In this document: positions 1 through 64,000 of the stretch, one piece after another
Layout of the letters: every line of letters begins with the position of its first letter
Position numbering within the stretch: position 1 is the first letter of the stretch
The notes under the pieces: model-generated
The model's database searches: none
What the model saw: the letters and a program-made list of their open reading frames with translations, nothing else
What the model was told of the DNA's origin: nothing
Assembly: GCF_000685355.1 (NCBI RefSeq)
Contig: NZ_JHET01000002.1
Coordinates: 186,001 to 250,000, forward strand
Length of the DNA: 64,000 nt
Direction of reading: 5' to 3'
Source of the DNA: Microbacterium sp. CH12i
GTDB taxonomy: Bacteria; Actinomycetota; Actinomycetes; Actinomycetales; Microbacteriaceae
Made by a program: the position numbers and the translations under genes

Positions 1-897
1 CACCTCACCGGAGTGGACGACCAATGAGACGCCATGGACTCGACTCCCATCACGCGCATCGTTCACGACAAGGATGGGAGATCCATGCTCAGCCGGCTCC
101 TGACCGTGTTCGGCGATCTCGAGGTCTCTGCCCACGATCGCTCTCACCAACTCAGCCTTCGGCACTGACTCCCCCACGCGCCGATCCACTACCTGCCCGT
201 CTTTGAAGACCGTGACGTCCTCACACAATGCACTGACCTCGTCGAGTCGATGCGAGACGAAGATCACGGCAGTGCCAGAGGCTGCGAGTTCCCGGATGAT
301 GGTGTGAAGTCGTCCGGCCTCTTCCGAGGACAGGGAGGCCGTCGGCTCGTCCATCGCGATCATTCGCGCATCGCGCATGAGAGCTCTGCCGATGAGCACC
401 AACCACTGATCTGCCGGGCCGAGATCGTCGACAGAGATGTTCAGTCCGAACTTCATGCCGAGCCGTTCGGCGACAGCGCGAGCGCGAACCCGTGCGGGAC
501 GCCAATCGATGAGGCCAAGGCGCGTGGGAGGATCTTGCCCGAGAAGCATGTTCCGCAGCACGCTCCACCCGGGAATCAGGCTCATCTCCTGGTGGATGAA
601 CGCGAGGCCCAACGCGGAAGCATCACTCGGCGCAGCGATCTGCACAGCGACCCCATCGACGATGATCTTGCCGGAGTCGGGATGCTCGATGCCCGCAAGG
701 CACTTGATCAACGTCGACTTGCCCGCGCCGTTCGCCCCGACAAGCCCGTGCACCACGCCCGCCCGGATGCTGAAAGCCACGTCACGGAGAGCGTGAACTC
801 CACCGAACGATTTGCTCACCTCTTTGATCGAGATCAGCGGCCGCTCCTCCGCCTCCGCTCTCGTCACCTCGGACTGAACTCCGACTGTCGACGGCAC
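1..897 (-). CDS. Sugar ABC transporter ATP-binding protein (N-terminal part, cut by left window edge)
   Basis: Reading the minus strand from a GTG at 897 gives an open frame to base 1. It belongs to the RbsA/MglA type of two-domain sugar-importer ATPases, which power uptake at the inner face of the membrane. Walker A GANGAGKST lies near residues 54-62 and Walker B MIAMDEPTASL follows. The signature loop is degenerate (LGPADQ), as often seen in one half of this family. The GTG shares one base with the stop codon of the binding-protein gene, so the two are translationally coupled. The second nucleotide-binding domain and the permease must lie to the left. The sugar cannot be named from sequence. 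Confidence 0.85.
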   Translation of the reverse strand, partial: MPSTVGVQSEVTRAEAEERPLISIKEVSKSFGGVHALRDVAFSIRAGVVHGLVGANGAGKSTLIKCLAGIEHPDSGKIIVDGVAVQIAAPSDASALGLAFIHQEMSLIPGWSVLRNMLLGQDPPTRLGLIDWRPARVRARAVAERLGMKFGLNISVDDLGPADQWLVLIGRALMRDARMIAMDEPTASLSSEEAGRLHTIIRELAASGTAVIFVSHRLDEVSALCEDVTVFKDGQVVDRRVGESVPKAELVRAIVGRDLEIAEHGQEPAEHGSPILVVNDARDGSRVHGVSLVVHSGEV

Positions 898-1886
898 TAG
901 TCGAGCGCTTCCGGGTGCTCGGCGAGGAAATCGTCGATGTTGTCGGCCGAAACGAGGATGCCAGGAACATCGACGGTGCGAGAGCTGAAATCACCGGATT
1001 CGATTGCCGCCGCAGTCTCTTCGAACATCGTGCGCCCTTCGGCCCGCGCATCCTCAAACACTGTGGCAGTGAGCGTACCGTCCTGCACGGCCTGGATCGC
1101 CGTACTGGACCCGTTGATCCCATAGGTGAGGATGTCGGTCCGCCCCTGCTGTTTGATCGCCGAGATCGCGCCGAGAGTTGGGTCCTCCCAGCATCCCCAC
1201 ACAGCGAGGTTCCCGCTGCCCTCCGGATGCGCCGCCAACCACGCGGTCGCGTAGCGCGCACCATCCTGCAGGAACCCAGGGATATTGACCTCGTTCTTCG
1301 TGACGTTGACGTCAGGAGCCTGCTCAGCCATCATCTCGTCGAACAGCACCTCACGATCACGGCACACCTGCCCGGTGCGGTAGGTGAGCGCGAGCACTTC
1401 GCCGTCACCTCCGATCGCATCGATCATCGCGTTCGTCGCGGGCTCGGCGAATGGCGCGCCGTCGCCTGCCACGACCACAATTCCCTTACCCGCACCTCCA
1501 CCCCAGGTTGCGACCGGCACATTCGCCTGCGCAGCGGCGTTCAGCCCTGCCCCCAGTGAACTCGCCGGGAACACAAGGTTGAAGATCATCCCCGCGTCTT
1601 TATTGACGAAGTTCTGGATCGCCGTGTTCGCCTGATCTGCGTTGCCCGCAGCGTCGACGACTTCCACTGTCCAGCCGGCAGCTTCAGCCGCCTCTGTTGC
1701 TCCCTCGATGACGCGGGCGTTGTTTGCGTCGGTCGCGCTGATGGTGACGATGCCGAGGAGCGTGCTGTCATTGGCTGCGATATTCTCGGAGCCAGCCCCG
1801 CTGCTGTCGGGCACGCTGCACGCTGACAGACCGAGGACGACCGCACACGCGACCGATACCGTAAGAACGGCTTTATTCTTCCACAT
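897..1886 (-). CDS. Sugar ABC transporter substrate-binding lipoprotein
   Basis: The 329-residue product is a periplasmic-binding-protein type I / RbsB-like solute receptor. Its N terminus is a lipoprotein signal: a Lys near the start, a hydrophobic stretch, and a lipobox ending LSAC with the lipidated Cys near residue 23. The mature part starts with the family-typical LLGIVTISATDANN strand and keeps alternating Rossmann-like halves. It would capture the sugar outside the cell and deliver it to the permease. It sits between the upstream lactonase (6 bp gap) and the downstream ATPase (1 bp overlap), so it is the middle gene of one operon. The ligand is unknown. Confidence 0.87.
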   Translation of the reverse strand: MWKNKAVLTVSVACAVVLGLSACSVPDSSGAGSENIAANDSTLLGIVTISATDANNARVIEGATEAAEAAGWTVEVVDAAGNADQANTAIQNFVNKDAGMIFNLVFPASSLGAGLNAAAQANVPVATWGGGAGKGIVVVAGDGAPFAEPATNAMIDAIGGDGEVLALTYRTGQVCRDREVLFDEMMAEQAPDVNVTKNEVNIPGFLQDGARYATAWLAAHPEGSGNLAVWGCWEDPTLGAISAIKQQGRTDILTYGINGSSTAIQAVQDGTLTATVFEDARAEGRTMFEETAAAIESGDFSSRTVDVPGILVSADNIDDFLAEHPEALD

Positions 1887-1892
1887 GGTTTT

Positions 1893-2762
1893 CTACTTTC
1901 TCGAAGGAGTGATTCGTGATGGCTCCCCAGGTGCGAGGAGAAGTTCCGCGACCGAGAGCCGATCGTCGTACTGACGGGAGGGGTGTCTTTGGAATGTGGC
2001 GGACTCGTGGACGATCACGAGCCGGTCCGTGTCACCGGCGGTGCGGGACATCTCGTCGATGATCTGGAGGCCCCTCCATCCGCTACCTCCTCCAAAGCCG
2101 ATGTTCACCGGAGTGCCTGAGCCGCCGATGCCTTCTGCGTTCTCGTAGGAGTACAGCGCGTCGCCGGTCACGACCCAGTTCTCGTCGCCATCCTCGACGA
2201 CGACGTACTGACCACCCATCGTGTGGGTGTCGAGCGCAGTGCGAATGTGCAGCCCTGGATACAAGTTCTCCACAGGACCGTCGAGGAGCTTCAGTCTTCC
2301 CTGCTCCGCCATGTCCTCGAGCAACCGCACGTCTTGCGGGTCGAGGGCGCCGATGATCGACTCATACAGGTCGGCGTTATCCAACGCCCATCGCGAACTC
2401 TCCAACTCGATCCGCTGGAGGTAGAAGGTCGCGTTGGGGAAATAGCGAACCGCTCCCGCATGGTCATAGTGCGCATGAGTGAGGATGACGGTATCGATCT
2501 CTTCGGGCGAGACACCGAGCTTCGCGAGCACGACGTCCGGGGCCTGAAAATCGACGATGTTGTTCACATCATTGAATGCACGGTTCGATCCGCGATTGTC
2601 GTGCCCGACGTCGACGAGGATCTTGTGCCCGTTCCCCTCGAGGTAGACATAGGAGTAGGCGAACATACGCGTCGAGCCGTCCCACGTCCCGTAGAAAATG
2701 CACCCCACGGGATGTTCCAGGCAGTGCGAGTACTCCAGCATCCACATGGAGTATGACTTCAT
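1893..2762 (-). CDS. Metallo-beta-lactamase-fold hydrolase, lactonase (AHL/gamma-butyrolactone type)
   Basis: The 289-residue protein carries the zinc motif HAHYDH at residues 96-101, which with later His and Asp residues defines the AiiA/AttM lactonase branch of the metallo-beta-lactamase fold. These enzymes hydrolyse homoserine lactones or other small lactones in the cytoplasm. The start is set at the ATG at 2762 because GAGGAA lies 4 nt upstream and the family's N terminus begins there; the open frame runs 36 codons further up. It is the first gene of the operon with the sugar ABC importer, which suggests that the natural substrate is a sugar lactone or lactone-derived compound taken up by that importer rather than a quorum signal. 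That is inference. Confidence 0.82.
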   Translation of the reverse strand: MKSYSMWMLEYSHCLEHPVGCIFYGTWDGSTRMFAYSYVYLEGNGHKILVDVGHDNRGSNRAFNDVNNIVDFQAPDVVLAKLGVSPEEIDTVILTHAHYDHAGAVRYFPNATFYLQRIELESSRWALDNADLYESIIGALDPQDVRLLEDMAEQGRLKLLDGPVENLYPGLHIRTALDTHTMGGQYVVVEDGDENWVVTGDALYSYENAEGIGGSGTPVNIGFGGGSGWRGLQIIDEMSRTAGDTDRLVIVHESATFQRHPSRQYDDRLSVAELLLAPGEPSRITPSRK

Positions 2763-2949
2763 CGTTTCCTCATTCCGCTTTGCCGACTTTGGCCGCTGAA
2801 GCGACTCTATGGACGGTTCGTGTGCGCGGTCAAAGCCGTGAACGACTGTTTGACGCGGTATCGAATGCAAGCTCGGTTGTACCTTCGGAATGTCGTGAAG
2901 TCGACCTCAAGGAGGCGCTTATTATCGGTTAGCTACTTATCCAGACGGG

Positions 2950-2955
2950 TATTGT
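2950..2955 (+). promoter_or_regulatory. Predicted -10 box for leaderless fic transcript
   Basis: TATTGT lies exactly 6 nt before the fic ATG at 2962, with no Shine-Dalgarno sequence between them. Spacing of this kind places the transcription start at or next to the A of ATG. Confidence 0.5.
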
Positions 2956-2961
2956 GAACGT

Positions 2962-4152
2962 ATGACAGTGACGGGCGAGCCTTGGAAGGCGGTCGCATAC
3001 GAAGAGCGGCAGTGGCATCCCGCCGCTGACGTCCGCGACTCGTTCAGTCCACACCTCGCCGCTCCTGGCCCCTACCGCGCATCGGTCCCGCTGCTCATTG
3101 CAGAGATCTCAGTGCATCTCGATCCAGACACTGTGAGCCAGGCGCACGATGCGACGGCAGACCTGATCCGGCTGGACTCGGAACTCGGACGCGAGACCCG
3201 CGCGCTCGGACCGCTGCTCCTGTTGGCGGAGTGCTCCGCGAGCTCGGCAATCGAACGGGTGACCGCGTCGGCGCTCTCGGTCACCCTGGCGGAGATCGAT
3301 GAGACGCTGGAGCCCCATGCCAGGCAGGTCGTCGCTCACATGCGGGCAGACGAAATCAGTCTCGCACGCGCGGGCTCCATCGACGAAGACACCATCGTGC
3401 ATGTCCAACGCACGCTGATGGCCGCTACCCGGCCTGACCGACGCGGGCGCTGGCGCAGTCAGCAGATCTGGATTGGCGGTGGATCACGCGGACCGCAGCG
3501 TGCTTCATTCGTACCTCCGCATGAGTCTCGCGTGCCCGAGTTGATGACAGATCTGGTGGCGTTCATGCGTCGGCGCGACCTTCCTCCGCTCCCGCAGATC
3601 GCCATCGCCCACGCGCAATACGAGACGATCCACCCTTTTCTCGAGGTGAACGGACGCACCGGACGCGCAATCCTCCAGGCGATGTTGCGCCGCGCCGATC
3701 TCACACAGTCGACGGTGCTACCGGTCTCGGCTGGGCTGCTCCAAGACACGGCCGGCTACTTCGACGCCCTGACCCGGTACCGAGCCGGACACGCCGCTGA
3801 CATCGTCGATGTCTTCTCCCGAGCGGCACACACTGCCGTCGCGACCACTCGTGTGCTTATGGATGACCTAGAAGCCGTCCAGGATTCCTGGCAGGCCCGA
3901 CTAACTGCGCGGCGCGGCTCGTCGGCACGACGACTCGTCGACTTCCTGGTGCAACAACCCACCCTCAGTTCAAGGGTCGCCGTGTCACATCTCGGCGTCA
4001 CCGCGCCGAACGCACTGCTTGCGATCGACCGTTTGGTCGACGACGGCATCCTCACGCAGATCGGCTCCGGAAGGCGAAACCGCACGTGGGCTGCTTACGA
4101 TGTGCTGCAGGCTGTCGATGCGCTCGCTGAGCGCTCCCGCCGTCAGCGCTGA
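2962..4152 (+). CDS. Fic-domain protein with C-terminal winged helix
   Basis: The 396-residue protein has the Fic core motif HPFLEVNGRTGR at residues 224-235, close to the consensus HPFx[D/E]GNGRxxR. It includes the catalytic His, the acidic metal ligand and both Arg. Fic enzymes usually transfer AMP to a hydroxyl side chain of a protein target. An SSAIER stretch at residues 94-99 sits where class II Fic proteins have their autoinhibitory [S/T]xxxE[G/N] helix; the Glu is kept but G/N is Arg. The last 80 residues look like a winged-helix DNA-binding domain. It has its own leaderless-type promoter and converges on a nucleotidyltransferase gene 40 bp away. Target unknown. Confidence 0.88.
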   Translation: MTVTGEPWKAVAYEERQWHPAADVRDSFSPHLAAPGPYRASVPLLIAEISVHLDPDTVSQAHDATADLIRLDSELGRETRALGPLLLLAECSASSAIERVTASALSVTLAEIDETLEPHARQVVAHMRADEISLARAGSIDEDTIVHVQRTLMAATRPDRRGRWRSQQIWIGGGSRGPQRASFVPPHESRVPELMTDLVAFMRRRDLPPLPQIAIAHAQYETIHPFLEVNGRTGRAILQAMLRRADLTQSTVLPVSAGLLQDTAGYFDALTRYRAGHAADIVDVFSRAAHTAVATTRVLMDDLEAVQDSWQARLTARRGSSARRLVDFLVQQPTLSSRVAVSHLGVTAPNALLAIDRLVDDGILTQIGSGRRNRTWAAYDVLQAVDALAERSRRQR

Positions 4153-4191
4153 AGCCCACAACCTCAGCGAGCAGTTCGAGCGATGTACGAC

Positions 4192-4680
4192 TCACAGCGG
4201 CACCGCCTCGGCAAGCGCACGCTGACGCATGTATTCGGGCAGGTCTCGCACCGGCACGACATCGACGTGGGTATCGAGAACTGCGGACAATTCGCGTTCG
4301 AGCCGCGCCAGCGTACCGAGGCTCAGCACGCCCGGAGTCTCGACGAGCATGTCGATGTCGGATTCCGATGTCTCCGTTCGTTTCGCGACGCTCCCGAAGA
4401 TGCGGGCATCGGTCACGCCGTACTTCGTGAGCACATCCGCCACCTCCGGCCGCCGATGGGAGACACGCAAGGCCAAGGGTCCCGGAGGCTTCTGACGCAG
4501 TAACCGAGACACTTCAGGCTGGCTTCGGCGTACGATCCGGGCGATCTCGCGCTGAGACAGCCCTGCGGACGAGGCGCGGTGCACAGCACTGAGGAGCACG
4601 TCGCGAGAATCACGCTGCAGAGCATCTGCCCGCGCTGCTTCTCGGCTCACCTCGTCGGCCAGTCGCATCTGCGCGTTCAT
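4192..4680 (-). CDS. Helix-turn-helix protein with MNT-type nucleotidyltransferase domain
   Basis: The 162-residue protein combines an N-terminal helix-turn-helix (GLSQREIARIVRRSQPEVSRLL, about residues 40-61) with a minimal nucleotidyltransferase domain. GSV...SDID at residues 96-110 matches the GSx10DxD catalytic signature of the pol-beta/MNT superfamily. Such proteins act as antitoxins or as AMP/NMP transferases. The ATG at 4680 is chosen because a near-perfect palindrome abuts it and the extra ten codons upstream have no conservation signal. No obvious HEPN partner is next to it; the convergent neighbour is a Fic protein, another AMP transferase type. Self-regulation through the HTH and the palindrome is inferred. 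Confidence 0.72.
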   Translation of the reverse strand: MNAQMRLADEVSREAARADALQRDSRDVLLSAVHRASSAGLSQREIARIVRRSQPEVSRLLRQKPPGPLALRVSHRRPEVADVLTKYGVTDARIFGSVAKRTETSESDIDMLVETPGVLSLGTLARLERELSAVLDTHVDVVPVRDLPEYMRQRALAEAVPL

Positions 4681-4694
4681 ATAGCAAATGCTAT
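4681..4694. promoter_or_regulatory. Palindrome touching the start codon of the HTH-nucleotidyltransferase gene
   Basis: ATAGCAAATGCTAT has 6-bp perfect arms around AA and ends on the base before the ATG at 4680. Read on the minus strand it contains TAGCAT, a good -10 box 7 nt before the ATG. Operator, -10 element and leaderless start are therefore superimposed. Confidence 0.55.
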
Positions 4695-4718
4695 CACCCG
4701 CACTTCCCACACTCGCCC

Positions 4719-4724
4719 TACGAT
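4719..4724 (+). promoter_or_regulatory. Predicted -10 box for lactonase gene
   Basis: TACGAT is 6 nt before the ATG at 4731. GAAGG directly touches the ATG and is too close to act as a ribosome-binding site, so a leaderless mRNA is likely. Confidence 0.5.
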
Positions 4725-4730
4725 CGAAGG

Positions 4731-5759
4731 ATGACCACCTCTCCGCTCGTCCTCGTCGCCAATGCTGGCGACGGATCCGTCAGCACCTTCCGCCTCGACA
4801 ACGGGCGGCTTGAGCGCCTGGCCGTCACGGAGGGGCTCGATGGATGCTCGACCTTCGCCGTCGACGCCAGCCGCGATCTCGTCTACGCCGGAGTGAAGGG
4901 TGCGCCAGCCGGCATCCTGACTCTCTCACTTGATCGCGAGAGCGGACAGCTCACGCCGAAGTCCCGTCTCGATCTCCCCGATGGCGGCATGAACTATCTT
5001 GCGCTCACGAGCGATGGCACCGGGCTGCTCGGTGCCGCATACAGCGGCGGCTACGGCATCAGCTGCCAGGTCTCGGACGGCGTCGTTGGCGAGCCCGTGT
5101 CGAAGATCGAGTTTCCAAACCTGCATTCCGTACTGCCGAGCGCCGATGGCAACTTCGCCTACTTCGCGTCGCTGGGTGCTGACCTGGTCGCACAATACGC
5201 CCTGACCGATGACCGCCGGCTCGTACCGCTGCAGCCCGAAACCGTGGCGGCGCCGGCCGGTAGCGGCCCGCGCCACCTCGTGCTGAATAACGCGCAGGAT
5301 GCGGTGTACGTGCTCACCGAGTTCTCCGGTGAAGTGCTGCACTTCAGCCGCGACGCGCACACCGGAACGCTCGAGCTTCAGGATGCCAGCACCGCATACG
5401 ACACGTCGAAGGGCCTCGGGCACAGCGTTTTCGGCGCTGACCCACTCACGAACCACTACATCTGGGGCGCCGACCTGCACTTCGGAGCCGGCGATAGCCG
5501 CTTGTGGTGCACTGAGCGCACCGAGAACACTCTGGGCGCCGTGGCAGTGACCGACGACGGATCGGTCTCAGCTCCCGAGCGCTTCACGGTAACCGAGACC
5601 CAGCCGCGCGGATTCGCCATCAGCTCCGACGGCGCGTACCTTGTTGCCGCCGGAGAGATGTCCACGACCGTCTCGCTCTACGCCGTGCACGACGACGATC
5701 TCGAACTACTCCAGCAGTCCGAGACCGGTCACGGTGCGAACTGGGTCCGCTTCGTCTGA
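4731..5759 (+). CDS. Lactonase family protein (6-phosphogluconolactonase-like, seven-bladed propeller)
   Basis: The 342-residue protein has the repeated blade pattern of the Lactonase/Pgl family (VLVANAGDGSVSTFRLD, FAVDASRDLVYAG, RGFAISSDGAYLVAAGE, GHGANWVRF). These cytosolic enzymes hydrolyse 6-phosphogluconolactone or related sugar lactones. It starts 50 bp from the divergent HTH-nucleotidyltransferase gene and converges with the aldolase gene of the tct operon. The neighbourhood therefore holds two lactonases and an aldolase, which fits sugar-acid catabolism. Whether it is the pentose-phosphate enzyme or a specialised lactonase cannot be decided from sequence. Confidence 0.8.
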   Translation: MTTSPLVLVANAGDGSVSTFRLDNGRLERLAVTEGLDGCSTFAVDASRDLVYAGVKGAPAGILTLSLDRESGQLTPKSRLDLPDGGMNYLALTSDGTGLLGAAYSGGYGISCQVSDGVVGEPVSKIEFPNLHSVLPSADGNFAYFASLGADLVAQYALTDDRRLVPLQPETVAAPAGSGPRHLVLNNAQDAVYVLTEFSGEVLHFSRDAHTGTLELQDASTAYDTSKGLGHSVFGADPLTNHYIWGADLHFGAGDSRLWCTERTENTLGAVAVTDDGSVSAPERFTVTETQPRGFAISSDGAYLVAAGEMSTTVSLYAVHDDDLELLQQSETGHGANWVRFV

Positions 5760-5805
5760 GCGGTCACCCCAGCGCGTTCTAGGCTAAAGCGACTTCAGCG
5801 ATACC

Positions 5806-6675
5806 TCAGCGGTACTGCTCAACAACCCGGCGCACGTCCGCGCGCTCAGCATCAGTCGGCTCGGCGATGGCCATCCGGCAGTGCGTGTCAGTCACGCCCA
5901 GCACGCGGTAGCCCTCTTTCATGCGAGCCATGTCGCCGCCGATAAGCGATACGACGTCGTCAACGGACTTCTGCGCCGCGGCGATCGCCGAAGCATCGCC
6001 GGAGCGTCCGGCATCCGCCAACGCACGAAACGGCTTGGGCGTGACAGACGAGACGCCCGACACCACACCCTGAGCCCCGACCTCGACCGCAGCGATCAGG
6101 TCGCGGTCGGCTCCGGTGTATAGCTCGAAGTCAGCAGGAACCACAGCGCGGTAGGCGGCGATCTCGTCGAGCGACAACTCGCTGATCTTCGCGCCGACAA
6201 CGTTCGGCAGCGCCGACAGCCGCACCAACAGCTCCGGCGACACCGGGTTGCCACTGCGCGCCGGGTAAATGTAGACGTACAGGCGGCCATCGCCGACAGC
6301 ATCCGACACTGCCTGGTAATAATCGAAGATCGAGTCGTCGGTCGAGCGCAGGTAGTACGGAGTGAGGGCGGCGAATTCCGTCGCACCGAGGTCACGGGCG
6401 ATGCGTGTGACCCGCACAGCTTCGAACGCACTGGGCTGGCCGACATGCACGACCACGCGCATCTTGTCGGCGAGTTCCGCGAGTGCGGCCTCGACGAGAA
6501 CGCGGAACTCCGCAGCATCCACCGCCGGGAACTCCCCCGTCGTGCCGAGCACGAACGCGCCCTCGTTGCCTGACTCGCCCACAAAACGGAAGATTGCACG
6601 AGACCCGTCGAGGTCAAGACTCCCATCGCGGTGGAACGCGGTCGGGATCGCGGTGAGGATGTCGTAACGGGTCAC
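5806..6675 (-). CDS. Dihydrodipicolinate synthase family (DapA/NanA-type) aldolase or dehydratase
   Basis: The 289-residue TIM-barrel protein shows the class I aldolase signature of the family: GTTGE at residues 44-48, the catalytic Tyr in YIYP near residue 137 and the Schiff-base Lys in GAKIS at residue 163. Members use pyruvate-type ketoacids: lysine synthesis, sialate lyases, sugar-acid dehydratases. Its start overlaps the stop of tctA by 4 bp (ATGA). As the last gene of a GntR-controlled tricarboxylate transporter operon it more likely handles an imported hydroxy- or keto-acid than lysine synthesis. The exact substrate is open. Confidence 0.85.
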   Translation of the reverse strand: MTRYDILTAIPTAFHRDGSLDLDGSRAIFRFVGESGNEGAFVLGTTGEFPAVDAAEFRVLVEAALAELADKMRVVVHVGQPSAFEAVRVTRIARDLGATEFAALTPYYLRSTDDSIFDYYQAVSDAVGDGRLYVYIYPARSGNPVSPELLVRLSALPNVVGAKISELSLDEIAAYRAVVPADFELYTGADRDLIAAVEVGAQGVVSGVSSVTPKPFRALADAGRSGDASAIAAAQKSVDDVVSLIGGDMARMKEGYRVLGVTDTHCRMAIAEPTDAERADVRRVVEQYR

Positions 6676-8321
6676 TTCTTGTTCTCCTTCGACTTTCGGC
6701 GCAAGCCACGCCGCGTGGATGGGTCAGGGTTGCGCACCGTTGAGGTGAGCAGGTCTGGGTCGGCAGCGAGTTCGTTGTGCGCCTTCGAGATCTGCTCGAG
6801 GCTCTCGGTGTCGAGTACTGAATCGGCGAACGAGGCACGTTCCCCGCGCGGCTTACGGGCCGAGCGGATCGCCGGCATCACGATCGACAGCACGGCGAGC
6901 ACGAGCAGCACAATTGCGATCGGGCTGACCACCTCGAAGAACGGCTTCGTCGGGAGGATTGCGAGAGTTCGCGCGAGGTTTTCCTCCGCGAGCGGACCGA
7001 GCAGCAGCCCGAGAACGACGGGTCCTGCAGGAACTTCCATCCGTTTGAGCAGTACACCGACGACGCCGAACACGAGCATCGTGACCACCGTCGCGAGGCT
7101 GTTTGATGTTGCGTATGTGCCGATGATGCAGAAAATCAGGATGCCGGTCCATAGATACGGCTGCGGCACATCAAGCAGCTTCACCATGCCCTTCATCCGC
7201 ACGAGGCTCAGCCCCAACGACAGCAGCGTCGCGACGAGCATGATGCCGACGATCGAGACAACGAGATCCGGTCGTTCGGTGAAAAGAGATGGCCCAGGGG
7301 TAATCCCCCAGATAATCATCGAGCCGATCATCACGGCCATGACAGAGTCTCCGGGGATGCCCAGCGCCATAGTCGTGGTCAGCGATCCGCCGAGCGTCGC
7401 ACTGGATGCCGTGTCGGATGCCGCGACGCCCTCGATCGAGCCCTTTCCGAACTCCTCCGGATGCTTCGATGCCTTGCGCGCGCGGTCCCAGCCGATAAGA
7501 CCGGCGATGTCGCCACCGGCCGCGGGGATAAGCCCGACGCCGAGGCCAACTGCTCCGGCGACCGCCGTGGCACGACCACTCTGTTTGAACTCGGCTTTGT
7601 TCGGCCACCAGCGACCGAGGCTCGAGATGGGCCGCACGTTGTTCTTGCGGTAGGTGAGCAGCTGATCGAACAGCTCGGCGATACCGAAAAGCCCAATGAT
7701 GACAGCGATGAAGTTCAGACCTTCGACGAGGTCAAGGGAACCGAACGTGAAGCGCTTGTCTGCTGTCGCGGCGTACGTGCCGACGGTACCGAGCATGAGA
7801 CCGAAGAGCCCGGCGAGGATGCCCTTGAGCATCGACTTCGACGAAATACCGATCATGATCGCGATGCCGAAGATGACGAGAGCGAACAGTTCCGGAGACT
7901 TGAAGTAGTCACGAGCAAAGCTCGCGATCGGCACGGCCGCAACAGCGAAAAGCACCAGAGAGGCCAGGATGCCGACGGCCGAGACGATCGCCGACATCGT
8001 GAGCGCGAGACCGGCTCGCCCCTGTTTGGCCATCGGATAGCCGTCGAGCGTCGTGGCGATGGATGCTGGCGTGCCGGGGGTGTTGATGAGGATCGATGGC
8101 ACGCGGTCACCGAAGTTCGCTGCTACGTAGATCGTCAGCAGCACAGCGAGACCCTGCACGGGCTCAAGCGTCATAGTGAATCCGGCGGCGAGCGCGACCG
8201 CCATCGTGGCGGTGATGCCGGGGAAGGCACCAACCATGAAGCCGAGCAGGAGCCCCACGAGCATGTAGAGCAGAATCGAGATGTCAAGGAGCGAGTCGAG
8301 CCCCTCCAGGAACGGGGTCAT
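6672..8321 (-). CDS. tctA: Tripartite tricarboxylate transporter large permease TctA
   Basis: The protein has 549 residues, the usual TctA length, with about a dozen hydrophobic segments. It carries the family hallmark GxxxGAFPGITATMAVALA near residue 30 and NTPGTPASIATTLDGYPMAKQG near residue 80. TctA is the main membrane channel of a secondary carboxylate importer that depends on a periplasmic binding protein. The ATG at 8321 overlaps the tctB stop by 4 bp; the open frame upstream of it is a shadow of tctB and tctC. The C-terminal tail is cytosolic and basic. Confidence 0.93.
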   Translation of the reverse strand: MTPFLEGLDSLLDISILLYMLVGLLLGFMVGAFPGITATMAVALAAGFTMTLEPVQGLAVLLTIYVAANFGDRVPSILINTPGTPASIATTLDGYPMAKQGRAGLALTMSAIVSAVGILASLVLFAVAAVPIASFARDYFKSPELFALVIFGIAIMIGISSKSMLKGILAGLFGLMLGTVGTYAATADKRFTFGSLDLVEGLNFIAVIIGLFGIAELFDQLLTYRKNNVRPISSLGRWWPNKAEFKQSGRATAVAGAVGLGVGLIPAAGGDIAGLIGWDRARKASKHPEEFGKGSIEGVAASDTASSATLGGSLTTTMALGIPGDSVMAVMIGSMIIWGITPGPSLFTERPDLVVSIVGIMLVATLLSLGLSLVRMKGMVKLLDVPQPYLWTGILIFCIIGTYATSNSLATVVTMLVFGVVGVLLKRMEVPAGPVVLGLLLGPLAEENLARTLAILPTKPFFEVVSPIAIVLLVLAVLSIVMPAIRSARKPRGERASFADSVLDTESLEQISKAHNELAADPDLLTSTVRNPDPSTRRGLRRKSKENKK

Positions 8322-8844
8322 AGCGGGATCCTCAGGAGCATGCCGAACACGACGTAGATGAACGCCGTGACCGAGGCGGTGTAGATAACGAGACTCAACC
8401 AACGGCGGTGCCCGTAGACGAGCATGAGCGCGGCCATCAGTAGCGCAGCCGCGATCGGGAAGACCTCGATGCGGTAGCCGAACAGGATGACGGATCCGAG
8501 CGACCAAAGTGCAACGAAGACGCACGAAATCACGAGTGTCACGACCACGCGCATGACGCCGCCGGGCTGAATCGCCTCGACGTCCTCGCGGCCGGGCGGG
8601 GGCTTCGTGATCGCGTAGACGAGGATAATGATCGAGATGACGACGCAGTGACGCCGAGAACGAGCGGCCAGAAGCGCGCATCGATCTGGCCGGGCGCCGC
8701 CTCGCGGCGCAGGTGAATCTGAGTGGACAGCGCAAGAAAACCAGAGGTGAACGCGAGCGCGGCAACACCGAAGATGATCTCCATCGCCCGCGAGGGACGC
8801 GCCCCCTGGTATTCGTCGCTACTTGCGACCTCTGCGTTGGACAT
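8318..8844 (-). CDS. tctB: Tripartite tricarboxylate transporter small permease TctB, one frame break
   Basis: The first part (from ATG 8844, MSNAEVASSDEYQG) and the second part (ending MLLRIPL at 8318) are in different frames. They join at about 8641-8647. Inserting one base, for example making ACTGC into ACTGCC, gives WPLVLGVTA-VVISIIILVYAIT and a 175-residue protein with four hydrophobic segments, the expected TctB layout. TctB is the small membrane subunit paired with TctA. The stop overlaps the tctA start (ATGA). Everything else in the operon is intact, so a consensus error is more likely than decay. Confidence 0.8.
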
Positions 8845-8898
8845 ATGCTTCCTTCGACGAGTGCGGAGGCCGGGGCATCCCGGCCTCCGCGAATAGTG

Positions 8899-9867
8899 TC
8901 AGCCCAGCAGATCCTGGAACAGAGTGAACTGATCGCCGACGAACTTCGTGAACTCGGCAGAGTCGCGGTAGACGACGAGGTTTCCAGCATCCTTCTGGAA
9001 CTTCTGGTAGCTGTCCGAATCGACGGCTTCCTTGATGGCTGCCTCGAGCGTGGCGTGCACGTCATCCGGCAGGCCAGCAGGTGCGTAGATGCCGCCCCAG
9101 CCACCGAAGATCAGTTCAGTGCCGATGGCCTCTTCTGCGGTCGGCGCGTCCGGAGCATCCGGGTGGCGCTCGTCGTTCATCACGGCGAGGATGCGTACGG
9201 CGTCGCCCTGCGAGAGCGCCTCGCCGAGGCCCGACACGGCCGCGATCGTTTCACCAGATGCTGCTGCCGCAACTGCGGGTGCTCCACCGTCGTACGGGAC
9301 CGGTGTGACCTGACCGCCGGTCTCCTTGCCGAGGGCGATGCTGGCCGCCTCCCAGATGGAGCCCGCGCCAGAGTTGGCGACGGTGATCGGAGCAGTCTTG
9401 GACTGTGCGACCAGGTCTTCGAGGGTCTCGATGTCGCTGGCGGCAGAAACGGTGATGACGCCCGGTGCGAGCATGATCTGCCCCAGCAGGTCGTAGTTCT
9501 CCGGCAGCACGTTGGCGTCCTGCGTGGTGTTGAGCATGGCGATCTCAACGGGGCCGAATCCGATGACGTAGCCATCCGGATCCTGCTCGGCGACGTACTC
9601 CATCGCGAGGGCGCCGGCCGCGCCGGGCATGTTCTCTGGGATGACGCTGACGTCGAGGATTCCCTCGAGCTCTGTGGCGAGCGCGCGGGACGACAGGTCA
9701 GAGCCGCCCCCGGGATTGGCCTGGATGATCAGCCGGATGTCTTTCTCGGGGAAGCTCGATCCGGCGTCGCCGCCCTCTTCGACCTTCGTACATCCGGACA
9801 TGACCAGCGCTGCGGCAGTGAACACCGCGGCTGTGGCCAGCACGCGGCTCGTGCGCTTATTCGACAT
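8899..9867 (-). CDS. tctC: Tripartite tricarboxylate transporter substrate-binding lipoprotein TctC
   Basis: The 322-residue protein starts at the ATG at 9867, behind the ribosome-binding site AGAGGAG. It has a lipoprotein signal with lipobox VMSGC (Cys26). The mature domain carries the Bug/TctC features: FPEKDIRLIIQANPGGGSDLSSRALA at the start and a VVIPENMPGAAG-like segment, here VSVIPENMPGAAG. It binds a carboxylate outside the membrane and feeds TctAB. First gene of the tct operon; a GntR palindrome overlaps its predicted promoter. The ligand is unknown; C4-C6 hydroxy- or dicarboxylates are typical. Confidence 0.92.
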   Translation of the reverse strand: MSNKRTSRVLATAAVFTAAALVMSGCTKVEEGGDAGSSFPEKDIRLIIQANPGGGSDLSSRALATELEGILDVSVIPENMPGAAGALAMEYVAEQDPDGYVIGFGPVEIAMLNTTQDANVLPENYDLLGQIMLAPGVITVSAASDIETLEDLVAQSKTAPITVANSGAGSIWEAASIALGKETGGQVTPVPYDGGAPAVAAAASGETIAAVSGLGEALSQGDAVRILAVMNDERHPDAPDAPTAEEAIGTELIFGGWGGIYAPAGLPDDVHATLEAAIKEAVDSDSYQKFQKDAGNLVVYRDSAEFTKFVGDQFTLFQDLLG

Positions 9868-9878
9868 CTTCGCTCCTC

Positions 9879-9912
9879 TTTGAGTGCAGGTTTGGTTTGA
9901 GTGCAGGTTCGG
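9879..9912 (-). repeat. 17-bp tandem duplication in the tctC leader
   Basis: TTTGAGTGCAGGTTTGG (9879-9895) is followed directly by TTTGAGTGCAGGTTCGG, 16 of 17 bases identical. It lies in the untranslated leader just upstream of the tctC ribosome-binding site. Confidence 0.75.
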
Positions 9913-9941
9913 GACCTTGCCAACGGGGCGAGCGTAGCAGT

Positions 9942-9961
9942 GTTGACTGTTAACAGTCAAC
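9942..9961. promoter_or_regulatory. Perfect 20-bp palindrome at the tctC promoter (probable GntR operator)
   Basis: GTTGACTGTTAACAGTCAAC is its own reverse complement. On the minus strand its first half supplies a -35 box TTGACT, followed after 18 nt by TACGCT, so the palindrome would block RNA polymerase at tctC. It shares CTGT(T/C)AACAG with a second palindrome in front of the gntR gene. Confidence 0.75.
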
Positions 9962-10000
9962 GTTCCGTCGCGGAGACTGCCGACTAACCCACAACGAAAG

Positions 10001-10666
10001 TCAGGATCGCCGCTGGGCGAGTTCGCTCAGCATGCGACCCCGTGCGCCGTCGAGGTGGGCGGCAAGTACGTCCGCGGCTTTCTCAGGCGTACCGCTACGC
10101 ATAACGTCCATGAGCCGGACGTGGTCACCGGATGACTCGTGCAAGTCTTCGTCATGGTTGATTGTGACCTCGAGCAGCGCCGCGAACGTGGGCAGGTACT
10201 GACTCCATGCCCCTGCGAGTCGCGGATGGTCAGCTAGAGCGTAGATCTGCGAGTGAAACTCAAGGTCCGCTGCCACGAAAGCAGCGTGATCACCAGCATC
10301 TGCCGCTGTCCCCATCCGCCCAACGGCCGCAGCCATTGCCGTCCATCGCGACGGGTCATCCACCCGCATCGCGCGTGAGAGAGCCAACTGCTCTAGAGCG
10401 CCGCGCAGGCTGTATAGCTGATCGACGTCGTCCTGGGTGAGCCCGACAATGTAGACACCGCGCGGACGCTGTACCTCGACAAGCTTTTCAAAACTTAACT
10501 GCGTGAGCGCATCGCGAATCGGGCCGCGACTCACCGAGAACTCCTCGGCGAGCGCTTCCTCAGTAATGCGTTCGCCAGGGCTGAGCTCACCTCGAACGAT
10601 GCGTTGCCGCAGCACACGGGCAACCTGGGCGCCGAGCGATTCACCGCGCTTCACTGTCTGCGTCAC
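10001..10666 (-). CDS. GntR-family regulator, FCD (FadR) subfamily
   Basis: The 221-residue protein has an N-terminal winged helix (GERITEEALAEEFSVSRGPIRDALTQLSFEKLV, about residues 30-65) and an all-helical FCD ligand domain with the metal-binding His pattern (DLEFHSQI, later H residues). FCD regulators sense small organic acids and usually repress uptake operons. A GTG start at 10666 is preceded by AGGAGG. A 17-bp palindrome lies immediately upstream, and a related 20-bp one sits at the tctC promoter, so it is the obvious regulator of both itself and tctCBA. The inducer is probably the transported acid. Confidence 0.9.
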   Translation of the reverse strand: MTQTVKRGESLGAQVARVLRQRIVRGELSPGERITEEALAEEFSVSRGPIRDALTQLSFEKLVEVQRPRGVYIVGLTQDDVDQLYSLRGALEQLALSRAMRVDDPSRWTAMAAAVGRMGTAADAGDHAAFVAADLEFHSQIYALADHPRLAGAWSQYLPTFAALLEVTINHDEDLHESSGDHVRLMDVMRSGTPEKAADVLAAHLDGARGRMLSELAQRRS

Positions 10667-10675
10667 GCTGACCTC

Positions 10676-10692
10676 CTGTCAACAGTTGACAG
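10676..10692. promoter_or_regulatory. 17-bp palindrome in the gntR leader (probable autoregulatory operator)
   Basis: CTGTCAACAGTTGACAG has perfect 8-bp arms around a central A. It overlaps the ribosome-binding region and lies next to TATTCT, a possible -10 box. It is related to the tctC site. Confidence 0.7.
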
Positions 10693-10728
10693 AATACACA
10701 CTGAACGCGCTACAGACGTGCGTCCCGG

Positions 10729-11154
10729 TTACTCCTCGTGACGCCCACCCGGCCGCCACAGCACGACATCAGTCGACCGGCGGATGCGACGCCCGCTCGG
10801 CACCGGAAATACTCCGCCTGCGCCGGCGGCGAAGACTCGCACTCCTGGACGGTTCTCGCGCTCGGAACGCAGCGCACCTTCAAGCTCAAGCACTCGGCGC
10901 CGCAGCATCCGCACTTCGTCTTCAAGGTCGAGGAGACGGGCGATCGCAGGAAGACTCATGCCATCGGCGGATAGTCGGGCGACCTCACGCAGCTGCTGAA
11001 TAGTACGCACCGAGTAGCGGCGGGAGCCGCCGCGCGTGCGACCCGGCACGACGAGCCCGATGCGGTCATACTGACGCAGAGTCTGCGGGTGCATACCCGC
11101 GAGTTCGGCGGCAGCGGCAATCGCGAAGACTGGAGCATCTTCATCTTCAACCAT
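10729..11154 (-). CDS. hspR: Heat-shock repressor HspR (MerR family)
   Basis: The 141-residue protein has a MerR-type helix-turn-helix (FAIAAAAELAGMHPQTLRQYDRIGLVVPGRTRGGSRRYS), the hallmark of HspR, followed by a coiled-coil-like stretch. HspR with DnaK as co-repressor shuts down the dnaK operon by binding HAIR sites. The ATG at 11154 is preferred over a GTG at 11163 because GGAGG is 8 nt from the ATG but touches the GTG. It is the last gene of dnaK-grpE-dnaJ-hspR, the standard actinobacterial order; HAIR-like sites are found before dnaK. The Pro/Gly/Arg-rich tail is not conserved. Confidence 0.92.
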   Translation of the reverse strand: MVEDEDAPVFAIAAAAELAGMHPQTLRQYDRIGLVVPGRTRGGSRRYSVRTIQQLREVARLSADGMSLPAIARLLDLEDEVRMLRRRVLELEGALRSERENRPGVRVFAAGAGGVFPVPSGRRIRRSTDVVLWRPGGRHEE

Positions 11155-11191
11155 CGCGATCACCTCCGCCGCTCAAACTTGCTTGCACTTG

Positions 11192-12184
11192 TTAGCCCCG
11201 CGCTTTCGCCATCATTTCGGCGCGCGGGTTCTCTTTCGGCTCTGCCGCTTGGAAGGCGAGTAGCGCTTCACGCGCTGCATCGTCCAGATGCGTCGGCACC
11301 GCGACCTGCAATTCGGCAAGCAGATCGCCCGTGCCCTTCGCCGTGGCAACACCGCGGCCTTTGACGCGCAACACACGCCCAGAAGGCGTTCCCGGTGCGA
11401 CCCGGAGCTTGACCACGTCACCGGCGAGAGTCGGCACCTCGATCGTTGCTCCGAGCGTCGCCTCGGTGAATGTCACCGGCACCGTAATGCGCAGGTTCAG
11501 GCCATCGCGTGTGAAGACCGGGTGTGGACGCACCTTGATCTGTACGACGATGTCGCCTTTCTCCCCACCATCCGGTGACGGACGACCGCGGCCACGCAGA
11601 CGGATCTTCTGTCCGTCAGCGACACCAGCTGGAATCTTCACCTTGAACGGCTTGCCGTCCTCTCCCTGCAACGTGATCGTCTCACCCTGCACAGCAGTCG
11701 AGAAGTCCAGCGTCGTGCGGGCCGTGACATCGGCGCCCTTCTGCGGGCCACCGAATCCACGGAAACCACCGCTCGTCTGGCCGAAGCGTCCGTTTCCGAA
11801 GCCGCCGCCCTGCCCCTGGTTGAACATCGCGAAGATGTCCTCGAAGTCGGGATTCTGGCTCTGAGCACGGCCGCCGCCTTGACCGAATCGACTGAACACG
11901 TCCTCGAAGCCACCCGCACCGGCGCCGCCGGCAGTAAAACGAGCCCCCGAGCCCATCGCCCGGATCTCGTCATACTCCTTGCGCTGCTCCGCATCGGAGA
12001 GCACCGAGTACGCCTCGCTGATCTCCTTGAACTTCGCCTCAGCCTTGGTATCACCCTGATTGGAGTCCGGGTGATACTTGCGCGCAAGCTTGCGATATGT
12101 CTTCTTCAGGTCCGCGGCAGTGACCTCCTTCGAGACGCCAAGCGTCTTGTAGAAGTCCTTGTCGAACCAATCTTGGCTAGCCAT
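11192..12184 (-). CDS. dnaJ: DnaJ-type co-chaperone without zinc-finger domain
   Basis: The 330-residue protein has a J domain (residues about 10-75) with HPD at 38-40. It is followed by a Gly/Phe-rich linker with several GGFG repeats and the two C-terminal substrate-binding beta domains (KVKIPAGVADGQKIRLRGRG, PHPVFTRDGLNL). No CxxCxGxG repeats exist, so it is CbpA-like in architecture although it occupies the dnaJ slot of the heat-shock operon. It stimulates the DnaK ATPase and hands over unfolded clients. It starts 11 bp after grpE. Confidence 0.93.
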   Translation of the reverse strand: MASQDWFDKDFYKTLGVSKEVTAADLKKTYRKLARKYHPDSNQGDTKAEAKFKEISEAYSVLSDAEQRKEYDEIRAMGSGARFTAGGAGAGGFEDVFSRFGQGGGRAQSQNPDFEDIFAMFNQGQGGGFGNGRFGQTSGGFRGFGGPQKGADVTARTTLDFSTAVQGETITLQGEDGKPFKVKIPAGVADGQKIRLRGRGRPSPDGGEKGDIVVQIKVRPHPVFTRDGLNLRITVPVTFTEATLGATIEVPTLAGDVVKLRVAPGTPSGRVLRVKGRGVATAKGTGDLLAELQVAVPTHLDDAAREALLAFQAAEPKENPRAEMMAKARG

Positions 12185-12195
12185 CGATCACCTGC

Positions 12196-12819
12196 CTACT
12201 CGGCCGGGACGGCGACGACGACCTTCGCAGGACGAAGCTCGACATCACCCAGGCGGTAGCCCACCTCGACGACCTCGAGGATCGTCGGTGCTTCGGCATC
12301 CGGACTCGGCTGCTGGAAGATCGCCTCGTGATGCTGCGGGTCAAAGGGCTCGCCCTTCTCGCCATAAGCGACGACACCGAGACGCTCGACGATCGCGCGC
12401 ACCTTCTCGGCGATCACGAAGAACGGGGTTCCGTCTACGAGGTCGCCGTGCTGTGCCGCCCGATCGAGGTCATCGAGCACGGGGATGAGGCCCTTTGCGG
12501 CTTCACCCTTCGCACGCTCACTGTCTCGCTGACGATCAGCCTCGGTACGCCGACGGTAGTTGGCGTACTCTGCCTGCACTCGCTTGAGGTCGTGCAACAA
12601 CGATGTCTCGTGATCAGAAAGCGTCGCATCTTCTGCGGCAGCCTCACCGGTCTGCTCAGCGCCGAGAATGTCGTCGACCGTGAGGTCGTCGTCAGAGCCC
12701 TCGGCAGCGGCAGCCTCAGCGGAATCAGGGTTCTCCTGCGACGCGGGGCCGGATGCCGTAGCATCCGACCCCTCGTCCTCAGGAACCTCGCCGTTTGCGT
12801 CGAAGTTCTTGTTTGCCAT
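12196..12819 (-). CDS. grpE: Nucleotide exchange factor GrpE
   Basis: The 207-residue protein has a long acidic, Ala-rich N terminus (about 65 residues). It is followed by the coiled coil (HDLKRVQAEYANYRRRTEADRQRDSERAKGE region) and a C-terminal beta domain with EPFDPQHHEAIFQQP and VVEVGYRLGDVELRPAKVVVA, all diagnostic of GrpE. It releases ADP from DnaK. It starts 2 bp after the reconstructed dnaK stop codon and 11 bp before dnaJ. Confidence 0.95.
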   Translation of the reverse strand: MANKNFDANGEVPEDEGSDATASGPASQENPDSAEAAAAEGSDDDLTVDDILGAEQTGEAAAEDATLSDHETSLLHDLKRVQAEYANYRRRTEADRQRDSERAKGEAAKGLIPVLDDLDRAAQHGDLVDGTPFFVIAEKVRAIVERLGVVAYGEKGEPFDPQHHEAIFQQPSPDAEAPTILEVVEVGYRLGDVELRPAKVVVAVPAE

Positions 12820-12821
12820 GA

Positions 12822-14689
12822 TTACTTCGTCTCGTCCTCGTCCTCGACGACCTCGGCGTCAACGACGTCTTCCTCAGCGGAAGCGTCGTCACCCTCGGGC
12901 GCCTCGCCTTCGGCGGGGCCTGCCTGCGATGCGGCATCCGCCTGAGACTGCGCGTAGATTGCCTCGCCGAGCTTGCCCTGCGACTCGTTCAGCTTGTCGA
13001 ACGCGGTCTTGACCGCGTCGTCGTCGTCGCCAGCAAGCGCCGTCTTCAGAGCATCGACGTCAGCCTGAACAGTGTCCTTGCGTCGGCGGGCAGCTTGTCC
13101 TCGTTCTCCTTGATGAGCTTGTCGATCGAGTACGAAAGCGTCTCGGCCTGGTTGCGCTGCTCGAGTGCGTCAGCGCGCTTCTTGTCGTCAGCGGCGTTCT
13201 CCTCCGCCTCGCGAACCATCCGCTCGATGTCATCCTTCGACAGCGACGAGCCGCCGGTGATGGTCATCGACTGCTCCTTGCCGGTGCCCTTGTCCTTGGC
13301 GGACACGTGCACGATGCCGTTCGCGTCGATGTCGAACGTGACCTCGACCTGCGGGATGCCACGGGGAGCCGGTGCGATTCCGGTGAGCTCGAACGTGCCG
13401 AGCGGCTTGTTGTCGCGGGTGAACTCACGCTCACCCTGGAAGACCTGGATCGCCACGGACGGCTGGTTGTCGTCTGCCGTGGTGAAGGTCTCGCTGCGCT
13501 TGGTCGGGATGGCAGTATTGCGCTCGATGAGCTTCGTCATCCGTCCGCCCTTGGTCTCGATACCGAGGCTCAGCGGGGTGACGTCGATGAGCAGAACGTC
13601 CTTGCGCTCGCCCTTGAGGACACCGGCCTGGAGGGCAGCGCCGACGGCGACGACCTCATCCGGGTTGACGCCCTTGTTGGCTTCCTTACCGGTCTCGCGC
13701 TTGACGAGCTCAGCAACAGCCGGCATACGAGTCGATCCACCGACGAGCACGATGTGGTCGATGTCGGCGACCTTGATGCCGGCTTCGCGGATGACGTCCT
13801 CGAAGGGCTTCTTGGTGCGGTCGAGCAGGTCCTTGGTGAGGTCCTCGAACTTCGCGCGGGTGATCGTCTCGGAAAGCGAGACGGGGCCCGAGTCGGTGAG
13901 CGAGAGGTACGGCAGGTTGATGGAGGTGCTCGTCGAGGACGAGAGCTCCTTCTTGGCCTGCTCGGCAGCTTCCTTCAGACGCTGGAGAGCGATCTTGTCG
14001 CCCGAGACGTCGACACCGCTGGTGTCCTTGAACTGCTTGATGAGGTGGTCGACGAGACGCTGGTCCCAGTCATCTCCACCGAGGCGGTTGTCACCGGAGG
14101 TGGAGCGCACCTGAATCGTGGAGAAGTCGTCGTCCTTGCCCACTTCGAGCAGCGAGACGTCGAACGTTCCGCCACCGAGGTCGAACACGAGGATCAGCTC
14201 GTCTTCCTTGCCGCGGTCGAGGCCGTAAGCCAGAGCTGCGGCGGTGGGCTCGTTGATGATGCGCAGGACGTTGAGGCCCGCGATCTCGCCGGCCTCCTTC
14301 GTGGCCTGACGCTCAGCGTCATTGAAGTATGCGGGGACGGTGATGACAGCATCCGTCACGGTGTCGCCGAGGTAGGACTCAGCGTCACGCTTCAGCTTCA
14401 TGAGGATGCGCGCGGAAATCTCCTGCGGCGTCCACTTCTTGCCGTCGACGTCGAAGCCCCAGTCGGTGCCCATGTGGCGCTTGACGGACGCGACCGTGCG
14501 GTCAACGTTCGTGACGGCCTGGCGCTTTGCGGTTTCACCGACGAGCACCTCGCCATCCTTGGTGTACGCGACCACCGAAGGGGTGGTGCGGAAGCCCTCG
14601 GCATTGGCGATGACCTTCGGCTCGCCACCCTCGAGGACGCTGACGACAGAGTTCGTCGTACCGAGGTCGATTCCAACAGCACGTGCCAT
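12822..14689 (-). CDS. dnaK: Hsp70 chaperone DnaK, one frame break near the C terminus
   Basis: From ATG 14689 the frame encodes the ATPase domain ([42 protein letters not shown]) and the peptide-binding domain. It then falls out of frame at DKLPADA (about 13079-13082) and stops at 13046. Adding one base there (GCAAGG to GCCAAGG) continues as [17 protein letters not shown]...EDEDETK and stops with TAA at 12822. This yields 622 residues, the normal DnaK length with the usual acidic tail. The reconstructed stop is 2 bp from grpE. A real loss of the lid in this core chaperone is unlikely, so a missing consensus base is the best reading. Confidence 0.93.
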
Positions 14690-14745
14690 GTGATTCTCCT
14701 TCTGGTTGAAGTGTGTGAGTGAAGAGATGAGGGCGAATCAGTAAA

Positions 14746-14766
14746 CCTGAGTCGCGATGGCTCAAC
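14746..14766. promoter_or_regulatory. HAIR-like HspR site 1, overlapping the dnaK -10 region
   Basis: On the minus strand GTTGAGC-N7-ACTCAGG matches the HspR consensus CTTGAGT-N7-ACTCAAG at 11 of 14 positions. Its first half overlaps the predicted -10 box TACAGT. Confidence 0.7.
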
Positions 14767-14794
14767 TGTACTCCGACACAGTTCGGGCTGTCAA
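14765..14794 (-). promoter_or_regulatory. Predicted dnaK promoter
   Basis: TTGACA (14794-14789) and TACAGT (14770-14765) are separated by 18 nt on the minus strand, a near-consensus housekeeping promoter about 75 nt upstream of the dnaK ATG. It lies between the two HAIR-like sites. Confidence 0.65.
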
Positions 14795-14800
14795 ACCAAA

Positions 14801-14821
14801 GTTGATATGGCTTCGCTCAAC
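14801..14821. promoter_or_regulatory. HAIR-like HspR site 2, upstream of the dnaK -35 box
   Basis: GTTGATA-N7-GCTCAAC on the plus strand has the same 7-7-7 layout and shares the half-site GCTCAAC with site 1. The two centres are 55 bp apart and bracket the promoter. It ends 2 bp before the stop codon of the upstream lipase gene. Confidence 0.55.
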
Positions 14822-14823
14822 TT

Positions 14824-16040
14824 TCAACAGCTCGAGTTCGGACGGTGACCGGTGTCGACCTCTGCCAACCACAGCATCAACTCGGGGATGGAGGCATCGG
14901 CCGCGAGCGCATGCGTGATTCCGGGGTACTTATGGAACACGACATCCGCGTCCTGCGAGCAGAGCAGTTTCACGTAGTCCTCGGTAGTAGTCGGCACCAC
15001 GAGCTTGTCGGCAAGGCCCTGCCCCACGAAGATCGGCACGTCGATCTTCTGCCCGCCGGCACTGTTTTCTTTCAACAGCGTCTGCCACGGTTCGGTAGTC
15101 GCCGGGTCTGAACGGACGTAGCCACCCACCAGCGGGTCGGCGATGGCATGGATCTCTTTCGTCTGGGTCAGCAGGCACAACGCAGCCATCTTCGGCGTCG
15201 CCGCGAGGCCAGCGGAGTGAGGATGCCGTCGATCTCCGCCTTCGAATAGCGGCCGGAGTAAGCCGCCTCGTAGGCCGGGATCGCGAACGAGGCAATCGTG
15301 GTGCCGGAGAGGTTCACGATGTCGTCCGACATCAGCGCGCTGAGATTTGCTGCCGGTGCAGCTACGGCCACGCCCTCCAACGTCAATTCCGGTGCGTAGG
15401 CCGCCGCTCGCTCTGCGGCGAACAGAGCGGCTTGCCCGCCCTGCGAGTGACCCCAAAGCAGCAATCGATCACTCGCTCCGGTGTCGGTCAACGCTCTCGC
15501 CGCCCGCGCTGCGTCGAGCATGCTGTTCGACTCCGGGATGCCGAGCAGATAAGAGGATGCTCCGTCGACGCCGAGCCCCGGGTAGTCAGTAGCAGCAATC
15601 GCATAACCCGCAGCAAGCAGCTCGTGCAGCCCCTCGATCAGCTCGAACGGATCACGGGCGAGCGACGGTGCGCACTTCGCAGCGGCACCGGTGGTGGGGT
15701 GTGCCCAGGAGACGATCGTGCGGCCGCCGTCCGGGACAGGGCCGTCCGGCACGATGACCACACCAGACACCGCGATGTCATCGCCAGTCAAATCGCGGGA
15801 GTGATAGAGCACCCGCCACGCTTTCGACCCGGTGGGAACACTCGCGATCGGCTCGCTGCGGATGATCGTGCCAGGCGCCGCAGTCGGCAGCGGCGTCGGC
15901 AGCACATAGAACGGAGCATCCGTTCTCTGCTCGGCAGAGCCCTCGACGACGCGTCGAATCGCCTCGGCTGCGATCAATCCGATGACGATCAGGACGACGG
16001 CGACTGCAACAAGAACCCAACGTCGCGAGCGGGTGCGCAT
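14824..16040 (-). CDS. Membrane-anchored or secreted lipase (secretory lipase/alpha-beta hydrolase), one frame break
   Basis: The N-terminal part from ATG 16040 has a basic start and a single hydrophobic helix (signal or anchor). It is followed by an alpha/beta-hydrolase core with the nucleophile elbow GHSQGG and VSWAHPTTGAAAKCAPS upstream, typical of the fungal-type secretory lipase family (LIP). At about 15206-15212 the frame changes. One extra base (for example GGCC to GGCCC) joins TPLALAATPKMAALC to the C-terminal part, which carries the acidic VGQGLADKLVVP and the catalytic His segment GITHALA. The joined protein has 405 residues. Substrate is probably ester lipids outside the membrane. 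Confidence 0.78.
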
Positions 16041-16121
16041 GACATATTTCTATCGCGTCAGCTGCGCCAGTGGAGTCGTGTGAGAGATTCCTCTTTTTCC
16101 TCGAACGCTAGGCTTGCCAGC

Positions 16122-16793
16122 ATGAGCACGAATAATCTCTCGTTCCGTCTGGCCGCTATCGCCGTCGTCACGCTCGCGACTTTCCCGCTCAGCGGATGCT
16201 ATCCGGGTCGATCCCTCCCTCCGCGCCCCGCTGCTGAAGAGTCGACCAGCAGCCCGGCGCCCACCGTCTCGGATGAGCCGACCGACGCCAGCAGTGACTT
16301 GCCTGCGACGCTGTCCTTCGACGACGGCGGCCTGCTGCCCTCTACCACTTACATCGAATGGGGCGACGGCCTCATGGCAGACGACGGCTGGGAGATCACG
16401 TCGCCCGACGATGGCAACGGCGGTTGGACGTACGGCACGATCGACGGCACATGCACCGCACAGTTCTGGCAGGGCCTTGCCTCGGACGTCGATTTCACGT
16501 CGGGTGACGACAAGGTCGCGTCGGATGCCATGCTCGGCGCACTCCTCCAGACGGATGCCGCGTCCATCTCACCGCACGCGGTTGACGGCGCGTTCGCCTA
16601 CCAGATCGGCGGAAACGCTGATGTCGCGAATCGGCAGGTCACCGGTCAGGAAGACGGCCGCACCTGGATCATGGCCGCTCGCGCGTTCACCGCAACGGGT
16701 GCCGGGGTCTACGTGATAGTCGACTGCACCGGCGGCGACGTCAAGGCCGTGCTGGCAGACGTCATCGACAAGAACGCCATCGTCGTCTACTGA
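16122..16793 (+). CDS. Lipoprotein of unknown function, paralogue A
   Basis: The 223-residue protein has a lipoprotein signal with lipobox LSGC near residue 26, then a Ser/Thr/Pro-rich linker and a compact domain. The domain includes IEWGDGLMADDGWEITSPDDGNGGW and a conserved TCTAQFWQG segment with Cys, and ends VIVDCTGGDVKAVLADVIDKNAIVVY. No family is recognised. It is about 70 bp upstream of a clear paralogue, sharing WADGF/WGDGL...DDxW and the two-Cys layout. TAGGCT sits 7 nt before the ATG, suggesting a leaderless transcript. It would be anchored on the outer face of the membrane. Confidence 0.75.
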   Translation: MSTNNLSFRLAAIAVVTLATFPLSGCYPGRSLPPRPAAEESTSSPAPTVSDEPTDASSDLPATLSFDDGGLLPSTTYIEWGDGLMADDGWEITSPDDGNGGWTYGTIDGTCTAQFWQGLASDVDFTSGDDKVASDAMLGALLQTDAASISPHAVDGAFAYQIGGNADVANRQVTGQEDGRTWIMAARAFTATGAGVYVIVDCTGGDVKAVLADVIDKNAIVVY

Positions 16794-16862
16794 GTCACGC
16801 GCTCAGCGGGAGTTATCCACAGCCCCCACGGATCCTCAAGCGGGTGAATAAGCTCGCTGGGC

Positions 16863-17546
16863 ATGAGACGCAGCATCCTTCGCATTGCCAGCATCGCGAT
16901 AGTTACCGCAGTCGCGCTCGGAGCGAGCGCGTGCGCCCCGAGGTCAGATCTGGCGGACGCCTCCGGGCCGAGTCCAACACAGTCCACGAGTCCAAGACCC
17001 TCCGCAAGTCCAACGCCATTCGCGATCCCGTACTCACCCTCGGGCGCAGCATCCGTTCCGCCGCTGACATTCGCGGATGGCGCCACGCTGTCGCCAGACG
17101 TAGAGATCTTGTGGGCTGATGGCTTTGCCAACGACGACGAATGGCAGCACGTCGACGACGCTGCCGCACCGGGGCGATGGACATATGTGAACGTCGACCT
17201 GAACTGCACTGCAGCGTTCCGCAAGGGCCCGCTCGGCGATGCCGGCGACATGGACGATCGCGAAGCGACCGATGCGGTGATCGCTGCGCAGCTGGACGAA
17301 GACCCAAGCGAGCTCAGCCCATTACTGAGCGACGGGTACTTCTTGCTCGGAGAGCACCGCGATTCGGGCGTCGAGCATCGTCAGTTCTCTTACACAATCA
17401 ACGACGTGGGGCACTTCATTGCGGCACGCGCATTCGTAGCGGTCGACTACTCGGTTCACGTATCCGTGAAGTGTGTCGGCACGGATGTCGACTCTCTCGC
17501 AGGCTACGTGATGTCGAAGAATTGGATCGTGATCGAACCCGAGTAG
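16863..17546 (+). CDS. Lipoprotein of unknown function, paralogue B
   Basis: The 227-residue protein has a lipobox GASAC near residue 24, a Ser/Pro-rich linker and a domain that parallels the upstream gene. Shared elements are LTFADGATLSPDVEILWADGFANDDEWQH, a Cys in VNVDLNCTAAF, and HVSVKCVGTDVDSLAGYVMSKNWIVI at the end. The two Cys may form a disulfide. The tandem arrangement implies a local duplication with strong later divergence. No function is known. Confidence 0.75.
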   Translation: MRRSILRIASIAIVTAVALGASACAPRSDLADASGPSPTQSTSPRPSASPTPFAIPYSPSGAASVPPLTFADGATLSPDVEILWADGFANDDEWQHVDDAAAPGRWTYVNVDLNCTAAFRKGPLGDAGDMDDREATDAVIAAQLDEDPSELSPLLSDGYFLLGEHRDSGVEHRQFSYTINDVGHFIAARAFVAVDYSVHVSVKCVGTDVDSLAGYVMSKNWIVIEPE

Positions 17547-17587
17547 TGCGGGCAACACCGCCCAGCGCTTATTTGCCGCTGGGAGGC

Positions 17588-18048
17588 TCACTTGCCGCCG
17601 GGAGGACCAACCGTAAGCAGGATCACGTAGAGCGCCACGACGGCGACGGCGATGAGCGCCACCAGCACCCACGCACGACGCAGGAACCAGCGCATCGTCC
17701 GGTCGTACCAGGTGCGATCCTGCGGGTGGTCGCTCTCTTCGAGACGCCAGTTGCCCTTTAGCCGGCCAGTACGGTGCAACCAGATCTCCATCGGAATGGT
17801 CGCGTAGGGGACGATGGCGCTGACGACAGCAAGCACTCCGACCCCGATCGACCAGCGCTGGTTGAACGCCACGAGGATCGCCGTCGCCCCATAGGAGAGG
17901 AAGACGAACCCGTGGATGCCGCCGGCGATTGTGACCACGATGCCCGGAGCTCCGACGCGCGGGCGATCAGCGCCGAGATGAGAAGGGTCCAGGTGATCGC
18001 CTCGGCGATCGCGAGGACGCGGTACAGGCTGGCGGGCGTGCGGAACAT
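17588..18048 (-). CDS. DUF3817-type integral membrane protein, one frame break
   Basis: The start MFRTPASLYRVLAIAEAITWTLLISALIARA (ATG 18048) and the remainder GAPGIVVTIAGGIHGFVFLSYGATAI... are in different frames, meeting at about 17954-17960. One added base (GCGTC to GCGGTC) gives ARAVGAPGIVV and a 153-residue protein with four hydrophobic helices. That is the DUF3817 pattern, including the GGIHGFVFL segment. The function of this family is unknown. It ends in a short Pro/Gly tail. Convergent with the lipoprotein pair. Confidence 0.7.
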
Positions 18049-18128
18049 CGCGCTCCTTGTTCGGGGTTAGTTCTTCCACCGTACGTCACCGCGGAATAGC
18101 CACCGACCCCGCACCGTTGCGCATAAGC

Positions 18129-19046
18129 ATGACGACGATCGATGCGGACGCCCTGGAGAAGGTTCTCTCTTCCATCGATGTCCGCGTCGGCGATGCACGG
18201 CGGATCAACCTAGACGCCGGAGCTACCGCCCCTCTCGCGTCCGGAGCGGTGTGGCTGGTGTTCGTCGCCGAAGGCAGTCTGCACGGGCAACCACCGCTCG
18301 CCCCGGCCTGTGCTCTTGATGTTGACCGCACTTCGCCACTCGTCGCGTGCACGCCCGGCGTAGAGCGCGAAGTGCTCGTTGAAGGCGATGCCTTCCTCAC
18401 GCTGGGTCGACGACCCGTCGCGCTGCAATCCGAGCACGGCGCATCGCTGATGATCGCAGAGCTGCAACTATCCGATACGGCGAGCTTGCTGCGTGACGTG
18501 ATACCCGAGTTCGTCACAGTCACAGATTTCGCGGGTCTTGAGCCCGCCGCGGCGGCTCTTGCCCGTAACCTCGGGCCGTCGGAGGCGGGTGCGAGCGCGC
18601 TGCGTTCGGGTAACCCGATAATCTGCCGCATGATGGCCACCACCGTGCTGTTGTCGGTTATCCACGCCTGGGCCGAGAACGGCTGCGCACCCGCCGGGTG
18701 GCCGTCCCGCTCGAACGACCCGTTCCTTGAACGTGTGGTCGATGCCATCCATGAGCAGCCGGGCCGCGATTGGACAGTCGAGACACTCGCCGGAGTCGGC
18801 GCGATGTCGCGCTCAGTCTTCGCTTCGCGCTTCCACTCCGCGCTGGGCCGCTCCCCCGCCAGCTACGTCACCGAGGTGCGGATGGAGTCGGCGAAGGGGA
18901 TGCTAGACGCCGGCCGCTCCGTGTCTGAGACGTCCCGCAGCCTCGGCTACGGCTCGGACGAAGGCTTCAGCCGTGCGTTCCGGCGGTCGACGGGAATTGC
19001 CCCGTCGCAGTGGCGGTCGAGTCGGCGCGCGCCGATTTCCGCGTAG
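18129..19046 (+). CDS. AraC-family transcriptional regulator (cupin-type sensor)
   Basis: The 305-residue protein has an N-terminal sensor domain of the AraC_binding_2/cupin_6 kind. It is followed by two helix-turn-helix motifs (WTVETLAGVGAMSRSVFASRFHSALG and SVSETSRSLGYGSDEGFSRAFRRSTG) ending APSQWR. The ATG at 18129 is used because the sensor domain begins there; the frame stays open 24 codons upstream. It converges with an MFS gene only 10 bp away. Genes of this type often control a neighbouring exporter, but the convergent layout gives no shared promoter. Confidence 0.85.
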   Translation: MTTIDADALEKVLSSIDVRVGDARRINLDAGATAPLASGAVWLVFVAEGSLHGQPPLAPACALDVDRTSPLVACTPGVEREVLVEGDAFLTLGRRPVALQSEHGASLMIAELQLSDTASLLRDVIPEFVTVTDFAGLEPAAAALARNLGPSEAGASALRSGNPIICRMMATTVLLSVIHAWAENGCAPAGWPSRSNDPFLERVVDAIHEQPGRDWTVETLAGVGAMSRSVFASRFHSALGRSPASYVTEVRMESAKGMLDAGRSVSETSRSLGYGSDEGFSRAFRRSTGIAPSQWRSSRRAPISA

Positions 19047-19056
19047 TCACCGCGGT

Positions 19057-20247
19057 TCAGTTGCGCACTCGGTTTGAGGCCCCGAACAACACCGCGCCGA
19101 CGACCAGCGCAGCCGCTCCGAGGCTGTACGAAGGCTCCACGCCGATGCTGTCGACGAGGATCCCGCCGAGCCCTGCGGCGAGCATGATCGCGAACTGGAA
19201 TCCGACGACCACCAGGCTGCCGCCGGCCTCCAGTCGATCGGGCATCTGGTGTCCGACCCAGGTGTTGACGACGATCAGCCACGAGGCGAAGAAGAAGCCC
19301 CAGACGAATACCGCGACCCCGACGCCGAGCACCGAGCCCGACATCAGAATGGTCGCAGCCACCGCCACCGCGATCACGGCGGGCGCGAGAACCGCGAAGA
19401 ACCTGAATGATCGGTCGATGATCAGGCCGATGCTGAGGTTTCCCACCAGTCCGCCGATTCCGAAGATCGCGAGCAGCATGACGATCGTGCCGGCGTCGAT
19501 CTCCGGCATCCGCTCAAGGGCGAGACGAATATAGGTGTAGGCAAGGAAGTGTCCGAGCACGACGAAGACGTGTCCGATCAGCCCGAGCCCGACGCCGGGT
19601 CGGCGAATCGTGTCGAGGAGCAGTGTGAAACTCGAGACCTGTGCGGGCGGAACCGGCGGAAGCATGGTGCGCAGTGCGATCGCCAACAGCCCGGTCACGA
19701 TGCCGGCAACCGCGAACACCGCACGCCAGTCCATGATCTCGCTGAGCATGACGCCGACGGGAACGCCAGCAACGGTGGCGAGCGACGTGCCCGCTGAGGT
19801 GAACATCACCGCGCGGCCGAGTCGCTCTGGTCCGGCGATCCGCACGGCCACAGTGATCGACATCGACCAGAACGTGGCCAGCGCCGCACCGAGCAGGGAC
19901 CGCGCGAGCAGGATCAGGATCAGGCTCGGTGCGACCGCGACGATGAGGTTCGAGGCGGCGGCGGCGAGCGCCATCCAGACCAGCAGTGCCCGACGGTCGA
20001 GGCGAGGAAAGACCATCCCCACAGTCGGCGCGACGATCAGGCCGATGAGCGCAGTCACCGTGACGGTCTGCCCCGCCTGACCGGGCGTTACTCCCAGCTC
20101 GGCTGCCATCTCTGTGAGCATCCCGTTGGGCAGGAACTCCGCGGTGACGAGGACGAAGCTCAGCAGCATCACAACGATGAGGGCACCGTACTTGATACGC
20201 TCCGCGGGGTTCGGGGCGGCGACGGGGATGGACGCGGTCGTTGTCAT
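19057..20247 (-). CDS. MFS transporter, DHA1-type efflux permease
   Basis: The 396-residue protein has 12 hydrophobic helices and the DHA1 pattern: ALIVVMLLSFVLVTAEFLPNGMLTEMAAELGVTPGQAGQTVT at the N terminus. This resembles the arabinose/purine-nucleoside/chloramphenicol exporters (AraJ, NepI, Cml). The ATG at 20247 starts the first helix; the 184 codons of open frame upstream are a shadow of the RIO kinase gene and its leader. It likely exports a small molecule or drug. Substrate unknown. Confidence 0.85.
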   Translation of the reverse strand: MTTTASIPVAAPNPAERIKYGALIVVMLLSFVLVTAEFLPNGMLTEMAAELGVTPGQAGQTVTVTALIGLIVAPTVGMVFPRLDRRALLVWMALAAAASNLIVAVAPSLILILLARSLLGAALATFWSMSITVAVRIAGPERLGRAVMFTSAGTSLATVAGVPVGVMLSEIMDWRAVFAVAGIVTGLLAIALRTMLPPVPPAQVSSFTLLLDTIRRPGVGLGLIGHVFVVLGHFLAYTYIRLALERMPEIDAGTIVMLLAIFGIGGLVGNLSIGLIIDRSFRFFAVLAPAVIAVAVAATILMSGSVLGVGVAVFVWGFFFASWLIVVNTWVGHQMPDRLEAGGSLVVVGFQFAIMLAAGLGGILVDSIGVEPSYSLGAAALVVGAVLFGASNRVRN

Positions 20248-20339
20248 TGTTCTACTTTCGCAGGAGCGTCGATGCTGCGCCCGACCACTCGTCCGCAGCA
20301 TCCGACCGATCGTCCGCCGTCGTGTATCGTCAAAGGTCA

Positions 20340-20353
20340 CCGGGATGTCCCGG
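20340..20353 (+). promoter_or_regulatory. Short hairpin at the 5' end of the RIO leader
   Basis: CCGGGATGTCCCGG is palindromic around TG. It lies upstream of the leader-peptide ribosome-binding site, after a possible -10 box TATCGT (20324-20329). Confidence 0.4.
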
Positions 20354-20380
20354 GAAGAACCGAACGGAAGGAGCCGTGAC

Positions 20381-20443
20381 ATGAACACTGTCGTCGTCGC
20401 GCTTCTCGCCGACCATCTTCCCCTCGAGGCCACCCACTCCTGA
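20381..20443 (+). CDS. Leader peptide of 20 residues upstream of the RIO kinase gene
   Basis: A short frame MNTVVVALLADHLPLEATHS follows a strong ribosome-binding site (GGAAGGAG, 20366-20373). Its stop codon at 20441-20443 lies inside the loop of an 8-bp hairpin whose 5' arm (20426-20433) is part of this ORF. The next gene starts 33 nt later on a weak TTG. The layout, a well-initiated tiny ORF overlapping the arm of a hairpin before a poorly initiated gene, is that of a translational or transcriptional attenuator. Expression of the peptide is not proven. Confidence 0.55.
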   Translation: MNTVVVALLADHLPLEATHS

Positions 20444-20468
20444 TCTGCGCGTGGCCTCCCTTTCGGAG
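20426..20468 (+). promoter_or_regulatory. Candidate attenuator: alternative hairpins around leader-peptide stop and RIO ribosome-binding site
   Basis: GAGGCCAC (20426-20433) pairs perfectly with GTGGCCTC (20451-20458). The second arm ends in CTCC (20456-20459), which can instead pair with GGAG (20465-20468), the ribosome-binding site of the RIO gene. Formation of the first hairpin frees the site; a ribosome sitting on the leader stop would favour the second. No T-run follows, so translational control is more likely than termination. Confidence 0.5.
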
Positions 20469-20476
20469 CAACCACC

Positions 20477-21328
20477 TTGACTGATTCTTTCGCGTCCTTC
20501 GACGCATCCCTCTTTTTCGACGAGTCCCTTACTTTCGCCGACGTCGAACCCGGCGATGACCAGCGCTGGTCCACGTGGCCAGCCATCACGCCGTCCGAAC
20601 GCGGGCCTGAGCCGTGGCCCGAGTGGGTCGTGACTTCTGCCGGCGCGATCGACACTGAACTCGGCATCCTCAAGACCGGCAAGGAGGCAGACGTCTTCCT
20701 CATCGAGCGAGCCGTGCCTGACGAGCCGACGCAGCGCACGCTGCTGGCGGCGAAGCGGTATCGCAGTACCGAACACCGCAGCTTCCACCGCTCGGGCATC
20801 TATACCGAAGGCCGAGAGGTCCGCGACTCACGCGCAGGTCGTGCCATCTCGAAGAAGACCGCGTTCGGCCGCGAGGTAGCCGCGGCCGAGTGGTCATTTG
20901 CCGAGTTCCAAGCACTGAGCCGCATGTGGGAGCTCGGCGCCCCAGTCCCCTATCCGGTGCAGGTGAACGGATCGGAGGTGCTGATGGAGTTCCTCGGCAC
21001 GGATGCCACGGCTGCACCACGACTGGCACAGGTGCGCAGCGACCGGGCGATGCTGGCCGACTACTACGCGCAGATCGTCGAGATCATGCGCGTCTTCGCC
21101 GCGGCAGGCTTCGCCCACGGTGACCTGTCTCCGTACAACCTGCTGGTGCACGAGGGCCGAGTACGCGTGATCGACCTGCCGCAGATCGTCGACATCATCG
21201 CGAACCCGCAGGGGCTCGACCTACTGCACCGTGACTGCGTGAACGTCTGCGACTGGTTCGCCCGACACCGGGTGGAGTGCGATGCCGAAGAGCTCTTCGC
21301 AGAGCTGCTCGCGTCGTCCTATGCGTGA
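20477..21328 (+). CDS. RIO1-family serine kinase/ATPase
   Basis: The 283-residue protein has the RIO core. GILKTGKEADVFLIE is the nucleotide loop, AAKRYR supplies the ATP Lys (near residue 93), HGDLSPYN at 214-221 is the catalytic loop, and IDLPQ with Asp233 replaces DFG. RIO1 proteins in archaea and eukaryotes act in ribosome small-subunit maturation; bacterial members are little studied. Translation must start at TTG 20477 (GGAG 8 nt upstream) since no other start precedes the conserved part. It sits behind a leader ORF with alternative hairpins and before an Atg22-like exporter, 72 bp downstream. Confidence 0.85.
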   Translation: MTDSFASFDASLFFDESLTFADVEPGDDQRWSTWPAITPSERGPEPWPEWVVTSAGAIDTELGILKTGKEADVFLIERAVPDEPTQRTLLAAKRYRSTEHRSFHRSGIYTEGREVRDSRAGRAISKKTAFGREVAAAEWSFAEFQALSRMWELGAPVPYPVQVNGSEVLMEFLGTDATAAPRLAQVRSDRAMLADYYAQIVEIMRVFAAAGFAHGDLSPYNLLVHEGRVRVIDLPQIVDIIANPQGLDLLHRDCVNVCDWFARHRVECDAEELFAELLASSYA

Positions 21329-21400
21329 GGAGCGGTGTTGTCGGCCAACGCACCGGCGCGCCGTCACCGCCCGTCCACCGGACCCGGCCAGACTTCGAGC

Positions 21401-22807
21401 ATGAGCGCTCCTGAGCAGCCGGTGCCGGATTCCCGGGGCAGGTCGACCACGCCCAAAACGATCGATCCCGTAGAGGCCGTCCGCAAGCGCGGTGTGCTCG
21501 CCTGGGCTCTGTGGGATTGGGGATCAGCCGCCTTCAACGCTGTGGTCACGACCTTCGTTTTCAGCACGTTCTTGGCCAGCCAGATGTTCGTGGATCCCGC
21601 AATCGTCGCGGCAGCCAATGGCGACGCCAAGGACCCGGCGCTCGTTGCGGCACTTGCCGGCAACGCCAGCCTGATCGGGTGGGCACTCACCATTGCGGGA
21701 GTGCTCATTGCCCTGCTCGCCCCCGTACTCGGCCAGCGCTCTGACGGTTCAGGCCGTCGGAAGCTCTGGCTCGGCATCAACACTGGCGTCGTCGTACTCG
21801 CCATGGCTGCGATGGTCTTCGTCGTCGGCGCCCCCGAATATCTCATCCTCGGCGCCACGCTATTGGCAGTCGGCAACATCTTCTTCGAGTTCGCCGGCGT
21901 GAACTACAACGCCATGCTCGTGCAGGTCTCCACGAAGGAGAACATGGGCCGAGTCTCCGGCTTCGGCTGGGGCATGGGCTACGTCGGTGGCATCGTGCTG
22001 CTGGTCATCCTGCTGGTCGGGTTCATCGGACTCATCTCGAGCCCCGGCCCGCTCGGCGTCACGACGGAGGGTGGCCTGCACATCCGCCTTGCTGTGCTGG
22101 CATCCGCCGCATGGTTCGCCATATTCGCCATCCCCGTGCTGCTCCGCGTCCCGGAGATCCCCGCACGTGCGAGGCAGAACAAGGTCGGGTTCTTCCGCTC
22201 TTATGCCATCCTCGGTGGCACGATCGCGAAACTCTGGCAAGGCAATCGTCAGGTGCTGATGTTCCTCGTGGCGAGCGCCGTGTTCCGCGACGGTCTCGCC
22301 GGAGTCTTCACATTCGGGGCGATCATCGCCGCGCAGGTGTTCGGGTTCTCCAGCTCTCAGGTGCTCTACTTCGCCGTGGCCGCCAACGTCGTCGCCGGCA
22401 TCAGCACCATGCTCGCCGGGCGCCTCGACGACGCATTCGGGCCGAAGCGCGTGATCATGGTCTCTCTCATCGGGCTCGTGCTCGCGGGCACCGCCGTGCT
22501 GTTCATCGGCGACGGGCAAATGGGATTCTGGATCGCAGGACTTCTGCTTTGCATGTTCGTTGGCCCTGTTCAGTCGGCGAGCCGGTCGATGCTCGCGAGA
22601 ATCACTCCGGTGGGTCGCGAGGGCGAAATCTTCGGCCTCTATGCCACAACCGGCCGCGCGGTGTCGTTCCTTGCTCCTGGACTGTTCGCCCTGTTCGTCG
22701 GCCTCACCGGCGACACGCGTCTGGGCATCCTCGGAATCGTGCTCGTCCTGCTCGCCGGATTGCTGCTGATGCTCCCCGTCAAGGCAAAGCAGGCCGTCAT
22801 CGAGTAG
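21401..22807 (+). CDS. MFS transporter, Atg22/UMF1-like
   Basis: The 468-residue protein has 12 hydrophobic helices. The first is GVLAWALWDWGSAAFNAVVTTFVFSTFLA, the hallmark of the Atg22 (vacuole effluxer-like) branch of the MFS, followed by a long periplasmic loop and YNAMLVQVSTKENMGRVSGFGWGMGYVGG. Bacterial members are of unknown substrate. The ATG at 21401 is chosen from family length. A TTG at 21335 with GGAG 4 nt upstream is an alternative that would add 22 residues and couple the gene more tightly to the RIO kinase. It ends 3 bp from the convergent His-rich marR gene. Confidence 0.8.
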   Translation: MSAPEQPVPDSRGRSTTPKTIDPVEAVRKRGVLAWALWDWGSAAFNAVVTTFVFSTFLASQMFVDPAIVAAANGDAKDPALVAALAGNASLIGWALTIAGVLIALLAPVLGQRSDGSGRRKLWLGINTGVVVLAMAAMVFVVGAPEYLILGATLLAVGNIFFEFAGVNYNAMLVQVSTKENMGRVSGFGWGMGYVGGIVLLVILLVGFIGLISSPGPLGVTTEGGLHIRLAVLASAAWFAIFAIPVLLRVPEIPARARQNKVGFFRSYAILGGTIAKLWQGNRQVLMFLVASAVFRDGLAGVFTFGAIIAAQVFGFSSSQVLYFAVAANVVAGISTMLAGRLDDAFGPKRVIMVSLIGLVLAGTAVLFIGDGQMGFWIAGLLLCMFVGPVQSASRSMLARITPVGREGEIFGLYATTGRAVSFLAPGLFALFVGLTGDTRLGILGIVLVLLAGLLLMLPVKAKQAVIE

Positions 22808-22810
22808 AAC

Positions 22811-23383
22811 TCAAGGCCGCCAGTTGTCGGCGAGCTTGCTGAGCAGTCGGGCAAGCTCCTGGCTCTCGTCTTCGGTGAATGACTCGAGCGCGTGGGTGAG
22901 CATTTCGCGCCGTTCCCCGCGCATGCCGCGAGCTATCTTCCGCCCCTCATCGGTGAGCGCGATGCGGGTGCGCCGGGCGTCGTCGGGGTCGGCTTCACGC
23001 TGCACGAACCCGCGCTGAACGCCCTGCTGCACGAGCCGTGATGCGCGGGGCTGGTCGACGCCGATCGCTTCGCCGAGCGCGCTGACGCTGAGCGGTTCGG
23101 ATGCTGCGGCTAGAGCCTCCAGCATCCTCATCCATGCCGGGCCTCCGAGCCGGCCACCCGGGCCGCCCGCCCACGGCGGCGCGCCGAATCCGGGTGCACC
23201 ACGATGTCCGCGCCCGCGTTCGTGTGAACCGTGCTCGTGTGGGCCGTGCTCGTGTGGGCCGTGCTCTCCATGCGGTCCGCCGTGTCCGTGTCCGTGCAGC
23301 CCCATGCCCAGCGGACGCCGCCCGCGCAGGCGCGACAGGGCATTCGCGATCATCTCGGCGGGGTCAGGAATGTCTGTGCTCAC
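22811..23383 (-). CDS. MarR-family regulator with His-rich N-terminal segment
   Basis: The 190-residue protein starts at GTG 23383. Residues about 28-62 form a His/Gly/Glu repeat (HGHGHGGPHGEHGPHEHG and on). It is followed by a MarR winged helix (LSVSALGEAIGVDQPRASRLVQQGVQRGFVQREADPDDARRTRIALTDEGR). His-rich stretches commonly bind Ni, Zn, Co or Cu. The gene is divergent from a second His-rich winged-helix gene, with repeated (A/G)CATG half-sites between them, and converges on the Atg22-like exporter. A metal- or redox-responsive control circuit is inferred, not shown. Confidence 0.8.
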   Translation of the reverse strand: MSTDIPDPAEMIANALSRLRGRRPLGMGLHGHGHGGPHGEHGPHEHGPHEHGSHERGRGHRGAPGFGAPPWAGGPGGRLGGPAWMRMLEALAAASEPLSVSALGEAIGVDQPRASRLVQQGVQRGFVQREADPDDARRTRIALTDEGRKIARGMRGERREMLTHALESFTEDESQELARLLSKLADNWRP

Positions 23384-23393
23384 GCCCCAACTT

Positions 23394-23467
23394 TACATGC
23401 GACTTGACATGTATCGTCATTGCATGTCACACTACATATACATGCACAGTTACAAGCATAGTTACAA
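23394..23467. promoter_or_regulatory. Operator cluster between two divergent His-rich MarR genes
   Basis: TACATG-N8-CATGTA (23394-23413) and GCATGT-N12-ACATGC (23422-23445) form two overlapping-style inverted repeats of the same RCATG half-site. AGTTACAA is repeated at 23448 and 23460. AT-rich TACATATA in the middle can serve as a -10 box. Confidence 0.6.
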
Positions 23468-23483
23468 ACAAAGGACTTACCCC

Positions 23484-24293
23484 ATGAACTCCATCAACAC
23501 TGATGAAAACACCCGCCCCTTCGGATTCTGGCTCAAGGCCGTCGATCGCCTCATGGCCATCGAATTCGCCGCCGCCTTCGAATCCGAGGGCATCACGCGT
23601 CGCGAATGGCGACTGCTGAACATCGTCGACGGCACCGTCCCTGCACACCGCCGCCAGAGCGATCGCCCCCTTCCCGCACACAAGCTCGGCCGGCTCATCG
23701 AGCTCGGTTGGGTGACGGATGCCGAAGGCACCTGGACCCTGACCGACGACGGCCGCGCTGCCAAAGAGCGCCTCGGCGGCGTCGTCGAAGGCATCCGTGC
23801 GAAGGTCACCGACGCGGTTCCCGCTGAGGACCTCGCCACCACCATGGCCACACTCGAGCAGCTTGCTCGTGCGTTCGGCTGGGATGAGGAGACGCCTCTC
23901 CCCCGCGGACCGCGCGGCGGCTTCGCCGGACGCGGCTTCGGCCCGGGCGGCTTCGGTCGCCGTGGGCACGGCTTCGGTCGTGGACACGGCTTCGGTCGCC
24001 CCGGACGCGGCTTCGGCCACGAGGAACACGAACCGCACTCCGGCCACGAAGGACACGGCTCACCTGAGATGAGCGAGCGCGAAGGCTGCCGCCACGGCGA
24101 GCACCACCTCAATCACGAGGGTCGCGATCACATGGGTCGCGATCACGAGGGGCACGGCCACGAGGGGCACAGCCATCGTGGCGGACCGCGTGGCCACCGC
24201 GGCCACGGCGGCGGACGCATCGCGCACTTCGCGCAGGGTGCCTACGAGCGCGGCTTCGACGCCGGCTTCACCCGCGGGCGCGACGCACAGTAA
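23484..24293 (+). CDS. Winged-helix (PadR/MarR-like) protein with long His/Gly-rich tail
   Basis: The 269-residue protein has an N-terminal winged-helix part: FWLKAVDRLMAIEFAAAFESEGITRREWRLLNIVDG and ELGWVTDAEGTWTLTDDGRAAKERL. A helical segment follows, then from about residue 135 a low-complexity tail of GFGRGHG and HEGHGHEGHSHRGG repeats. The C terminus YERGFDAGFTRGRDA is helical. Tail His repeats suggest metal binding. It is divergent from the shorter His-rich MarR and is followed by a strong terminator. It may be a paralogous partner of that regulator. Confidence 0.72.
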   Translation: MNSINTDENTRPFGFWLKAVDRLMAIEFAAAFESEGITRREWRLLNIVDGTVPAHRRQSDRPLPAHKLGRLIELGWVTDAEGTWTLTDDGRAAKERLGGVVEGIRAKVTDAVPAEDLATTMATLEQLARAFGWDEETPLPRGPRGGFAGRGFGPGGFGRRGHGFGRGHGFGRPGRGFGHEEHEPHSGHEGHGSPEMSEREGCRHGEHHLNHEGRDHMGRDHEGHGHEGHSHRGGPRGHRGHGGGRIAHFAQGAYERGFDAGFTRGRDAQ

Positions 24294-24300
24294 CGCCCAC

Positions 24301-24340
24301 CAAGAGGGGCACGGATGCTTGGGCACCCGTGCCCCTCTTG
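24301..24340 (+). terminator. Strong hairpin terminator after the His-rich gene
   Basis: CAAGAGGGGCACGG (24301-24314) pairs perfectly with 24327-24340 over 14 bp with a 12-nt loop. Only a short TTGT follows, so it may act from both sides or rely on the stem. Confidence 0.7.
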
Positions 24341-24356
24341 TCATACCGCGTTGCGC

Positions 24357-24735
24357 TCAGGACACTGAAGATTCAGTTGTCACGGCCATGGGATCGGTAA
24401 TCCCCGCGAGCTCATGCTCACTGCCAGGGGCTCCGATAAAGGCCAGCAGTACGGGTGTCCCGGAGCGATCATGCACGATGCGACCGGCATAAAGTGGCGT
24501 GCCGGCGATCAACTGTGCGTCATCGACTCTGACATCTCCGAGTTCGCCGCGGACAGACACCATCCACACGCCGGATGCGTCAGCTGCACCCTGCCGTTTG
24601 TCGGTGCGCCGTGGCCCGCAGAAGAGCAGTACCTTCTCACCACCCACCTCTGCAGTCTGAAGAACCTCCAGATGCGGAAATTCCGCTGACGGTATACCCA
24701 TCGGAGGCTCGACGGTCCACGTCTCAAGATCCGGC
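24357..24735 (-). pseudogene. C-terminal fragment of a glycoside hydrolase family 32-like enzyme
   Basis: The minus frame from about 24735 to the stop at 24357 encodes SPDLETWTVEPPMG...FPHLEVLQTAEVGGEKVLLFC...LYAGRIVHDRSGTPVLLAFIGAPGSEHELAGITDPM. These are features of the last blades of GH32/GH68-type fructan or sucrose hydrolases. The N-terminal catalytic part (WMNDPNG) is absent: at about 24735 the sequence changes directly into a fragment of an esterase gene on the other strand. No start codon fits the fragment. It is a 5'-truncated remnant. Confidence 0.6.
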
Positions 24736-25239
24736 GAACGGCTCGTTCTGCATGGAGTGAGCGCCGGGGGCGGACTTGCCGCCGGCGTTGCTGTGCTCGC
24801 GCGTGACCGCCAGGGGCCTCGCATGCTTGGCCAGATGCTCATCTGCCCGATGCTCGACGATCGCAACGACTCCGACTCCGGCCACCAGATGACCGGTCAA
24901 GGCGCATGGGACCGTACTGCGAATGAGACTGGCTGGAATCTGTACCTGGGCGATATCCAACGCGACGAGGTGCCGATTTATGCTTCCCCTGCGCGCGCCG
25001 ACGACCTATCCGGGCTACCGCCCACGTTTATAGACGTCGGGTCAGCGGAGACCTTCCGCGATGAGAACATCGCTTACGCATCGAGAATCTGGGCGTGCGG
25101 CGGAGATGCCGAACTCCACTTGTGGCCGGGTGGCGTGCACGGCTTCGATGCACTCGCTCCCGACGCAGCGTTGTCACACGACGCACGCCAAGCCCGGGTC
25201 CGCTGGCTCACGCGGCTGCTCGGAACCCCGATCGACTGA
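24736..25239 (+). pseudogene. C-terminal fragment of an alpha/beta hydrolase-3 (HSL-type) esterase
   Basis: The plus frame begins in the nucleophile elbow (RLVLHGVSAGGGLAAG) and runs to ...GGDAELHLWPGGVHGFDALAPD...RLLGTPID. It holds the active-site Ser, the acidic DVGSAETFRDEN segment and the catalytic His, but lacks the HGGG oxyanion region and cap of the family (usually about 300 residues, here about 167). It meets the GH32 fragment head-to-head at about 24735. A GTG at 24757 could start a short product but would be inactive. A remnant is the likely reading. Confidence 0.65.
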
Positions 25240-25260
25240 TCGGTTTCCCGAACCAACCAA

Positions 25261-25947
25261 TCAAATCGGCAGCACGTGGCCACTCGGCGCGAGCATCACC
25301 TGGCCGGCGGCCCCGCCGGATAGGCCCAGCGGCAAGTTATTGAAGAGGTACCCCAGTAGGACGATCGCGCCGATGAGCAACACCGCGAGGCCGATGAAGA
25401 TCGTGATGGTCCAGCCACGGTAGCTGCCCTCGGGCGTGCCGCCAGCGGCGGGACTCACGAAGTCGCGGTTCGCCGCTTCGCGAGCCGTCGCAGCGCGTGA
25501 TGCGGCGGCGCGTGATGCGGCTTTCTCTGCAGCGGTGGGCGGCACGATCTCCTGCTTGTGGGCGGATGCCGAGGTCCACGTGTCGTCGGGTGCCCAGGTG
25601 CTGCGCTTTCGAAGCGCGGGGGCGGCCGGTGCATCAGCATTGTCTGATGGTGCCGGTGGAATGACGGGCGCGGGGCTCGGCGACGGCGGCACCGCCCCGA
25701 ATGTGGGGGGCGGTGGCACTTCGAAGTTTTCGATGGCCGCTTCGGCATCGGGAATCTCGACCGTCTCCGGTGTTGGCACGGCGAATGGCTCGACGCCCGA
25801 AACGGCAGGCGGCGCGGCTGCGGCAGGTGGAGCGGCGGCCGCGGGCGGCGCGACCGGTTCACCGCTAGACACGGGCGCGTCGGTGGGGGCATCCTCGCCG
25901 GGTTCTTGCAGATTCTCCGTATTGTTGCCGCTCACGTTCCTGATCAT
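25261..25947 (-). CDS. Pro/Ala-rich single-pass membrane protein of unknown function
   Basis: The 228-residue product is mostly low-complexity: acidic and Pro/Ala-rich (APPAAAAPPAAAAPP) to about residue 110, an Ala/Arg-rich helix (AAEKAASRAAASRAATAREAANRD), then one transmembrane helix (GWTITIFIGLAVLLIGAIVLLGYLF) and a short Gly-rich end. No catalytic motif is visible. Composition is normal for a cytosolic tail of a membrane-anchored regulatory or cell-wall protein. The GTG five codons in (VSGNN) is an alternative start. Confidence 0.6.
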   Translation of the reverse strand: MIRNVSGNNTENLQEPGEDAPTDAPVSSGEPVAPPAAAAPPAAAAPPAVSGVEPFAVPTPETVEIPDAEAAIENFEVPPPPTFGAVPPSPSPAPVIPPAPSDNADAPAAPALRKRSTWAPDDTWTSASAHKQEIVPPTAAEKAASRAAASRAATAREAANRDFVSPAAGGTPEGSYRGWTITIFIGLAVLLIGAIVLLGYLFNNLPLGLSGGAAGQVMLAPSGHVLPI

Positions 25948-25987
25948 ACGTGTGCGGGCGCAAACGGCATCCGGTTGGCGGGTATCG

Positions 25988-26593
25988 TCAGCCGCCGAGC
26001 GAGCCGATATCGGTATAGCCGACGTCGGTGCGGTGGAAGTTCTGGAACGAACGGGATGCCGTCGGCCCGCGCTGCCCCTGATAGCGATTGCCGTACGGGC
26101 CAGAGCCGTAAGGGTTCTCCGCGGGCGAAGACAAGCGGAAGAAGCAGAGCTGACCGATCTTCATCCCTGGCCACAGCTTGATCGGGAGCGTGGCGACGTT
26201 CGCGAGCTCGAGGGTGACGTGGCCGGTGAAGCCGGGGTCGATGAAACCGGCGGTGGAGTGCGTGATGAGGCCGAGGCGCCCCAGCGAGCTCTTGCCTTCG
26301 AGGCGAGCAGCGATGTCATCCGAGAGTGAAACCTGTTCGAAAGTCGCACCGAGCGCGAACTCACCGGGGTGCAGAATGAACGGCTCGTCCGGCGCGACCT
26401 CAATGAGGTGCGTGAGGTCGGGCTGATCCACCGAAGGGTCGATGAACGGGTACTTGTGGTTGTCGAACAGCCGGAAGTAGCGGTCGAGGCGCACGTCGAT
26501 GCTGGAGGGCTGGATCATCTCCGGTTCGTGGGGATCCAGACCAATCCGGCCGGCTGCGAGTTCTGCCCTGATGTCACGGTCACTGAGAAGCAC
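25988..26593 (-). CDS. dcd: dCTP deaminase
   Basis: The 201-residue protein has the full dCTP deaminase signature. It starts [20 protein letters not shown], contains [16 protein letters not shown] and the active-site block [20 protein letters not shown] with the catalytic Glu, and ends with the typical GYTDIG. It converts dCTP to dUTP (in some actinobacteria on to dUMP) for thymidylate supply. The GTG at 26593 is chosen from family length and because TACGCT lies exactly 6 nt before it, the leaderless spacing used by many neighbours. Longer starts at 26611 or 26671 lack support. Confidence 0.93.
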
Positions 26594-26599
26594 GTGTTC

Positions 26600-26605
26600 A
26601 GCGTA
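26600..26605 (-). promoter_or_regulatory. Predicted -10 box for leaderless dcd
   Basis: TACGCT on the minus strand is separated by 6 nt from the GTG at 26593. It helps decide the start codon. Confidence 0.5.
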
Positions 26606-26670
26606 TGGCATCGTCCGAAGAGCAGATGCTTCTGGCATCCTGAGGTCATCGGTCTCATACGGAGGTTGCA

Positions 26671-27894
26671 ATGGTGCACTCGATCGTCGTCGGTGCAGGA
26701 ATGGTCGGACTCGCCACGGCCTGGCATCTGCAGGAGCGCGGCGTCGAAGTCACTGTTCTCGATCGCTCCGGTGTCGCTGCTGGGTCTTCGTGGGGAAACG
26801 CCGGCTGGCTCACGCCGAGCAAGACGATTCCCCTCGCCGACCCGAGCCTGTGGACGTATGGCCCGAAAGCGCTGATCGATCCGGATGCTGCGCTGCACGT
26901 GCCGTTCCGGGTGGATGCTCGGCTCTGGAGCTTCTTGGCACGGTTCGCCGCGCACGGCACCAATCGCGCGTGGGATCGCACCATGGCCGCACTCACGCCG
27001 ATCGACAAAATCGCCCTGGAGTGCTTCGACGAGCTCACCGACGGTGATGTCGATTCGTGGACGAGGGAGGGTCCGTTCGTCATCGGCTTCACAGAGCAGG
27101 CACATGCCAAGGGGTTTCTGCGCGAGATCGCAGGGGTGATTCGGCACGGACAAGACGCACCGCTGGAGCGCCTGCAGAACCCGCAAGAGCTCGCGCCGAT
27201 GCTGTCGGATGCTGTGACCGTCGCCTACCGGCTGGACGGGCAGCGGTTCATCGAACCCGCACCGTTCGTGCAGGCCCTGGCCGATGCGGTCGTCGCTCGC
27301 GGAGCGACTCTTCGCTCGGATGCGGAGGTCGTGGATGTTCACGGTGCCGGCTCGCCGAGCGTGACACTTGCTGACGGCGAGCGCCTGACTGCGGAATCGG
27401 TCGTCATCGCGACGGGCGCCTGGATGCCGGCACTCACGCGCAAACTCGGAGTGAAGGTGCCGGTGCAGGCCGGTCGCGGATACTCTTTCACCGTCGACAC
27501 CGATGAGCCGGCAACGCATCCGGTGTACCTGCCATTGCAGCGCATCGCCTGCACACCATATGAGGGGCGCTTCCGCATCGCGGGGACGATGGAGTTCCGT
27601 GGACCGGACGAACCATTTCAGGCTCGACGTATTCAGGCGATCGTCAACCAAGCACGGACGATGCTGCGCGGAGTCAACCTCGATGAGCGGCACGATGAAT
27701 GGGTCGGATCGCGGCCGGTAACACCCGACGGGCTGCCATTGGTGGGAGCGACCCGCGCGCAGGGCGTCTACGTCGCCGGCGGTCACGGAATGTGGGGAAT
27801 CGTGCTCGGCCCCGCGACGGGCAAACTGCTCGCCGCGCAGATTATCACCGGCAAGACGCCCACCGCGATTGCACCATTCGACCCACTGCGGTGA
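26671..27894 (+). CDS. FAD-dependent D-amino-acid dehydrogenase-like oxidoreductase (DadA family)
   Basis: The 407-residue protein begins with the FAD Rossmann motif [13 protein letters not shown] and [10 protein letters not shown], the DadA signature. It ends with [14 protein letters not shown]...[30 protein letters not shown], which binds the flavin. DadA-type enzymes deaminate D-amino acids to 2-oxoacids at the membrane face. A GGAGG ribosome-binding site sits 5 nt before the ATG. It diverges from dcd. It could also be a glycine- or sarcosine-oxidase-like member; the substrate is not fixed by sequence. Confidence 0.85.
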
Positions 27895-27920
27895 CGGTCG
27901 TTCACCTGTCGAGCTACCCA

Positions 27921-27964
27921 GGTCGCTGAGCCTGCACGCCCCGGTTGCTGAGCCTGTCGAAGCG
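27921..27964 (+). repeat. Imperfect direct repeat GGTYGCTGAGCCTG
   Basis: GGTCGCTGAGCCTG (27921) and GGTTGCTGAGCCTG (27943) are 22 bp apart; the second continues TCGAAGCG. GCTGAGCCTGTCGAAG is a common intergenic word in this group of actinobacteria. Function unknown. Confidence 0.5.
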
Positions 27965-28024
27965 TCCGCAGCGACGAAACTGCATGCGCAAGTTTGTTAT
28001 GCTGGCCGAACGCCGCAAGGCCTC

Positions 28025-28095
28025 GGGACTGTAGTTCAATGGTAGAACTTCTGCTTCCCAAGCAGATAGCGCGGGTTCGATTCCCGTCAGTCCCT
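28025..28095 (+). tRNA. tRNA-Gly (anticodon CCC)
   Basis: The acceptor arms GGGACTG (28025-28031) and CAGTCCC (28088-28094) pair fully. The anticodon stem TCTGC/GCAGA frames the loop TTCCCAA with anticodon CCC, and GGTTCGATTCC gives the T arm. The 3' CCA is not encoded (CCG follows the discriminator). It reads GGG codons. Confidence 0.95.
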
Positions 28096-28300
28096 CCGAC
28101 TTTTTCGCAGCGCGATAGCGTCCTTAAGACAGGGCACACGTGTCGCGGTCACCGGATCGATCCGCGAAATACGGGTTGCTTGCCGCGCGCGACGCGCCCA
28201 TTGCCCAACTCGGCGTCGATCTCGCGATCCTAGATATCTAACTAGTTATTAAGAGCTAATTTGACTACTGAGAATCCTTTCTTTTATCGTCATTTTGTTC

Positions 28301-28306
28301 TAGTAT
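28301..28306 (+). promoter_or_regulatory. Predicted -10 box for the HNH gene in an AT-rich promoter
   Basis: TAGTAT lies 6 nt before the ATG at 28313. The preceding 80 bases are strikingly AT-rich for this genome and hold the palindrome TAGATATCTA (28231-28240). Confidence 0.5.
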
Positions 28307-28312
28307 AGGTCT

Positions 28313-29899
28313 ATGGCACCGATCAGTCCGACGCTCCAGGCACTCGAGGAATCCCTCGTGGTACGCGGCGAGCTCCTCGACGATTGGGTCGGGTTGGGAA
28401 GGCAGATTGCCGCGCTCGAAGCACGGCGTGCCGAGAAACTGGCTGCGCGGCTCGACCTACTCGCGCAGGAGCGATCGTTGGATCCGAGATCGGATGAATT
28501 CGCATTCCGATCGATGTGCGCCGAGTACGCGGCGGCCGCACATATTCCGCCAAGCACGGCCGGTATCCACATCACCAATGCGTGGTCCCTGGTGCGGCAG
28601 TTCCCCGCAACTCACGCTGCGCTGACGGCGGGAACGATCAGCAAGCGTCACGCCGACGTCATCGTGGCTGAAGTACCGAACGTGAGCGGTCACCCCGACG
28701 CTAATGAGCTGCGCGAAGAGTACGAACGCCAGGTGGTGCCGTTTGCAGAGAAAGACACTGCTGCTCGCACACGCACGCACGCACGCGGCGTCGCCGCGAC
28801 GGTGTTCCCCGAGGGGATGGCTGAGCAGCATCGCCGGGCCCGCACCGAACGCAGCGTCACGGTCAAACCTGATGGCGACGGCATGGCGGTGCTGACTGCG
28901 ATCCTGCCCGAGCTTCTCGCCTACGCCATCCATGATCGCTTGACAGCGATGGCTGGCGACGTCGTCAAGGCTCGCCCAAAGGGACAGCGCCGACCGCGCC
29001 AATCCACACTGGCGAAGATCAGAGCCGAGCGAGATGCCGCGCGTGCCGAACAGGCCCCGTCCGATCCCGAACCGTCAAATGATCTTGACGATGCATTCCA
29101 GTACACGATGAATGAGCGTCCACCGTGGGAGAGCGGTACACCAGAAGATTCGGCAGAAAGTCCGGCACAAGATTCGGCCGAAGACGTCGGTGCTATGGCT
29201 TCCGATCCTGAGGGCGATGAGTTCATCGATGACTCCGATCTCATCGAAGACACCACCGACGGACTCTTCCACGAATCCACACCGATGCACGACGGGTACG
29301 GACCGCTCACGCACGACACCCGCACGACGGACCAATTGCGGGCCGACCTACTCGCCGACCTCCTCCTGACGACCACACCGACCAGCGTCACGACGACAGC
29401 GCTTGAGTCCGTGAAAGCAACTGTCCAGATCACCATCAGCGCCTCCACCCTCGCCGGGGACAACAACGCGATGGCTGAACTCAACGGGCAAGGACCGATG
29501 ACGCCAGATGCGGCCCGTATTCTTGCCGGCCACGCCTCCAGCTGGGACAGAGCGTTCCTCGATCCGCGAGGCATGGTCACCGAGACAGACAATTACGTCC
29601 CCACCTCAGGGATGAAACGCTTCTTGCGAACCCGTGACCAGCATTGTCGATTCCCCGGCTGCCGCACGCCCGCACATCGCTGCCAGATCGATCACAATCA
29701 CGACCATGCCAAGGGCGGACCCACCTCCCTCTGCAACCTGTGCTTGTTTTGCACCAGCCATCATCCGCTCAAGCATCCAGACGTCGACAGCCGAGACCGC
29801 TGGACGGCCACACAACTCGACGACGGAGTCGTCCTATGGACCAGTCCGCTCGGTCGAACCTACGCTGATCAACCAACACTGCGCGTCATGTTCGCCTGA
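28313..29899 (+). CDS. DUF222 / HNH endonuclease domain protein (copy 1)
   Basis: The 528-residue protein has an N-terminal helical DUF222 domain and an acidic, low-complexity middle (residues about 240-330, rich in Asp, Glu, Ser). Its C-terminal HNH domain reads CRFPGCRTPAHRCQIDHNHDHAKGGPTSLCNLCLFCTSHH, containing the zinc Cys pairs and the catalytic DH...N...H. Such genes occur in many copies in actinobacteria and behave like mobile or selfish nuclease genes; their cellular target is unknown. It has its own AT-rich promoter next to tRNA-Gly. A second, divergent copy lies near 61 kb. Confidence 0.85.
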   Translation: MAPISPTLQALEESLVVRGELLDDWVGLGRQIAALEARRAEKLAARLDLLAQERSLDPRSDEFAFRSMCAEYAAAAHIPPSTAGIHITNAWSLVRQFPATHAALTAGTISKRHADVIVAEVPNVSGHPDANELREEYERQVVPFAEKDTAARTRTHARGVAATVFPEGMAEQHRRARTERSVTVKPDGDGMAVLTAILPELLAYAIHDRLTAMAGDVVKARPKGQRRPRQSTLAKIRAERDAARAEQAPSDPEPSNDLDDAFQYTMNERPPWESGTPEDSAESPAQDSAEDVGAMASDPEGDEFIDDSDLIEDTTDGLFHESTPMHDGYGPLTHDTRTTDQLRADLLADLLLTTTPTSVTTTALESVKATVQITISASTLAGDNNAMAELNGQGPMTPDAARILAGHASSWDRAFLDPRGMVTETDNYVPTSGMKRFLRTRDQHCRFPGCRTPAHRCQIDHNHDHAKGGPTSLCNLCLFCTSHHPLKHPDVDSRDRWTATQLDDGVVLWTSPLGRTYADQPTLRVMFA

Positions 29900-30032
29900 T
29901 CAGTAAACGCGGCGCGCGACTCTGAAGCCCCGGTGAGTCTGAATTCCTCTCCGCATCTTTGCCCCAGCCCGACGCATGGGCGAGACTGAGCGGGGCCGCT
30001 ATGCGGCAGCGAGCGCCGAAGGAGCACGACCG

Positions 30033-31136
30033 ATGACTCAGCAACCCGGTGAGGGATCCGCACCACGTCGACCCGGCGTCTTTCGTCGACGCCCCGCCGC
30101 CGACCCGCTAGAAGACACCAACGCGACACGTCGCACGCGGTATGTCGAGGACGGCCACCTCACCCGCGCTCCGCTCGACACGTCGGTAACCGACGCAATG
30201 GCCTTCGCCGATGGCAACGATTCCCGCACAGCGCTCCTGCTCTACCCGGCACCGACGAGACTCGAGATCGAAGAGCTCGCTGGTGCGTGGAAGCTGCATC
30301 CGCTGCTCATCGAAGACCTTCTGCATGCCGGGCAGCGTCCGAAGCTGGAGCGCTACGGAGATGTCCTCTTCATGGTCGTGCGGTCGGCACGGTATCTGGA
30401 TGACGCCGAAGAAGTGGACTTCTCGGAGTTCCACGTGCTGGTCAGGCCGCATGCGATCGCGGTGCTCTGCCAGGACGGCAGGTGGATAGACGGCGTCGAC
30501 GCCGGCGATGCATCGGCTGCCACAGATGGCGGCGAGCACACGCTACTTGACGACGAGCACCTCTTACACCTCGGACCCGAAGCGGTCGCGTACCGTCTGC
30601 TTGATGCGATCGTCGATGGATACGCACCGGTCGTCCGCGGCTTGGAGATTGACGGGGAACAGATTGAACGCCAGGTTTTCAGTGGTGACACCACCGTCAC
30701 CGAGCGCATCTATCGCCTGAGCCGGGAAATCATCGACCTTCGGCAGGCAACCTACGGTCTCACCGAAGTGTTGGAAGGTTTAAGAAAGGGCTTCGACCGC
30801 TACGAAATCCCCGATCCCTTGCAGGCCTATCTCCAAGACGTGGCCGACCATCTCCACCGCGTCGACTTGCAGGTTGTTGAGTTACGCGACTCGCTCTCAC
30901 AGATTCTGACCGTCAACGGGACGCTGGTCGCCCAGCGGCAGAACGAAGATATGAAGAAGATCTCAGGGTGGGCCGCAATCCTCTTCGCCCCCACGCTGAT
31001 CGGCGCGATCTACGGCATGAACTTCGACAACATGCCCGAGCTGCACTGGGCCTTCGGGTATCCGCTCGCGGTAGGAGCAATGGTCGCGTTTGCCCTCGTG
31101 CTGTACGTGCTCTTCAAACGCCAGAAATGGATGTGA
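30033..31136 (+). CDS. corA: CorA-type magnesium/cobalt channel
   Basis: The 367-residue protein has a cytosolic funnel domain with long stalk helices, then two transmembrane helices at the C terminus. The selectivity motif GMN (IYGMNFDNMPE) ends the first, and the protein finishes KRQKW, as in CorA. It forms a pentameric Mg2+ channel. The ATG at 30033 has AAGGAG 9 nt upstream; an ATG at 29976 would only add a poorly conserved stretch. No Mg2+ riboswitch-like structure was recognised in the short leader. Confidence 0.93.
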   Translation: MTQQPGEGSAPRRPGVFRRRPAADPLEDTNATRRTRYVEDGHLTRAPLDTSVTDAMAFADGNDSRTALLLYPAPTRLEIEELAGAWKLHPLLIEDLLHAGQRPKLERYGDVLFMVVRSARYLDDAEEVDFSEFHVLVRPHAIAVLCQDGRWIDGVDAGDASAATDGGEHTLLDDEHLLHLGPEAVAYRLLDAIVDGYAPVVRGLEIDGEQIERQVFSGDTTVTERIYRLSREIIDLRQATYGLTEVLEGLRKGFDRYEIPDPLQAYLQDVADHLHRVDLQVVELRDSLSQILTVNGTLVAQRQNEDMKKISGWAAILFAPTLIGAIYGMNFDNMPELHWAFGYPLAVGAMVAFALVLYVLFKRQKWM

Positions 31137-31156
31137 AAGTCATGACATCCCGAGCG

Positions 31157-33492
31157 TCAACCTGAGCGCGCCACGCGAACATGAATGCTTTTCATCAGCG
31201 GCTGGTCGCTCTGCGCGCTGTAGTCGGCCTGGCCAATGAGCACGTTCATCTCTGGCATATAGCCCGCCGCGCTTCCTCGCGGGGTGTCGTACGCGACCGC
31301 ACGGTACTTCCGCAGCTCGCGCTGCGAGCCGTCCTTTGATGTCGAGACGATGTCGACAAAGTCGCCCTGCTCGATTCTGCGCTCGCGCATGTCGGCCTCG
31401 TGCATGAAAATCAGCTCACGCAGATTCTTCACGCCGCGATAACGATCGTTGTTGCTGTAGATCGTGGTGTTCCACTGATCATGCGAACGCATGGTCTGCA
31501 ACACCAGCATGTCGTCCGCGGCAGGCAGCACGTCGTAGAGCGCCGGCGCAGAGAATTCTGCCTTGCCCGAGAGCGTGCGGAAGTCGAGCTCTCGCGCCGG
31601 TTGCGGAATGCGGAAACCGTTCGGCTGTCGCACGAGCTCATTGAACCCCTCGAAGCCCGGCAGCACCTTCGCCATCACGTCACGGATGCGGTCGTAGTCA
31701 GCCGCGTACGCCTCCCACGACGTCGCACTGTCTGGCATGGTGGCGCGCGCCATCCGGGCGATGATGTCCGGTTCAGAGAGCAGATGCTCAGAGGCCGGCT
31801 TCTTCTTGCCGACGGAGAGGTGCACCATGCTCATGGCATCCTCAACAGACTGCCCCTGCAGTCCACCAGCCTGTTCGTCTCGCTCGGTGCGCCCGAGGCA
31901 CGGAAGGATGAGCGCCTTCTTCCCGTGCACAAGATGGCTGCGGTTGAGTTTCGTGCTCACCTGCACCGTCAACCTGCATCCGCTGAGCGCCTCTGCCGTG
32001 TAATGAGTATCGGGAGCCGCGAGCACGAAGTTGCCGCCCAGGCTCACGAAGACTTTGACCGCACCTTCGTGCATTTTGTGGATGCTGGCGACGGTATCCA
32101 GTCCGGGCTTACGAGGCGAAGTGATGCCGCAGACCTCGTCGAGGGCGTCCAGCAACCAGGCGGGTGAGTGGTGGTTGATGCCGCAGGTGCGGTTGCCCTG
32201 CACGTTGCTGTGACCGCGCACGGGCGCCGGACCCGCACCGACACGACCGATGTTGCCCCGCAGCAGCAGCACGTTCATGAATTCGCGCACCATGTCGACG
32301 GCGTGCTCCTGCTGGCTGATGCCCAGGCACCAGCTGATGATCGTCTTGCCTGCGTTGAGATAGAGCTGGCCGGCGGCGCGCAGCTGCGTCTCAGTCAGGC
32401 CCGCCTGTTCCACCAGCTCGGCCCAGGGCGTCGCCTCAACGATCGCGCGATAGCGTCGAGGCCGGTGGTGTGCTCGGCGATGAAATCAGCATCCAGTGCA
32501 CTCGGGTCGGTCTCGGCCGCCTCGAACACCACTTTCGCGATGGCGCGCATCAGCGCCATGTCACCGCCGGGGCGCACCTGGAGGTCAAGCGTCCCGGTCT
32601 CATGCGTCTTGAACAGCGCCATATCGACGAAGTCGTGCGGCACAGTGGTGCGCCTAGACGCGGCCTCGATCAGAGGGTTGACGTGCACAACCTGCGCGCC
32701 GTTCTTCACCGCATCCGACAGCGCGGTGAGCATACGCGGAGCGTTCGAGGCGGCGTTCACCCCGAGGAGGAACAGCAGATCGGTCTGCTCCCAGTCGTCG
32801 ACCATGGTGGTGCCTTTGCCACTGCCGATCGATGCCGTCAACGCCCGACCAGACGCCTCGTGGCACATGTTCGAGCAGTCCGGCATGTTGTTCGTGCCGT
32901 ACTCACGAATCATGAGTTGGTACAGAAAGGATGACTCGTTGCTCAGCCGACCCGAGGTATAGAACGTGGCCTCATCGGGGCTCTCGAGCGCGCGTAACTC
33001 TTCGCCGATCAGCGCGAAGGCATCGTCCCAGCTGATCGGTGCGTACCGATCAGTCTCGGGGTCGTAGACCATCGGCTCGGTGAGACGCCCGGCGTTCTCG
33101 AGATCGAAGTCCGTCCAGGTCGAGAGCTCGCTGACGGTGTGCTTCGAGAAGAACCCGCTGCCGACACGTTTGTGGGTCATCTCCCACGTGACGTGCTTCA
33201 TGCCGTTCTCGCAGATGTCGAGCTTGAGGCCCTTCTGATCGTCAGGCCACGCGCATCCGGGGCAATCGAAGCCCTTGATGGGATGGTTCATCGTGAACAT
33301 CGCCAGCGCGCCACTCACCGGACGTTGCGATTTTACGAGCACTTCGCCGACCGAGAGCGCCGCTCCCCACGCCGCTGCGGGGTGCAGATAGTCGCCCTGC
33401 GACCACGCTTTGCTCGTCACCGGGCCGTAGCCACCCTGCCGAGGAGTCTCTGGCATTAGGCCGAAAGCGACCCCACTATTGAGACTGGTCAT
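31157..33492 (-). CDS. FdhF/YdeP-family molybdopterin oxidoreductase, one frame break
   Basis: The N-terminal part (ATG 33492) has the FeS-like FDCPGCAWPDD motif and NNMPDCSNMCHEASG. The C-terminal part carries the molybdopterin-binding regions (GGNFVLAAPDT, NDRYRGVKNLRELIFMHEADM). The frame changes at about 32442-32450; one extra base gives GLDAIARIVEATPWAELVEQAGL and about 778 residues, the length of the YdeP group of formate-dehydrogenase-like enzymes. The reaction of this group is unknown. Its 5' end overlaps fdhD by 17 bp. FdhD would sulfurate its molybdenum cofactor, and moeA and mobA next door supply it. Confidence 0.85.
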
Positions 33493-34369
33493 CGCCTGCT
33501 CCTTCCGACACGAGCGCCGCTGTCGGCGCCGTCGATTCCACCCGCACCCGATGTGGATGGGAATACACGTTCATCGTCTGCCCACGCACGAAGCCGATAA
33601 GGGTCAGCCCCGACTTCTCAGCGAGCTCTGCAGCCAGAGACGACGGAGCTGACACCGCGGACAGTACCGGGATGCCGGCCATCACCGCCTTCTGCACAAG
33701 CTCGAAGCTCGCCCGACCCGACACCTGAAGCACTGTGCCGCGCAGCGGAAGGCGATCATTCAGCAGTGCCCACCCAACGACTTTGTCGACTGCGTTATGG
33801 CGGCCGACGTCTTCGCGCAGTACGAGCAGTTCGCCGGTCGCGATGTCAAAGAGCGCGGCCGCGTGCAGCCCGCCGGTCTTGTCAAACACATCCTGCTGTT
33901 CACGCAGTCGGTCCGGGTACTGGGCGATGTCCGCAGCATCTACGACGATGGCGTCCGCGCTGACGTCGTAGCGTGAGACCGTCTCGACGGCGTCGATGCT
34001 AGCTTTGCCGCAGACTCCGCACGAACTGGTCGTATAGAAGGAACGCGCCAGCTCCGGCGCGGGCAAAGCCACTCCGGGCGCCAACGAGACGTCAAGAACG
34101 TTGTACGTGTTCTCAACCCCGCCTGTGCCCGGCCCACCGCAGTGGATCGCAGACTGAAACTCGCCACCCACGCCGATCACAGCCTCGGAGACGAGAAACC
34201 CGGCAGCGAGTTCGACGTCGTGGCCAGGCGTGCGCATCGTGACTGCCAGTGGCGTACCAGCGACCCGGATCTCCAGCGGTTCCTCGACGGCGAGAGTATC
34301 CGGCCGACGGTGGGTGCTGCCGCCCACCGTCACCTTCAACACCGACCGCTTCGTCGTGATTCGACCCAT
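33476..34369 (-). CDS. fdhD: Formate dehydrogenase accessory sulfurtransferase FdhD
   Basis: The 297-residue protein has the FdhD hallmarks. SSCGVCGK (near residue 118) carries the sulfur-relay Cys pair; VLREDVGRHNAVDKVVGWALL and VSGRASFELVQKAVMAGIPVLSAVSAPSSLA form the cofactor-binding region. FdhD passes sulfur from a cysteine desulfurase to the molybdenum cofactor of formate-dehydrogenase-like enzymes. It has TACGCT 6 nt before its ATG, so it is probably leaderless, and it heads a two-gene operon with the YdeP-like enzyme. It diverges from moeA across a strong palindrome. Confidence 0.95.
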   Translation of the reverse strand: MGRITTKRSVLKVTVGGSTHRRPDTLAVEEPLEIRVAGTPLAVTMRTPGHDVELAAGFLVSEAVIGVGGEFQSAIHCGGPGTGGVENTYNVLDVSLAPGVALPAPELARSFYTTSSCGVCGKASIDAVETVSRYDVSADAIVVDAADIAQYPDRLREQQDVFDKTGGLHAAALFDIATGELLVLREDVGRHNAVDKVVGWALLNDRLPLRGTVLQVSGRASFELVQKAVMAGIPVLSAVSAPSSLAAELAEKSGLTLIGFVRGQTMNVYSHPHRVRVESTAPTAALVSEGAGDDQSQ

Positions 34370-34375
34370 ACCTCG

Positions 34376-34381
34376 AGCGTA
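34376..34381 (-). promoter_or_regulatory. Predicted -10 box for leaderless fdhD
   Basis: TACGCT on the minus strand, 6 nt from the fdhD ATG at 34369. Confidence 0.5.
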
Positions 34382-34401
34382 GCCCCCGACGACCGGCCCT
34401 C

Positions 34402-34421
34402 AGCCTGTGCGAGCACAGGCT
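34402..34421. promoter_or_regulatory. Palindrome centred between divergent fdhD and moeA promoters
   Basis: AGCCTGTGC-GA-GCACAGGCT has perfect 9-bp arms. Counting back from the two -10 boxes, both -35 regions (about 34399-34404 for fdhD, 34411-34416 for moeA) fall in or next to it, so one bound regulator could control both directions. Confidence 0.6.
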
Positions 34422-34433
34422 CGCCAGTCGCGC

Positions 34434-34439
34434 TAGCGT
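34434..34439 (+). promoter_or_regulatory. Predicted -10 box upstream of moeA
   Basis: TAGCGT lies 6 nt before an ATG at 34446 that opens a 5-codon frame ending on the moeA start codon. Confidence 0.45.
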
Positions 34440-34445
34440 AACGAC

Positions 34446-34463
34446 ATGGGACCTTCTCGATGA
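34446..34463 (+). CDS. Five-codon mini-ORF (MGPSR) coupled to moeA
   Basis: ATG GGA CCT TCT CGA TGA: the stop TGA overlaps the moeA ATG (ATGA). With TAGCGT 6 nt upstream it would be the first, leaderless start on the transcript and moeA would be translated by re-initiation. Equally, one lost base in this stretch would make MGPSR simply the true N terminus of MoeA. Confidence 0.35.
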   Translation: MGPSR

Positions 34464-35662
34464 TCACCGTTGATGAGCATCGCGCGCGCATCCTGGATGC
34501 CGCTCGCCCCACGCCCACGGCCATGAGCGAGCTCGCCGATGCCCTCGGATGCATCCTGGCTGCGGACGTCTTTAGCCGCTGGCCGATCCCGCTCTTTGAC
34601 AACTCGGGAATGGACGGTTACGCCGTGCGTCGCTCAGACGCCACCGCCGGCACATCTCTGCGAGTCGTCGCCGACGTCGCTGCAGGATCAGCGGACGATC
34701 CTGCGATCGGACCCGGAGAGGCCGTGCGCATCATGACGGGGGCGCCAGTACCTGCCGACGCGGATGCGATCGTTCCGCTGGAGCTGACCGATCTCGGAAC
34801 GGTCGTCCGCGAGAGCGCACCAGAGAAGGTCACCATCATCCGTCAGCCCGCGCCCGGTGCGCACATCCGTCGGCGTGGAGAGGATGCTCCGGCCGGAGCG
34901 CTCGCAGTCGGCAAGGGAACCCCCCTCGGGCCGTGGCAGCTGTCGAGCATCGCGTCGGCAGGCTACGGGCGGGCGCTGGTGCACCGCGCTCCGCGGGTGG
35001 CGATCATATCGACGGGGAGCGAACTCATCGCCCCCTCGGACACTCCGCAACGCGGCCAGATTCCCGAATCGAACTCGGTGCTGCTGGCTGCAGCAGTCCG
35101 CGCGAGCGGCGCGACCATCATCTCGGTGCGCACGATCGCGGACGACCCCGCAACACTGCGGCGAGCGCTGAGTGAGGTCGACGCTGACGCCGTGATCTTC
35201 TCCGGCGGAGCGAGTGTTGGCGCGTTCGACGTGGTCAGGACTGTGCTCGGCGGAGAGCTCGGAGTACGGTTCGACAGCGTGGCGATGCAACCGGGCCGCC
35301 CGCAGGGCTTCGGTGTGCTGGAATCGGGAATGCTCGCATTCTGTCTTCCGGGTAATCCCGTCAGCGTTGCAGCTTCGTTCGAGATGTTCGTGCGCCCCAC
35401 GTTGCGAAGAATGGCTGGTGCCGTAGTGCTTGATCGACCCCGGGTCACCCGAATGGCCGCCACCGGATGGAACTCTCCATCGGGGCGCGTGCAGATCCTG
35501 CCCGCGATCTTCGACGAGAAGACGGTGCAGCCTGCCTCCCGCGGCGGCAGCGGTTCTCACCTGGTGACTTCACTCGCTGCAGCGATGGCGTTCGCCGTTG
35601 TTCCGGAAGATGTCGAACGGGTAAGCATCGGTGATCCAGTCTCTGTGATGGTCCTGTCATGA
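34460..35662 (+). CDS. moeA: Molybdopterin molybdenumtransferase MoeA
   Basis: The 400-residue protein shows the MoeA domain order. It has PLFDNSGMDGYAVR early, IMTGAPVPADADAIVPLE, the MoCF-like core VAIISTGSELIAPSDTPQRGQIPESNS with FSGGASVGAFDVV, and the C-terminal domain with FCLPGNPVSVAASFEMFVRP. It inserts molybdate into adenylated molybdopterin in the cytosol. It overlaps mobA by 4 bp and diverges from fdhD, so it supplies cofactor for the YdeP-like enzyme. Confidence 0.95.
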   Translation: MITVDEHRARILDAARPTPTAMSELADALGCILAADVFSRWPIPLFDNSGMDGYAVRRSDATAGTSLRVVADVAAGSADDPAIGPGEAVRIMTGAPVPADADAIVPLELTDLGTVVRESAPEKVTIIRQPAPGAHIRRRGEDAPAGALAVGKGTPLGPWQLSSIASAGYGRALVHRAPRVAIISTGSELIAPSDTPQRGQIPESNSVLLAAAVRASGATIISVRTIADDPATLRRALSEVDADAVIFSGGASVGAFDVVRTVLGGELGVRFDSVAMQPGRPQGFGVLESGMLAFCLPGNPVSVAASFEMFVRPTLRRMAGAVVLDRPRVTRMAATGWNSPSGRVQILPAIFDEKTVQPASRGGSGSHLVTSLAAAMAFAVVPEDVERVSIGDPVSVMVLS

Positions 35663-36252
35663 CGCCGCTGGTTCCTGTCGCGGCGATCGTGCTGACCGGC
35701 GGGCGCGCGTCACGGCTCGGCGGCATCGACAAAGCGTCCATGGAGATTGACGGCATCCCCCTCGTCAACCACGTCTATGCGGCTGTGCATGACTGCGCGC
35801 CGATCATCGCGGTCGGGCCGGATGAGACGGGCCGCCCAGGCGTGCGCGTCGTCCGCGAGGAGCCGCGCTTCGGCGGGCCCGTGGCGGCGATCGCGGCCGG
35901 GCTCGCCGCGCTTGACGATTCGGAAGCTCTTGAGACGTGGATCCTCGCCTGTGACCTGCCACTCGCACCGACGCTCGTTGAGCGGCTCAGCCAGGTGCCG
36001 CTCTCATCGAATGCGGATGCCGTGATCGCTGTGGATGTTGACGGACGTGAACAGTGGCTCGCCGGGCGCTACCGCATCTCTTCGCTGCGCAAGGCGCTCG
36101 CGCAGTTCTCGGACCCGGCCGGCGCTTCTGTGCGTGCGCTCGTTGCACCTCTCACGCTCCTCACTGTCACCGACGAAGGAAGCGCACGCGACCTTGATAC
36201 CTGGGCTGACATCGACGAGCATCGGAGTAGGCGAAAGGATCAAAATGTCTGA
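35659..36252 (+). CDS. mobA: Molybdenum cofactor guanylyltransferase-like NTP transferase (MobA)
   Basis: The 197-residue protein has a nucleotidyltransferase Rossmann fold with the modified P-loop LTGGRASRLGGIDKA (consensus LAGGxSxRMGxDKA) and the metal site ACDLPL. It would attach GMP to the molybdenum cofactor, needed by bis-MGD enzymes such as the YdeP-like oxidoreductase. It is coupled to moeA (ATGA) and overlaps the next small gene by 8 bp. Confidence 0.88.
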   Translation: MTPLVPVAAIVLTGGRASRLGGIDKASMEIDGIPLVNHVYAAVHDCAPIIAVGPDETGRPGVRVVREEPRFGGPVAAIAAGLAALDDSEALETWILACDLPLAPTLVERLSQVPLSSNADAVIAVDVDGREQWLAGRYRISSLRKALAQFSDPAGASVRALVAPLTLLTVTDEGSARDLDTWADIDEHRSRRKDQNV

Positions 36253-36529
36253 CTCACCCGCTGGACTCGACAGCTGGGTCGCGTCGCTCGCCGAGGCGCT
36301 CGATCTCCCCGAAGGAGAGGTACCGACGAACCTTCTGCTCGACCTCACGCGCGACGCCGCACACGGGATCGTGCGGCCGGCGGGCCCGCTCACGACCTAC
36401 CTCGTGGGTGTTGCGGTTGCACGCGGAATGTCGGTTGATGACGCGGCTGCTCGCACACGCTCGGCGATTGCCGCGTGGGGTGCGGCCGCAGCCGCTTCTC
36501 CTGCCACCGATCCTCCGCCGAGATCGTGA
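36245..36529 (+). CDS. DUF6457-type small protein of the molybdenum cofactor cluster
   Basis: The 94-residue protein (MSDSPAGLDSWVASLAEALDLPEGEV...DLTRDAAHGIVRPAGPLTTYLVGVAVARG) matches a small helical family often found beside mobA/moeA in actinobacteria. Function is unknown; the HGxxRPAxPLTTYL core is its main conserved patch. The start is ATG 36245, 8 bp inside the end of mobA, with GAAAGGA upstream. Last gene of the moeA operon. Confidence 0.7.
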   Translation: MSDSPAGLDSWVASLAEALDLPEGEVPTNLLLDLTRDAAHGIVRPAGPLTTYLVGVAVARGMSVDDAAARTRSAIAAWGAAAAASPATDPPPRS

Positions 36530-36530
36530 C

Positions 36531-36536
36531 TACGCT
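36531..36536 (+). promoter_or_regulatory. Predicted -10 box for the PatB/MalY gene
   Basis: TACGCT, 6 nt before the ATG at 36543; it starts 1 bp after the DUF6457 stop codon. Confidence 0.5.
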
Positions 36537-36542
36537 CGACAT

Positions 36543-37711
36543 ATGACGCACCAGGACATCGACGCGATCACGAGAAGCGACCTGCGCCGGGCAGGCAGCA
36601 TGAAGTGGACGATGTTCCCCGACATGATCGGCGCGTTCGTCGCAGAGATGGACTTTGGTCTCGCCCAGCCGATCAAGGATGCTGTGAACGCGGCGATGGA
36701 CCGCGGACTCACCGGCTACCTCCCCGAGCATCTTGCGAACGACCTCGCGCAGGCAACGGCCGACCGCTACTCGCGTGCCCACGGATGGAACGTGCCGGCG
36801 GATCGCGTGCACCACGTCCCCGACGTCATCGCGGCGTTTGAGTTCGCTATCGAGAATTTCACGAAGCCGGGGTCGGCTGTCATCGTGCCGACGCGGCGTA
36901 CATGCCGTTCCTGATGGTGCCGCAGATGCACGGCCGGCGCGTCATCGAAGTGCCGAGCATCGAGCTCGATGGTCGTTGGCAGATCGACCACGATGCGGTG
37001 GCAGCCGCGTTCGCCGACGGCGGCGAACTGTTCGTGCTGTGCAATCCGCACAACCCACTCGGTACGGTCTCGACACGTGAAGAGCTCGAACTCATCACTG
37101 CGACGGTCGCTCGCGCTGGCGGGCGGGTGTTCTCCGATGAGATCCATGCGCCGCTCGTCTACGCCCCCGCCGAGCACATTCCGTACGCCTCGATCTCTGA
37201 GATTGCCGCTGGCCACACCATCACGGCAGCATCCGCTTCGAAAGCCTGGAATCTCGCCGGCCTGAAGTGCGCACAGATCATCCTCTCCAACGATGAGGAT
37301 GCTGAGGTCTGGGATCGCGTCGGCGGGTGGGTAGGCCACGGCACCTCGACGATCGGCGCCGTCGCGAACGTCGCCGCGTACAACGAAGGCGAAGAGTGGT
37401 TGAACGAGGTCGTCGACTATCTTGCCGGCAACCGCCGCCTGCTTGCCGAACTCGTCGAAGAGCACCTGCCCGACGTGCGCGTGACGATGCCGGAGGGCAC
37501 CTACATCGCCATGCTCGACTTCCGACAGAGCGGACTCACCGGAGACCTCGGCGAATGGTTCCGTGAGCATGCCGGCGTCGCGATGACCGACGGCGCAGCC
37601 TGCGGTGTCGCAGCCATCGGCTTCACCCGCTTCGTGTTCGCCCTGCCCCGCCCGCTGCTAGTTGAGGCCATCACTCGGATCGCGGACGCGCTCAACAAAC
37701 GCCCTCAGTGA
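36543..37711 (+). CDS. PatB/MalY-type PLP-dependent C-S lyase (aminotransferase fold I), one frame break
   Basis: The N-terminal part (from ATG 36543, MTHQDIDAITRSDLRRAGSMKWTMFP) and the rest (AYMPFLMVPQMHGR...) are in different frames, joined at about 36893-36895. One extra C (ACGCGG to ACGCCGG) gives VPTPAYMPFLMVP and 389 residues. The fold-type I signature is present: NPHNPLGTVSTREEL, FSDEIHAPLVY and the PLP lysine in SASKAWNLAGLKCAQ. These enzymes cleave cystathionine or other C-S bonds, making homocysteine and pyruvate. It has its own promoter and converges directly on a marR gene. Confidence 0.85.
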
Positions 37712-38143
37712 TTAGTCGCCGGTCTCCAGCATCGTCCCCAATAACCGCCGGAGAACCACCTGCTCCTCGTCCGACAGCGCCGAGGTCAACGACTCGTTCA
37801 TCTGCGCCACCTTCGGATCAAGCTCACGCAACACATCGCGGCCGGCCTCTGTGATTGTCAGCACCTTGTGCCGACGATCCTGTTCGCTCTGCACTCGATC
37901 TATCAGGCCTTTGCGCTTCAGTCGTTCGACGAGCGCGGTGATTGTCGAACGGTCAAGGTCGAGCGCGCTTCCCAGCTCTCGCTGATTGGCCCCTGGCGCA
38001 CTTTCGAGCACCGCCAACGCCGCGTATTGGACACTGCCGACCTCGCTCGACACCTCTTGATTCCACAGGGCGACGTGCAACTGCTGCGCCCGACGGATCA
38101 GGTGACCGGTATGGCTGAGTCTTTGAATCGGCGGCACACTCAT
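37712..38143 (-). CDS. MarR-family regulator of the flavin monooxygenase
   Basis: The 143-residue protein is a standard MarR dimeric winged helix: ANQRELGSALDLDRSTITALVERLKRKGLIDRVQSEQDRRHKVLTITEAG. It lies 12 bp downstream of the monooxygenase gene in the same operon, and an 18-bp imperfect palindrome sits upstream of that operon. Autorepression released by an aromatic ligand is the likely mode, as for other MarR proteins of aromatic catabolism. Ends 1 bp from the convergent PatB gene. Confidence 0.88.
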   Translation of the reverse strand: MSVPPIQRLSHTGHLIRRAQQLHVALWNQEVSSEVGSVQYAALAVLESAPGANQRELGSALDLDRSTITALVERLKRKGLIDRVQSEQDRRHKVLTITEAGRDVLRELDPKVAQMNESLTSALSDEEQVVLRRLLGTMLETGD

Positions 38144-38155
38144 GGCTGAAGTCTC

Positions 38156-40042
38156 TCAGGCGAGAAAGCCACCGAAGAACTCACTCAGCTCTTCGCGTGC
38201 GGTCAGCGGCAATACCTGGGCGACGTACTGGTCAGGGCGCACCAGCACAATCGCGCCCTGGTCGCGATCCACGCCGCGCGCGTCGAACAGATCAGCCCCG
38301 CGGGTGATCGAGCTGAACGCCTTCTCGTGATCGACGAGCCCGAACCGCCCCTTACGGGGACGAAGCAGCGAGGGCAGCTCGCCGACCTCGACCTCGCGGT
38401 GCGGTCGCTGCAGGATGCCGCGCACATCGATAACGGCGTCGATGTCATCACCCTCGGGAGTGTGACGAACGATGGGAGACGCGGGATCCTTCTCCAGCCA
38501 GTCGCACAGCGCGGCGAGCGCCGATTCGTCAGCACCGCTGAATGCATAGAGACGCCAGCGGCCGTCGGCACGGTGCACGTGACCGAGCTCGAGGTGTCGA
38601 GCATCCGCAATGCGCGTCGCGGGCGACGAGTGGAATCGTGTGCCGACCTCAAATCCGCTGGCGAGCTGCTGATGAGCATCGCTGCCCGTCAGCGTCGAGG
38701 GCGTGTACTGGGTCGCGACGCCGGCGGTGTATCGTCCGGCGCTGACGAAGTACTCCTGCAGCTCATCAGGGTCAACGCCTCCACGTTCGGAGTGAGCCGG
38801 ATCCTTGGGAGGAGCGGCCATCATCGCCGACCACTCCTTGTCGAAAGCGATCAGCCGCTCTGCGACCGGAACGCGCTCGGTCGAATACGTCTCCAGCAGT
38901 TCGGGCCGGGCTGCGCCGCGCAGCACAGCGCTGAGCTTCCACCCGAGGTTGAGCGCGTCTTGCATCGACACGTTCATGCCCTGACCGGCCTTGGCGCTGT
39001 GCGTGTGGCACGCGTCGCCGGCGATGAACACCCGCGGGTCCTGGCCATCTCGACCAGCCACGTCGTCGAACCCATCGGTGACGCGCTGCGCGACCTCATA
39101 GATCGACCACCAGATGGTGTCTTTGACGTCGAGAGAGTACGGATGCAGCACGCGGGAAGCCGCTTCGACGAGCTGCTCCTTGCTCTTTCCGCGCACCTCG
39201 GCGCGGTTGTCATCGGTGACCGTGCCGAGGTCGACGTAGATGCGCACGAGGTAGCCGCCCTCGCGAGGAATCAGAAGGATGCTGCCGGCCTCAGACTGGA
39301 TCGCCGCCTTCACACGGAAGTCAGGGAAGTCACTCACCGCGAGAACATCCATGACACCCCAGGCGTGACCGGCCGATTCGCCGTTGAGCGTGCGGCCGAT
39401 TGCCTTGCGGACGCCACTTCGCGCACCGTCGGCGCCGACGACGTACTTCGCACGCACGGTGGCGAGCTCACCGGCGGTCGATCGCATTGTCACCAGCACG
39501 GGATGCGCGTCGGTGCGGTCAGTCTCGAGACCGGCGAACTCCCACCCGTAGTCGGGCACAAGGCGCGTGGCGCTGCGCTGCATGAAACCGAGCAGGTAGT
39601 CGTTGATGCGCGCCTGGTTCACGATGACGTGTGGAAACTCTGACAGTCCGTCTTCGACATCGCGGATGAGCCCGGTGCGCACGATGTCTGTGCGGTTCGA
39701 CGTGTCCGGCCGCCAGAACGAGGTCTCCGTGACGTAGTAGCTCTCCTGCAGAAGTTGCGACGCGAGCCCGAAAGCTTCAAACGTCTCTACCGTGCGACAG
39801 GCTATTCCGTCAGCCTGGCCGAGCACGAGCGGACCTTCACGCTGCTCAATGATGCGCGTGGATATCTCGGGGAACTGCGACAGATACGCCGAGAGCATGA
39901 GCCCCGCGGGGCCGGATCCGACGATCAGGACATCAACCTCGGCAGTCGCCGAGGTGTTGAATGCTGGGCGGTCGTCGACACCAGCAGCAGGGATGGCAAT
40001 GGTCGGGTCACCGGCGTGGAAGCCATTGAGGTGGAACTGCAT
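38156..40042 (-). CDS. FAD-dependent aromatic monooxygenase (phenol/3-hydroxybenzoate hydroxylase type)
   Basis: The 628-residue protein belongs to the class A flavoprotein hydroxylases with a C-terminal thioredoxin-like domain (phenol 2-monooxygenase / 3-hydroxybenzoate 4-hydroxylase group). Seen motifs: DVLIVGSGPAGLMLSAYL, YVVGADGARSGVRKAIG (the DG motif) and FIAGDACHTHSAKAGQGMNVSMQDALNLGWKL (the GD motif). It would hydroxylate an aromatic ring with NAD(P)H and O2. The ATG at 40042 follows AAGGAG. The operon with marR and the divergent MFS gene fit import or export and oxidation of an aromatic acid. Substrate not fixed. Confidence 0.88.
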   Translation of the reverse strand: MQFHLNGFHAGDPTIAIPAAGVDDRPAFNTSATAEVDVLIVGSGPAGLMLSAYLSQFPEISTRIIEQREGPLVLGQADGIACRTVETFEAFGLASQLLQESYYVTETSFWRPDTSNRTDIVRTGLIRDVEDGLSEFPHVIVNQARINDYLLGFMQRSATRLVPDYGWEFAGLETDRTDAHPVLVTMRSTAGELATVRAKYVVGADGARSGVRKAIGRTLNGESAGHAWGVMDVLAVSDFPDFRVKAAIQSEAGSILLIPREGGYLVRIYVDLGTVTDDNRAEVRGKSKEQLVEAASRVLHPYSLDVKDTIWWSIYEVAQRVTDGFDDVAGRDGQDPRVFIAGDACHTHSAKAGQGMNVSMQDALNLGWKLSAVLRGAARPELLETYSTERVPVAERLIAFDKEWSAMMAAPPKDPAHSERGGVDPDELQEYFVSAGRYTAGVATQYTPSTLTGSDAHQQLASGFEVGTRFHSSPATRIADARHLELGHVHRADGRWRLYAFSGADESALAALCDWLEKDPASPIVRHTPEGDDIDAVIDVRGILQRPHREVEVGELPSLLRPRKGRFGLVDHEKAFSSITRGADLFDARGVDRDQGAIVLVRPDQYVAQVLPLTAREELSEFFGGFLA

Positions 40043-40072
40043 ACGAACTCCTTTGAACGCTTTAGTCGATAG

Positions 40073-40090
40073 TAGTTTGCATACCAACTA
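40073..40090. promoter_or_regulatory. Probable MarR operator upstream of the monooxygenase
   Basis: TAGTTTGCATACCAACTA matches its own reverse complement at 14 of 18 positions, with perfect TAGTT/AACTA ends. It lies 31 bp upstream of the monooxygenase ATG and between the two divergent genes. Confidence 0.55.
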
Positions 40091-40215
40091 TTTGTCCAGT
40101 GGAAATTTGAAGTAGCGTAAAACACTGATCGCGCCGCAGCCTGACGAGCACGTTCTGCAAGCCATCCGACAGGACTGAGAGGACTCCGATCATCGCTGAT
40201 CTTGAACGCCGTCGG

Positions 40216-41402
40216 ATGCTGCCCGCTATCGCCGGCGTAATCGCTCTGAGTCTCGTCGCCGTTGTAATGCGACCGGCGATCACCGCCGTGGGGCCGCTGA
40301 TCGACCGGATGGCAGCGGACACCGGCATCCCGCTCGCACTGCTCGGCGCGCTGTCGACGATCGTGCTGATCACGTGGGCGATTGTGTCGCCGTTCGCGCA
40401 CGGGGTCGGGCGACGTCTGGGGCTCGGGGGTGCCGTGCTCGCGGCGCTGGGCCTGCTTGCCGTCGGTGTGATGGTCCGCTCGCTCCCCGGGTCGACCGCG
40501 TGGCTGTGGATCGGCACCGCCCTGATCGGCATCGCACTCGCGATCGCGAATGTGTTGATGCGGCGGTGATCAAGCGGGACTTCCCGCTGCGGGTGCCGAT
40601 GATGATGGGGGTGTACTCAGCGATTCTGGGCGGAGCGGGTGCGATGGCATCCGGCCTCGCGGTTCCCCTTGCTGATCTGACCGGCTCGGATGTCGGGGCG
40701 GGATGGAGGCTCTCGCTGCTGATCACTGGTGGCGTCGTCGTGCCACTGGCACTGGCGGGGTGGTGGCTGGTCAGCCGCGGCGAGATGCGGGCGACGCGAG
40801 CAGCATCCTTCGAACGCGCGCCACGCACCGGCATCTGGCGTGATCCGGTCGCTTGGCAGGTCGCCGGCTATATGGGCGTGCAGTCGACCACCTTCTATAT
40901 CCTGGTCACCTGGCTTGCATCCATGTCCCTCGCGACCGGACGCAGCGCCGCAGTCGCGGGTGTCGACGTCATGATCTACCAATTGCTCTCGCTGGTCGGC
41001 GCCCTCACTGTGGCCCTGGCGATGCGTGGTCGTGGTGCGCAGATCACACCGGCCGCGTTGCCGATCCTTGGTATCACCGGGATCGTCGGCCTCATGATCT
41101 GGCCGGATGCCGTCGGCATCTGGGTCATGCCACTCGGCCTGTTCTCCGGCCTCTCTTTGGGCGTCTCGCTGACGCTGATGGCGCAGCGCGCCCGCGATCA
41201 CAGCACATCGTCTGCGCTGTCAGGCATGTCGCAGTCCGTCGGCTACGCAATCGCAGCAATCGGCCCGGTGCTCTTCGGAGGCGTGCACGCTTTGACGGGA
41301 AACTGGACGGCAGCGCTCGTCATCCTGCTCGTGACGATGACCTTGCAGGGTGTGATTGGTATCTTCGCGGCGCGCGATCGGTTCGTGCTCGACCGGCGCT
41401 GA
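40216..41402 (+). CDS. MFS transporter, CynX/NimT type, one frame break
   Basis: The first 117 codons (MLPAIAGVIALSLVAVVMRPAITAVGPLIDRM) and the rest (AVIKRDFPLRVPMMMGVYSAILGG) change frame at about 40560-40563. One extra C (ATGCGG to ATGCCGG) gives IANVLMPAVIKRDFP and 395 residues with 12 helices. RPAxxxVGPL and the VIKRDFP loop are typical of the CynX/NimT (cyanate/2-nitroimidazole) branch. It diverges from the monooxygenase operon across the MarR-type palindrome, so it may move the same aromatic compound. The true start could be slightly upstream; ATG 40216 has a poor ribosome site. Confidence 0.78.
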
Positions 41403-41423
41403 ACGCGCCTCAGCGGCTAGATC

Positions 41424-43142
41424 TCAGTCCGCCGCAGCGCGAGTCGCGTGACGGTCGGCGATGAGGGCGTCGCGCACCTTACGGCGCAGCACCTTTCCGA
41501 TCAGAGACGTCGGCAGCTCTTCCCAGACCATGTATGAGCGCGGGCGCTTGTACTCGACAAGGTGTTCGCGCGCAGCCTCACGCGCCGCTTCTTCATCGAA
41601 CGACGCGCCTTCTTCGAGCACGACGACGGCCGTGACAACCTCGGCGCCACCGCCGCGCGGGATGCCGACGACAGCGGATGCCGCGACACCGCCGACACCA
41701 ACCAGAACCTGTTCGACCTCGCTCGGCGAGACGTTGAATCCACCGGTGATGATGAGCTCTTTCTTGCGGTCAACGACTGTGACGAAGCCGTCCTCATCCT
41801 GCACGACGAGGTCGCCGGTGCGCAGCCAGCCGCCTTCGAGCAGGGTGGCTGCGGTTTCCTCCGGACGGTTCCAGTACCCCCGAAACACCTGCGGACCGTG
41901 AATCAGCAACTCTCCGGCCTCACCAAGCTCAACCTCACGAGTGGGCTCGTCCGGATCGACGACGCGGATGTCGGTGGTCGGGAACGGGATGCCAATCGCA
42001 CCGATCTTGCGTGCGTCAGAGAAGGGGTTAGCCAGTGCAACGGGACTCGTCTCGGTGAGGCCGTAGCCCTCGTTGAGCATGCTGCCGGCCTGGTCTTCCC
42101 AGCGCTTCACGATCGCCGGCGTCAGCGTCATCGCGCCGGAGATCGCATAGACAACGCCCGAAAGGTCGAGGTTGCCCTCCTTCGCGACGCGAGCCAGCCG
42201 GTCGAACATCGGCGGTACCGCCGGCACGAACGTCGGCGGGAACTTCTTCGCTGCCTTCGAGACGAGTTCGGGATCGAACGTCGGAAACAGCACTGCGCAG
42301 GAGCCCGTCTCGACCGAGTAGATCACCGAGAGCAGAACGCCGAAAGCGTGGAACATCGGCAGCAGACCGTAGATGCGTCCCTGACCGCGGGTGAACTCCG
42401 GCATCCATGCGGCACCCTGACGCGCGTTCGACCACAGGTTGGAGTGCGTGATCATGGCACCCTTAGGCGTGCCGGTTGTGCCAGAGGTGTACTGCAGCGC
42501 GGCGAGGTCGCCGCCTTTCGGACGCGGGTGCGATGCCGCAAGCGGTGCACTGCGCTCGAGCTTCGCAAACGGCACAGCGCCAGGCGCCGGGGCGGTGAGC
42601 TTGTCGCGCGACTCGCGTGCCTTCGCGATCGGAAGCCGCAACGCCAGCCGCGTAGCGAACGGCATCGCCCGCGTGATGTCGACCGAGATGATGTCCCGGA
42701 TGCCGAGATCTGCGGGCATCGCGCGGAGGGTAGCGACCATCTTGTCCCACGCGATGACGGTCACTGCACCGTGGTCGCGGAACTGCACCTCGAGCTCGTC
42801 GCGGGTGTACAGCGGGTTGTGCTCAACGACGACAGCGCCGAGGCGCAGCACGGCATAGAAGGCGATGACGTGCTGCGGGGCGTTCGGCATGATCAGCGCA
42901 ACGCGATCGCCCGCCTTCACGCCCATCTCACGCAAACCATTGGCGACCCGCGAGACTCGGTCGCCGAGCTCGCGGTAGCTGACCGTACGGTCGAAGAAAG
43001 CGATCGCGTCGCGGTCGCCCCACTCGGCGACGCGTTCGTCGAGCAGATCACTGAGAGATCCGGTGACAGGTTCGATGTCGATCGGCGTCCCCGGAGCGTA
43101 GAACCGGTTCCAGGCGCGAGTCTCGTTGAGCTGCATGCGCAA
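41424..43142 (-). CDS. fadD: Long-chain fatty acid-CoA ligase (FadD-like)
   Basis: The 572-residue protein is an adenylate-forming enzyme. The P-loop YTSGTTGTPKGA is near residue 220, GYGLTETSP and WLRTGDLVVQDEDGFVTVVDRKKELI follow (motifs A5, A7, A8), and GKVLRRKVRDAL holds the A10 Lys. It activates fatty acids to acyl-CoA through acyl-AMP. An in-frame ATG two codons later is an alternative start. It is not obviously in an operon; nearby thiolase and SDR fragments could be remains of a beta-oxidation cluster. Confidence 0.9.
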   Translation of the reverse strand: MRMQLNETRAWNRFYAPGTPIDIEPVTGSLSDLLDERVAEWGDRDAIAFFDRTVSYRELGDRVSRVANGLREMGVKAGDRVALIMPNAPQHVIAFYAVLRLGAVVVEHNPLYTRDELEVQFRDHGAVTVIAWDKMVATLRAMPADLGIRDIISVDITRAMPFATRLALRLPIAKARESRDKLTAPAPGAVPFAKLERSAPLAASHPRPKGGDLAALQYTSGTTGTPKGAMITHSNLWSNARQGAAWMPEFTRGQGRIYGLLPMFHAFGVLLSVIYSVETGSCAVLFPTFDPELVSKAAKKFPPTFVPAVPPMFDRLARVAKEGNLDLSGVVYAISGAMTLTPAIVKRWEDQAGSMLNEGYGLTETSPVALANPFSDARKIGAIGIPFPTTDIRVVDPDEPTREVELGEAGELLIHGPQVFRGYWNRPEETAATLLEGGWLRTGDLVVQDEDGFVTVVDRKKELIITGGFNVSPSEVEQVLVGVGGVAASAVVGIPRGGGAEVVTAVVVLEEGASFDEEAAREAAREHLVEYKRPRSYMVWEELPTSLIGKVLRRKVRDALIADRHATRAAAD

Positions 43143-43177
43143 AGCCTACGCTGATGGTGGCAAGCCACCACCAGTCA

Positions 43178-44163
43178 TCACAGCAGTTCGGCGCGCAGCT
43201 CCGCCGCAGTCCTGGGCGAGAGTAATCCCGGCGGAACATCCAACACCGTCACTGCACCGAACTGGCCCCGCGCGTCAAACGGAACGCCGCCCGCGCATAC
43301 GCCACAAGCACGCTCGCGGTGAACTCGGGGTTGCTGTCGAGAGTGAGGCTGTACTCGATGACCTGAGATGCATCCTCGCTGGTATTGCCGCTGCGAATGA
43401 CGAAACCACCGTGCGGCATCGCCGCATGATCACGAGCGAGTTCCTCCGCGGTGATGAAGTGCACCGTCGTGTCGTACTCGGAGAAATAGTGCGGCATGGT
43501 CACGATGGCCTGCTCAACGGATGCCGTATCTGCACCATCTTCGAGCACAACAAAGCACTCGCGGGTGTGCTTATCGCGCGTGCTGAGCTGCGGACGGATG
43601 CCGCTGCGCACAGCATCCATCGCCGGCTGCGCGGGCAGCGTGTACTGCACACCGCCCGCCACTCCTGCGACGCGGCGAATCGCGTCGGAGTGTCCCTGGC
43701 TCAGCCCCCGACCCCAGAACGTGTAGGTATCGCCGTCGGGGATGAGGGCTTCGCCGTAGAGCCGGTTGATCGAGAACAATCCCGGATCCCATCCGACCGA
43801 GATCAACGCTGTTGTCTCGTTTGCCTTCGCCGGAGCATCCATCGCTTCGAAGTACTCGGGGATACGCGCATGCGTGTCGAAACTGTCGACCGTGGTGAAC
43901 AGCGCCGCAAGCTCCGGCCCCTGCACCGGAAGGTCGGCTTTCGACCCGCCGCAGAGAATCAGTACATCGATGTCGTCCCGTCGGGAGGGTAGATCATCCA
44001 TCGAGAAGACCGCAGTAGAAGGATGCAACGGCGTGAGCTGAGCCGGGTCACGCCGGGTGAAAACACCCACCAGGCTCATGTCGGAATTCTTACCGATTGC
44101 GGCCTCAACACCGCGCCCCAGGTTGCCATAACCGGCGATGCCGATTCGAATTTTCTCGCTCAT
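43178..44163 (-). CDS. ddh: meso-Diaminopimelate dehydrogenase, one frame break near the C terminus
   Basis: From ATG 44163 the protein shows IRIGIAGYGNLGRGVE (NADP site), ILCGGSKADLPVQGPE, SVGWDPGLFSINRLYGEA and GRGLSQGHSDAIRRVAGV, all typical of DapDH. This enzyme makes meso-diaminopimelate in one step from tetrahydrodipicolinate. The uncorrected frame stops at 43249 after RLTRGASSVQ. With one extra base at about 43263-43269 (GGCC to GGCCC) it continues QFGAVTVLDVPPGLLSPRTAAELRAELL and stops at 43178. That matches the known C-terminal segment (FTVLEVAPYLLSP in the corynebacterial enzyme) and gives 328 residues. Confidence 0.88.
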
Positions 44164-44197
44164 GCCCCTGCTTTCTGTCACATCAAAACCCTCGCCG

Positions 44198-45306
44198 CTA
44201 GCTTTCTAGGACGACGGCAAGTCCCTGGCCTACACCGATGCAGATCGCGACCACGGCGACCCCGCCACCGCGACGCTTCAGCTCGTGCGCGGCATGGCCG
44301 ATGATGCGACCCCCGGACGCGCCTAGCGGATGCCCGATCGCCAGCGCTCCGCCGTGAATGTTCAGCTTCTCGGGGTCAAGCTCCGGCCATCCGCGTAGGC
44401 ACGCGAGCGCCTGCGACGCGAACGCTTCGTTCAGCTCTACCAGATCGACATCTGCCCAGGTGCGGCCAGCGCGAGCGAGTGCTTTGTTCGCAGCCTCAAT
44501 CGGCGCGAGCGGGAAATCATCCGGGTCAACACCGTGCGCCGCGCGACCGGTGATCCGCGCGAGGGGTTCGATGTCGAGCGCACCCTCAGCGCCGAGCAGC
44601 ACTGCGGATGCGCCGTCGTTGATCGATGAGGAGTTGCCGGCAGTCACCGTGCCGTCCTCGGCGAACAGCGGCCGTAGCCCCGCAAGCTTTACTACCGTCG
44701 ATCCGTCGCGAATACCCTCATCGCGGGCCAGTTCCGCGCCAGGAACCTGCACGGTCTCGTCAGCGTAGATGCCGTCGGCCCAGGCCTTCGCTGCCACTCG
44801 TGGGAGCGAGCGGCGAAAGCATCCTGATCTTCACGGTTGATGCCCGCAACACGCGCCGCCTTCTCGGCCGCCTCACCATTCGACATCGTCCAGTGCGTCG
44901 GCAGAGCGCGGTTCGTCATACGCCAGCCGATCGCCGTGTTCCACATCGTCTGGTTTCCGGTCGCCGGATACGGCTTGGCGGACTTCTCGACCACGAACGG
45001 CGCACGACTCATCGACTCGACACCACCGGCCAGGATGACCTGCGCATCTCCGGACTCAATAGCCCGCGAGCCTTGAATGACTGCCTCAACGCTCGAGGCA
45101 CACAGCCGGTTCACCGTCACACCGGTCACGCTCGTCGGAAAGCCCGCCAGCAGTGCGCCCATCCGCGCCACGTTGCGGTTGTCTTCGCCAGCCTGATTCG
45201 CGTCTCCGAAGATGACGTCTTCGATGCGCGCGGGGTCAAGGCCAGTGCGCTCGGCGGTAGCTTTCATGACCACGGCGGCGAGGTCATCGGGGCGAACGCC
45301 GGCTAG
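44198..45306 (-). pseudogene. Acetyl-CoA acyltransferase (thiolase), 5'-truncated at an IS element and with one frame break
   Basis: The frame begins abruptly at the IS boundary with GVRPDDLAAVVMKAT, lacking about 22 N-terminal residues. It continues with the nucleophile region VNRLCASSVEAVIQGSRAI and GGVESMSRAPFV. At about 44794-44799 it changes frame; one extra base gives RSHELAAKAWADG. The C-terminal active-site blocks NEAFASQALA, GGALAIGHPLGASG and ICIGVGQGLAVV are intact. This is a degradative thiolase of beta-oxidation or beta-ketoadipate type. No start codon or promoter is left, so it is probably dead even if the internal break is only a consensus error. Confidence 0.8.
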
Positions 45307-46304
45307 CTGTACTTCCCCGTGAGGTTGTGAACGCGTTCTGAGGGGGTCTTGCCGCCGATGCCGGTGTGGGGTCTGTGGTGATTGTAGTGATGGAGCCAGG
45401 TCTCGTAGGCGGCGGCTCGCTCGGATTCGCTGGCGTAGGGTCTCGCATATGCCCACTCGACGGCGAGGGTCCGGTTGAATCGCTCGACTTTCCCGTTGGT
45501 CTGCGGCCGATACGGTCTGGTCCACTTGTGCTTGATGGTTTCGCCGAGCGCGGCAGCGAACGCGTGGGATCGGTAGCAGGCGCCGTTGTCGGTCATCACC
45601 GCGGTCACGGTCACGCCGAGGCTGGCGAAGAACGCGTTCGCACGAGTCCAGAACCCGGCCGCGGTCTCCTTGCGCTCGTCGTCGAGGATCTCCGAGTACG
45701 CGACACGTGAGTTGTCGTCCACGGCATGGTGCAGGTATCGGTAGCCGCGGGATTCTGCCCCGCCGGCACGGGTGGCTTTGCCGCGGACGACGCCGGCAGC
45801 GCGGTCCTGGGCGGATCCGCGGCCGTGGACCCGCCATCCCCCGCCGTCGGGGATGCGGCCCTGCTTCTTGATGTCCACGTGCACCAGCTGGCCCGGTGAA
45901 GCGACCTCATATCGTTTCGGTGTCGACTTACGCACCGGCAGCCCGGTGGCCTGATCGACGTGAGTCAGCTTCGGCATGCCATATCGGGCCAGCACACGCC
46001 CGACCGTCGAGCGATGCAACCCCAGGTGATACGCGATCCGGTGCGGGCCCCACCGGCGCGTGAGCCGCAACGCGACGATGCGCCGCTCGGTCTTGCGTGG
46101 CAGCTGGCTCGGTGACCTCCGCGGCCTCGAGCTGCGGTCCGTCAGCGGCAGCCCAGCCCGACACCGATCCACCCACCGTTTCGCTGTCGCCGGCGAGCAC
46201 TGAAACCGTTCCGCAGCGCGGCGAAGCGACCATCCATCCTGAGTTATCAACAGGGCAAGGCGCCGGCGCCCCTCAGGAGTCAACGGAGCATTAGCGTGTG
46301 TCAT
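45303..46304 (-). CDS. IS481-family transposase
   Basis: The 333-residue protein has an N-terminal helix-turn-helix pair (PLTPEGRRRLALLITQDGWSLRRAAERFQCSPATAKRWVDRC and later RWGPHRIAYHLGLHRSTVGRVLARYG) and the DDE core: VHVDIKKQG, VMTDNGACYRS and RPQTNGKVERFNRTL. The C-terminal WLHHYNHHRPHTGIGGKTPSERV is also typical. ATG 46304 follows GGAGG by 6 nt; a longer frame from 46343 lacks such a site. The stop TAG at 45305-45303 is not in the element but in the CTAG target sequence beside it. Confidence 0.93.
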   Translation of the reverse strand: MTHANAPLTPEGRRRLALLITQDGWSLRRAAERFQCSPATAKRWVDRCRAGLPLTDRSSRPRRSPSQLPRKTERRIVALRLTRRWGPHRIAYHLGLHRSTVGRVLARYGMPKLTHVDQATGLPVRKSTPKRYEVASPGQLVHVDIKKQGRIPDGGGWRVHGRGSAQDRAAGVVRGKATRAGGAESRGYRYLHHAVDDNSRVAYSEILDDERKETAAGFWTRANAFFASLGVTVTAVMTDNGACYRSHAFAAALGETIKHKWTRPYRPQTNGKVERFNRTLAVEWAYARPYASESERAAAYETWLHHYNHHRPHTGIGGKTPSERVHNLTGKYS

Positions 46305-46400
46305 GGAGACCTCCGGTTTAGAGATGCGAGTGTGGTAACCCACATCCTTGCCGGAGGTCTTCCCTATGTCACGCGTTCACAACCTCCCGAGGAACTACAC
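45307..46400 (-). mobile_element. IS481-family insertion sequence at CTAG
   Basis: The ends carry inverted repeats beginning TGTA(C/G)TTCC and sharing GAGGTTGTGAACGCGT (28 bp: left from 45308, right from 46399 read backwards) with 3 mismatches. CTAG flanks both sides (45303-45306 and 46401-46404), the target preferred by IS481. The outer bases differ (GCTAGC left, CCTAGC right). The left flank is thiolase and the right flank a different gene, so this copy is not a simple insertion but sits on a rearrangement junction. Confidence 0.88.
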
Positions 46401-46523
46401 CTAGCGCTCCGCGGAGCTCCTGACGACATCGCGGCTGCCATCGCCTTCCTTCTCTCGAAAGACGGAGAATGGGTCACTGGACAGGTGTGGAGCGTCAACG
46501 GCCGAGTCGTACTGCGACGTTAG
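46401..46523 (+). pseudogene. C-terminal fragment of a short-chain dehydrogenase/reductase
   Basis: The frame LALRGAPDDIAAAIAFLLSKDGEWVTGQVWSVNG is the standard end of an SDR enzyme (PEDIA..V.FL.S....TGQ...VNGG). It begins at the right end of the IS element without any start codon; the Rossmann and YxxxK parts are missing. Together with the thiolase fragment on the other side it shows that DNA was lost or moved at the element. Confidence 0.75.
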
Positions 46524-46905
46524 CGTCGAGCGGCACAAGGGGCTAACTGTCCGCTCGCACGTCGTCGAACCAACAATCTCCGCGTGACAAGCATCCCGCG
46601 GAGTTGAGGAGCTCTCCTGGCTGCAGAATCGTCCAGAGAAGGCTGCTCGCACGCAGGACGGTCAGCCGTCAACCGACGGTGGGCATCCGCACCAAACAAA
46701 GAAGTGTGGGCAAACCGTGGGCACGCCCAGATCGACACCTGTCTCGACCGTTCTCGTACCGTTTCAGCTCGCCTGGATTGAGTTACGAACACTTAAGCTT
46801 GTCAGCAAGAAAACCCCTGACCACACCGTGCCCACAGCTGAACCCGAACCAGTCGGAACGAGCCCCGTCCCAGTCGATCAAAATCAACTGAAACGGGGCT
46901 CAAAA
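46524..46905. other. Non-coding debris between IS junction and tRNA-Ser
   Basis: Short open frames on both strands have no recognisable protein features. The stretch holds repeated GTGGGCA/TGCCCAC words (for example GTGGGCAAACCGTGGGCAC near 46706 and CCGTGCCCAC near 46828). Such words are often seen beside tyrosine-integrase sites, and the 3' end of tRNA-Ser faces it. It may be the scar of an excised or decayed integrative element; no integrase remains. Confidence 0.4.
46860..46901 (-). terminator. Hairpin downstream of tRNA-Ser
   Basis: GAGCCCCGT (46860-46868) pairs with ACGGGGCTC (46893-46901) over 9 bp, with an inner CAGT/ACTG helix. It lies 5 bp from the tRNA 3' end and no T-run follows. 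It could terminate or process the tRNA transcript. Confidence 0.45.
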
Positions 46906-46995
46906 TGGCGGTGACGGTGGGATTTGAACCCACGGTAGGGGTGAACCTACACAACATTTCGAGTGTTGCACCTTCGGCCGCTCGGACACGTCACC
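46906..46995 (-). tRNA. tRNA-Ser (anticodon CGA), CCA encoded
   Basis: On the minus strand GGTGACG pairs with CGTCACC. The anticodon stem CAACA/TGTTG encloses CTCGAAA with anticodon CGA, a long variable arm follows (TAGGTTCACCCCTA), and GGGTTCAAATCCC is the T arm. GCCA ends the gene. It reads UCG codons. Confidence 0.95.
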
Positions 46996-47028
46996 GCGAA
47001 ATAGCTTACGCGACGCTGGCCGGGCGCG

Positions 47029-48699
47029 CTAATCCGCCAGGCGATGCGGTGACCAGAGGGTGCGGCCCTCCACGATGCGCACGACGCGGTCAACGGTTCC
47101 TGCGGGCGGCTCAACGTGTGAGATGAGCAGCACCGATTGCTTCCCCGCTGCCGCCAACAGATCCCGCAGCAGCGCATCCGATGCCTCCGGGTCGACGCCC
47201 GCAGTCGGCTCATCAAGCACGAGCACGGGGAACCCGCGCAGCAATCCCCTGGCTAGCGCGATGCGCTGTGCCTGACCACCCGAAACCAGCGCGCCCCGGT
47301 CACCGACGCGAGCGTCCAGGCCGCCACGGTCTCGCACCCAGCCGCGGAGTCCAACCCGGTCGAGCACCGCGAACAACTCATCATCGGTGGCGGTGTCGCG
47401 GGCGAACAGCAGGTTCTGCCGGATGTCTTCGTCAAACAGCTGCGGGCTCTGCTCGCAGAGCCCGATGATGCTGCGCAGGGTCGGGCCGGCAAGCGTCGCG
47501 GCATCCGTCCCGCCGATCGTGAACTCGCCCTCGGCGCGCAAGAACCCGACTAGCACTGACGCGAGCGAGCTCTTGCCCGCTCCGCTGGGTCCCGACACGA
47601 GCACGCGCTCACCCTGCGCGAGGTCAAGGTCCACGCCGCGCAGCGCCGGTGCGCCGCCGGGCCACGTAGCGCGCAGGTTCCTGAGGCGGAGGGCAGCGGA
47701 TGCCGGAATGTCGGCGGATCCGGCATCCGATCGCAGCTCGTCCGGCATCTCGGCGGGCAGAACGTCGACGACGCGCTGGGCGCTGGCGCGCACGCTGCGC
47801 CACGATGACGCTGCGACCGGCACAGCCCCGAAGACCTCGAACACGACCATCGGCACGAGCACGACGACGGCAAGCCACGGCCCGTCGATCGCGCCGGTTG
47901 CCAGCCCCGGGGATGCCACAGCCAGCGCCCACACCGATGCCACCCCCGCGAGCGCCGAGACGACTCCGGCGGCGAGCGCCTGCGCGAGCGAGGCGCGCGA
48001 GACGGTGCGGCGGAGCGACGCATCGGCGCGCTCGATCCGCTCGCGCGCCGGTGGCTCGGCACCGTAGGCGAGCAGAACGTCGAGGCTGCCGAAATAGTCG
48101 ACAAGGGATGCCGAGAGCTCTGCCCGCTGCCTCGAGATCTGTTCCTCGGATCGAGAGCCGAACACCCAGCCGAGGCCGATCGCGACCAGTGCGGTGGCCG
48201 CCAAGCACGCGGCGAGGGTGAGCGCGGCGGGCGGCGAGATAAACGCGATGAAGCCGACGGCGCCGATCGCCACGAACGCCGACACTGCCAAGGGCTGCAC
48301 CACGCGCAGCGGCAGATTCTGCAGGTTCTCGACGTCATCAACCAGAGCCGAGAGAACCTGACCGTGATCGGTCCGTCCGAGCCCCGCGGGCGAGAGCGGG
48401 ATGAGGCGGCGCACCATGTCAGACCGTGTGCTGGCGAGTTGCCGCAGCGCGGCGTCGTGCCCGGAGAGTCGCTCGAGGTAGCGGAACACCGCCCTCGACA
48501 CCGCGAAGAACCGCACGCCGACGACGGCGACCGACAGCGGTACGAGCGAGTCGACGATTGAGGCGCTGACGATCAGCCAGCCGCTGACTGCGAGGAGTGA
48601 CACCGCAGCGCCAGCCGACAGTACGCCCCAGAGGAGTCCGGGCAGAAACCGTCGAACGGGCGGCTGCGCGAGACGGAGAATGGTGCCGACGCTCGTCAT
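47029..48699 (-). CDS. cydC: Heterodimeric cysteine/glutathione ABC exporter subunit CydC
   Basis: The 556-residue protein has a six-helix ABC exporter domain with the CydC-typical LAVSGWLIVSASI and VGVRFFAVSRAVFRYLERLSGHDAALR. It is followed by an ATPase domain with Walker A GPSGAGKSS, signature VSGGQAQRIALAR and Walker B VLVLDEPTAGVD. CydDC exports reduced thiols and is needed to assemble cytochrome bd. It overlaps cydD by 4 bp and closes the cydABDC operon. Confidence 0.93.
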   Translation of the reverse strand: MTSVGTILRLAQPPVRRFLPGLLWGVLSAGAAVSLLAVSGWLIVSASIVDSLVPLSVAVVGVRFFAVSRAVFRYLERLSGHDAALRQLASTRSDMVRRLIPLSPAGLGRTDHGQVLSALVDDVENLQNLPLRVVQPLAVSAFVAIGAVGFIAFISPPAALTLAACLAATALVAIGLGWVFGSRSEEQISRQRAELSASLVDYFGSLDVLLAYGAEPPARERIERADASLRRTVSRASLAQALAAGVVSALAGVASVWALAVASPGLATGAIDGPWLAVVVLVPMVVFEVFGAVPVAASSWRSVRASAQRVVDVLPAEMPDELRSDAGSADIPASAALRLRNLRATWPGGAPALRGVDLDLAQGERVLVSGPSGAGKSSLASVLVGFLRAEGEFTIGGTDAATLAGPTLRSIIGLCEQSPQLFDEDIRQNLLFARDTATDDELFAVLDRVGLRGWVRDRGGLDARVGDRGALVSGGQAQRIALARGLLRGFPVLVLDEPTAGVDPEASDALLRDLLAAAGKQSVLLISHVEPPAGTVDRVVRIVEGRTLWSPHRLAD

Positions 48700-50372
48700 A
48701 CCCGCACCCCCAACTCGACTACTCGATCGGCGATGACGCGAGCCGTGCGGCGGTGGGAGACGAGCAGGATTGTGGCGCCGGCATCCGCTCGTCCGCGCAA
48801 CGACTGCCAGAGCCGTGCCTCGGTGTCGGCATCCAGCGCACTCGAGGGCTCATCCAGCATGAGCACGCGTGCCGGATCGTGCACATGGTGGTACAGCGCA
48901 CGCGCCACAGCGACGCGCTGCGCCTGCCCGCCGGACAACCCACTCCCCTGCACGCCGAGTTCCTGCGTCAGATCGAGGCCTTCGGCGCAGGCCGCGTCGA
49001 GGGCTGTGCGGATTCCGGATGGATCAGGGTCAGGGTCGCCGAGAGCGACATTCGAGGCGATCGTGCCTTGCATCAGTCCCGGCGATTGTCCAGCCCAGGC
49101 GAGCCACTCCGCGGGCGAGAGCGTGCGGACATCGGCGCCACCGAACGCCGCATCGCCCTCGAAGACAGTTGCACCTCGCAACGCCGCCAGCAGGCTCGAC
49201 TTGCCCGCACCACTCGGCCCTTCGATCAGGGTTATCGTGCCGGGGGTCGCTTCGAACGAGACCGGCGGGAGGTTGCGGACGCGGAGATTGCGGACGGCGA
49301 GGTCTCCGGACTTCTCCGTCCACAACTCCTCCAAAATCGGCGAAGTTCGGGCAGAATCGGGCGCTTCGAGCGGTTTCGGCCGAGTTCTGGAGGAGTTCTT
49401 ATCGAGAACTGGCGGAGCCACCGCCGCACCCGCCGCCTCCAGCACCTCAAAGATGTCTTCGGTCGCCGCCACGCCCTCAGATGCCGCATGAAACTGCACC
49501 CCGACCTGACGGATCGGTAAGAAGGCCTCGGGCGCGAGCAGCAGCACGAACAGCCCCACCTCCAGCGGCATATCCCCCGCCAGCAGCCGGAACCCGACCG
49601 TCACCGCGATCAGCGCAACCGCCAAAGACGCGAGCAACTCCATCGCGAAGCCGGACAAGAACGAGAACCGCAGCACCTTCATCGTCTCGCGCCGGTACTG
49701 CTCGGCTGTGACTTCGATCTGCGCGGCCGCCCGTCGATCGCGGCCGAACAGCCGCAGCGTCGACAGCCCCTGCACGGTGTCGGCGAAGCGCGCGGCCAAC
49801 CGTTGCAGCGTCTCCCACTGCGTGCGCTGAACCGTGCGCGTCGCAATGCCGATCAGGATCAGAAACAGCGGAATCAGCGGCAGCGTGATCGCCGCGGTCA
49901 ACCCGCTCGGCCAGTCCTGCCACCACATCACCGCGACAATCACCGGCGTCGCGATCACCGTCAGCACGAGCTGCGGCAGGTAACGGGCGAAGTACGTGTC
50001 GAGTGCCTCTAATCCGTGTCCCGCAGTCACGGCGAGGGATGCCTGGTTGCGCCCCGCCAGCCATCCTGGCCCGAGCGTGCCGACCGCGCGCACCAACGCT
50101 GACCGCAACTGCATACCGGTGCGCGCCGCCGCGGAAGTGCCGGCAGCATCGGATGCCGCGATCAGCGCCCCGCGCGTCAGTGCCAGCCCCAGCAGCCACA
50201 CCAAAGATGCCGCAACAGAGCGGCCAGCGAGCGCCCCGGTGACGGCATCCGTCAGAAACCAGGCGAACGCGATGACGACCGCGGTCTGGAGCACCCCGAT
50301 CACCGCCGCGAGAGCGAAGAATCCTCGCGCGGCGCTGGCGTAGCGCAGCAGTCTCGGGTCGACGGGTTTCAC
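48696..50372 (-). CDS. cydD: Heterodimeric cysteine/glutathione ABC exporter subunit CydD
   Basis: The 558-residue protein has the CydD membrane domain: VAVMWWQDWPSGLTAAITLPLIPLFLILIG and TVQRTQWETLQRLAARFADTVQGLSTLRLFGR. The ATPase domain has GPSGAGKSS, LSGGQAQRVAVAR and VLMLDEPSSALD. Between them is a linker (about residues 325-355) encoded by a stretch bounded by a 10-bp inverted repeat, which may be an inserted repeat. The gene overlaps cydB and cydC by 4 bp each. Confidence 0.93.
   Translation of the reverse strand: MKPVDPRLLRYASAARGFFALAAVIGVLQTAVVIAFAWFLTDAVTGALAGRSVAASLVWLLGLALTRGALIAASDAAGTSAAARTGMQLRSALVRAVGTLGPGWLAGRNQASLAVTAGHGLEALDTYFARYLPQLVLTVIATPVIVAVMWWQDWPSGLTAAITLPLIPLFLILIGIATRTVQRTQWETLQRLAARFADTVQGLSTLRLFGRDRRAAAQIEVTAEQYRRETMKVLRFSFLSGFAMELLASLAVALIAVTVGFRLLAGDMPLEVGLFVLLLAPEAFLPIRQVGVQFHAASEGVAATEDIFEVLEAAGAAVAPPVLDKNSSRTRPKPLEAPDSARTSPILEELWTEKSGDLAVRNLRVRNLPPVSFEATPGTITLIEGPSGAGKSSLLAALRGATVFEGDAAFGGADVRTLSPAEWLAWAGQSPGLMQGTIASNVALGDPDPDPSGIRTALDAACAEGLDLTQELGVQGSGLSGGQAQRVAVARALYHHVHDPARVLMLDEPSSALDADTEARLWQSLRGRADAGATILLVSHRRTARVIADRVVELGVRV
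49324..49397. repeat. Inverted-repeat-bounded 74-bp segment inside cydD linker
   Basis: AACTCCTCCA (49324-49333) and its exact complement TGGAGGAGTT (49388-49397) bound a segment rich in AATCGG and TTCGG words. It encodes the interdomain linker in frame. It could be an in-frame palindromic repeat insertion. Confidence 0.4.
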
Positions 50373-51385
50373 GCGTGCGCCGGTGCCGCTTCTACGGACT
50401 TCCGGGTGACGCGCTTGCGGAACACCCAGTACGTCCAGCCTTGGTAGAGCAGGATCAGCGGCATCGAGACCAGTGCCGTCCAGCTCATGATCTGCAGCGT
50501 GTACTCGGTGCTCGAGGCGTTGTCGATCGTGAGGCTGTAGGCGGCATCGATCGTCGACGGCAACACGTTCGGGAACAGTGCCGCGAACAGCGTGACGACG
50601 GCGAACAGCGTGGTCGCCGAGCCGAATGCGAAAGCCCAGCCCTCGTTCCCGCGCAGGTTCGAGATGAGCGAGAGCACGAGCGCCACTGCGGCGAGCGCGG
50701 CCAGTACGAGTACGGCGATCGAGAAGTGCGCTGCGACCGTCCAGATCAAGAATGCAGCGGCGACGACGAGGGTCGCGAGTCCGGCGCGGAATGCGAGCCG
50801 ACGAGCATTCGACCGCAGCTCACCGTCGGTCTTCAGGGCGACGAAGGTGACCCCGTTGGTGAAGAAGAGCAGCAGCGTGACGGCACCGCCCAGCAGCGCG
50901 TAGGGGTTCAGCAGGTCGAACATGGTGCCGACGTAGACGTGCCGCTCGTCCAGCGCGACACCCTGGATGATGTTCGCGAACGCGACGCCCCAGAGGAATG
51001 CCGGAACAGCTGAGCCGATCACGATCATCCGATCGAAGCGCGCCTTCCACTTCGGATCGTCGCGCTGGTGGCGGTATTCGAACGAGACGCCGCGCAGGAT
51101 GAGCGCGAGCAGGATGATCAGCAGCGGCAGGTAGAAGCCGCTGAACAGCGAGGCGTACCACTCCGGGAACGACGCGAACAGGCAGGCGCCCGCGACGATG
51201 AGCCAGGTCTCGTTGAGGTCCCAGATCGGACCGATGGTGTTGATGACCTGGCGGCGTGAGACGTCATCTTTGCCGAGGAACGGCAGCGACATTCCGACAC
51301 CGAAGTCGAAGCCGTCGAGCACGAAGTAGCCGACGAAGAAGAAGGCGATGAGTCCGAACCAGAGCGTTGCAAGATCCATGGTCAC
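50369..51385 (-). CDS. cydB: Cytochrome bd ubiquinol/menaquinol oxidase subunit II
   Basis: The 338-residue protein has about nine hydrophobic helices and the CydB signature LATLWFGLIAFFFVGYFVLDGFDFGVGMSLPFLGKDD, then IGPIWDLNETWLIVAGACLFASFPEWYASLFSGFYLPL. It is the second subunit of the oxygen-reducing bd oxidase. It starts 5 bp after cydA and overlaps cydD by 4 bp. Confidence 0.95.
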   Translation of the reverse strand: MTMDLATLWFGLIAFFFVGYFVLDGFDFGVGMSLPFLGKDDVSRRQVINTIGPIWDLNETWLIVAGACLFASFPEWYASLFSGFYLPLLIILLALILRGVSFEYRHQRDDPKWKARFDRMIVIGSAVPAFLWGVAFANIIQGVALDERHVYVGTMFDLLNPYALLGGAVTLLLFFTNGVTFVALKTDGELRSNARRLAFRAGLATLVVAAAFLIWTVAAHFSIAVLVLAALAAVALVLSLISNLRGNEGWAFAFGSATTLFAVVTLFAALFPNVLPSTIDAAYSLTIDNASSTEYTLQIMSWTALVSMPLILLYQGWTYWVFRKRVTRKSVEAAPAHA

Positions 51386-51390
51386 ACCTC

Positions 51391-52805
51391 TCAGTACACA
51401 ACCGACGGCAGTTGGGCCGTCTCATCGTGGGGTTGCTCGTTCGTGTCTGGGCCCTTTTGAGCGGCCCTGATGATGAGGCGGATCTCGACGACAGCGAGCG
51501 CCGCGTAGATCGCAGTAAAAGCGATGAGCGATATCAGCACTTCGAGTCCGCTGACGCCAGGCGAGACGCCATCCTGTGTCGACATCAGGCTGAACACGAG
51601 CCAGGGTTGTCGGCCCATCTCGGTGAAGACCCAGCCGACGATGTTCGCGCCGAGCGAGAGGGGGAACGACCAGATCGCGATCTTCCACATCCACTTCGCT
51701 GGCGGCTTCTTCGCTCCGCGACGCGTGACCCACAGCCCGACGAGGGCGATGAGCGCGTGCAGGATGCCGAGACCGATCATCCAGCGGAATGCCCAGTATG
51801 TGATCCACAGCACGGGCGTGAAGTCGGTGATGCCGGTGTCGGCGAACTGCACGGCGTATTCGGCGTTCAGGTCGTTGATGCCGTGCACGCACGCGTCAAG
51901 AGTGTGCGTCGACAGCAGTGACAGCAGGTACGGCACTCTGATCGAGAAGAGTTCGGATGTGCCGTCCGGGGTTCCGAGCGTGAACAGGCTGAACGAGGCA
52001 TCCGCTCCGCAGACCGTGTTGAAAGTTGCCTCGGCCGCAGCCATTTTCATGGGCTGGGCCGCGTACATTGCGAGGCCGAGCTGGTCGCCGGTAAGGGCGA
52101 CTCCGGCGGTGGAGACGAGCATGCCCCACAGCCCGAACTTCAGCGAGATGCGCATCGTGTCGGCGTGCTGCCCGCGGTAGAGGTGCCAGGCCGAGACCGA
52201 GATGATGACTCCGGCAGCGAACATCAATGCGCCGAAGATCGTATGAGGGAAGGCAGCGAGCGCAACCGGGTTGCTCAGCAGCGCCCAGATGTCGACGAGC
52301 TCGGCACGGTTGGTGACGGGGTTGTACTCGTAGCCGACCGGGTTCTGCATGAAGGCGTTCGCGGCGATGATGAAATACGCCGACAGGATGCTGCCGATCG
52401 AGACGCACCAGATCGTTGCCAGGTGCAGCTTCTGGGGCAGTTTGTCCCAACCGAAGATCCACAGGCCGATGAACGTCGCCTCGAAGAAGAAGGCCAGTAG
52501 TCCTTCGAAGGCCAGTGGCGCGCCGAACACGTCGCCGACGAAGCGTGAGTAATCTGACCAGTTCATCCCGAACTGGAACTCCTGCACGATGCCGGTGACA
52601 ACGCCCATCGCGAAGTTGATGAGGAAGATCTTCCCGAGAACCGGGTGAGGTGCAGATACTCGATCTTTCCGGTGCGCACCCAGGCCGTCTGCAGGATCGC
52701 GGCCGCCAGCGCCATCCCGATCGTGAGCGGCACGAAAAGGTAGTGGTAAATGGTGGTGAGACCGAACTGCCATCGAGACAGAATCAGTGGATCAAGCCAC
52801 TCCAT
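51391..52805 (-). CDS. cydA: Cytochrome bd oxidase subunit I, one frame break
   Basis: From ATG 52805 the start MEWLDPLILSRWQFGLTTIYHYLFVPLTIGM has the axial heme His region of CydA. The frame changes at about 52634-52639; one extra base (TTCTC to TTCCTC) gives [37 protein letters not shown] and a 471-residue protein. The later FTEMGRQPWLV motif and multiple helices are intact. CydA oxidises quinol and carries hemes b558, b595 and d. First gene of cydABDC. The short form of the Q-loop is usual for actinobacteria. Confidence 0.93.
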
Positions 52806-52958
52806 CACAGGACTCCTTCTCTCCGAGGTGCGTGAACTGCACCCGTGAGGTGGGCCGTGATCGGCCCGTTGACGAGAACGACGTTGGCCTGAACCTAGTA
52901 TCCCGTGACGCGGCTCGCCAATGAAGCCCTGGACGATAGGGATGTCGGATGCGGCCGA

Positions 52959-52964
52959 TAGCCT
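52959..52964 (+). promoter_or_regulatory. Predicted -10 box for leaderless radA
   Basis: TAGCCT, 6 nt before the radA ATG at 52971; no Shine-Dalgarno sequence in between. Confidence 0.5.
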
Positions 52965-52970
52965 GGCAAC

Positions 52971-54338
52971 ATGGTCACTCGTCGTCCCGCTCCCGCTGCG
53001 TTCGTCTGCACTGAGTGCGGGTGGACGACGTCGAAGTGGGTCGGTCGCTGCGGCGAGTGCCAGCAGTGGGGCACGGTGCAAGAACAGGCGGCAAAGACCG
53101 GCATTCTGCGGCAGATGGCGCCTCTTGCTCCGGGGGTCGGCCGCGCAGCGCGGCCGATCACGCAGATCACCACGGCCGAGACTCCCCGTCGCTCTAGTGG
53201 CGTCGCAGAGTTTGACCGCGTGCTCGGCGGCGGCATCGTGCCAGGGGCGGCGATCCTGCTCAGTGGTGAGCCGGGTGTCGGCAAGTCAACCCTGCTGCTC
53301 GAGGTTGCCGCCCAAGCGGCTCGCGGCGGACGGCGCGTGTTGTACGCCAGTGCTGAAGAGTCGCAGGCGCAGGTGCGACTGCGCGCCGAGCGCACGGGCG
53401 CTCTGCATGATGAGCTCTATCTCGCGAGCGAGACTGACCTCGCCACGATCCTCGGTCACATCGACGAGGTGAAGCCGCAACTGGTCATCGTCGACTCGGT
53501 GCAGACGGTGGCATCCTCGCTGTCGGATGGCGCGGCCGGGCAACCCAGTCAGGTGCGTGAGGTTGCTGCCACCCTCATTCGCATTGCGAAAGAGCGCAGC
53601 CTGCCGATCATTCTCGTCGGGCACGTCACCAAAGACGGTCAAGTCGCTGGCCCTCGCATCCTCGAGCATCTCGTTGATGTTGTGTGCCACTTCGAGGGTG
53701 ACCGGCAGACGGCGCTGCGGTTCATTCGTGCGCTCAAGAACCGATTCGGCCCGACCGATGAAGTCGGCTGCTTTGAGATGACCGGCGACGGCATCGCCGA
53801 GGTGCCAGACCCGTCCGGCCTGTTCCTCGGTCAGGGATCGACGGAACCGGGTACGTGCGTGGCGATCGCGATGGAGGGGCGCCGAGCGCTTCCCGTCGAG
53901 GTGCAGGCACTCACCGTTGACACCACCGCACCCAACCCGCGCAGGGTCGTGCACGGCCTCGACTCCTCGCGCGTCGCGATGGTGCTCGCGATCCTTGAAC
54001 GCAGGGCAGGGATACCAACCGGCAAGCTCGACGTCTATGTCTCCACCGTCGGCGGGGTGCGCTTCACCGAGCCCGCAGCCGACCTGGCGATTGCCATCGC
54101 GGTGGCGGGGTCCATCAAGCAGTTCTCGGTTCCGCGCACCGTCGCGGCCGTCGGCGAGCTCAGCCTGGCCGGCGAAGTGCGCGCAGTGACACAGGCGAAG
54201 CAGCGGCGCTCAGAGGCAGCGCGGCTCGGCTACGAGCAGGTCGTCGATGAGCGATCGAAGACACTGCAGGCGGCGCTCCACGACGTGAAGGCGCGTAGCA
54301 CGGCTCGGCGGCCCGAAAACGACATCCCGCCGTTCTGA
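52971..54338 (+). CDS. radA: DNA repair protein RadA (Sms)
   Basis: The 455-residue protein has the four-Cys zinc finger CTECGWTTSKWVGRCGEC at the N terminus and Walker A GEPGVGKST. The RadA-specific KNRFG motif (ALKNRFGPTDEVGCFEM) and a Lon-protease-like C-terminal domain follow. RadA is a hexameric branch-migration helicase used in recombinational repair and transformation. It diverges from cydA and is probably leaderless. Confidence 0.96.
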   Translation: MVTRRPAPAAFVCTECGWTTSKWVGRCGECQQWGTVQEQAAKTGILRQMAPLAPGVGRAARPITQITTAETPRRSSGVAEFDRVLGGGIVPGAAILLSGEPGVGKSTLLLEVAAQAARGGRRVLYASAEESQAQVRLRAERTGALHDELYLASETDLATILGHIDEVKPQLVIVDSVQTVASSLSDGAAGQPSQVREVAATLIRIAKERSLPIILVGHVTKDGQVAGPRILEHLVDVVCHFEGDRQTALRFIRALKNRFGPTDEVGCFEMTGDGIAEVPDPSGLFLGQGSTEPGTCVAIAMEGRRALPVEVQALTVDTTAPNPRRVVHGLDSSRVAMVLAILERRAGIPTGKLDVYVSTVGGVRFTEPAADLAIAIAVAGSIKQFSVPRTVAAVGELSLAGEVRAVTQAKQRRSEAARLGYEQVVDERSKTLQAALHDVKARSTARRPENDIPPF

Positions 54339-54378
54339 GCGAAGGTACGTCGCACGAGGCGAAGGTACGTCGTACGAG
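54339..54378 (+). repeat. 20-bp tandem repeat directly after radA
   Basis: GCGAAGGTACGTCGCACGAG (54339-54358) is followed at once by a copy with one change (C to T). The first copy begins on the base after the radA stop codon. Confidence 0.7.
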
Positions 54379-54404
54379 CAGTCGATCCCTGAGCTGTCGA
54401 AGTG

Positions 54405-54821
54405 TCAGGCGCCCAGCGCCTTGAGCAGTTCGTCCGGCGACGCCTGCATCGGGTGCGGGCCGGCGATGTCGAGGAACACCGTGGTGATGGTCTCGCGGTG
54501 CGTAGTGAGGAATGCCTGAAGCCATGCGGCGGAATAGATCCCGACCCCGGGCGGCAGGTTCTCCGGCTTGTTCTTCGCGTCGCTGAACAGCAGGAGTGCG
54601 ACGTCTCCGCTTGTGGGGTCGCGGTAAGTCCAGACTTCACCACCGTCGAGCGGGTTGTCGCGTGCACCGGCCTTGAGCAGCGGCACCACCGTCGTCCCGT
54701 ACCGCAGTGCCAACGCAACAGCGGCGATGTCCTGCTTCTCGAGCGCCTGGGCGAGCGCTTCGGAGCGGAACTCTTCCGGTGCGGGCTTCTTGCCGGCCGA
54801 CTTCGACTTCTTCGCTGCCAT
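54405..54821 (-). CDS. Small conserved protein, possibly SseB-like
   Basis: The 138-residue product has a Lys-rich start (MAAKKSKSAGKKPAPEEF), a helical part, then a beta-rich segment (GEVWTYRDPTSGDVALLLFSDAKNKPENLPPGVGIYSAAWLQAFL) resembling SseB N-terminal-type domains. No active-site motif is evident. It stands alone between radA and a membrane protein gene. Cytosolic; function unknown. Confidence 0.6.
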   Translation of the reverse strand: MAAKKSKSAGKKPAPEEFRSEALAQALEKQDIAAVALALRYGTTVVPLLKAGARDNPLDGGEVWTYRDPTSGDVALLLFSDAKNKPENLPPGVGIYSAAWLQAFLTTHRETITTVFLDIAGPHPMQASPDELLKALGA

Positions 54822-55025
54822 GTAGACAGCTTAAACAGATGGGGCCCTCTCGAATCACCCAGTGGGGACTGGATTACTCGAAAGGGCCCTCGAACTCTCG
54901 AACGGTGAAATGTCGAAGCGCTGGGGACGCTGAATACGACGCCACTGGGGATGGCTTACACCGAATACTCCGAGAGCTCCTTCAATGGTATCCCAAAGGA
55001 GCGAAGGTGTCTGCCCCATTCGCCA

Positions 55026-55688
55026 CTACTCCAGCAGAATCTGCTGGGTCGCTCGTGCCTCGAACCCGCCGATTGCGACGGCGACATGGTATGAAGCGCC
55101 GCCACCCGCAGCGCGCGGTCGGTTCTCGTCAGCACAGGTGTTCACATCGGAGCGCGTGCGGTCCCATACGACGGGCGCGGCGCTTGACACCGTCTGTCCC
55201 GCGGCAAGTGTGACGACCATGCTGCTCGGATCTTGTTGGCAGTCGGTGGAACGCCACCAGACATCGTCGCCGCTGGAAACGGTGAACACCTGAGTGGCCG
55301 AGCCGACGTCAATTGTGCAGTCCGCAGAGCCCGTGTTCGTCAGCGCGATCGAAAGCTGGGGCAGTGAGCCGGCCGGATAGGTGTCGGCATCGGTGACGGC
55401 CTCCACCAGAACATCGACGGCCCGGCACGGAATAACAGCCGCCGTCTCGGTGGTGCTCGGCTCTGGCGACGACGACGGCGTCTCGGTGTTGGTGACTTCA
55501 GGAGTCGGGGTCTCTGCCGACGCTGACGGCGAGGGTGTCGCAGTGAGCTTTGTCGCGGCATCCGCCCAGGGCTGTGCGACGACGAGCCAGACGCCGACAA
55601 TGAGAGCGGCGATCAGCACAATCACGGCGCCGAACACGACGAGCCTGCGTCGCCGGTAGACGGCGGCGGTACGACGACGGCGGGCCAT
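55026..55688 (-). CDS. Membrane-anchored protein with extracellular domain, unknown function
   Basis: The 220-residue protein begins with a cluster of Arg (MARRRRTAAVYRRRR), then one transmembrane helix (LVVFGAVIVLIAALIVGVWLVV). A Ser/Thr/Pro/Glu-rich linker follows, and a compact beta domain with Cys in IPCRAVDVLV, ADCTIDV, TDCQQDP and VNTCADEN, probably two disulfides outside the cell. The ATG at 55688 overlaps the stop of the acetyltransferase gene (TGATG), so both are co-translated. Confidence 0.7.
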   Translation of the reverse strand: MARRRRTAAVYRRRRLVVFGAVIVLIAALIVGVWLVVAQPWADAATKLTATPSPSASAETPTPEVTNTETPSSSPEPSTTETAAVIPCRAVDVLVEAVTDADTYPAGSLPQLSIALTNTGSADCTIDVGSATQVFTVSSGDDVWWRSTDCQQDPSSMVVTLAAGQTVSSAAPVVWDRTRSDVNTCADENRPRAAGGGASYHVAVAIGGFEARATQQILLE

Positions 55689-56187
55689 CAGAGGTTCTTC
55701 AGCATGCGAGTGTTGCCGAGCGTGTTCGGCTTCACGTGCGCGAGGTCGAGGAACTCGGCGACGCCTCATCGGGGCTACGCAGCAGTTGCGAGTAGACGTC
55801 CGGGTCGACGACCTGCTCACCGATCGTCGAGAACCCGCGGCGGGTGAAGAAGTCCATCTCGAACGTGAGGCAGAACAGTCTTTGCAGGCCCAGCTCGCCG
55901 GCGCGAACCTCAAGCGCTTCGACGATCGCCTGACCGACGCCACGGCGCAGCCAGTCATCGCGCACGATCAGGGTGCGCACCTCGCCGAGGTCTTCCCACA
56001 TCACGTGCAGGGCGCCACAGCCGATCAGCACGCCGTCGGATTCGGCGACGGTGAACTCCTGCACCGCGCCGTAAAGCACGGCGAGGTCTTTGCCGAGGAG
56101 GATTCGTCGCTCAACCAGCGGCTCCAACAGTTTGTGAATGCCGATGATGTCGGCGCTGCGCGCCGGGCGGACGATGTACTCACTCAC
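55688..56187 (-). CDS. GNAT acetyltransferase (amino-acid N-acetyltransferase-like), one frame break at the end
   Basis: The protein (ATG 56187) has the GNAT core: VRTLIVRDDWLRRGVGQAIVEALEVRAGELGL with the acetyl-CoA loop, and LTFEMDFFTRRGFSTI. This is close to the ArgA/N-acetylglutamate synthase-type GNATs of actinobacteria. The frame breaks at about 55762-55766; one extra G gives SPDEGVAEFLDLAHVKPNTLGNTRMLKNL and a TGA at 55690-55688, making 166 residues. Arginine biosynthesis (N-acetylglutamate formation) is a reasonable guess. Coupled to the next membrane-protein gene. Confidence 0.8.
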
Positions 56188-56284
56188 AGGTCCAGCCTAG
56201 AACTCCGCGTCACCGTTTCCCTGTCACGCACCCGAGAACGACGAAACGGCGGATGCCGAAGCATCCGCCGTTTCGCATTCAGAG

Positions 56285-58816
<2,532 letters not shown>

Positions 58817-58878
58817 GCTGACTCCTTATCGCACGGGGCGAAGACGCTACGGCGCCTGTACATCGAGAATAACTACCG

Positions 58879-58899
58879 CACGGGCGGGGTATGCCCGTG
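58879..58899. promoter_or_regulatory. Inverted repeat upstream of clpC
   Basis: CACGGGC-N7-GCCCGTG, perfect 7-bp arms. It does not match the known ClgR or HAIR consensus. Candidate operator for clpC or the divergent DUF2975 operon. Confidence 0.4.
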
Positions 58900-58954
58900 T
58901 TCGCCGTCGGCATAGCTTGCGGCCCCGCTTGACGGCCGGATGCTGAGGTCCTGG

Positions 58955-59015
58955 TTGACCCGCTTATCGAGATTCGTTATGTTAACGACAAGCGATAACA
59001 ACGAATATCGATAAC
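58955..59015 (+). promoter_or_regulatory. Promoter and TATCG/CGATA operator array of the DUF2975-XRE operon
   Basis: TTGACC (58955-58960) and TATGTT (58978-58983) with a 17-nt spacer form a near-consensus promoter. TTATCGA lies in the spacer (58964). CGATAAC occurs twice downstream (58993, 59009) and ATTCGTT-N21-AACGAAT surrounds them. The XRE regulator at the end of the operon is the likely binder. Confidence 0.6.
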
Positions 59016-59026
59016 CGGAGGATGGC

Positions 59027-59665
59027 ATGACGGAGCACACTCATACGAAACGCGGGGTGAAACTCGCCGAGAAGGCGATCCTTGGCTTTATCGCCGGGGC
59101 TGCTGCGGCGATCGCGATCGTCGACCTCGTTGCGCTTGTCGTCCGCGTCAGCACAATCGCCACTTCCGAGGAGGTTACGGTTTATGGCATTCCGCTGATG
59201 GACTTCTCGGCCGATCGGGTCGCGGCGGCGTCTCCTCAGGTGTCCAGCGCCTACTTCGAGAGCCTGACTCTCACGGCCTCGGGGCTAGGTGGATCGGTGC
59301 GCGGGTTGCTGATCACCGCCGCTATCCTCAGCGCGCTGGTTGCGATAGGCGTCTGCGCCGTCGTCGCCTGGCTGTGCCTGCGCGTCTTCATCGGCCGCCC
59401 GTTCGTGCGTTCTGCGACGTGGGGTATTGGCATCGCGTCGATCCTGGTGGTCGCGGGCGGGCTCGGTGGCTTGCTCTTCAACACCATCGCGAATGCCGAG
59501 ATCGCCGAAACGCTCGGGCTGTCGGATGCCGGTTTGCCTGTGTTCCTCGCGGTGCTCGATTTCACGCCGCTCGGGTGGGGTCTGGCGCTTGCTGTTGTCG
59601 CCGGCGCTTTCGAGATCGGTCAACGGATGCAGCGCGACACGGAAGGCTGGTGTGATCATGGCTAA
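59027..59665 (+). CDS. DUF2975-type membrane protein, copy A
   Basis: The 212-residue protein has four predicted helices: KAILGFIAGAAAAIAIVDLVALVV, LLITAAILSALVAIGVCAVVAWLCL, WGIGIASILVVAGGLGGLLF, and a C-terminal one. The layout and the neighbour XRE gene match the DUF2975/YozG-type pairs. GGAGG lies 6 nt before the ATG. Function unknown; a membrane sensor that controls the cytosolic XRE regulator is plausible. Overlaps the next gene by 8 bp. Confidence 0.7.
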   Translation: MTEHTHTKRGVKLAEKAILGFIAGAAAAIAIVDLVALVVRVSTIATSEEVTVYGIPLMDFSADRVAAASPQVSSAYFESLTLTASGLGGSVRGLLITAAILSALVAIGVCAVVAWLCLRVFIGRPFVRSATWGIGIASILVVAGGLGGLLFNTIANAEIAETLGLSDAGLPVFLAVLDFTPLGWGLALAVVAGAFEIGQRMQRDTEGWCDHG

Positions 59666-60266
59666 GGATGCTCAGGCTCTCGCGCGGAGCGACCGGAACG
59701 ACCTCGGCACCGCCGTCGTTGTTGCGGCTTTCGCGGTCGGATTTCTCATCTATAACGGCATCCGTCAGATCGCGATGCTGTTTTCGACTCCGGGTGCAAT
59801 CACGGTCGAGACGCCGCTCACTGCGCAGCCGTTCACCGCGAATATCGGCGCCGGGGCCTCGGCCACGGCTCACGCAGCCACGTTAATGGTGTCGGATGTG
59901 AGTGCCATCGGCGTCATCTTTCTCGTTCTCGGGATCGTGCTGAGCACAGTGGGGCTGATCGTCGCGGCTGTGCTCGGCGCTGTCCTCTGTCGCCGGTTGC
60001 TCCGCGGGCATGTCTTCGATGCGACCAACACGCGCCTGACGTTTGCGATCTCACTCGTACTGCTCATCGGGCCTCTGGGCAATGTCTGGTTCACGAACAT
60101 GGGACTCAATGGGGTGTTTGCTGCTGCTGGCGGGGAGTTCGAGAGCCATCCTCAGCTACTTTTGGACGCTGTGCCGCTGTTTGTCGCGTCGATTGCTGTG
60201 GGCGTATTGGTGATTGTGTTCCGGCGCGGCGCTGCGCTGCAGCGCGATGCGGAGGGGCTGGTATGA
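59658..60266 (+). CDS. DUF2975-type membrane protein, copy B
   Basis: The 202-residue protein also has four helices (AVVVAAFAVGFLIYNGIRQIAML, IGVIFLVLGIVLSTVGLIVAAVLG, LTFAISLVLLIGPLG, LFVASIAVGVLVIVF) and a RLLRGHVFDATNTRL loop characteristic of DUF2975. It overlaps both neighbours (8 bp and 4 bp), indicating strict co-translation. The tandem arrangement with copy A suggests a heterodimer. Confidence 0.7.
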   Translation: MAKDAQALARSDRNDLGTAVVVAAFAVGFLIYNGIRQIAMLFSTPGAITVETPLTAQPFTANIGAGASATAHAATLMVSDVSAIGVIFLVLGIVLSTVGLIVAAVLGAVLCRRLLRGHVFDATNTRLTFAISLVLLIGPLGNVWFTNMGLNGVFAAAGGEFESHPQLLLDAVPLFVASIAVGVLVIVFRRGAALQRDAEGLV

Positions 60267-60505
60267 CTCCCGCGGCCGAAGAGGAGGAGACCGGAATCCA
60301 CTGTCGGCTCGATGAGTTGCTTGCCGCGCGCGCGATGACGCTCACCGAGCTGAGTGCGCGGGTCGGGGTCAGCATCGTGAACCTCTCCGTATTGAAGAAC
60401 GACCGTGCACGGGCGATTCGATATTCGACTCTGCGTGCGATCTGTGACGTGCTGGAGTGTGAGGTGGGCGAGCTTCTGGTGCTCGCTCCCGGACGAGCCA
60501 GCTGA
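60263..60505 (+). CDS. XRE-family (YozG-like) transcriptional regulator
   Basis: The 80-residue protein is almost only a Cro/CI helix-turn-helix: MTLTELSARVGVSIVNLSVLKNDRARAIRYSTLRAICDVLECEVGELL. Its start overlaps the preceding gene (ATGA). The LKN-RARAIRxSTL form is that of the YozG regulators paired with DUF2975 proteins. It likely binds the TATCG repeats at the operon promoter and possibly those after its own stop codon. Confidence 0.85.
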   Translation: MTPAAEEEETGIHCRLDELLAARAMTLTELSARVGVSIVNLSVLKNDRARAIRYSTLRAICDVLECEVGELLVLAPGRAS

Positions 60506-60600
60506 GGTATCGCAGTATCGCGGTACCTCTCGCCTATCGAGATACCCTGCAATACCTCTCGCGTATCCCGATATCTCTCGCCCATCGCGCCATCGCGATA
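60506..60600. repeat. TATCG/TACCTCTCGC repeat field between XRE and HNH genes
   Basis: TAYCTCTCGCSYATC occurs three times (60524, 60553, 60572) among further TATCG and CGATA words, starting right after the XRE stop codon. The words match those at the operon promoter. It fills the 106-bp gap between two convergent genes. Confidence 0.6.
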
Positions 60601-60611
60601 GGGATCCCACC

Positions 60612-62144
60612 TCACGTGGCTGGCCTAAATCGTTTCGCAGGCAGGTCGATCCCGCCCCACGCATAGGTGAGCACGGTTCGCGGGCGCATTTCGAATGTCT
60701 CCGCCGGGCCAGAGCTCTCCCCCAACCCGTGATGCAGCTTGAAGTCGTCTTTACCGCGACGCGTGATGTTCCATTCGCCGTGGTGAAGGGTCATGTGGTG
60801 ATATCGGCAGAGGAGAATTCCGCGATCGATGTCGGTGCGGCCCTGATCTCTGTCCCACTCGTCGATGTGATGCGCTTCGCAGTACGACGCGGGTCGGTCG
60901 CATCCTCGCCATCGGCATCCGCCATCCCGAATTGCGAGTGCGATGCGCTGTTTCGGGGTGAACAATCGCTGTTCTCGCCCGACATTGAGTGGATTTCCGT
61001 GAGAATCGACGGTCACCGGCACGAATCCGCTTTCGCAGATGCGTTGATCGGCGACCGACCCGGGCAGCGAGACGAGATGGTCTTCGCTGTGCGCGACCGG
61101 AGCGCGGTTGCCCTCGGCATCCACTACCTGCACGAGGCGCACTCCGGCCTGGCGAGTACCGAACACTGCTTCGGTGTCAGCAAGCATGCCCGCGCGCAGC
61201 ACATCCATCATCAGGTCGTACGCGAGCTGATCATTGGTGCGAGGGTCATCGGCCAGTGACGCGGCCTGCTCTTTCTCATCAGCATCCACAAATCGCGGAC
61301 CGCCTCGGCGCGGCCGCAGCGCGGCCGCCTGCAACGTCTCAATGAAGAGGTCGCCTTCGTCGTCAAAGATCCAGCTCGCACGCTTCTGCCCGTCAGCGCC
61401 ACGGTAGGTGCGGAAGGAGCGCTTCTCGAACCGATCGAGGAAGCGCGCTTCCGCACCCTCGGGGTCGAGCAGATCCCGGATAGTCCGCCCTGCCTGCCAA
61501 AGCTCTTCGACCGTGCGCTCTGCTGCTTCGCTCACAAGGTGCAGGGCGGCCTGCGCCCAAGCTGCGTGAGCCTCTTCCCGCGCAGCCGCCCGCTCATCAG
61601 CATCCATCACGGCATCCGCACCATCAGCCGCCACTTCGTCCGCTTCGATTTCGGGCGGATCACCCAGCCCGCGACGGATCGCATCGAACTGCGCCGCGCT
61701 CAGGCCCCCATGCCGCAATGCATCGCGCAGCGGCTGGTACCACGGCCCAAACGAGGTATCGCCGGCGTTGCCATCCTGCGGAGACTCAACTTTCGGGCGC
61801 GCGGACTCGTCGTCGAGCAGCGCCTCGCCCACGCGCACTTTTCGGTTCGCTTCGGCTTTCGTTGAGCCGGTGGCGTTCTGTACGAAAGAGGCGGCGGACC
61901 GATGCCCGCGCGACTGCGAGAGGCCGGAGTGTCCACGATCGCGGCGAGAGCGCACGGCGACCACTCCCGCGGCAAGCAACTGAATCTGCTCGACCTGCTT
62001 CGTCAAGGCAGCAGTCTCGGCAAGAACCTTCACAACATCAGCATCCGCCATCAGCATCATCGAGGCCTGCGCCACCTCAGCGTCATCGATCTGATGCCCA
62101 CACAGCGTGGGGATCAGCGCCGCGACGTCGGTGAAAGTTGCCAT
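60612..62144 (-). CDS. DUF222 / HNH endonuclease domain protein (copy 2)
   Basis: The 510-residue protein has an N-terminal helical DUF222 domain, a middle with WFDDEGD-like segments and an HNH domain CRWRGCDRPASYCEAHHIDEWDRDQGRTDIDRGILLCRYHHMTLHHGEW, carrying Cys pair, HH, N-equivalent and HH. It is only distantly related to copy 1. Such genes are widespread and multicopy in actinobacteria with unknown role. It diverges from the vapBC-like pair. Confidence 0.85.
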   Translation of the reverse strand: MATFTDVAALIPTLCGHQIDDAEVAQASMMLMADADVVKVLAETAALTKQVEQIQLLAAGVVAVRSRRDRGHSGLSQSRGHRSAASFVQNATGSTKAEANRKVRVGEALLDDESARPKVESPQDGNAGDTSFGPWYQPLRDALRHGGLSAAQFDAIRRGLGDPPEIEADEVAADGADAVMDADERAAAREEAHAAWAQAALHLVSEAAERTVEELWQAGRTIRDLLDPEGAEARFLDRFEKRSFRTYRGADGQKRASWIFDDEGDLFIETLQAAALRPRRGGPRFVDADEKEQAASLADDPRTNDQLAYDLMMDVLRAGMLADTEAVFGTRQAGVRLVQVVDAEGNRAPVAHSEDHLVSLPGSVADQRICESGFVPVTVDSHGNPLNVGREQRLFTPKQRIALAIRDGGCRWRGCDRPASYCEAHHIDEWDRDQGRTDIDRGILLCRYHHMTLHHGEWNITRRGKDDFKLHHGLGESSGPAETFEMRPRTVLTYAWGGIDLPAKRFRPAT

Positions 62145-62212
62145 ACTTCATACTGACAGAGGCCACAGACATTCCAGGCAGACATCTGCTTGAGTAGCGT
62201 ATGATGATCTGC

Positions 62213-62449
62213 ATGCGCACGACACTTAACCTCTCTGATGCGCTTGCACTCGAGGCGAAGGCTCGGGCTGCAAGCGAGGGCCGCACGTTCACGAGCTTCC
62301 TTGAGGATGCCCTCCGTGAACACCTTGCGCGCGAAATTCCGCAGGCTGCGCCGCAGGCTCTGCCCACTTACACACCGCAGGTTCCCGGCAGCCTCGTCGA
62401 CCTTGATGACAAAGAAGCGGTGTGGGACGCACTGGATGCCAGCGCATGA
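62213..62449 (+). CDS. vapB: VapB-type antitoxin (ribbon-helix-helix)
   Basis: The 78-residue protein begins MRTTLNLSDALALEAKARAASEGRTFTSFLEDALREHLA, a ribbon-helix-helix fold, followed by an acidic Pro-rich tail that would wrap the toxin. ATG 62213 is favoured over ATGs at 62201/62204: TATGAT lies 7 nt before it (leaderless type). It overlaps the toxin gene by 4 bp (ATGA), the classic toxin-antitoxin layout. Confidence 0.8.
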   Translation: MRTTLNLSDALALEAKARAASEGRTFTSFLEDALREHLAREIPQAAPQALPTYTPQVPGSLVDLDDKEAVWDALDASA

Positions 62450-62894
62450 CGTTCATCGTCGCCGACGTGAATGTACTGGTTTACGCCTTCCGCACGGACG
62501 CCCCGGAACACGAGGTATACGCCGGATGGCTCAACAGCGCCCTGCGCACCGACAGCATCGGTGTCGCTGACACTATTCTCAGTGGATTCGTGCGCGTCGT
62601 GACACACCCGCGCATCTCCGCGGAACCGACTCCGACGAAAGCCGCCCTAGCTTTCGTCAGGCACCTGCTCAATACGCCGAGCACTGAGTGGCTGCACCAG
62701 GCGCCAGCGCCTGGGAGAAGCTCGACGTCCTCGCGTCAGACGATTCCGGGATCCGAGGAAACCTCGTCCCAGATGCCCACATCGCCGCGCTCTGCATCGC
62801 CAACGGTGCGCAGTTAGCGACGAGGGATCGTGGCTTCGCGCGGTTCCCCGGGTTGAAATTTTTCGATCCGGCGAAGGCGGATGCTGGGCGCTGA
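62446..62894 (+). CDS. vapC: VapC-type PIN-domain toxin, one frame break
   Basis: The start MTFIVADVNVLVYAFRTDAPEH contains the first PIN acidic residue and the mycobacterial VapC-like DVNVLVYAF. The frame breaks at about 62692-62695; one extra base gives STEWLAPGASAWEKLDVLASDDSGIRGNLVPDAHIAALCIANGAQLATRDRGFARFPGLKF. This holds the remaining acidic residues (DAH, TRDRGF) and makes 149 residues. It would be an RNase inhibited by VapB. If the break is real, the toxin is dead. Confidence 0.8.
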
Positions 62895-62934
62895 AGCGGC
62901 CTGTTACCCAACAGGTACTGGCGCACAGCGAGCC

Positions 62935-63185
62935 TCACTCATCAGCGCGAGCTGACTCCGCGTCCGAGACCGCTTCGGGTTCAGAGTCGGGTGCGCTCTC
63001 GGCATCGGATGCTTTCTGCTTTCGTCGCGCGGCGAACAGCGAAGCGGCCTTTCCTCGCATGCCGTCAGCCGCTCCGGCGATCGCGCTCCCGGCGCCCTTC
63101 ATCGCGGTCACCGCTCGTGCCTCATCGGGGATGCCGTCGCCGTCGAGATCAAGCGACCGAAACGCATCGGCTCCACCACGGACAC
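62935..63185 (-). CDS. Small acidic protein of unknown function, one possible frame break
   Basis: The frame ending at 62935 reads DAFRSLDLDGDGIPDEARAVTAMKGAGSAIAGAADGMRGKAASLFAARRKQ followed by a Ser/Glu/Ala-rich end. DLDGDGIPDEA looks like an EF-hand-type Ca2+ loop (DxDxDGxxxxxE). No start lies in this frame. One extra base at about 63166-63172 connects to a GTG at 63185 (VSVVEPDAFRSLDL), giving 83 residues. Tentative. Confidence 0.45.
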
Positions 63186-63195
63186 CGTCTCAGAT

Positions 63196-64000
63196 TCACC
63201 CGTCGACAGCCACCACCGTGTCGTACAACCCATATCGCCTTAGCCCCTCATGCGACTCGATCCCGGTGTACGACAGAGATGCGTCCTCGTACCTACGGAA
63301 TGCGAACACCGCCTGATTCATGTGGCCGGAGTTGAAGACGTCGAGCGAGACGAGCAGGTTGAAGTCCGTCACCGACAGCCCCGTGACCGCCTTAAACAAT
63401 TCCGGCTCGATCTTGGTGATCACGTCGTAGAGGGTGTTCTCGCGATAGTCCGTCAGATACATGAACGCCGGGATTCGAGTGGCGAACTTGATCAGCTTCT
63501 CTTGAATCTGCTTCCGCTTCGACTTGTATTCCTTCTCCTCAGCGGTGAGCGTTTTCTTCTCACCAGGCGTGATGTCATCTCCGCGGTCCTTCTTGGTCTT
63601 CGACACCGCCTCGCTCTTGTTCACCACCGTCTCAAATACCGAAGAACCGAGCGCACGGAACCCCTCGATGTTCATGACGCTTTCATCGCAGCATCCGACG
63701 CCATGATTTTCTTGAGGGTCAGATTGTCGACGTTCACGAGCACCGCCGACTCCCACTTGCGCGCGAGGAGCGTTGCAGACGTGCCCGACATCGCGATATC
63801 GAGGATGCCGGCGGCATCGACCTGCGTCATGTTTGAACCGTCGTACGCAAGCACCGGCAGGAACGACACGAGCTCTTCGACGGCACGCTCTGGGTTCGGG
63901 TTCTCTGGCGCGAGACCGCGGCCGTACTCACTGATCTGGCGTAGAGCACGAGTCGGCGCGAAGTCGAACACGAAACAGACCGGCTTGAGAATTGCCTCCT
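63196..64000 (-). CDS. C-terminal part of a large restriction/helicase-type protein, one frame break (runs off right edge)
   Basis: The open frame enters at 64000 (ILKPVCFVFDFAPTRALRQISEYGRGL), breaks at about 63676-63680 (one extra base gives DAAMKAVMNIEGFRALGSS) and stops at 63196 after SHEGLRRYGLYDTVVAVDG. It has the features of the C-terminal region of long DEAD/DEAH helicase restriction enzymes (SFLPVLAYDGSNMTQVDAAGILDIAMSGTSATLLARKWES and KLIKFATRIPAFMYLTDYRENTL). The helicase motifs lie outside the window, so the name is provisional. Confidence 0.5.

Follow-up and report, generated by a model that had tools for sequence, protein, structure and literature searches.

A leader reading frame and two conserved, mutually exclusive hairpins precede an actinobacterial RIO kinase gene and probably form a ribosome-dependent translational attenuator

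In this study, we show that a RIO-family kinase gene of Microbacterium sp. CH12i is preceded by a short leader open reading frame (ORF) and by two hairpins that are conserved and mutually exclusive. Covariation is clear for the first hairpin (A:B) and modest for the second (B:C). As judged from folding calculations, the leader is probably a ribosome-dependent translational attenuator, in which full translation of the leader would switch RIO off and an early stall would open it. The sequence analysed (the window) comprises 64,000 nucleotides of the 3.35 Mb genome of this strain. The features of the locus are the following.

20340..20353, + strand: candidate 5' hairpin CCGGGA..TCCCGG, before the leader ribosome-binding site (SD); by eye
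20366..20373, + strand: leader ribosome-binding site GGAAGGAG; from the sequence, aligned in relatives
20381..20443, + strand: leader ORF of 20 codons, MNTVVVALLADHLPLEATHS; sequence reading and comparison with relatives
20396..20413, + strand: possible mid-leader hairpin GUCG-c-GC/GC-CGAC; by eye, low confidence
20426..20433, + strand: arm A, GAGGCCAC, last part of the leader ORF; alignment and folding
20451..20459, + strand: arm B, GTGGCCTCC, with the A-pairing part 20451-20458 (GTGGCCTC) and the C-pairing parts 20451-20454 and 20456-20459; alignment and folding
20465..20475, + strand: arm C, the RIO SD GGAG (20465-20468) plus CCAC (20472-20475); alignment and folding
20477..21328, + strand: RIO-family kinase gene, TTG start, 283 aa; Pfam RIO1, 5.7e-35

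The initial annotation had described a 20-codon ORF with a strong ribosome-binding site, an 8-bp hairpin with the leader stop codon in its loop, and a TTG start of the RIO gene. Each of these is seen in the sequence: the ORF lies at 20381-20443 behind the SD at 20366-20373, A (20426-20433) pairs with B (20451-20458), and TTG stands at 20477 behind the GGAG at 20465-20468. The leader ORF, from ATG at 20381 to TGA at 20441-20443, is the tail of a longer open frame. The alternative pairing of CTCC with GGAG, also claimed, is present but was under-described, as GTGG (20451-20454) additionally pairs with CCAC (20472-20475). The B:C helix is hence GTGG-c-CTCC with GGAG...CCAC, in which CTCC occupies 20456-20459, and the likeness between arms A and C comes from their common partner, B. 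A CCGGG..CCCGG element was seen by eye at the site equivalent to the 5' hairpin in many Microbacterium relatives; the mid-leader hairpin at 20396..20413 was not predicted by RNAalifold from 44 sequences. Rfam contains no family that reaches its gathering score for the leader element, and the window matches are two tRNAs only; it is therefore not a described family. Divergent from the RIO leader lies an MFS transporter gene (window 19057-20250, - strand), which NepI and Cmx/CmrA efflux models matched below cut-off. At window 22811-24293, two adjoining ORFs of opposite orientation contain very His/Gly-rich stretches (GHGGPHGEHGPHEHG..., GHEEHEPHSGHEGHG...) and look like small transcription regulators.

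A first search found a strong RIO match in 19 of 59 genus genomes, the window's included, and leader ORF and hairpin were present in all 19. We then used a covariance model, R1, built from 44 sequences (28 from Microbacterium); every one of these lies upstream of RIO, and the use of R1 is therefore partly circular. R1 matched 73 of 198 genus genomes at E 1e-3. The RIO kinase is an accessory gene in the genus, with 69 of the 198 genomes positive in the protein search, and the 69 strong R1 matches (E <= 3.4e-7) fall in exactly these 69 genomes, on the same strand and directly upstream of RIO. Seven weaker R1 matches in Microbacterium (E 1e-4 to 1e-3) were considered as leaders of other genes and rejected, being unlike leaders by eye. 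Among 199 family genomes, RIO was found in 29 by protein profile and an R1 match in 30 (E 1e-4), with an overlap of 26. Two of the three RIO genomes without an R1 match (L181, L182) have a leader and hairpin recognisable by eye, and the third (L183) has an N-terminally truncated RIO and no leader. Conservation of ORF and stems, on which the initial annotation had made its reading depend, is borne out: the leader precedes RIO at 69 of 69 strong RIO matches in the genus and at 28 of 29 in the family (26 by model, 2 by eye), and the stems covary.

Three of the four weak R1 matches in the family sample without RIO were not leader-like by eye. The fourth, L179 (G238:C1:123300-124800, about 130-300), from another genus of the family, shows an SD, the short ORF MTTSRRSPHRSL, an AGGCCGC..GCGGCC hairpin and a further SD; the 147-aa ORF that follows looks by eye like a GNAT-type acetyltransferase, and the arrangement is possibly an attenuator of this type on a gene other than RIO. 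In L184 (G349:C1:650600-651500), an intact leader precedes a shortened RIO ORF (170 aa in the stretch taken), much of whose N-terminal half is missing.

Beyond these samples, the loci in named genomes are the best 80 of 580 confirmed relatives, more distant RIO genes lying beyond this reach. On inspection, a short ORF with an SD lies upstream of RIO at all of these best 80 of 580 loci. A strict rule (strong SD, ATG, 10-45 codons, start 45-150 nt upstream) is passed at 78 of the 80, versus 7 of 539 other SD-ORFs there. Two layouts occur. Type I, found in Microbacteriaceae and in Aeromicrobium L056, has a leader of 14-29 codons that ends before the RIO SD, and its stop-to-start distance is 30-41 nt in 53 of 61 loci. 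Type II comprises 37 loci among the best 80 of 580 (Nocardioides, Kribbella, Streptosporangium, Nonomuraea, Actinomadura, Isoptericola, one Streptomyces and others); in 30 of them the leader passes the RIO start out of frame, and in the remaining 7 it stops 38-67 nt short of the RIO start. The leader RNA of 15 Streptosporangiales/Kribbella-type loci has a mean column identity of 90%. Heterozygosity at the three codon positions of these 15 leaders is 0.106, 0.161 and 0.116 (RIO reference 0.048, 0.015 and 0.160); third positions are no freer than the others, so the RNA itself is constrained. For the same 15 loci, RNAalifold pairs the segment before the leader SD (columns 8-17) with the RIO SD (columns 85-93), without double changes, and this fold is therefore a proposal only; if right, it would be off by default, which sets it apart from type I. 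For 11 Nocardioides-type loci, there is weak support for a helix between the leader SD and bases that precede the RIO SD. Clustering of ORFs around the best 80 of 580 loci was also tried as a source of conserved gene neighbours and discarded, the clusters being by appearance mostly wrong-frame or antisense.

The hairpins were examined in the type-I set of 61 loci, with L070 (Microbacteriaceae) outside it; removal of the duplicates L031, L039 and L041 left 58 distinct sequences. Alignment A3 holds 53 of these, without L010, L036 and L040, which stop at the start of A, and L038 and L068, which have no standard A. Alignment A4, the basis of the covariance model, excludes 14 of the 58. In A3 (about 52-53 sequences), A:B is paired in 93.8% of cells, and sliding the partner gives at most 60.5%. 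The initial annotation had suggested looking for covarying stems, and compensatory changes are indeed found in A:B: 10 cells are changed on both sides, as many as in none of 500 shuffles, and 3 pairs show a double change, equalled in 32 of 500 shuffles. RNAalifold finds the A:B helix de novo in A4 (44 sequences). CTCC:GGAG is paired in 96.2% of cells, yet it is almost invariant, and 93 of 500 shuffles are equally well paired, so that this pairing proves little by itself. Its extension in B:C reaches a cognate mean of 4.29 (of 5) versus 4.08 with permuted partners, which 2 of 2000 permutations attain, a modest effect. When the B-C segment is folded in isolation, the SD pairs with B in 49 of 51 sequences, compared with 164 of 400 other GGAG sites (mean z -2.58). 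On average, A:B is more stable than B:C (-17.5 versus -11.4 kcal/mol).

Loci L012, L017, L038, L041, L061 and L068 have no recognised B arm. GAAAG replaces GGAG as the RIO SD in three sequences: in L057, a CTTTC adjoins the GAAAG and could pair with it, yet the SD stays single-stranded in the predicted fold of the B-C segment; in L044, B is altered and three of four pairs are kept; in L054, pairing is preserved at the outer positions and over half of the SD. In the window itself, comparison with dinucleotide shuffles gives z -3.05 for A:B and z -2.56 for B:C. The 171-nt region folded whole is unremarkable (z -1.33), and the case therefore rests on conservation.

The effect of ribosome position was computed by partition-function folding of 52 distinct sequences, with the ribosome footprint barred from pairing. 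With a ribosome terminating on the leader, the probability of SD:B is 0.75, that of A:B 0.00 and that of a free RIO SD 0.06; with a ribosome held at codon 8, the values are 0.45, 0.49 and 0.20. Folding without a ribosome gives a mixed state (SD:B 0.49, A:B 0.47, RIO SD free 0.15). Comparing termination with codon 8, SD:B is higher in 33 and lower in 7 of the 52 sequences. The window follows the same course more sharply: SD:B is 0.94 and the free RIO SD 0.02 under a terminating ribosome, A:B is 0.99, SD:B 0.05 and the free RIO SD 0.33 with the ribosome at codon 8, and A:B is 1.00 and the free RIO SD 0.34 with none. A cruder opening-energy test on 61 loci is weakly supportive: opening the RIO SD costs 5.85 kcal/mol at termination, 5.03 at codon 6 and 5.00 without a ribosome, and the cost at termination versus codon 6 is higher in 31 and lower in 19 loci. 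The computed direction is therefore that full leader translation turns RIO off, while an early stall or the absence of a ribosome leaves RIO more open. As the RIO SD is largely paired even with an early ribosome, the 'on' state may be just partly open. The geometry of ribosome-dependent translational attenuation, proposed from the window alone, is supported by the conservation of exclusive hairpins and by the switch that folding predicts.

In the mechanism that we propose, arms A, B and C would compete; the more stable A:B would leave C unpaired from B, and B:C would hide C. A ribosome finishing the leader would cover A, whereby B would be freed, C closed and RIO turned off. A stall in roughly the first ten codons, or a failure of ribosomes to load, would allow A:B to form and make RIO translatable. 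The likeliest cause of such a stall, we infer, would be a drug or condition that works at the peptidyl-transferase centre or exit tunnel and acts on the Val-rich N-terminus (V-x-V), and RIO would be produced when translation is in trouble. In the related arrangement that is common outside Microbacteriaceae, the leader crosses the RIO start in another frame, and transcription would probably proceed from a WhiB7/WblC-dependent promoter.

The frame of the leader is tied to the stem. Among 55 sequences with a recognised A (3 of the 58 lack a standard A), ATG and A are 36 to 68 nt apart, and this distance is divisible by three in 51. Of the four sequences that break the rule, L010, L036 and L040 have short leaders similar to one another, each stopping at A. 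Peptide-level selection on leader codons 2-8 was considered and rejected: in 41 leaders, anchored at the start codon and not realigned, synonymous-to-nonsynonymous change stands at the neutral expectation (0.301 versus 0.294), and therefore no exact peptide is held. A conserved peptide end of the EATHS kind, expected at the outset, did not appear, as the C-terminus tracks the RNA stem; the recurring feature of the peptide is its Val-rich N-terminus: 48 of the 57 distinct type-I peptides show [V/I/F]-x-V, and the window's leader has three consecutive Val codons.

This enrichment bears on the nature of the signal. The main rival signal is valine starvation: the same RNA switch would respond to a shortage of valine (or branched-chain) tRNA, the early Val codons stalling a starved ribosome. 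Of the residues at codons 2-9 in the 57 distinct type-I peptides, 27% are Val, versus 8.3% in RIO, and GTC accounts for 95 of 127 of these Val codons versus 646 of 1478 in RIO. The downstream gene is, however, not one for amino-acid biosynthesis, type-II leaders contain less Val (18%), and classical attenuators repeat the regulatory codon in longer runs; we regard valine as a quite improbable signal. Translational coupling, in which ribosomes would end about 33 nt upstream and re-initiate at RIO so that leader translation raises RIO expression, is unlikely too. It would account for the short spacing between leader stop and RIO start, steady at 30-41 nt in 53 of the 61 type-I loci, and for the common TTG and GTG starts at RIO, and re-initiation at leader ORFs is proposed in the accessible portion of PMC4833913. 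Coupling, however, needs neither a B arm with two alternative partners, A and C, nor compensatory changes in A:B, and the out-of-frame overlap with the RIO start in 30 of 37 type-II loci (among the best 80 of 580) hinders downstream re-initiation.

It is highly unlikely that the ORF is incidental and that a conserved RNA is read by a protein, by a small RNA, by temperature or via mRNA stability. An RNA-level constraint does speak from the third codon positions of the 15 Streptosporangiales/Kribbella-type leaders, which are as conserved as the others, and the neutral-looking substitution ratio in the leader codons points the same way. Start, SD, stop and frame are nevertheless kept despite varying leader length, and a switch set by the position of the translating ribosome is the reading that we retain.

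Promoters of the WhiB7/WblC type serve the response of actinobacteria to ribosome-targeting antibiotics. The WblC promoter consensus given in the accessible text of PMC7157823 is GAAAWY, 3 nt, TKGM, 16-19 nt and TANNNT. We scored the 152 nt upstream of the leader and accepted scores of at least 10, with families taken from the record titles and with L050 and L058, whose titles name no family, counted as Microbacteriaceae. Such a promoter is found at 32 of 38 loci outside Microbacteriaceae (L069, L071-L100, L102-L107; among the best 80 of 580), a frequency that ties the RIO gene to translation stress. In all 32, the motif begins 82-99 nt before the leader ATG, with a -10 element that is mostly the weaker CANNNT; four of the six misses show by eye an AT-rich hexamer 3 nt before TTG or a TTG-like element. 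The same score is reached in 33 of 4000 random windows, in 17 of 283 windows upstream of other SD-ORFs at non-Microbacteriaceae loci (which may include RIO itself), in 2 of 42 Microbacteriaceae loci (among the best 80 of 580), and at none of the 19 loci formed by the window and 18 genus relatives.

The distribution of WhiB genes was read alongside. All eight non-Microbacteriaceae genomes tested contain a shorter WhiB match, which spans profile positions of about 5-9 to 56 and scores 54-61 bits; in the three that were read (L174-L176), an AT hook follows it, and we take an AT hook after the WhiB match to mark WhiB7. The window genome has two WhiB genes with an AT hook in neither, and exactly two WhiB matches occur in 30 of 39 genus genomes, some others having extra weak matches. 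WhiB7 is thus likely absent from the genus Microbacterium. Judged from sequence, a leader seems to govern RIO in both groups, with WhiB7 as a further regulator in the lineages that bear it. The promoters suggest that RIO outside Microbacteriaceae belongs to the antibiotic-response regulon. The words 'RIO' and 'kinase' are absent from the main text of PMC7157823 as far as it was accessible, and its supplements may already list this membership.

The protein itself matches the Pfam RIO1 domain with E 5.7e-35 and, below cut-off, the NCBIfam PA4780-type model; its best solved chains are RIO3 (8zdb) and Rio1 (12ez, 1zp9). K93, HGDLSxYN and DLPQ, which we take to be the kinase motifs, are invariant in 18 aligned RIO proteins, and an active kinase or ATPase is therefore likely. 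Ahead of the RIO domain, at RIO residues 29-50 (alignment A2), a motif QRW(S/T)TW...RGPxPxPxW is kept in 18 of 18 proteins. Eukaryotic RIO proteins are thought to act on stalled or unfinished ribosomes. A conserved ribosome-sensing leader, together with a WhiB7-type promoter at most of the other actinobacterial loci examined, suggests that the RIO protein is needed when translation is under stress. We tentatively go further, to a view that we hold as possible rather than probable: the RIO kinase would be a widespread actinobacterial translation-stress factor, switched through its leader by ribosome trouble in the examined lineages and additionally driven by a WhiB7 promoter where WhiB7 exists, would act on stalled or unfinished ribosomes like its eukaryotic relatives, and may protect against ribosome-targeting antibiotics. 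Leader and promoter offer a concrete handle on the poorly understood bacterial RIO kinases, namely on the inducing drug or condition and on the fate of ribosomes without RIO.

Concerning known systems, no leader or attenuation of a bacterial RIO gene is described among the open-access papers listed for this subject, in agreement with the initial annotation, which knew of no such case. The eukaryotic and archaeal RIO1, RIO2 and RIO3 kinases include the closest solved relatives of the window's protein (RIO3, Rio1); the papers listed describe no leader-type regulation. Classical amino-acid attenuators combine a codon run with a biosynthesis gene and an intrinsic terminator; here the leader is Val-enriched, yet a RIO kinase lies downstream, and no terminator-like site is present in 20240-20520. 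In Streptomyces coelicolor, the ARE-ABCF genes are5sc and tiaA are controlled by ribosome-mediated attenuation through actinobacterial uORFs that sense ribosome-targeting drugs; their leaders, MLV and MVGDDDISG, have predicted terminator/antiterminator folds (accessible portion of PMC12421871), whereas the RIO leader has no terminator-like site. The promoter of the WhiB7/WblC regulon is common to most RIO loci outside Microbacteriaceae and is missing at the window's locus and at 40 of 42 Microbacteriaceae loci (among the best 80 of 580).

The erm attenuator has four arms, whereas the RIO leader has three. The early V-x-V of the leader presumably resembles the IFVI stretch of ErmCL, which we take as a lead only. 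In macrolide-induced ermCL-ermC, a short SD-bearing leader ORF likewise precedes exclusive stem-loops, one of which hides the main-gene SD, and a stall on the leader frees this SD (accessible text of PMC13148051 and PMC10219788); azithromycin stalls ribosomes at Phe7 and Ile9 of ermCL (PMC13148051, same portion). Unlike ermCL-ermC, the ribosome-free fold of the window leaves the RIO SD unpaired from B, and the downstream gene encodes a RIO kinase instead of the rRNA methylase of ermC. Two traits of erm- and cat-type leaders are found here, namely a short SD-bearing leader ORF directly upstream and exclusive hairpins, one of them, by computation, sequestering the main-gene SD. The proposed attenuation mechanism is of a known kind; new, as far as could be seen, are the gene under control, the form with three arms, the breadth of occurrence and the link to WhiB7.
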